From a virus: DNA of 23,815 bases. Positions 1 to 23,815 of the stretch are shown here, piece after piece; positions within the stretch are counted from its first letter, which is position 1, and each line of letters starts with the position of its first letter. Made by a program: the position numbers and the translations under genes. The DNA is taken from IMG/VR virus record IMGVR_UViG_3300025168_000674, positions 1 through 23,815 of that record; one strand, given 5' to 3'. A model generated the notes under the pieces. The model did not search any database. It was given only the letters and a program-made list of their open reading frames with translations, and was not told the origin of the DNA.

Positions 1-477
1 TCCAATATCAGTTTGGCCTGATTCCAAGGATATTTGGTTTGAATCTGTCAAATCATAAACCTGTTTTGAAGTTGTAACTGCTATAGATGCACTATAATAA
101 GTTACATCTCCTCCACTACCAGCCTCTGCACCATAAGAATTTGCAATTGTTATTAGTCTACCATGGTTAGGCGTTATTTCTTTGTGCGTAAGATTACTAC
201 CAGTTGCAGTACCCTTTAAAGTTAATAAATTTTCCTTTATATTATAGTAATTTACCTGAGAGCTATATTCACTGACTGCTTCTTCAAAACAGGCAAAGAA
301 AGAGCTAGATTGTAGTTCTATATCGACTATTGGATAGCCTAATCGTTTTGCACACCATTTAGCGGTATTAATAGATGCAGTTTGAAATACAACATCAGAA
401 TCGTATATACCAAATGGTGTATCATTATCATCATTCCATGTTGCTGTTCCATCCCAAATTGGTATTTTTGTTGCCAT
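1..477 (-). CDS. Virion structural protein, neck/connector-like, 3' end beyond window
   Basis: Open from an ATG at 477 to the window edge without a stop (159 codons seen); the C-terminus lies outside. An AAGAGGA Shine-Dalgarno sits just upstream. The protein opens with an acidic, Trp-containing segment (WDGTATWNDDNDTPFGIYDSD) and then has a helical stretch with WCAKRLGYPIVDIEL and FEEAVSEYSSQVN. Short 'wc/ik-RLGyP-...-feeAv-eY' segments of this sort occur in small head-tail connector proteins of tailed phages. It lies after the capsid genes and phoH, where T4-like phages often carry neck or tail-completion genes. The neck role is inference from this pattern and position; I cannot assign a T4 gene number. 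Confidence 0.6.
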   Translation of the reverse strand, partial: MATKIPIWDGTATWNDDNDTPFGIYDSDVVFQTASINTAKWCAKRLGYPIVDIELQSSSFFACFEEAVSEYSSQVNYYNIKENLLTLKGTATGSNLTHKEITPNHGRLITIANSYGAEAGSGGDVTYYSASIAVTTSKQVYDLTDSNQISLESGQTDIG

Positions 478-510
478 ATTATCCTCTTAAAGTTAACAGT
501 GTTGTTCGTA

Positions 511-522
511 TATAAATATCAG
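511..522 (-). promoter_or_regulatory. ATATTTATA motif, candidate phage promoter
   Basis: The coding strand reads CTGATATTTATA in the 80-base gap between phoH and the 477..1 gene, about 30 bases upstream of that gene's ATG and clear of its Shine-Dalgarno. The same 12-mer precedes phoH, and the 9-base core recurs in other gaps in this window. Promoter function is inferred from recurrence and position. Confidence 0.5.
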
Positions 523-557
523 ATTTATCTATTAAATATTAGTGTTTTAATAATATT

Positions 558-1220
558 TTACATGCCTGTTAACATTTCAAATACTTCATCTATAGCTGGA
601 TGCCTGTGATTATCTAATAGTATTCTTTTGTATACAAATTGAGATTCTGTTATTTTAGATATATCAACTATTGCTGAATAGTTTTTATCCTTTAAATCTA
701 TTTGTTGATTGTCTCCACAGAATATCATTGTTGAACCTTTTCCTAATCTACCTAAGGCCATTCTAAATTGTGATCGCGTCAAATTTTGAAATTCATCTAT
801 AATTACTACACTGTTTTCAAATGTTCTACCTCTAAAATGTGCTAAGGATACTAGTTCTATTGATTCGTCTTTTTCTAGTTTTTCTAATATAAGAGGCTTA
901 TTATATACCTTTCTCATATTACTTCTAATAGGTACTAGCCAAGGTTCCATTTTTTCTTTTTCAGATCCTGGTAAAAATCCGTTATCTTCTGTAGAAACAG
1001 TAGGTCTCGTAATAATTATCTTGTTTATCATTCTTTTAAAAAACATATCAAGTGCTACCTGACATGCTAGTAGTGTTTTACCGCTACCTGCTTTACCTAC
1101 TATAAAATTATAAGGATGATGTAGCATTGCTTGCTTTGCTACTTTTTGTTCTTCTGACAAGGTTATTGAGAATTTAATGTTTCCTTTTGGTGCCGATTTT
1201 TCTATGTTTTGCTTTGCCAT
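558..1220 (-). CDS. phoH: PhoH-like P-loop ATPase
   Basis: PhoH family ATPase, 220 residues. Walker A is GKAGSGKT (about 42-49), Walker B is VVIIDEFQN (about 138-146), followed by a FCGDNQQID sensor-like segment (about 167-175); ITRPTVS and the late NHRHP segment are also typical of the family. Members bind ATP and have been linked to RNA metabolism; the role in phages, where phoH is common in marine genomes, is unsettled. The start at 1220 is supported by AGAGG seven bases upstream. The gene stands alone behind the capsid terminator with its own candidate promoter, so it is probably a separate transcription unit or the head of one that includes the next gene. Family identity is secure, function is not. 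Confidence 0.93.
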   Translation of the reverse strand: MAKQNIEKSAPKGNIKFSITLSEEQKVAKQAMLHHPYNFIVGKAGSGKTLLACQVALDMFFKRMINKIIITRPTVSTEDNGFLPGSEKEKMEPWLVPIRSNMRKVYNKPLILEKLEKDESIELVSLAHFRGRTFENSVVIIDEFQNLTRSQFRMALGRLGKGSTMIFCGDNQQIDLKDKNYSAIVDISKITESQFVYKRILLDNHRHPAIDEVFEMLTGM

Positions 1221-1250
1221 ATTAACCTCTATTATTTAATTGTTATTTAC

Positions 1251-1262
1251 TATAAATATCAG
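1251..1262 (-). promoter_or_regulatory. ATATTTATA motif, candidate promoter for phoH
   Basis: The coding strand reads CTGATATTTATA, a few bases after the T-tract of the capsid-gene terminator and about 30 bases before the phoH start. A conserved element placed straight after a terminator and before the next gene is what a promoter would look like. It is identical over 12 bases to the copy at 511-522. Confidence 0.6.
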
Positions 1263-1267
1263 AGCAT

Positions 1268-1295
1268 AAAAAAAGGAGCTAATTTCTTAGCTCCT
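1268..1295 (-). terminator. Rho-independent terminator after the major capsid gene
   Basis: A perfect 9-base stem (AGGAGCTAA / TTAGCTCCT) with a four-base loop is followed on the minus strand by seven T residues. It lies about 30 bases past the stop codon of the capsid gene and faces the right way to end the scaffold-capsid transcript. Confidence 0.9.
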
Positions 1296-1324
1296 CTTTT
1301 AACATAATATACTAAAGTTTAATA

Positions 1325-3004
1325 TTAAACTCTGTTTAATCCAGCAATGTGGATTTTACCATAGAATTCTGGACGTACCATTTTCTTAGCATAACGAGTC
1401 ATTACACCTTTACGTGGAGTAAAGTTTGTAGGATCGTAAACCAGTGGAGTCATAATCAATGGAATATACGGCGCGTAAACAGCTCCAGTTTCAAGGAATT
1501 GTGTTCCTCTAAATCCTAACAAGATAGTTGCTTCTTTCATGTAAGGGTTTTTGTAAACTGTAAATCTACTATTTAATGCACCAACTTTTTGAACACCCAT
1601 TGCAAATGATGTAGCATCACCAGCAGTATCTGCAGCATATCCTGGAATTGATTCTAAGATAGTTGCAACTTCTGGAGAAGTAACTAGGAAGTTTGCACCG
1701 CCTCTCATTGTTTTTTGGTGTATTTTGTTCGAAACTTTTTGTATTTTAGTACCTAAAGTTTGGAACCAAGTAAATTGAGTATATGCTTCTGCAGCTGTTG
1801 GGCTTACATAAGCACTTGTACCATCATAAGATTCTCCTAATGCAGCAGACCAGTGATCAGTCGTATTAGCATTTTGGATTAACATATCAATAATTTCTAA
1901 ATCAATTTCCATTGAGATATACTCAGATAACATAGAAGTTAATTCAGCTTCTGCATCGATAGAATGGTAAGCATTAAGATCTTGAGCGAACTCAGGAGAC
2001 CATGCAGCTTTCAGTTTTCTAGTCTTAGCAACAATCGCTTCACTTCTTAACTGTACATCGATTTGTGGAATTCCAACATCTTGAGTTGCTAATGATTTAT
2101 CAACATCAGCACCTGCCATCTCAAAGTCATTTCTTAAATCTGCAGTTGTATTAACTGAGAAAGAAACGTTAGTAACAACAGCAACAGAAGTTCTTCCTGC
2201 AGCTGGAGTTGTTGTTTGAGCTAAAAAGAATGAAGCAGAAACTGCTTTTGCAGTATCTGTAGTTTTAACACCATTTGCATCAGTTGCAAAGTTGTATGCA
2301 CTGTAAACCTCGTGGCTACCGTAAACATGTCCAGTTTCTACTGGTGCAACAGATGTAGCTCTTAATGTATTTAAGTCAATTGTAAAAGTTCCGTTAGTTA
2401 AATTGTTAACATCTGTAGACAATTTAATTGCAGAACCATCAGAAACTGAAGCAGATAATGCAGATGCAAAACCTAATTCCGCCCATGAAGCTGATGCAGG
2501 AATTACTTTACCTGCAGCTAAAGATACATTTTTAGTTGCATCAGAATATCCGAATTTACCAGCACCATAAAGACCACCTTCAGCGTCAGCGTCAGATTTT
2601 GATGTGTTACCCATAAGGTCGGCACCTGAAGTTTGTTGTGTTCCGTTGTCGTCACCATATTTAAAGTCTAAGAAAAATACTAGACCTGATGGTAAGTTCA
2701 TTGGTTGTACTGAAACAAAGTCTTTTGCAGCAATTTCACCAAATACTCTACGTACTAGTGGAAGAGCAACTCCTGACCATTGTTCTTTTGAAGCTGTACC
2801 GCTTGAAGTGTTTGATGCTTCATCGATAAGCTGTCTAGCTTGGTTTTCTAATAATACAGCCATTCCTGACTTGTCATATTCTTGGTCTATTCCTTCTAAA
2901 AGACCAGTCTTATTCCATTTAGAAACCAAACCTCTTGTTTGTGCTAGTTGGTTGTTATACGCATCACCAGCACTGTTTAATAAGTTTGAAATGTTTTTTG
3001 ACAT
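1325..3004 (-). CDS. gp23: Major capsid protein, T4 gp23-like
   Basis: 559-residue homologue of the T4 major head protein. The N-terminal block KWNKTGLLEGI ... MAVLLENQARQLIDE is diagnostic, and WSGVALPLVRRVFGEIAAKDFVSVQPMNLPSG continues the family pattern. T4 gp23 is trimmed by the prohead protease after a (L/I)xE site near residue 65; here LIDE|A at 62/63 fits that rule and position, giving a mature protein of about 497 residues. The middle (about 110-300) is Ala/Ser/Thr-rich and probably holds a variable surface insertion. The C-terminus (LVYDPTNFTPRKGVMTRYAKKMVRPEFYG) is conserved. AGGAG precedes the ATG. The gene follows the scaffold gene by 28 bases and is closed by a strong terminator, as expected for a very highly expressed late product. 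Confidence 0.97.
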   Translation of the reverse strand: MSKNISNLLNSAGDAYNNQLAQTRGLVSKWNKTGLLEGIDQEYDKSGMAVLLENQARQLIDEASNTSSGTASKEQWSGVALPLVRRVFGEIAAKDFVSVQPMNLPSGLVFFLDFKYGDDNGTQQTSGADLMGNTSKSDADAEGGLYGAGKFGYSDATKNVSLAAGKVIPASASWAELGFASALSASVSDGSAIKLSTDVNNLTNGTFTIDLNTLRATSVAPVETGHVYGSHEVYSAYNFATDANGVKTTDTAKAVSASFFLAQTTTPAAGRTSVAVVTNVSFSVNTTADLRNDFEMAGADVDKSLATQDVGIPQIDVQLRSEAIVAKTRKLKAAWSPEFAQDLNAYHSIDAEAELTSMLSEYISMEIDLEIIDMLIQNANTTDHWSAALGESYDGTSAYVSPTAAEAYTQFTWFQTLGTKIQKVSNKIHQKTMRGGANFLVTSPEVATILESIPGYAADTAGDATSFAMGVQKVGALNSRFTVYKNPYMKEATILLGFRGTQFLETGAVYAPYIPLIMTPLVYDPTNFTPRKGVMTRYAKKMVRPEFYGKIHIAGLNRV

Positions 3005-3032
3005 TTTTTTTTCTCCTAATTTAAGCGGTTTA

Positions 3033-4097
<1,065 letters not shown>

Positions 4098-4130
4098 GAG
4101 TTTTTCTCCGTAATATTTTAATTTGGAAAT

Positions 4131-4194
4131 AAGGTTATTGAGAACCTTAATAGATTTTTTTATTTAGCTTTTTACACTATATAGAGGATAGTGT
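4131..4194 (-). other. Two hairpins in the leader of the scaffold-capsid transcript
   Basis: Two separate inverted repeats lie between the candidate promoter at 4215-4223 and the scaffold start: ACACTAT/ATAGTGT with a 7-base loop (4174-4194) and AAGGTT/AACCTT with a 6-base loop (4131-4148). Neither has a T-tract in the minus direction, so they look like leader structure rather than terminators. A role in message stability or translation is inference. Confidence 0.5.
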
Positions 4195-4214
4195 GTTTTT
4201 CAGCTTCTTCTTTA

Positions 4215-4223
4215 TATAAATAT
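4215..4223 (-). promoter_or_regulatory. ATATTTATA motif, candidate promoter for the scaffold-capsid operon
   Basis: The coding strand carries ATATTTATA just downstream of the T-tract of the bS21 terminator and about 120 bases before the scaffold ATG. As at phoH, the element sits between a terminator and the next transcription unit. Confidence 0.55.
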
Positions 4224-4236
4224 ATACAAATATACC

Positions 4237-4270
4237 TAAAAATAAAAAAGGGAACAAAAAATGTTCCCTT
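4237..4270 (-). terminator. Rho-independent terminator after the bS21 gene
   Basis: A 9-base perfect stem (AAGGGAACA / TGTTCCCTT) with a 5-base loop is followed on the minus strand by a T-rich tract (TTTTTATTTTT). It starts about 30 bases past the bS21 stop and separates the upstream operon from the scaffold-capsid unit. Confidence 0.92.
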
Positions 4271-4298
4271 AATTTAAAATACTTATGTTTTACTACTA

Positions 4299-4637
4299 TT
4301 ATGAAGCTTTTCCATCCATAATAGCTGTCCAGCATGGATGCCATCTATCATATCCTTTTTTAATTCTTTCTCGATACTGTTGGTCTCTTATGGCCTCCTC
4401 TTTCTTTACTCTTCTTTTCATAGAAGGTTTAGTATAGTATCTCTTTTCTCTTAAGGTCATCATAGTATCTGCATCTTTTAATTGTCGCTTTAAATACCTT
4501 AATCCTTTTTCAAGAGTACCATATTCTGCATCAGGTATTTTTACCCCTAATCCACATCCTGGGACATAAAATTCTTCTCTTCTATGTCTTTTGCCTTTAA
4601 AAGGTCTTTTTTTGAAATCGTTGTTTCTTTGTTTCAT
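4299..4637 (-). CDS. rpsU: Phage-encoded ribosomal protein bS21 homologue
   Basis: 112 residues from the ATG at 4637. Residues about 41-90 match the bS21 pattern: LEKGLRYLKRQLKDAD (first helix), TLREKRYYTKPSMKRR (second helix with the family's R-x-x-Y-x-KP-S/T-x-x-R-x-x-K signature) and a basic tail. bS21 sits on the 30S platform by the anti-Shine-Dalgarno end of 16S rRNA and acts at initiation; viral bS21 genes are known from marine phages. This copy has a basic 40-residue N-terminal extension and a 22-residue C-terminal tail (GYDRWHPCWTAIMDGKAS). A longer in-frame ATG at 4763 would overlap the upstream gene and add a low-complexity hydrophobic segment, so I prefer 4637, although neither start has a clear Shine-Dalgarno. 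It is the last gene before a strong terminator. Confidence 0.85.
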   Translation of the reverse strand: MKQRNNDFKKRPFKGKRHRREEFYVPGCGLGVKIPDAEYGTLEKGLRYLKRQLKDADTMMTLREKRYYTKPSMKRRVKKEEAIRDQQYRERIKKGYDRWHPCWTAIMDGKAS

Positions 4638-4679
4638 AAATTTATTTTTAGTTAAACGTTTAATTACTTTAATATAAAC

Positions 4680-4708
4680 AAAAAAAATGACATATAAAAA
4701 TATATGCC
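4680..4708 (-). terminator. AT-rich hairpin with T-tract in front of the bS21 gene
   Basis: On the minus strand GGCATATA-TTTT-TATATGTC forms an 8-pair stem (one G-U in RNA), followed after one base by eight T residues. It lies in the 94-base gap between the upstream gene's stop (4732) and the bS21 ATG (4637). It could be a weak terminator or attenuator limiting read-through into bS21. The stem has few GC pairs, so strength is uncertain. Confidence 0.4.
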
Positions 4709-4731
4709 ACTTAATTTCACTTTTATTATTT

Positions 4732-5772
4732 TTATCTAAGATCGATATAGTCTTTACTTGCATCTACCTTTTTAAGATCTAGTTTTAATGTTTTAAAATA
4801 TTTTTGTATACTTCTTGCATATTTAAGCATTTCTTTTTGATAGTATTTTTCTTCACTCCAAGCTTCTTTATCACCAGACTTTAACTTATTGGCTTTATCT
4901 CTGTCTGCACCTTTTACTGCACTATTTTCTGCTCGTAAATAGTACTCAAAATCTTGTAGTATATCTCTATATCCTCTACTTATTTTAGTAGCTGAATCAT
5001 TCCAACCAGAAGAAACCTTTTTCTTCTTTAACATATCTAATTGTTTATCAACAGACGCCTTATACATCTTTGTCACAGCATCTACCATTTTAATTATTTG
5101 TTCGCCTGGACTAGAATTTGCTAATCTATCTCTTAGCATTGTTTCGTATCTACTTCTGTTTTGTTGGGCAGTTGATTTTGCACCAATAAGGGCAGTTGCT
5201 CCTACTTTTGCAGCTGCTCTACTTGCCCTTAAGTCTTTAGAATCTCCTATTTTACTAAGGTCAATAGTAATTACTTCATCAGCAACCTCTTTAAACCTTT
5301 TATAGTTATGTAGAGCGTCTAAATTTGTTCCCATTGGAGAACCAGTATTACGGCCTTTAGATTTTTCACCGGTAGCAGAATATGTTGTCTTACCAGTACT
5401 TCTGTCGTATCTATCTCTACTAACGTGAATCTTTTCTTTTTTTCTAGTTACACCAATAAGTCCTGGTCTAATTGTCATATCATACATATAGCCACTTCCG
5501 GAATATGGATTTTTCTTAGCTTTATTTACAAAAAAGAAGTTGACTAGTTTAGGGTTAGGACCTTTTCCAAAAGCTTCTTCTGGTGCGTTTGCCCAATCTA
5601 CACTATATGTTTTAGCAAATGCTTGAAAGAATTTTGCATCTGTTCCTTTTAATTTACTATATAATTTGCTAGCAGTCTTAGACTGAAACTTTTCAGACAA
5701 TAGTGATTTTACCAACGCCTTTTTTATTGATTCTCTAATTATAGATCTTAATTTTGAATTTTTCATTACCAT
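4732..5772 (-). CDS. Unknown protein with capsid-targeting-like N-terminus
   Basis: 346 residues, basic, predicted soluble, no family I recognise. The N-terminus is an amphipathic helix ([21 protein letters not shown]) holding IRE|S at 14/15 and LSE|K at 27/28, sites that fit or approach the prohead-protease rule. A Gly/Ser/Lys-rich stretch follows (about 90-150), then an Ala-rich segment and long charged helices (about 215-340). It lies between the prohead protease and the scaffold, so it is probably a capsid-internal or head-assembly protein. The start is either ATG 5772 or ATG 5766; both overlap the upstream stop, and the second leaves a better distance to the GAGAA upstream. Translation is probably coupled to the preceding gene. 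Confidence 0.75.
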
Positions 5773-6335
5773 TTTCTCACAATTGTAGTTTTACCTTGTT
5801 TTCCTGTTACTATTCCCCAACGTTGACCAGTAGGTCCTCCAACTTTTGGAGACATGGTTTCATTTTTAATAGCTTTAGAAACGGTTTTTCTTCTATTTGC
5901 TAAATATTTATCAGATTTGTCTTCGTCACCGTCATTATCAATATCACCATCCTCTTTACCAACTGGATCAAGGGCTTCAGATGTATCATAGTATCTTCCA
6001 AGCTTGTTTCCTAAGTCTTCATAAAGAGACTCTAATCTATTTTGTAAACCTGCAGCCTCTAAAGCTGTTTTTTCAAATAGTTTAGCAGAATTAGTTATTT
6101 CTTTTACATCACGCTTAACAGTAACACCATCAAACCAATCTTCTGTTTCTCCTAATATAAAGTTTCCAGCACCTGAAGATAGTTGGTTCATGGTTTCAGC
6201 TAATCCTTTTAGGTCATGTTCTCTATATATTTGTTTTCCATATTCATTAAACTTTTTCATTGCTTCTAAAAAAGTTGTTTTTTGTTCAGGTGTTAATTTA
6301 CCCTCAGTTAAAACTTGTTTTAATTTTATTGGCAT
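5766..6335 (-). CDS. Unknown protein with a calcium-binding EF-hand/dockerin-like loop
   Basis: 189 residues. It begins [15 protein letters not shown], with LTE|G at 11/12 matching the T4 prohead-protease rule. The middle is helical. Residues 131-142 form a textbook calcium loop with Asp at 131, 133, 135, 137, 139 and 142 and Gly at 136, followed by [10 protein letters not shown]. Such D-x-D-x-DG loops are frequent in marine phage structural proteins. The C-terminus is basic ([10 protein letters not shown]). AGGAG nine bases upstream supports the ATG at 6335. It sits between the protease and scaffold genes, so a head-related role is likely but unproven. Confidence 0.75.
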
Positions 6336-6347
6336 TATATAATTCTC

Positions 6348-6644
6348 CTATCTTTTTAATACTACTATATGTTCTGTTGCTGCCGCTGATGTTGCACTAA
6401 ACAATCCCATTTCATATATTCTTCCTGAATTAACGTCTACCTTATTGATTCCTTCCATGTTTATAATACCACCTCTAGATAATTCTACTTCTCCAGTGTA
6501 TGTACTACCAGAATGATAAAATGCAGCTGCTCCTAGATTAGATCCTGTAAAATGTACTGTGGCATTTGTTACAACAATTGCCTCATTATATTTACCAAAC
6601 GGTCCAAATTTAGCTAAATCTTCTGTTTTAAATCCTTTACTCAT
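6348..6644 (-). CDS. Small beta-rich protein, probable virion component
   Basis: 98 residues. The sequence alternates short hydrophobic strands with Gly/Ser/Thr turns (AIVVTNATVHFTG, YTGEVELSRGG, IEHIVVLKR-like end), suggesting a small beta-sandwich or barrel. No cysteines and no membrane segment. Its ATG overlaps the stop of the protease gene by one base (TAATG) with GGAG at a good distance, so it is co-expressed with the protease. I do not recognise the family; a decoration or adaptor protein is possible, without direct support. Confidence 0.7.
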   Translation of the reverse strand: MSKGFKTEDLAKFGPFGKYNEAIVVTNATVHFTGSNLGAAAFYHSGSTYTGEVELSRGGIINMEGINKVDVNSGRIYEMGLFSATSAAATEHIVVLKR

Positions 6645-7318
6645 TATTTATCTCCACAACAATTTGTCTTTGCTAAATATGGTACCTCACACTTACCAGT
6701 CATCTCGCAAAGAATATCTGATACTAAGGAATTAACCTTATTATATTTATTGTTTATTTTATTTACACTATTGACACTTTCATTGACAGATGTTGTTGGT
6801 TGCATAAAGGCTCCATGAGTAGATGGATTAGAAACAAAGTCCCAACAAATTAACTCAAAATCGTCTTTTACTTGAACAGCACTATCACCGCCTTCGTATA
6901 TTTCTTCTACACTACCTAATCCTCTTGAACTTATACCTAATTTTATACCAGCCTTTAATAATTCTTTAAGGATATTTCCAGCTGGAGTACCCAATACTTC
7001 TATTGTTCCCATTACATCATCACCTTTCCACCAAACGTCTTTTACGTTGTGAGAAACATTTTGTAAATTAACAACACTAGATTCTGGATGGTCAAGTTCT
7101 CCAAGAGCTCTTCTTTCTGTTATGTTTACTTTTTTATAATTTTTTACTTCACGCATTAATATTTCCTTTGGGTATACTCTACCATTTTGGTTTTTAGAGT
7201 TTGCCCTTTGTAAACAACCCGTAACGACAACTTTTCCACCATGCTTTCTTTCGGACTCAATAACAAGTTGAGGGGATACATTAAAGGTTGTATAATCTAT
7301 TAGTAGGCTTTTACTCAT
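6644..7318 (-). CDS. gp21: Prohead core protease, T4 gp21-like
   Basis: 224 residues, serine protease of the phage prohead family. GELDHPE (His at 77), GISSRGLG (Ser at 130/131) and WDFVSNPSTHGAF (Asp at 160) carry the expected catalytic residues; NGRVYP near 45-50 is also family-typical. In T4 the enzyme sits in the prohead core, cleaves scaffold, internal proteins and gp23 at (L/I)xE sites, then digests itself. Matching sites occur in the capsid protein and in many N-termini in this window. The C-terminal 50 residues are Asn/Val-rich and end in a Cys cluster (CEMTGKC ... NCC), which may be removed on activation. GGGA precedes the ATG. Confidence 0.94.
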   Translation of the reverse strand: MSKSLLIDYTTFNVSPQLVIESERKHGGKVVVTGCLQRANSKNQNGRVYPKEILMREVKNYKKVNITERRALGELDHPESSVVNLQNVSHNVKDVWWKGDDVMGTIEVLGTPAGNILKELLKAGIKLGISSRGLGSVEEIYEGGDSAVQVKDDFELICWDFVSNPSTHGAFMQPTTSVNESVNSVNKINNKYNKVNSLVSDILCEMTGKCEVPYLAKTNCCGDK

Positions 7319-7329
7319 TGTATTTCCCG

Positions 7330-7542
7330 TTAGGCTTTTTTATTATTTGTAGCAGCATTAAAATTTGCAAATTTTGCAACCTCAATTATTTGTGCTTCTT
7401 GTATTCTAAACAATCTAACCTGTTCATTCATTGGTAAATCCCAACCAATATACTCTTTTCCTTCAAAAATATGTGTCTTGTTTTTGATATTTGTTCTAAA
7501 TTGTGGCCAAGTTACTACTGCTTGTCTAACGAATCTTCCCAT
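7330..7542 (-). CDS. Small unknown protein before the prohead protease
   Basis: 70 residues, basic N-terminal half (GRFVRQAVVTWPQFR), then KEYIGWDLPMNEQVRLFRIQEAQIIEVAKFANF. A GGGGA sits well upstream of the ATG, and the stop is 11 bases before the protease start. In T4 the small core proteins gp67 and gp68 occupy the gap between portal and protease; this gene and its two upstream neighbours are in that place, but I see no sequence likeness to gp67 or gp68. Function unknown. Confidence 0.7.
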   Translation of the reverse strand: MGRFVRQAVVTWPQFRTNIKNKTHIFEGKEYIGWDLPMNEQVRLFRIQEAQIIEVAKFANFNAATNNKKA

Positions 7543-7560
7543 GTTTTTTCCCCGTTTGTT

Positions 7561-7992
7561 TTATGATGCTATTTCTCTTAATTTATGTGATACTTTCATT
7601 AGTCGTTCAGCTATTTTTGTCATTCTAGGTTTAGTAGATTTCCAATAGTTATCAGATGATATTCCATCTTCAGTCTTTAGTTTAGCTGCTCTTCCAATAA
7701 TTCTTTCAATTTCAAAAAGTTTTCTGTTAATTTCTTTTATTGCACCATTAACCTTTTGTCTTGAATTTTTTGTTTCGTCTTTTTTAAATGACGGATAGTT
7801 TTGATTATATAATTCCTTTACTATTGTATATCCTGTACTATTTGTTGCGTTTTCTTTTTCTTTTTTCTTATCTGAACCAAACGCGTTTGGAGTTTCGTAT
7901 CCTGCAACATTGCTTGTCACACTTGCCTCTTCCAATTCTTCTTCATTGATGATTTCATCAATTATTTCTTTTAATTTACTACTAATTGACAT
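7561..7992 (-). CDS. Unknown small protein with acidic protease-site N-terminus
   Basis: 143 residues. It opens with an amphipathic, acidic helix (KLKEIIDEIINEEELEEAS) containing LEE|A at 22/23, followed by SNVAGYETPNAFG, a segment I associate with structural proteins of marine T4-like phages. The C-terminal half (about 80-143) is a basic helical hairpin (INRKLFEIERIIGRAAKL ... MTKIAERLMKVSHKLREI). It overlaps the end of the upstream gene by 11 bases, with AGAGGA nine bases before the ATG. Probably a prohead-core or head-internal protein; this is inferred from the N-terminal site and position. Confidence 0.75.
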   Translation of the reverse strand: MSISSKLKEIIDEIINEEELEEASVTSNVAGYETPNAFGSDKKKEKENATNSTGYTIVKELYNQNYPSFKKDETKNSRQKVNGAIKEINRKLFEIERIIGRAAKLKTEDGISSDNYWKSTKPRMTKIAERLMKVSHKLREIAS

Positions 7993-8845
7993 TTCTAAAT
8001 TCCTCTAATAGTTCATAAACGGTCATCATTGTTGACAAGTATGATTCGTTTACAGTTTTTGATTTTTCAATTTTTCTTAATTGATGCGCCACTTCTTTTA
8101 ATTTAATTGAAGTAATCTTATCATCAACCTTATTTGCAAAAGATACAATTTTCTTTCTAGACGTTATTGCTTCAAGGTTTAAATGTTTTGACAATACACC
8201 TGTATTAGAAATATTATTTATATACTTTTTTACTAAACTAGATTGGCTAGAGTTTAATGCTTTGCCATATTTTTCATTAAACTTTTCTAACAATATTTTT
8301 TGACCCATTAACCTAATTGATTTATCTTGTTTAGAATATTCTTTTATTATTGACTCTTGGCTATTTTTTAAAACAACACTAGAAATATGTTCAACAATTG
8401 TATCTTTACTTAATAAAACAACCTTTGGATCATTTACACCAAGGTTTGTATGTGATTCAAATAATTTATATATAGAAGCATTTAATTTATAATTTGATAT
8501 TTTTGTTCTAAAAAAATTATCTAAATCGTAGTGTTTTCTAATTTCCTTTATTAAATTATATTTTTGACGTTTAATTGTAGAATTATTTAATTTTTTTCTT
8601 TCAACTAAAACAATATCTAAAAACTTTTCAGCCTTTTCAGTACTTTCAAACTTTTCTTTTAATATTGTGTTATATAATTTAAGTTCTTTTTTTAGTGTAG
8701 TATTTTTACCAAAAAATTCCTTTACTATATTTAAGGCATTAGATTTTTCAATTCCATTTAATGTATCATTAGTAATTTGTCTAACTAACAATTCAAATAG
8801 GACACCTGTATTTTTTACTTTAGAGTGTTTTATTTTTTTGGCCAT
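7982..8845 (-). CDS. Unknown helical protein after the portal gene
   Basis: 287 residues, strongly basic and almost entirely helical. The start, MAKKIKHSKVKNTGVLFELLVRQ, resembles conserved unnamed proteins of marine T4-like phages that lie beside the portal. No catalytic motif is visible. The C-terminus (LSTMMTVYELLEEF) is amphipathic. A GGTGGAAG about ten bases before the ATG supports the start. It heads a run of three genes between portal and protease, behind its own candidate promoter at 8887-8895. A core or portal-associated assembly role fits the position; the sequence does not show it. Confidence 0.75.
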   Translation of the reverse strand: MAKKIKHSKVKNTGVLFELLVRQITNDTLNGIEKSNALNIVKEFFGKNTTLKKELKLYNTILKEKFESTEKAEKFLDIVLVERKKLNNSTIKRQKYNLIKEIRKHYDLDNFFRTKISNYKLNASIYKLFESHTNLGVNDPKVVLLSKDTIVEHISSVVLKNSQESIIKEYSKQDKSIRLMGQKILLEKFNEKYGKALNSSQSSLVKKYINNISNTGVLSKHLNLEAITSRKKIVSFANKVDDKITSIKLKEVAHQLRKIEKSKTVNESYLSTMMTVYELLEEFRNVN

Positions 8846-8849
8846 ATTT

Positions 8850-8885
8850 TTATTCTTCCACCTTACTCGCTTGACTTATATTCAT
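8850..8885 (-). other. 11-codon leader ORF upstream of the 287-aa gene
   Basis: One base after the ATATTTATA element an ATG opens an 11-codon frame (MNISQASKVEE, stop TAA) ending five bases before the downstream ATG, in a different frame. It has no Shine-Dalgarno of its own and overlaps the downstream ribosome-binding site. It may be a leader peptide or chance. Confidence 0.25.
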
Positions 8886-8886
8886 A

Positions 8887-8895
8887 TATAAATAT
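8887..8895 (-). promoter_or_regulatory. ATATTTATA motif between portal and the 287-aa gene
   Basis: The coding strand reads CTATATATTTATATATG in the 63-base gap after the portal gene. The motif core is about 42 bases before the next gene's ATG. It shares the core and the trailing TATG with the copies at 12365 and 20915. Confidence 0.5.
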
Positions 8896-8908
8896 ATAGA
8901 AACCTGTC

Positions 8909-10750
8909 TTATGTTATGTCTCTGTCGATTAAATTAGACTCGTCCAACATGCTATCCATTTTTTCCTTAAGTACTGATTTTTTATTTTTAAAAAGATCCA
9001 TAGAATCCTTTATTTCTTTTGCCAATGGACTACCTTTTTTATATGTATGTTTAACTGATCTATCTCGATTTTTAACATCTCGTTTTCTAGTTTCTTTACC
9101 TAATGGGTCTCTACCTCGTGCACCATTGTCTGTACCATAGTAATCGCCTTCAACTGGTCTCCCAACATCTTTATCAGTTTTTCCATCCCTAGTTTTTCTA
9201 GTATCATGAGCAGACTTTAATCTATCTCTATTTTTCTTCTTTGCTTCTGTTTGAACTTCAGCTGCTGGATCTTCTCCGTCTGATTCTATTCTGCTCTTTC
9301 TGAATTTTTGTTTGCTATCTTCTACACATTGTGCTTTTTGTTCTTCTATATCCTTATCGCTAAGATTAAATATGTTTTTGTATACCCACTCTTCAGATAA
9401 CATTTGATTAGTTCTTGCAGAATCTGCCAATCTAACCTTAGATTCCCATAATTCTATTTTTTCTTGTTCATATATTGTTGATGGATTTGTTAATTCTAAA
9501 CTAAAGTCTACTAGTTGTTCGTCCGTGTATCCTTGTGAATATAGGTGAACAAGCCCTATTTTTGTTAATTCACTAACAACTATTTTTTGTATTCTTTCAA
9601 TTGTTCTAGCAAATCTAACATCTAATGCTGCTAGTGTAGCTTTTCCATCTACTCCTTCTTCATATCCTAAGAAAGATTTAGGTACTCTTAATGCAGCAAG
9701 CATTCTATTTTTAAGATATTCTATATCTTCTGTTCCAGTCCATTCTAATCCACCTAAATCATTTATACTTGTACCACTGTTTCCACCTCTTGTAGGTAAA
9801 TAAAAATCTTCTAACATATTTTGTAAATTAAATTTAAGATTATAATCTCCAGTTTGATCGTCCATATATGGAGTTTTTTTCATCCTATTAATTACTTGTT
9901 GCATGTATGTGTCAACTTCAGCTGGAGGAATATTACCTATATCAATATTAAATACTCTTTTTGCAGGAGCCCTCATAATCCTATGAATCATCATTGCATC
10001 TTCCATAAGACTCAATTGTTTCCAAGTTTTTCTAGCTGCTTCCATCATTGATTTTCCGTAAGGTAACCAGTTTGTATCATTTAACATTCTAAAATGGGCA
10101 ACTTCATAATTTTCATAGTACGTTTTTGCTGTTGATGTTGAATGTATATTTGATTGACCTCCAGCAAAAGATGGGTCATGCATAAATCTAACATATTCTG
10201 GTTTTTCAGGATCTGTTCCTTCTTCTCTAATTACCTCATATACAGATATTGGTTCAACATTAACTACACCAACCTTTTCTAAAATATCTAATTTAAGATA
10301 GAAATCACCGTATTTACACATATTTCTAATCCATGGCCAAAGATTAAATTCAATATTTAATACATCATAATAGAGATTTCGCAATACTTCCTGTATTTCT
10401 TGATTACTACTATTGATTTGTAGTACATCTCCATACTCGTTCTTCATTGTTGATTCATCTGAATATATATCTAATGCAGAAGAAATTATAGAATCTGAAT
10501 CCATAGATTCATAGTCTGTAAAAAGGTCTAGTCTTAGTTGTGCAAAGGCTTGTGAAGGGGAATATACTCCTTGAGTTTGAGACATATGAATCCTATTATA
10601 TCTATCAACTAAAGAATTAGATGCTAAATTACCAACGGATTGTAGTCTTTGGGGATCAACTACTTTTAATCCTTTATCCCCTATTCTTCGTACAATTGTT
10701 GATGTTGAAAACGCCTTTTTTAATCTTCCAAAAAATGTTTTATCTGCCAT
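8909..10750 (-). CDS. gp20: Portal vertex protein, T4 gp20-like
   Basis: 613 residues. The protein follows the gp20 pattern: an N-terminal region with RYNRIHMSQTQGVYSPSQAFAQLRLDLFTDYESMDSDSIISSALDIYSDEST, the clip/wing segment LWPWIRNMCKYGDFYLKL, the stem-crown part RAPAKRVFNIDIGNIPPAEVDTYMQQVINRMKK, and KSFLGYEEGVDGKATLAALDVRFARTIERIQK. The last 130 residues are highly charged and low in complexity (Lys/Arg/Asp-rich), consistent with an internal or crown extension. The portal is the dodecameric DNA channel on which the prohead is assembled and to which terminase docks. AAGGGA precedes the ATG, 24 bases after the terminase stop. Confidence 0.96.
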   Translation of the reverse strand: MADKTFFGRLKKAFSTSTIVRRIGDKGLKVVDPQRLQSVGNLASNSLVDRYNRIHMSQTQGVYSPSQAFAQLRLDLFTDYESMDSDSIISSALDIYSDESTMKNEYGDVLQINSSNQEIQEVLRNLYYDVLNIEFNLWPWIRNMCKYGDFYLKLDILEKVGVVNVEPISVYEVIREEGTDPEKPEYVRFMHDPSFAGGQSNIHSTSTAKTYYENYEVAHFRMLNDTNWLPYGKSMMEAARKTWKQLSLMEDAMMIHRIMRAPAKRVFNIDIGNIPPAEVDTYMQQVINRMKKTPYMDDQTGDYNLKFNLQNMLEDFYLPTRGGNSGTSINDLGGLEWTGTEDIEYLKNRMLAALRVPKSFLGYEEGVDGKATLAALDVRFARTIERIQKIVVSELTKIGLVHLYSQGYTDEQLVDFSLELTNPSTIYEQEKIELWESKVRLADSARTNQMLSEEWVYKNIFNLSDKDIEEQKAQCVEDSKQKFRKSRIESDGEDPAAEVQTEAKKKNRDRLKSAHDTRKTRDGKTDKDVGRPVEGDYYGTDNGARGRDPLGKETRKRDVKNRDRSVKHTYKKGSPLAKEIKDSMDLFKNKKSVLKEKMDSMLDESNLIDRDIT

Positions 10751-10774
10751 ATTATTTTTCCCTTTATAACCTTT

Positions 10775-12361
10775 TTATTTTATTAGCCATGTTAAATCTT
10801 CGTCATGACCTCTTCCTGTGTTCATTTTCCAAGGGTTTTGTCCTTGAATATTGTTTGTATATATATCACCATTAGATTTACCAATCCTACTAATTGCCAA
10901 TTTATCTAATTCTATTCCTTGTTGCCTTAATTTAAGGGCAGTATCTCTAACCCACATAGCTATACCAAAAGCCATAACTAAATCATCATTATAACCTCTC
11001 TGTGCTTGGGCCTTACTACCATTCCAAATAAATACTCTTAATTCTTCTAAAAGCCTTTTTGATTTAACAATGCACACTTTTTCTCTTAAATAAATATCAA
11101 GTTTGGAAATTAAAAGTGGTCTAGTTTTTGAAGATGTTGTAAAACCTGGGGTCATTTGTGACTTATCTTTTAAATCATATCCCCTGGTTAATTGGGTTGT
11201 TGCATCAACTACCCCATCTTGCTTATATGTATAATATATATTTTTATAGTCTCTATCAATTGCACTTTGGATTGCTCCAAATCCTACACTAGCATTTTCA
11301 ATTATTAATAAAGCGTCATTATATTCTGTTGCTACACCGACCAACATATTTCCAAAGTCTTTAGGTGTTAATTGTCCTCTATATTCTGCAACTTGAGTTA
11401 CTGATTCTATATCAATAACATGGAATGTTGAAAAATCACTACCATCACCTCGTGCGACATCGGCTACTACCATATAATCTTTATTGTAATTACAAGTTTC
11501 CCATATCCAATAATTTCCATCAAAACCTCTTCTTTCAATTGGATCTTGTTGGTGGGTATTTGAATACCATTCTATTATGGCTGGATCTACAACATTATGG
11601 CCAGAGGATACAAAATCGCAATCACATTCTTGAGCAGCCATTTTGGGCCCTAACAATTCATCTTGTTCAGCTCTCCAGTCTTGATTTCTTTCAGGGTGAA
11701 CTGACCAATGTAATTTTATTGTTTGAAAATTATTAGATCCTTCTTCTGCTTTTACCCATGTTTGATGAAACCAATTACCAATACCATTTGGTGTTGATAG
11801 AGCTATACACTTTCCACCAGTAGCCAACGTTTGTTGTGCTGAAGCCCATATCTCGTGTATTTTATCAATAAAAGCTGCCTCATCTATAATAAGTAGTGAA
11901 AGTGCTTCAGATCTACCTGCATCACCAGAACTTGAAACTGCCTTTACTTGAGAACCATTTTTAAACCTTAAACTTAATTTGTTATCCTCTACCGTAGTTC
12001 CCTTTAACCAGCTAGGCAAATATTCATGCATTTCTCTAACCTTAGTTACTAGGTTTTTTGCTACATCTTGTTTAGTAGCAATAACAAGAACATTTTTGTC
12101 TTGGTGAAACAACATAAGCCAAAGTGAATATCCAGCAGATATGGTAGATATACCAAGCTGTCTAGATTTTAAGATAATATTATAGTCGTTGTGTTGAAAT
12201 TCTTCTAAGGTTCTTTCTTGAAAAGTATATAAATCGAATGGTATTCTTCCTCTAGTAGGGTGTTGTATTTGGCAATACTTTTTCATAAAGTATACCGGAT
12301 CATGAACGCACTTAAGGTATTCTTCTTTAATTATGTGCTTTATAGACTTTGTCTTCTTCAT
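10775..12361 (-). CDS. gp17: Terminase large subunit, T4 gp17-like
   Basis: 528 residues. The N-terminal ATPase has an adenine-binding YTFQERTL (45-52), a Walker A variant KSRQLGIST (65-73), Walker B LLIIDEAAF (156-164) and coupling motif ALSTPNG (187-193). The C-terminal nuclease shows VVADVARGDGSDF (Asp 301), LLIIEN (Glu 355) and GYNDDLVMAF (Asp 459/460), the acidic residues expected for metal binding. It cuts concatemers and pumps DNA through the portal. It is somewhat shorter than T4 gp17 (610 residues). No Shine-Dalgarno is visible; the ATG lies three bases after an ATATTTATA element. T4 has sheath and tube genes between terminase and portal; here the portal follows directly. Confidence 0.97.
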   Translation of the reverse strand: MKKTKSIKHIIKEEYLKCVHDPVYFMKKYCQIQHPTRGRIPFDLYTFQERTLEEFQHNDYNIILKSRQLGISTISAGYSLWLMLFHQDKNVLVIATKQDVAKNLVTKVREMHEYLPSWLKGTTVEDNKLSLRFKNGSQVKAVSSSGDAGRSEALSLLIIDEAAFIDKIHEIWASAQQTLATGGKCIALSTPNGIGNWFHQTWVKAEEGSNNFQTIKLHWSVHPERNQDWRAEQDELLGPKMAAQECDCDFVSSGHNVVDPAIIEWYSNTHQQDPIERRGFDGNYWIWETCNYNKDYMVVADVARGDGSDFSTFHVIDIESVTQVAEYRGQLTPKDFGNMLVGVATEYNDALLIIENASVGFGAIQSAIDRDYKNIYYTYKQDGVVDATTQLTRGYDLKDKSQMTPGFTTSSKTRPLLISKLDIYLREKVCIVKSKRLLEELRVFIWNGSKAQAQRGYNDDLVMAFGIAMWVRDTALKLRQQGIELDKLAISRIGKSNGDIYTNNIQGQNPWKMNTGRGHDEDLTWLIK

Positions 12362-12364
12362 ATA

Positions 12365-12373
12365 TATAAATAT
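12365..12373 (-). promoter_or_regulatory. ATATTTATA motif abutting the terminase start
   Basis: The coding strand reads ATATTTATA, then TAT, then the terminase ATG. There is no Shine-Dalgarno in the 33-base gap. If the motif is a -10-like promoter element, the message would begin at or next to the ATG. Confidence 0.5.
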
Positions 12374-12394
12374 ATTTTTAGGACAATTTTAATA

Positions 12395-12790
12395 CTACTT
12401 CTTTATTCTTTTTTCGAAACTTCTTCCGCCAAAATATGCACCTATTACAGTTATCAATACCAGTTGTAATAAATCAGTCCATTTCTCTTCTACATTAAAA
12501 GATACTGCTCCTGCGTCAATAAATATCATTAATACAGTACATACAACTAAAAATATAAGTACCATAGGTCTAACGTTTTTAGATAACCAAGAATCGGAGT
12601 TCATATCTGCTTTCCATCTATCAGTTATGTTTGCCTCCATTTTAGTTTCATAATCAGATACTAGCTGTTGTATTTTTTGTTCTGCTGCTAATTTTTCTTC
12701 TTTTGATGTATGTAAATTATCTATAACTCCACCTACACCTTTTACTAGGTCTGCTGCTCCACCTGAAAATAACTTTGTTAATATACTCAT
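12395..12790 (-). CDS. Holin-like membrane protein (GTA-type 3TM holin family)
   Basis: 131 residues. An amphipathic N-terminus (LFSGGAADLVKGVGGVIDNL) and a charged linker lead to two hydrophobic segments at about 74-92 (RPMVLIFLVVCTVLMIF) and 104-121 (WTDLLQLVLITVIGAYFGGR), ending in a basic tail. The order and the WLSKNVRP and GAYFGGRS motifs resemble the 'holin of 3TMs' family found in gene-transfer agents and many tailed phages. Holins form membrane lesions that trigger lysis. A strong AAGGAG stands before the ATG. No endolysin is visible nearby, so the lysis role rests on family likeness. Confidence 0.7.
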   Translation of the reverse strand: MSILTKLFSGGAADLVKGVGGVIDNLHTSKEEKLAAEQKIQQLVSDYETKMEANITDRWKADMNSDSWLSKNVRPMVLIFLVVCTVLMIFIDAGAVSFNVEEKWTDLLQLVLITVIGAYFGGRSFEKRIKK

Positions 12791-12809
12791 AACTTTTCTC
12801 CTTTATTTT

Positions 12810-13496
12810 TTAGTATTCGAATGGTGGTGTTCCATAATCTTTTTGCTGTATTCCGTACCAAGTTTTGCCAACTTGATAATACCACCAACCATGCTTATTG
12901 TCTTCTATAATTTTAAATTTACCCTTTGGTAAAGGTGAATCTTTTTTAGAAGCCCTGGCTATATATTTTAATACTGGTACCCCATCATCCCAAACTTTAT
13001 CTGTTTTTCTAGCCTTTACAGATTTTCTATTTTCTGTATTAGTTGCCATTTGTAGCTTAAATGTTTTGTCATCACCTAAAAAACTTTTCCAAACATCTTC
13101 ATTTAATCCTTCCTTGTTTATTTTTTTAGCAGCTTTAACAGCATCTTTGTGTGCTTTAGAATTTTTATGCGCAGGTTTTTCACCACGTTTTCTTTTAGCA
13201 TGTATATTAGCCCAAAGACCTTTACTTTTTTCCATCAAATCATCTTCAATAGGTTCTGAGTGAAGCGCTTTATTAAATTCTTTTTCAGCCTTTACAACAT
13301 CTTTGTGCATTTTGATTAAAGCTTTCTTTAACCTTTCTTTTTTATTAGGATCTTTTTCTGAAACAAATTTTTTCCTGAGCTGTTGCTGGTTAAGTTGTAT
13401 CTTTTTATAGGTTTCTATTGCCTTAGTAAAGTTTTTTGTAATACTTTCAAGTATTATTTCAGCCAATTCTTCGTTTATTATCTGTTGTATATTCAT
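12810..13496 (-). CDS. Unknown basic protein with SH3-like C-terminus
   Basis: 228 residues. The N-terminus MNIQQIINEELAEIILES carries several (L/I)xE sites (INE|E 9/10, LAE|I 13/14, ILE|S 17/18). A Lys-rich coiled-coil region follows, then KGLWANIHAKRKRGEKPA (about 92-109), a motif I associate with marine phage proteins, and a C-terminal beta-rich module (about 170-228: PVLKYIARAS, GKFKIIEDN, WWYYQVGKTWYGI) that looks SH3-like. The ATG is five bases after the previous stop, with GGGA upstream. It is probably loaded into the head and might bind DNA; neither point is shown directly. Confidence 0.72.
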   Translation of the reverse strand: MNIQQIINEELAEIILESITKNFTKAIETYKKIQLNQQQLRKKFVSEKDPNKKERLKKALIKMHKDVVKAEKEFNKALHSEPIEDDLMEKSKGLWANIHAKRKRGEKPAHKNSKAHKDAVKAAKKINKEGLNEDVWKSFLGDDKTFKLQMATNTENRKSVKARKTDKVWDDGVPVLKYIARASKKDSPLPKGKFKIIEDNKHGWWYYQVGKTWYGIQQKDYGTPPFEY

Positions 13497-13500
13497 ATGT

Positions 13501-13755
13501 TTAATCCCAAAATATTATTTTTCCAATTATACCAATTAAAGCAATCCAAACAGACCATAATACTCTACCTGTAGATTTTCTAAATTCTGTGTTTTTATTT
13601 ACTCTAGCTATAGTACCATTATCTGGGCCTAAAAGGGTTTTTTTAATCATAGAAAGATCTTCTTGCATTCTTGCTTGATTTGCTCTCATATATTCCACAT
13701 CTTGCTTTACTAGTTTTATATCACTGTGTAGTTGTTCATTTGTTGGTTTTGTCAT
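13501..13755 (-). CDS. Coiled-coil plus single-TM protein, XhlA-like
   Basis: 84 residues. Residues about 6-41 form a likely coiled coil (heptad-like LHSDIKLVKQDVEYMRANQARMQEDLSMI, read in parts), then GPDNGTIARVNKNTEFR, and a single membrane segment at about 64-82 (VLWSVWIALIGIIGKIIFW). This layout matches small membrane-associated proteins of the XhlA/haemolysin type, which accompany holins. The next membrane gene downstream is the two-TM holin-like protein, so a lysis function for the pair is reasonable. GGGA precedes the ATG. Confidence 0.68.
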   Translation of the reverse strand: MTKPTNEQLHSDIKLVKQDVEYMRANQARMQEDLSMIKKTLLGPDNGTIARVNKNTEFRKSTGRVLWSVWIALIGIIGKIIFWD

Positions 13756-13778
13756 AGTTTTCCCGAGTATATTAAAAT

Positions 13779-13795
13779 CTGATAATAAATATCAG
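13779..13795 (-). promoter_or_regulatory. Variant ATATTTATT motif within a small inverted repeat
   Basis: The coding strand reads CTGATATTTATTATCAG in the 44-base gap before the XhlA-like gene. The first nine bases match the CTGATATTTAT of the copies at 511 and 1251, but here the end makes a 6-base inverted repeat (CTGATA/TATCAG). It may be a promoter variant or an operator-like palindrome. Confidence 0.4.
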
Positions 13796-13799
13796 ATAC

Positions 13800-14384
13800 T
13801 TAATCTTTATTTATATCTAACCAATTTTCTTTTATTTTCAATTCTATATCACTTATTCGCCTATTAACCTTTTCAACTATTTTTTGCTTGTCTTGGTTTG
13901 ACCAAGATTCTATTTTACCCCGTTCCGTTACAAATCCTTTTCTATTTATAGAAGAAATAAAGTCAATTGCAGTTGCTTTTATATCCTTTAACCAATCAAC
14001 ATAATTTGCAGCAAGTTTTTTATTTTCATAATCTTTATATTTTCCAGCAGTTTTTAATTCACTTTCATGGTCAAAAACACAAGTACAACATTTATTATAT
14101 AATTTCCACATTTTTTTATCTAATGTTTCTTTCATTAATCTTTTGCAATCTGGACAAAATAATGGAACTAAAACAGATTTTCTAGCCTTTTTTAATTTTG
14201 TTACTGTTTGTGTTATTCCATTTTTTATAGTCCAAGTTTTTCCTTTTTCTTCCCAAACATCTCCTTCAACATGTTCTCTTTCATGTTTTCCATAACCAAC
14301 CTGTATTTTTGTTTTATCGCCAAATTTCTTTGTTGCTAAATTTCGCATTCGTTGTACTTTTGCTTCACTTATTGCTTTTTTCAT
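13800..14384 (-). CDS. Cys4 zinc-ribbon protein with capsid-targeting-like N-terminus
   Basis: 194 residues. It begins MKKAISEAKVQRMRN, with ISE|A at 7/8 matching the prohead-protease rule exactly. GDVWEEKGKTWTIKNGI (about 41-57) is a beta-hairpin-like segment, then CPDC (77-80) and CCTC (99-102) make a likely zinc-ribbon. The C-terminal half is helical. Proteins with this start are frequent in marine T4-like phages but remain unnamed. AAGGAG precedes the ATG. The zinc ribbon suggests nucleic-acid or protein binding; packaging inside the head is inferred from the N-terminus. Confidence 0.75.
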   Translation of the reverse strand: MKKAISEAKVQRMRNLATKKFGDKTKIQVGYGKHEREHVEGDVWEEKGKTWTIKNGITQTVTKLKKARKSVLVPLFCPDCKRLMKETLDKKMWKLYNKCCTCVFDHESELKTAGKYKDYENKKLAANYVDWLKDIKATAIDFISSINRKGFVTERGKIESWSNQDKQKIVEKVNRRISDIELKIKENWLDINKD

Positions 14385-14396
14385 AACCTTTTCTCC

Positions 14397-16793
14397 TTAA
14401 AATGTCATCATACCAGTAATTTGGTTTACTGGTGCGAATGCACCTGTTAATTTATATGTGTTTCCTTTATATATAAAAACTAATCCTTCACTTGGAATTA
14501 TAGTTTTAAATCCTCCAATTGCTGCAATTTTTTTCAATTGTTGAGTCATCCTGTTTAGCTTTTTAAGGTCTCCACCCTTTCTAACATCACTAATTGCTTT
14601 TGCAACTTGTTTTCGCATGTTTTGTATAGCTTTATCTGGATTTGCGGCCAAAAATCCTTCTACATTTTTAAGTACTTCAGCACCTAATTCAAAAAATAAT
14701 GATTCAAATGGAAACATATTTTTTTTAACTTGATTTGCATGTTTTAGTTTATCAAATTCTTTTGCTTTTTTAAGCATATCCTCGTCTGTAAAGTTCTTTT
14801 TGTCTAGTCTAAATGATTTGTCAAAAAATGCCCAACGTTTAACCAATCCCATTTTAATTGTATTATCAACACCTTTCATTTTTTTATCTACAAAATCTTC
14901 CCACCAGGCCTGATGATATTCTGCAAATGTTGATGAGTCTTTCATATTAAACTTTTTCATTAACTTATTTAATTTTCCAGTAAAATATGGCTTTTTAGCA
15001 GAGTAGTCTTGGTGAGGATTCATTTTAAGAACTTTAGGACCAATAATAGAAAAATTCTTTTGTACTTTTTGATTAACTTGTGATATCATTCCTGCAAGTA
15101 TTCTTGCTCCATCAGCAACTGAACCAATAGCTTTTCCACCATTATATTTTAATACATTATGAAACTGTAGATATGGTGCATCATAGGTAATTACATTTGC
15201 AGATGCTGGAAACATAATTTCCATGTTTACCCAGTTATTACCATTATCAAATATTTTTTCTTGTTGTTTTTGGCTTAAACTCCCAATAGCTTTTCCTAAA
15301 TCTTGCATCGCAAAAGTAAAGGCTTTTTCTATATTACCCCTACCTTTAAACTTTGCAGCAACGGCTTTGTAATCCATTCCACCCTTTTTAAGGTCTCCTG
15401 TGTTTCTTGCTGCTAGCATTTTTCCATTCCAACTAATAAATAGGTTTTGGCCATCTGTTTTTTCTGTTGCAGCTTTTTCAAGATCTAGGTTTCCTTGGAG
15501 AGATAAGTTTATAATATTTTTAAAGTCACCAAACGTTAAACCTCTATCATCAAATGGATGAGACATATGACCATAGGCTCCTCCTTCAGTTAGTAATATT
15601 TGATCCACAAGCCAAGTACTTAAAGATTCGTTTGCTTCATCTTTATTTACCTTTAATTTTGGTATATTAGAAATGTCTATTTTCTTTTTTGATTTTTTTT
15701 GTTTTTTAAGAACCATTTGTATTTTTAGTATATCATCATCTTGATTTTGTGGTTCTTCTGGGCTTGATTGTACTTCATCACCTGCTCCTAGAAAATCTAA
15801 AAATTTATATCCAGCAACTTGAGCTATATGTTTTGACCACTTTGCCCATCTGTCATATGCAGTTCTACCTATTTTATCTGCAAGATAGTTTGTTCCAGCT
15901 AAACTCCCAGGTACACCCGTTGGATAATATGAAACTGCTCCTGTTGGACCACCAGTAAAATCTTTTTTAAATTTTGTATCGTGTTGAAAAAATTCTTCTT
16001 CACCTGCAATATAATCTATAACAGCAAAACCCATCCTTTCTGCTAAATCTTTATTTGTTTTTCTATATGATTTTTGGGTACCAAAGAAATATCTAGGACC
16101 ATCATCAGCATCATTAGAGCCTGGTTGTGAGGTTGAAGCTTCTTTGATTATACGTACAATATTACTATCAATACAAAAATTTTCAATAGTTTCATTTAAT
16201 TTTTCTAATTTATTAACTATTAAGTCATAGTTTTTAGTGTGGCCAAATATTCCTTTAAAGGTTTTAAGTTTTTCTTTCTTATCTAATGATTTATCCCCTA
16301 AGGCTTTTCTTATTGCTGTACCACTCATTTCTCCGTATCCTGGTACCTTTAATGAAACATGTGGAGCTATATATGTATATGCACCATCTTTATATCCAAT
16401 TTCAGCCTTACCTTTCCATGGCCTAAAAAACTTACCTGAATCAAGTCTTCCAGCATCTTTTTTACCGACAATAAATACTGCCGCAGTTGTTTTAGGGTCA
16501 TATTTCTTTAGTATTTCGGTTGCTTGATATGTATTTTTTACCTGTTTTACTTTTGAAATTCCATGAGACTTAATTATTTTTTTCTTTTCTGCAAATGAAA
16601 ATGGAGATTTTGGAAGCTCAACTTTGGCACTAGTTGCTACCCATACTTCATCAAATTTTGAACTAACATTTTTATATACTCGTGCATGATGCTTTCCCAT
16701 AGGTTGAAATCTGCCTGGATATATTGCTATAACCTTAGTTATATTTGTATCCTCTATAAGAATTTGCTCGGCTAAATAATTTCCTAGGCTCAC
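14397..16793 (-). CDS. Multidomain protein: nucleotidylyltransferase + unknown domain + ligase-like domain
   Basis: 798 residues from a GTG at 16793, chosen because GTGA overlaps the kinase stop by four bases and AGAAAG precedes it; the ATG at 16829 would overlap by 40 bases and lacks a Shine-Dalgarno. Domain 1 (about 19-200) is an HxGH-type nucleotidylyltransferase resembling NMN adenylyltransferases: PGRFQPMGKHH (26-36), FIVGKKD (107-113), SGTAIRKAL (157-165). Domain 2 (about 219-358) has FFGTQKSY, GPTGAVSYYPTG and GYKFLDFLGA; function unknown. Domain 3 (about 404-798) resembles nucleotidyl-transferring RNA/DNA ligases: EKTDG with Lys 445, NMEIMF (524-529), EGLVF (769-773) and a final Lys near 781. 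Helices ending in protease-type sites precede the domains: LAE|Q 9/10, IKE|A 218/219, LTE|G 403/404. Substrates are unknown. Confidence 0.82.
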   Translation of the reverse strand: MSLGNYLAEQILIEDTNITKVIAIYPGRFQPMGKHHARVYKNVSSKFDEVWVATSAKVELPKSPFSFAEKKKIIKSHGISKVKQVKNTYQATEILKKYDPKTTAAVFIVGKKDAGRLDSGKFFRPWKGKAEIGYKDGAYTYIAPHVSLKVPGYGEMSGTAIRKALGDKSLDKKEKLKTFKGIFGHTKNYDLIVNKLEKLNETIENFCIDSNIVRIIKEASTSQPGSNDADDGPRYFFGTQKSYRKTNKDLAERMGFAVIDYIAGEEEFFQHDTKFKKDFTGGPTGAVSYYPTGVPGSLAGTNYLADKIGRTAYDRWAKWSKHIAQVAGYKFLDFLGAGDEVQSSPEEPQNQDDDILKIQMVLKKQKKSKKKIDISNIPKLKVNKDEANESLSTWLVDQILLTEGGAYGHMSHPFDDRGLTFGDFKNIINLSLQGNLDLEKAATEKTDGQNLFISWNGKMLAARNTGDLKKGGMDYKAVAAKFKGRGNIEKAFTFAMQDLGKAIGSLSQKQQEKIFDNGNNWVNMEIMFPASANVITYDAPYLQFHNVLKYNGGKAIGSVADGARILAGMISQVNQKVQKNFSIIGPKVLKMNPHQDYSAKKPYFTGKLNKLMKKFNMKDSSTFAEYHQAWWEDFVDKKMKGVDNTIKMGLVKRWAFFDKSFRLDKKNFTDEDMLKKAKEFDKLKHANQVKKNMFPFESLFFELGAEVLKNVEGFLAANPDKAIQNMRKQVAKAISDVRKGGDLKKLNRMTQQLKKIAAIGGFKTIIPSEGLVFIYKGNTYKLTGAFAPVNQITGMMTF

Positions 16794-17494
16794 TTTGACT
16801 TTCTCATTTGTATTTCTTTTTTTATCCATTTTTTAGCTAGATGATTTTGTATTGGTCTAGTAATAAATTCTCGGGCGTTTGCCTTTACAACATCTGCAAA
16901 ATCTTTTTTTTCTGAATTATCTACTACCAGCATGTTACTAGATCCAAATAGTGATTGGAATTTACCCATATTATTGTTTACAGCTTGCCAGGCTTTTTTT
17001 ACCAATTCAACAGGCAATTTTCTATCCCTATTGTAATTTCTTTCTATTGCAACATCTAGGTCTGTATTTACAAATATCATAAAGCAATCATAGCCTACGT
17101 CCTCTAGTTTTTTCTTTTGTTTTGCAATATTAGGATAATTTTTACCAGTACCATCAATAAGTAGTCCAAGTCTTCCATTAATATAATTTTTAAGTGCGGC
17201 ATCTCTAACCTTTTTACTTTTGGTTCTTAATAGCATTGCTAGTTTATGGTCATCAACGTCTAGTTTTGCTATATCTTTACTAAGGCCATTCATTTGTAAG
17301 TATGTTTCAAAATATTTATCACTATTAACAGATTTTAATCCTTGCGCAGAAACATGCGGCATTTTTTCAGGCATACCAAATAAACTTGTTGCAGCAAATG
17401 ATTTTCCACTACCAGGACCCCCGGCAGTAAACACAGCTTTAAAAATTCCTGGGTCGTATACGCCCTCGTTTAATATATCCTTTAGTTTAATCAT
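16790..17494 (-). CDS. P-loop kinase, zeta-toxin/polynucleotide-kinase-like
   Basis: 234 residues. It opens MIKLKDILNEGVYDPG, with LNE|G at 10/11 matching the prohead-protease rule, then FKAVFTAGGPGSGKSFAA with Walker A at 25-32. LLIDGTGKN (111-119) and the lid-like ERNYNRDRKLP (151-161) fit small-molecule or nucleic-acid kinases of the zeta-toxin/AAA_33 type. The C-terminal 30 residues are basic. It has no Shine-Dalgarno; the ATG is four bases after an ATATTTATA element. It is translationally coupled to the nucleotidylyltransferase-ligase gene by a GTGA overlap, so the two probably act on related substrates. Phosphate acceptor unknown. Confidence 0.8.
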   Translation of the reverse strand: MIKLKDILNEGVYDPGIFKAVFTAGGPGSGKSFAATSLFGMPEKMPHVSAQGLKSVNSDKYFETYLQMNGLSKDIAKLDVDDHKLAMLLRTKSKKVRDAALKNYINGRLGLLIDGTGKNYPNIAKQKKKLEDVGYDCFMIFVNTDLDVAIERNYNRDRKLPVELVKKAWQAVNNNMGKFQSLFGSSNMLVVDNSEKKDFADVVKANAREFITRPIQNHLAKKWIKKEIQMRKSK

Positions 17495-17498
17495 ATAT

Positions 17499-17507
17499 TA
17501 TAAATAT
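17499..17507 (-). promoter_or_regulatory. ATATTTATA motif abutting the kinase start
   Basis: The coding strand reads ATATTTATA, then ATAT, then the kinase ATG, in a 24-base gap without Shine-Dalgarno. It also contains TATAAT, so a host-type -10 overlap is possible. Confidence 0.45.
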
Positions 17508-17518
17508 AGAATTTTTAA

Positions 17519-18058
17519 TTATAATTCTATTTTTCCTTCCTTTAAAAATACTTTTCCATCTCTTAATGTTAATTTACCAGGAGGGGGAGTATAGCCCACC
17601 ATTAAATATATAAATGTACTTACAAGTGCAATTCCTCCTTGTGGTTCAATTGGATTACTCAACTTGACTTTAATGTTTTCTAGATCTGTTATATTCCAGG
17701 TTTTATTCCAAAGAGGAATTGATGAAGGTATTATTTCTATAGTATCTGCAGAGTTTGGTGGATCTACAATAAAGGCTGGTGTATATGTACTAGTTGAATG
17801 ATTCCATATTTCTGCCTGTATAGTTGCAGATTCAGCTCCAAAACCATTTAAAAGGACTATACTTAAACTAGTTATTGTTGTGCCTGAAATAAGATTATGG
17901 TTACTTGGATCAGATACTTCCATAGTTCCATATCCAACCGATTTTCCTAAATCTACATAAAAAGGATTTGAGTCGTTTATAATTGCAGACGTCGACCCAT
18001 TAAGTGCATGAGGATATCCTCCATTTACTGTACTAAAAAATATATCAATATTAGGCAT
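17519..18058 (-). CDS. Beta-rich structural protein after the tail-fibre gene
   Basis: 179 residues, Ser/Thr/Ile-rich with alternating strand patterns (TITSLSIVLLNGF, ATIQAEIWNH, GGIALVSTFIYLMVGY) and a C-terminal LTLRDGKVFLKEGKIEL. It looks like a single beta-sandwich such as a fibre tip, receptor-binding or carbohydrate-binding module. It starts eight bases after the stop of the long fibre gene and has no Shine-Dalgarno, so translation is probably coupled. An attachment role is suggested by position and fold impression only. Confidence 0.65.
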   Translation of the reverse strand: MPNIDIFFSTVNGGYPHALNGSTSAIINDSNPFYVDLGKSVGYGTMEVSDPSNHNLISGTTITSLSIVLLNGFGAESATIQAEIWNHSTSTYTPAFIVDPPNSADTIEIIPSSIPLWNKTWNITDLENIKVKLSNPIEPQGGIALVSTFIYLMVGYTPPPGKLTLRDGKVFLKEGKIEL

Positions 18059-18066
18059 AACTATTT

Positions 18067-20019
18067 TTAATCTACATTAAATTCAAATACAGAGTTCCAA
18101 TATATAAAATAATCGGTACCATCTGCGGCGGCTGATGTTAGGGCTATTTGAATTTTGTCTCCTTTATCAAATATTGCAGCACCATTAAAATCAATATCAA
18201 CCATAGTATCTTGTGGGTTAACGGTTGCTGTACATGTAGCAGCTGATACTATTGACCCATTTAGGTATAATTCGAAAGTAACAACGCCTATTTTATTTCC
18301 TCCTAAACTTCCAGCAGCTGTAAATTTTCTGATTTTTCCGCCATATGGGGGATGATAACGAACATACCCATTACCTACTTGTGTATTTTCTTTATCTCCA
18401 GTACCAAATGAAATATAGGTTCTAGTTTGATGATCTGCAGACTTTTTATAACTTCCATGCATGATATGAATTATTCCGGTCCCTGTTCCTATCATAGAAC
18501 CAGAATACATTAAATTATTTGCACTTCTAGAACCTGTTATATCTGTAGAGCTTGAAACATATAATAAATTTGAAGTTGTTGAGGGAGAAGTTGAGGGTAA
18601 ATATAAATCATCGGCTGTTACTGTTCCACTTGCACTTATATTTCCTGATGCTGTTACATGAGCATCTAAATGTATTCCTTGATCAGCTATTACATTAACA
18701 AAATTATCTCCGTCAATGTTTATATAATTGTCGGTACCTTTTATTAATTGCCTTTCTCCTGCAGCTGAACTCCATTCTATAGTACCTAATTGAGGTAACA
18801 TTAAACCACTAGCTGTTACTGCTCCACTTGCACTCATATTACCAGAAGCTGTTATGTGTCCATTTGTTGCATGTGTTAATGTAAGATTACCTTGGTTAAG
18901 TTCTAGTTGTGAACTTCTTATTGCAGCTGGCTGTTGGTATGTTCCAAAAACCATTGTAGAGCCATTCCAAATTGCAGCATAATTATCATGAGATTTGAAA
19001 CCTGTTGATAATACTTCACCACTTGCACTTATATTACCTGAGGCTGTTATATGACCCTCACTTGTATCTATTGTTAACTTTATATCATTTGATGCTATTC
19101 CTACTTCTATTGAATCATTTGCAATAAGTTTTACAAATTGATCACCATCTACTGTAATGTTATTTTCATTACCTAAAATATATTGGTCATCACTACCTAT
19201 TACATCGTCAAATCGTAAATATCCTCCTGCCGGGACCTGAAGATTAGCAAAATGTCCATATCCACTTGCACTTATATTACCTGAGGCTGTTATATGGAGT
19301 CCACTTGGAAAATCAATATAACTAGTATTAAAATTAGCCAATACTGTATCATTACCCTCAATTTGTACTGTATCCGAACCCATTTGTAATCCTGTATTTG
19401 CATCTCCTGTTCGGCTTATTAATGAATCTGCTTCTATTTTATTTGCCGTTATAGTTCCACTTGAACTTATATTACCTGAGGCTGTTACGTGACCACTAGT
19501 TCCTAATGTTTGTAAATATCCATTAATTAATAATCCAGTAGCAAAGGATGAATCACCCCTTAGAATAGGGGTTTGTATAGAGGAAGTAACGATTAAATCA
19601 CCATTAAGTGTTGCATCAGTATCATTAATTGTAAATTGAGTTTCAGCAGTTAATGTTCCATCTCCATTTGTTGTTAAAAGTCTATTTGTGCCATCATTGG
19701 TTATAACCTCTGTTAAGTCTAATGTTAAGGTTCTATCATTATCCCCATCAAAATTAACAGCACTATTGCTAAGATCTAAACCAGTACCAATAGTTAAAGC
19801 CCCTTGAGTTTTTTCAGCAACAGATGCAGATTGAGCATACGATGAAGATATTTCATTTGTTATTTCATGAGAAGCAGATACAGCATATGAAGCTGTAACC
19901 TCTAATAATTGTATTAAAGATCCTGTTCCATCAGTAATCTGCCCACTACTAGATATTTGTAAGACTCTCTGATAAGTGTCTTGAATATTTAGGCCTGTGA
20001 AATCATTTGGTCCAGCCAT
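18067..20019 (-). CDS. Tail-fibre protein with SASG repeats
   Basis: 650 residues. After an N-terminal part with GSLIQLLEVTASYAVSASHE, the shaft carries five spaced copies of H(I/V)TASGN(I/M)S(A/S)SG separated by beta-rich stretches (about residues 178-470), the usual look of a trimeric fibre with recurring beta turns. The last 130 residues (from about GIIHIMHGSYKKS) form a different, strand-rich domain that is probably the tip: FTAAGSLGGNKIGVVTFELYLNGS and TSAAADGTDYFIYWNSVFEFNVD. An AGGGG lies upstream of the ATG. It shares the repeat with the protein encoded at 21578-23815 but not the tip. The receptor cannot be predicted. Confidence 0.8.
   Translation of the reverse strand: MAGPNDFTGLNIQDTYQRVLQISSSGQITDGTGSLIQLLEVTASYAVSASHEITNEISSSYAQSASVAEKTQGALTIGTGLDLSNSAVNFDGDNDRTLTLDLTEVITNDGTNRLLTTNGDGTLTAETQFTINDTDATLNGDLIVTSSIQTPILRGDSSFATGLLINGYLQTLGTSGHVTASGNISSSGTITANKIEADSLISRTGDANTGLQMGSDTVQIEGNDTVLANFNTSYIDFPSGLHITASGNISASGYGHFANLQVPAGGYLRFDDVIGSDDQYILGNENNITVDGDQFVKLIANDSIEVGIASNDIKLTIDTSEGHITASGNISASGEVLSTGFKSHDNYAAIWNGSTMVFGTYQQPAAIRSSQLELNQGNLTLTHATNGHITASGNMSASGAVTASGLMLPQLGTIEWSSAAGERQLIKGTDNYINIDGDNFVNVIADQGIHLDAHVTASGNISASGTVTADDLYLPSTSPSTTSNLLYVSSSTDITGSRSANNLMYSGSMIGTGTGIIHIMHGSYKKSADHQTRTYISFGTGDKENTQVGNGYVRYHPPYGGKIRKFTAAGSLGGNKIGVVTFELYLNGSIVSAATCTATVNPQDTMVDIDFNGAAIFDKGDKIQIALTSAAADGTDYFIYWNSVFEFNVD
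18626..19491 (-). repeat. Five dispersed ~35-bp repeats in the fibre gene
   Basis: Copies begin at about 18626, 18824, 19019, 19262 and 19457. The plus strand of each opens CCACTTGNACT and continues to a GCTGTTA-type end. The copies at 19019 and 19262 are identical over about 35 bases. They encode the TASGNISASG shaft unit. Confidence 0.85.
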
Positions 20020-20030
20020 TTATATAACCC

Positions 20031-20600
20031 CTATTTTCTTTTTGACAGTATTTTAACTACCTTGTCTATAACCTCTCCAGTTTTATTTACTGGGTGTTTG
20101 CGCATATATTCTGCAATAATATTATTTAGCTTATTTTTCTTTATAGAAAGATTATTTAGGCTTATATCTTCTCTAAGTAAAAGCTTTAGTATATTTAAAA
20201 CATGATTTTTTTCAGACAAGGTTACTTTATTTCCTTTAACCTTTGATACTTTGATTTTTGGACCAATTGACTCTACCAACTGTTTATTTGATTGGGATTT
20301 TACCTCAACAGTTACCTTTTTAGATTGTTCAACTTCAAATGTTGATTCCCATGGTATAAAATACGTATCTTCAGCGATAACCTCTAGTCTAACATTTCCA
20401 GATATATTTTCATCTATTAAACCTTTTAATTTTTTTATTGGTACTTTGCATTCACCGTTATTACCAACTGTACCATTAAACATTATAGAAAATTCTGGAG
20501 TTTCAACAACTAGCCTGGCTTTGGTTTTTGTGTAGCTTGCACCAGTTAAATTTATATCACATTCAAATAATTCTGCTTTATCTGTAAATAGTTTATACAT
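20031..20600 (-). CDS. Conserved unknown phage protein, two-part (beta then helical)
   Basis: 189 residues. The first 100 are beta-rich (ARLVVETPEFSIMFNG, GECKVPIKKLKG, VRLEVIAEDTYFIPWESTFEV, KKVTVEV) and look like one immunoglobulin-like or jelly-roll module; the last 60 are basic and helical (NNIIAEYMRKHP ... IDKVVKILSKRK). Unnamed proteins with this N-terminal pattern are familiar to me from marine T4-like phages, near structural genes. It overlaps the upstream gene by eight bases, with GGAGA before its ATG. The position between two fibre genes suggests a tail or fibre-attachment role. Confidence 0.72.
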   Translation of the reverse strand: MYKLFTDKAELFECDINLTGASYTKTKARLVVETPEFSIMFNGTVGNNGECKVPIKKLKGLIDENISGNVRLEVIAEDTYFIPWESTFEVEQSKKVTVEVKSQSNKQLVESIGPKIKVSKVKGNKVTLSEKNHVLNILKLLLREDISLNNLSIKKNKLNNIIAEYMRKHPVNKTGEVIDKVVKILSKRK

Positions 20601-20913
20601 GTATATTCTCCGCTTGAATTTGGGCTTTTACGTCTTTTATTATCATTTCCACGTCTTTAATATTTATTTTAATATCTTCATTTATAATTTTAGAACCATC
20701 ATAAACTTTTATACCTTTTTTTCTCATTATAAGTTGTACAAGCCTTTTCTTTTTCTTTACTTCAAGTTTGTCTACCCTTTTACGTACACCACTTGAACCT
20801 GTATTGTCACGAGTTATTTCTTCTATTAATGCAACGTCGTTCCAACTATAAGGATTATTTCCCCAGTTAAAGTCTGCGGATTCCCACGTTATTTTAGTAA
20901 TATTTTGTGACAT
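20593..20913 (-). CDS. Small unknown phage protein
   Basis: 106 residues. The N-terminal third is Trp/Asn-rich (ITWESADFNWGNNPYSWNDVALIEEI), the rest basic and helical with KLEVKKKKRLVQLIMRKKG and repeated IKDVE/IKDVK. No enzyme motif is visible. No Shine-Dalgarno; the ATG is one base after an ATATTTATA element. It is coupled to the next gene by an eight-base overlap, so the two are likely partners. Confidence 0.68.
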   Translation of the reverse strand: MSQNITKITWESADFNWGNNPYSWNDVALIEEITRDNTGSSGVRKRVDKLEVKKKKRLVQLIMRKKGIKVYDGSKIINEDIKINIKDVEMIIKDVKAQIQAENIHV

Positions 20914-20914
20914 A

Positions 20915-20923
20915 TATAAATAT
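20915..20923 (-). promoter_or_regulatory. ATATTTATA motif abutting the 106-aa gene
   Basis: The coding strand reads TGATATTTATA, then T, then the ATG, in the 48-base gap between the short fibre gene and the 106-residue protein gene. The TGATATTTATA part matches the phoH copy. Confidence 0.5.
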
Positions 20924-20961
20924 CATTTTTTATATTGTTATTTAATCTAAACTACTATTAG

Positions 20962-21573
20962 TTAACTCATTGTTATGTTTGCTGTTTTTGTTACTCTATC
21001 GTGAGTTACAGTAAACGTTAATGTATAAACACCTCTACTCAACGCAACAGTTGCTTTAAGCGTCATTCCTTCAGTATCAGATAAATCTGTTTCAGTACCC
21101 ACTTTAGCATTGTTAGCAGTTATCTGACTAGCTTGTGTAGAAGTAATTCCTGTTTTTGCGTTGTTTGTAGTAATGTGTCCGGCTTGTGTAGAAGTAATTC
21201 CTGTTTTTGCAGAATTAGCTGTGATTGCTGAAGCTTGACTAGTTGTTATTCCAACCTTTGCATGGTTGGCAGTTATACGATCTGCTTGAGTAGAAGTAAT
21301 TCCTGTTTTTGCATCATTTGTAGTTACTCTAGATGAAAAAGACTGTGATGTTATGTATAAGGTTTTTATGTCTCCTGCAAATGAACCAGATCCTGCGTCA
21401 TTGGCATTTATTGCATCTGTTATATCATCTATTTGGGATCGCAACAACTCCATTGCTTTCCATTCTGGATCTATTTGTATATCTGGATCAGTAAAGAATT
21501 TTTCTTCTGGTGATCCATCTTTATTTCCACCAGATCCAAATCTATCTGATATTTTTGTTTTTTGTCTTGACAT
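20962..21573 (-). CDS. Short tail-fibre-like protein with 17-residue repeats
   Basis: 203 residues. The N-terminus (about 1-60) is polar and contains PEEKFFTDPDIQIDPEWKAMELLRSQIDDI, a likely attachment helix. Residues 83-160 are five tandem 17-residue units of the form (I/V)T-x-N-x-AK-x-GIT-x-x-QA (last one partial), the sort of repeat that makes trimeric coiled or beta-helical phage shafts. The last 40 residues are beta-rich (TLKATVALSRGVYTLTFTV). GGAG precedes the ATG, five bases after the upstream fibre stop. It may be an adaptor or a short side fibre. Confidence 0.72.
   Translation of the reverse strand: MSRQKTKISDRFGSGGNKDGSPEEKFFTDPDIQIDPEWKAMELLRSQIDDITDAINANDAGSGSFAGDIKTLYITSQSFSSRVTTNDAKTGITSTQADRITANHAKVGITTSQASAITANSAKTGITSTQAGHITTNNAKTGITSTQASQITANNAKVGTETDLSDTEGMTLKATVALSRGVYTLTFTVTHDRVTKTANITMS
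21094..21327 (-). repeat. 51-bp tandem repeats in the short fibre gene
   Basis: Four full and one partial 51-base units encode the 17-residue shaft repeat. The units differ at a few codons (for example AKTGITSTQ against AKVGITTSQ), so the array is diverged but still alignable. Confidence 0.85.
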
Positions 21574-21577
21574 ATTA

Positions 21578-23815
21578 TTACTCCGTTGTTATTCCATCTA
21601 GTCTATAATTAAATCTCCAGGCCTGAGTTCCAGTACCTTCATTTTTCATCATTACAGCTATTAGTTCGTGTCCTGGGTTAGGGGTAAAAGCCTTACTACC
21701 AGTTATGTTTATGTGATATGAGTGTTGACCACTTCCATTTGTTTCGCCGTCTGCAATACCATGTAATGATTGAGAGGCTGCAAACCCCATAGAAACATTT
21801 GAATTACTATCACTATCGATACTTCCAGTATAAATCCATATAGTTGGGTTTTGCGATGAACCACATCTTTGATTTGATTTTAAAGTTACGTCTTTAACAC
21901 CACATGGTATTATATGTAAGTTGTTGATATATTGCGGAGGTATAGCGGTTGGGTCTGATACCTGTACAGTCCAAGTATTACTAACTAATCCATTTGAACC
22001 ACCATAAAAATATTTGTTTTGTGTTGGAGTAGATATATTTGCAGATGCAAGTGCTATATTAATTCGTTGTCCTACAAAACTACTTGCACTTATAATTGAT
22101 GCTGTTACAGGAGATTGAAGGTTTATAGAGGTACCAATTATATCTGTATCTACTGCATCATTTCCTACCTGTAAATCAGAAGATGTTAACCATATATATT
22201 TAGCCCCATTTAATTTGAAGCCTGTAACTGATGTTGTAGAATTATAATAATCGGCTGTTATGTTTCCATCTGTTGAAATATTGCCAGTTGCTATAATGGC
22301 CCCACTTGCACTTATATCGCCTGATGCTGTTAGGTTTGTAAATGTTTGTAAAGAGCTTGAGTAAACACCACTTGGTAAATTTGCTTTAACATTAGTTGCA
22401 TCTACATTATCAGCACCTTCTTCAATGGCATCTAGTTTATCTTTTAAAGTATTTGTAAAGTCATTAGCAGTTTGAGCAGGTAAATTTGTTAGATTAGCCC
22501 CATCTCCTGCAAATCTTCTTCCAGTAATATCACCACTTGCACTTATATTAGAACCCGTTATATGGGATGTAGCATGTATATCGCCTTCCACACGTAATGT
22601 TGACCTAACTACTGGAGGTACAGATGCTCCAATTAATAGTTTACCACCTACAGTAAAATCATCTGTTATAAGACCATCATCAGAAATTATTAATCCTTCA
22701 CCATATAATATACCACTTGCACTTATATTACCTGAGGATGTTATGTGTGTTCCTGTAAATCCAGTTGATGATTGAATTTGACCACCAAAAGTTCCTATAA
22801 AGGCATCATTAAAACCATTAGGGTAAACTCTATTACCAATTATATTTCCACTTGCACTTATCTGCCCTGAGACTGTTACATGAGTGGAAAAATGATTGGC
22901 TTGAGTTGAAGTTCCAAAATAATTAATATCATTATCATTATATGCTACTTGATTTCCATTTGAAACAAATCTATCCGCGTATACATTACCACTTGCAGTT
23001 ATATTACCTGAGGCTGATAATGCTGTTAGAGATACATGAACAGCTGTTCCAAATGTAGCTTTAGCTGACGGTCCATCAAGTTTAAGCATTGTGTTGCTTG
23101 ATGCGGCCTCTCCTAATGATGATGCAACATTAAAATTCAATGATCCAACCGTACCTACTTCTGTTGTTTCTATACATTCTGCAGATATGGCTGCCATTTC
23201 TCCTGATGATCTTTTGTTAAGAGAACCAGATTCTTGTATCCATCTTATAGAACCAAGAATGTCACCTTCTAACAATCTAACTGGTAAAGCCTTTGTTCCT
23301 CTAGCAAACTTTAATATAATTTCACTTCCAGTACTGGCACCATCGGTTTCAAATGCAAATGATTCGAAGTTTCCTTCGTCATTCATTTCAACACCTCTAT
23401 CCTTACTTTTTTGTTTAAATTTAATTTTGTCTGCTTTAAATTCTATTTCTTCTTCTGGATTAGTTGTTCCAAATCCTATACGCCCTTGATCACCTGATGA
23501 AGTAAAATATATTCCTGAATGGCCTGATCCTGTAATCATAAATGAAGAACCAGATCCACCTTCTTCTGGATCAGGTTGTATAACCATTGCAAAGGATTCA
23601 CTAGTATAATGTTTAAAATTAGAAGAGGAAACTGAACCAGAAAGAAGTATTGCAAACGATCCTGAGACTATTTGGAATCCTGGAGATGCTGGATCTGCCA
23701 TAAGTCCACCTGGAAACTGTATAATATTCTTTGATGCAGGACCATCTGTAAAATCATTTGATGCATACATTAATTTTGATTCTGAGTCCCACCACACAAA
23801 ATAATTATTATCATT
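21578..23815 (-). CDS. Large tail-fibre/structural protein with SASG repeats, 5' end beyond window
   Basis: 745 codons are visible and the frame is still open at the window edge. The GTG at 23797 is therefore probably not the start: the residues before it (NDNNYFV) join smoothly to WWDSESKLMYAS. The N-terminal part seen (about 90-170) has GRIGFGTTNPEEEIEFKADKIKF, then a region of small beta units, then repeated S(A/T)SGN/D-type units at about 275-530 (for example HITSSGNISASG and NLTASGDISASG). A DFTNTLKDKLDAIEEGAD segment (about 460-477) is common in phage fibre proteins. The last 150 residues are a separate beta-rich domain. It shares shaft repeats with the 650-residue fibre protein. Probably a distal or side tail fibre. 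Confidence 0.78.
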   Translation of the reverse strand, partial: NDNNYFVWWDSESKLMYASNDFTDGPASKNIIQFPGGLMADPASPGFQIVSGSFAILLSGSVSSSNFKHYTSESFAMVIQPDPEEGGSGSSFMITGSGHSGIYFTSSGDQGRIGFGTTNPEEEIEFKADKIKFKQKSKDRGVEMNDEGNFESFAFETDGASTGSEIILKFARGTKALPVRLLEGDILGSIRWIQESGSLNKRSSGEMAAISAECIETTEVGTVGSLNFNVASSLGEAASSNTMLKLDGPSAKATFGTAVHVSLTALSASGNITASGNVYADRFVSNGNQVAYNDNDINYFGTSTQANHFSTHVTVSGQISASGNIIGNRVYPNGFNDAFIGTFGGQIQSSTGFTGTHITSSGNISASGILYGEGLIISDDGLITDDFTVGGKLLIGASVPPVVRSTLRVEGDIHATSHITGSNISASGDITGRRFAGDGANLTNLPAQTANDFTNTLKDKLDAIEEGADNVDATNVKANLPSGVYSSSLQTFTNLTASGDISASGAIIATGNISTDGNITADYYNSTTSVTGFKLNGAKYIWLTSSDLQVGNDAVDTDIIGTSINLQSPVTASIISASSFVGQRINIALASANISTPTQNKYFYGGSNGLVSNTWTVQVSDPTAIPPQYINNLHIIPCGVKDVTLKSNQRCGSSQNPTIWIYTGSIDSDSNSNVSMGFAASQSLHGIADGETNGSGQHSYHINITGSKAFTPNPGHELIAVMMKNEGTGTQAWRFNYRLDGITTE
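22080..23018 (-). repeat. Dispersed ~30-35-bp repeats in the larger fibre gene
   Basis: Copies begin near 22080 (diverged), 22302, 22533, 22713, 22848 and 22989. They use the same CCACTTGCACTTAT-type opening as the repeats at 18626-19491 in the other fibre gene. They encode SASGNI/SASGDI shaft turns. Confidence 0.82.

Follow-up and report, generated by a model that had tools for sequence, protein, structure and literature searches.

The question raised by this locus was whether a single reading frame that fuses several enzyme-like modules encodes one multidomain enzyme or a chain of cargo proteins that is loaded into a phage head and cut there. The source was a 23.8-kb viral record, analysed over its whole length of 23,815 nucleotides and called the window here. 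The gene had been placed at 14397–16793 with the strand omitted; these coordinates stood, with the gene on the minus strand. GTG at 16793 is the likelier start because relatives show ATG at the equivalent place, and residues were numbered from this GTG. The fusion of three modules in one frame was borne out. The 798-residue protein carries a nucleotidylyltransferase-like module 1 (M1), a module 2 (M2) and a module 3 (M3) with ligase-like motifs, and the sites IKE/A and LTE/G (the slash marks a predicted cut) fall where modules end and start. The gene and its parts are as follows.

14397–16829, minus strand: polyprotein gene, 810 residues from ATG 16829 or 798 residues from GTG 16793, stop at 14397
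16752–16793, minus strand: N-terminal targeting-type peptide MSLGNYLAEQILIE, residues 1–14, predicted cut LIE/D at 14/15
16179–16751, minus strand: M1, nucleotidylyltransferase-like (GRFQPMGKHH ... MSGTAIR), residues 15–205, PF01467 and PHROG 395
16140–16178, minus strand: internal peptide FCIDSNIVRIIKE, residues 206–218, predicted cut IKE/A at 218/219
15639–16139, minus strand: M2, fast-diverging, residues 219–385, 26–70% identity among relatives
15585–15629, minus strand: internal peptide ESLSTWLVDQILLTE, residues 389–403, duplicate of the peptide at the N-terminus, predicted cut LTE/G at 403/404
14400–15584, minus strand: M3, ligase-like by motif (KTDGQN, EGLVF, YKLTG), residues 404–798

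We propose, with a probability of about 0.78, that this gene encodes a polyprotein of modular cargo for a T4-type head, which would be loaded, cut by the gp21-type protease and delivered by injection of its modules. The proposal builds on the fusion, the repeated peptides, the conserved sites, the module swaps and the protease gene, all of which are present as read from the sequence; packaging, cutting and injection are predicted from it. Each module is immediately preceded by a short amphipathic peptide that ends in (L/I)xE, the cleavage motif of the T4 family of prohead proteases, and these peptides would be capsid-targeting sequences by which the chain is drawn into the core of the scaffold. 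During head maturation the protease encoded at 6644–7318, of the gp21 type, would cut after the Glu residues, and the freed modules would be retained there until they pass into the next host alongside the DNA. There the modules, namely the nucleotidylyltransferase, a P-loop kinase, the ligase-like M3 and, in a relative, a CCA-adding-type enzyme, may at an early stage work on RNA or nucleotides of host or phage; they are candidate early-takeover or counter-defence enzymes. That this kit of kinase, nucleotidylyltransferase, ligase-like and CCA-adding-type activities mends RNA that host defences have damaged, such as tRNA, is a tentative suggestion that fits the kit but is doubtful.

The identities of the modules were examined separately. 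M1 matched PF01467 (CTP_transf_like) of Pfam above the cut-off (E 7.6e-6) and PHROG 395, a cytidyltransferase, and a profile search of solved structures gave weak matches to phosphopantetheine and NMN adenylyltransferases. On the Pfam match M1 is nucleotidylyltransferase-like, as in the original prediction, but the HxGH motif named there is not canonical: the window copy has the degenerate form GRFQPM-GKHH with an intact SGTAIR motif, and the canonical HxGH was found only in some relatives (L083, L202 and L205). M2 had no Pfam match and gave nothing in the profile search of solved structures, and no relatives of it were found outside the polyprotein family. Its AF2 model from 33 sequences, with a pLDDT of 52.5, was not usable for a fold search. 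M3 likewise had no match in Pfam or in the profile search of solved structures. Its AF2 model reached a pLDDT of 75.5; the search of this model against PDB folds gave no match, and that against viral folds gave only its own homologues and weak, sub-threshold RNA ligases. The motifs KxDG, EGxVF and YKxTG, on which the ligase assignment is based, are invariant among the relatives, and since Pfam and the PDB fold search were empty and the RNA-ligase matches sub-threshold, “ligase-like” is used for M3 as a motif-level label.

The neighbourhood of the gene is that of a T4-type head. Two genes bear directly on the proposal.

6644–7318, minus strand: prohead protease of the gp21 type (Peptidase_S77), predicted to do the cutting, PF03420 E 2.9e-31, PHROG 207
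1325–3004, minus strand: gp23-type major capsid protein, PF07068, with a T4-like propeptide end QLIDE62/A63

The prohead protease gene was found in 11 of the 13 related contigs tested, the two without it being the shortest. T4 gp23 is cut at residue 65, and the QLIDE62/A63 site of the window capsid protein lies near that place and was kept in 3 of 3 relatives. Terminase, portal and scaffold-like genes of the window were assigned from the frames and their order, the scaffold protein being placed at 3033–4097. As with the T4 cargo genes, the gp21-family protease and the gp20-, gp22- and gp23-type genes lie in the same contig. The window also encodes two long fibre-like proteins on the minus strand (18067–20019 and 21578–23815), in which (I/V)TASGNISASG motifs are repeated.

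The sites between modules were followed through relatives. The M3 scans of viral contigs covered 80 loci near the window and 80 from the sister group, about 160 related marine phage loci; the family is common, at least 600 stretches having matched in the sister-group scan, of which 586 were confirmed. The M2 boundary was positioned with a profile HMM. In the counts that follow, which are of sequences and not of independent evolutionary events, the residue before M2 (P1) was Glu in 119 of the 120 aligned proteins, the lone exception, ILE/S, being a one-residue misalignment, and P3 was Ile in 71, Leu in 45, Met in 3 and Val in 1. Among 95 distinct M2 junctions this Glu carried 4.2 bits, the top of 27 columns, with several neighbours at 0.5–1 bit, and in a 34-member alignment of M2 (26–70% identity to the window copy) it was among seven invariant columns. 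At the 92 distinct M3 junctions of the Glu type, P1 was Glu in every case and P3 was Leu or Ile, with variable sequence upstream, while across all 158 loci the residue before GGAYGHM was Glu in 122, Met in 35 and Cys in one. The background frequency of [LI]xE in the same proteins was 0.84% per position. Both internal sites of the original prediction, IKE/A at 218/219 and LTE/G at 403/404, are therefore present and conserved far above chance (119/120 and, for the Glu type, 92/92). The N-terminal site it had named fared differently: LAE/Q at 9/10 is present in the sequence but was conserved in only 19 of 38 relatives, against 37 of 38 with Glu at LIE/D (14/15), and was rejected as the N-terminal cut site. 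The (L/I)xE motif of T4-type prohead protease substrates was kept at the N-terminus and ahead of both M2 and M3. Where long relatives have a boundary ahead of M1, it is looser, with a strict [LI]xE in 8 of 20 and [LIVF]xE in 17 of 20. The boundary sites are evidently under selection.

This conservation bears on whether the chain is cut at all. The peptides might only target or tether it, so that the chain would be packaged whole and, still uncut, would work after injection as a single multidomain enzyme, in the style of the polyvalent proteins. Such an arrangement has precedents, as the virion RNA polymerase of N4 is packaged unprocessed (PMC5512222) and targeting in T4 is separable from processing, an Asp at position 10 stopping the cutting and not the targeting (PMC9026906). 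For targeting alone, however, it would be needless that the P1 Glu is the most conserved residue of the M2 linker and that the Leu or Ile at P3 is kept too, and we consider an uncut chain unlikely.

The peptides themselves were then compared with one another and with those of separate genes. In 33 of 56 proteins, none of about 300 windows resembled the N-terminal peptide of the same protein more closely than did the peptide before M3, the maximum seen being 9 of 13 identical residues in L030 (LGDYLAEQILLEE against LGQWLANQILLSE); judged by this comparison, the two peptides are copies of one sequence. The internal peptide FCIDSNIVRIIKE has hydrophobic residues at E-6, E-3 and E-2. In T4, the internal protein IPIII begins MKTYQEFIAE/A. 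A stand-alone M3 of a huge phage (L084/L085), which opens MKFLKSYEEFLNE/NLILE/GGSYGH, is laid out in the same way, and the T4-like spacing of hydrophobic residues ahead of the Glu was found in MSLGNYLAEQILIE, in MIKLKDILNE of the kinase described below and in MKFLKSYEEFLNE when set against IPIII. Of the three modules, M3 was thus found as a stand-alone homologue with a matching N-terminus; among the relatives neither M1 nor M2 turned up alone, and the alignment of M2 was too variable for a search of viral contigs. The family is not one that is always fused and devoid of (L/I)xE sites, since M3 occurs alone behind a T4-like peptide in L084/L085. Three further genes of the window carry related features.

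16790–17494, minus strand: P-loop kinase (zeta-toxin/PNK-like), a separate gene just upstream, PF06414 E 8.4e-10, N-terminus MIKLKDILNE/GVYDPG
12810–13496, minus strand: second, smaller gene of the same build, with LME89/KSKGLWANIHAKRKRGEK and a possible LNE133/D before a YkuD-like region
5766–6335, minus strand: small gene with a targeting-type N-terminus

The kinase is found inside chains of relatives as NINE/GVNDPG, SIRE/GVNDPG, QLKE/GVEDKG and LFE/GKNDPG; its E/G was kept in 40 of 40 distinct sequences, and the sequence before it was unrelated. Of these 40 kinases, 33 had a short upstream frame and seven were long fused forms, six of which share a frame with M3. In the smaller gene, whose YkuD-like region scored below the Pfam cut-off (E 0.019), the GLWANIHAK module stands behind an internal DLME/KSKGLWANIHAK, and in a 170-kb relative (G001) it is a separate gene beginning MKLQDILTE/KNKGLWANIHAK; two internal relatives (L002 and L004) have MDE at the site. 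The same modules thus occur both alone and in chains, and in either setting the site falls at the same residue; the boundary sites are kept while the flanks diverge. In the 5766–6335 gene, residues 127–164 hold an acidic motif common to several PHROGs, one of them called cytidyltransferase, which is also seen near the C-terminus of a protein of phage HTVC008M.

Plain [LI]xE is only mildly enriched in N-termini genome-wide (0.30–0.52 of proteins against 0.20–0.25 in body windows), and a position-specific test was needed. N-termini with hydrophobic residues at E-6, E-3 and E-2 and Glu at positions 8–11 numbered 7 against 0.88 expected (p 3.7e-5), and a second count of the same pattern gave 5 against 0.41 (p 7e-5). 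Targeting-type N-termini are clearly, though modestly, enriched. In the 170-kb relative many of them, of the form M(I)KLxxILxE/, lie in one stretch of consecutive genes (L105–L113, about 96.5–113 kb) that includes the kinase and a HAD-type phosphatase and is possibly a cluster of injected proteins.

These peptides also bear on whether the protein goes to the head at all. A plain multidomain enzyme that is made during infection and works on RNA or nucleotides in the cytoplasm, with a structural role for the conserved Glu and an incidental neighbourhood of head genes, would agree with the resemblance of the modules to nucleotide or RNA enzymes, and the internal start of one clade (see below) would provide infected cells with an M3 that has no targeting peptide. 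It is nevertheless very improbable, as it leaves unexplained why the same peptide stands at residues ~9–18 of the stand-alone M3, kinase and GLWANIHAK genes, why unrelated modules share it, and why it is repeated within the chain.

Further evidence for the modular cargo polyprotein came from the composition of the chains. In the sister group they range from about 650 to about 1,900 residues with modules swapped. L134 has the order MNKLTKWLVE/SILTE/A..., mini-module, kinase, another module, M1, M2 and M3. L160 carries a CCA-adding-type tRNA nucleotidyltransferase behind NISE/N (PF01743 E 5.7e-29; PHROG 2244 E 7e-59), and L188 a PF05618 module. The place of M2 is taken by an unrelated module in L065, between IIRE/E and ILTE/GG, and by yet another in L202. 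The mini-module (IxVGDTVxxGxFKNKK...NGRPALK), which is present in the chains of L045, L050, L054, L134, L160, L179 and L181 and stands behind LTE/N in the first two, is a separate gene (AGE60462) in the Pelagibacter phage HTVC008M. The Microcystis phage Mel-JY01 carries an M1+M3 form (WWT39297.1), whose M3 would begin GGLGGHMNHP if cut. Taken more widely, we consider it probable that ocean tailed phages use true cargo polyproteins, in which interchangeable cassettes with their own targeting and cutting peptides, up to about 1,900 residues in all, would be loaded together and then separated by the head protease, one clade having swapped the last cut for an internal start.

This clade comprises the 35 of 158 loci with Met before M3 (within L118–L197, for example L125, L139, L153, L166 and L177), plus L205. 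M1 and M3 form one open frame in it and not separate genes (for example in L125 and L139), and its contexts sort into about 13 groups with less than 85% nucleotide identity between them. The codons AAG GAG lie nine bases before the ATG in 34 of the 35, the remaining one having AGG GAG, and with L205 added AAGGAG occurs in 35 of 36 cases; in these frames AAG makes up 25% of Lys and GAG 24% of Glu codons. L205 retains AAGGAG although all three of its Leu codons differ from the commonest form. Shine-Dalgarno-type signals precede 32–46% of starts in this phage group, against 2–6% of random positions. Because of the Met and the internal Shine-Dalgarno sequence, M3 is not cut at its boundary residue here; an internal ribosome start appears to replace the lost protease site, and once the Met is removed the N-terminus of M3 would be identical. 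This argues that M3 functions as a free protein with GG at its start, for which the protease would then not be the sole solution.

The clade speaks to both remaining ways of doing without the head protease. Its M3 without a protease site agrees with an uncut chain, but the replacement of that site by a start giving the same N-terminus suggests that a free M3 is required. Release of the modules by a host protease, by self-cleavage or by internal translation starts only would draw on the strongly conserved Shine-Dalgarno sequence and ATG before M3 in this clade (AAGGAG 34/35). We hold it to be very unlikely, since the internal-start clade still has Glu at the M2 boundary and most loci have no ATG before M3 (Glu in 122/158); self-cleavage was set aside because no embedded peptidase domain was found in the window protein by Pfam.

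Cutting by the head protease can be compared with several known systems. T4 gp21 cuts at L/I-x-E, and in the 10-residue peptide of IPIII residues 4 and 7 target while 8 and 10 direct processing (PMC9026906), positions that the spacing in MIKLKDILNE of the kinase matches; T4 Alt, itself an enzyme, loses a piece at either end, through cuts at ITE-6 and LTE-619 (PMC5694885). Like IPI–III and Alt, the present proteins have a short N-terminal peptide ending in (L/I)xE with hydrophobic residues at E-6, E-3 and E-2. Unlike T4, with one cargo per gene, several different modules share a chain and the peptide is repeated internally. The polyvalent proteins (Iyer et al, 2017) are many-domain, mosaic, and predicted to be packaged and injected, and their authors draw the comparison with viral polyproteins (PMC5512222). 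The present chains have several enzyme-like domains and are predicted to be packaged. Polyvalent proteins are, however, thought to be released by embedded peptidases, which are common and not universal (PMC5512222), whereas a separate head protease is the predicted means here and each module keeps a targeting-type peptide; one relative, L188, does have its PF05618 module in the chain. In phiKZ and SPN3US, the Glu-directed prohead proteases gp175 and gp245 have many substrates with long, multiply cut propeptides (PMC10052503, PMC5694885), but each protein gives one mature product, the motif is A/S-x-E and those reports contain no multi-enzyme chain. In Ms6 a lysin gene is reported to be embedded in lysA with an in-frame internal start (PMC3111421), and one frame likewise gives a long and a shorter product in the Met-type clade, where in difference from Ms6 the internal start sits where the other clade has a protease site. 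A multi-enzyme chain cut by a head protease into separate injected proteins was not found in the literature searched, most of it outside subscription journals, and its novelty is provisional; the same literature gave neither virion proteomics nor a cleavage assay of a carrier of the gene.

If the proposal is true, the chain would be a tailed-phage counterpart of Gag-type polyprotein maturation and would suggest a route to loading several injected proteins in equal amounts. The (L/I)xE peptides would then be a signature for spotting injected effectors in uncultured marine phages, many of whose late genes are unannotated, and could double as packaging tags.

Two minor observations concern the wider group. 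Host assignment from contigs of Flavobacteriales, Pelagibacteraceae and other MAGs was set aside, these contigs being probably binned phage DNA. In the Agrobacterium phage Atu_ph07 (L089:190–5590), tandem genes open with MRWEQLTE, MRWEQLNE and MKWNDLNE; a 778-residue member has a first domain that resembles ADP-ribosyltransferases by eye, a kinase behind VTE/G and two repeats opening LxELFDT, and is possibly another cargo polyprotein.
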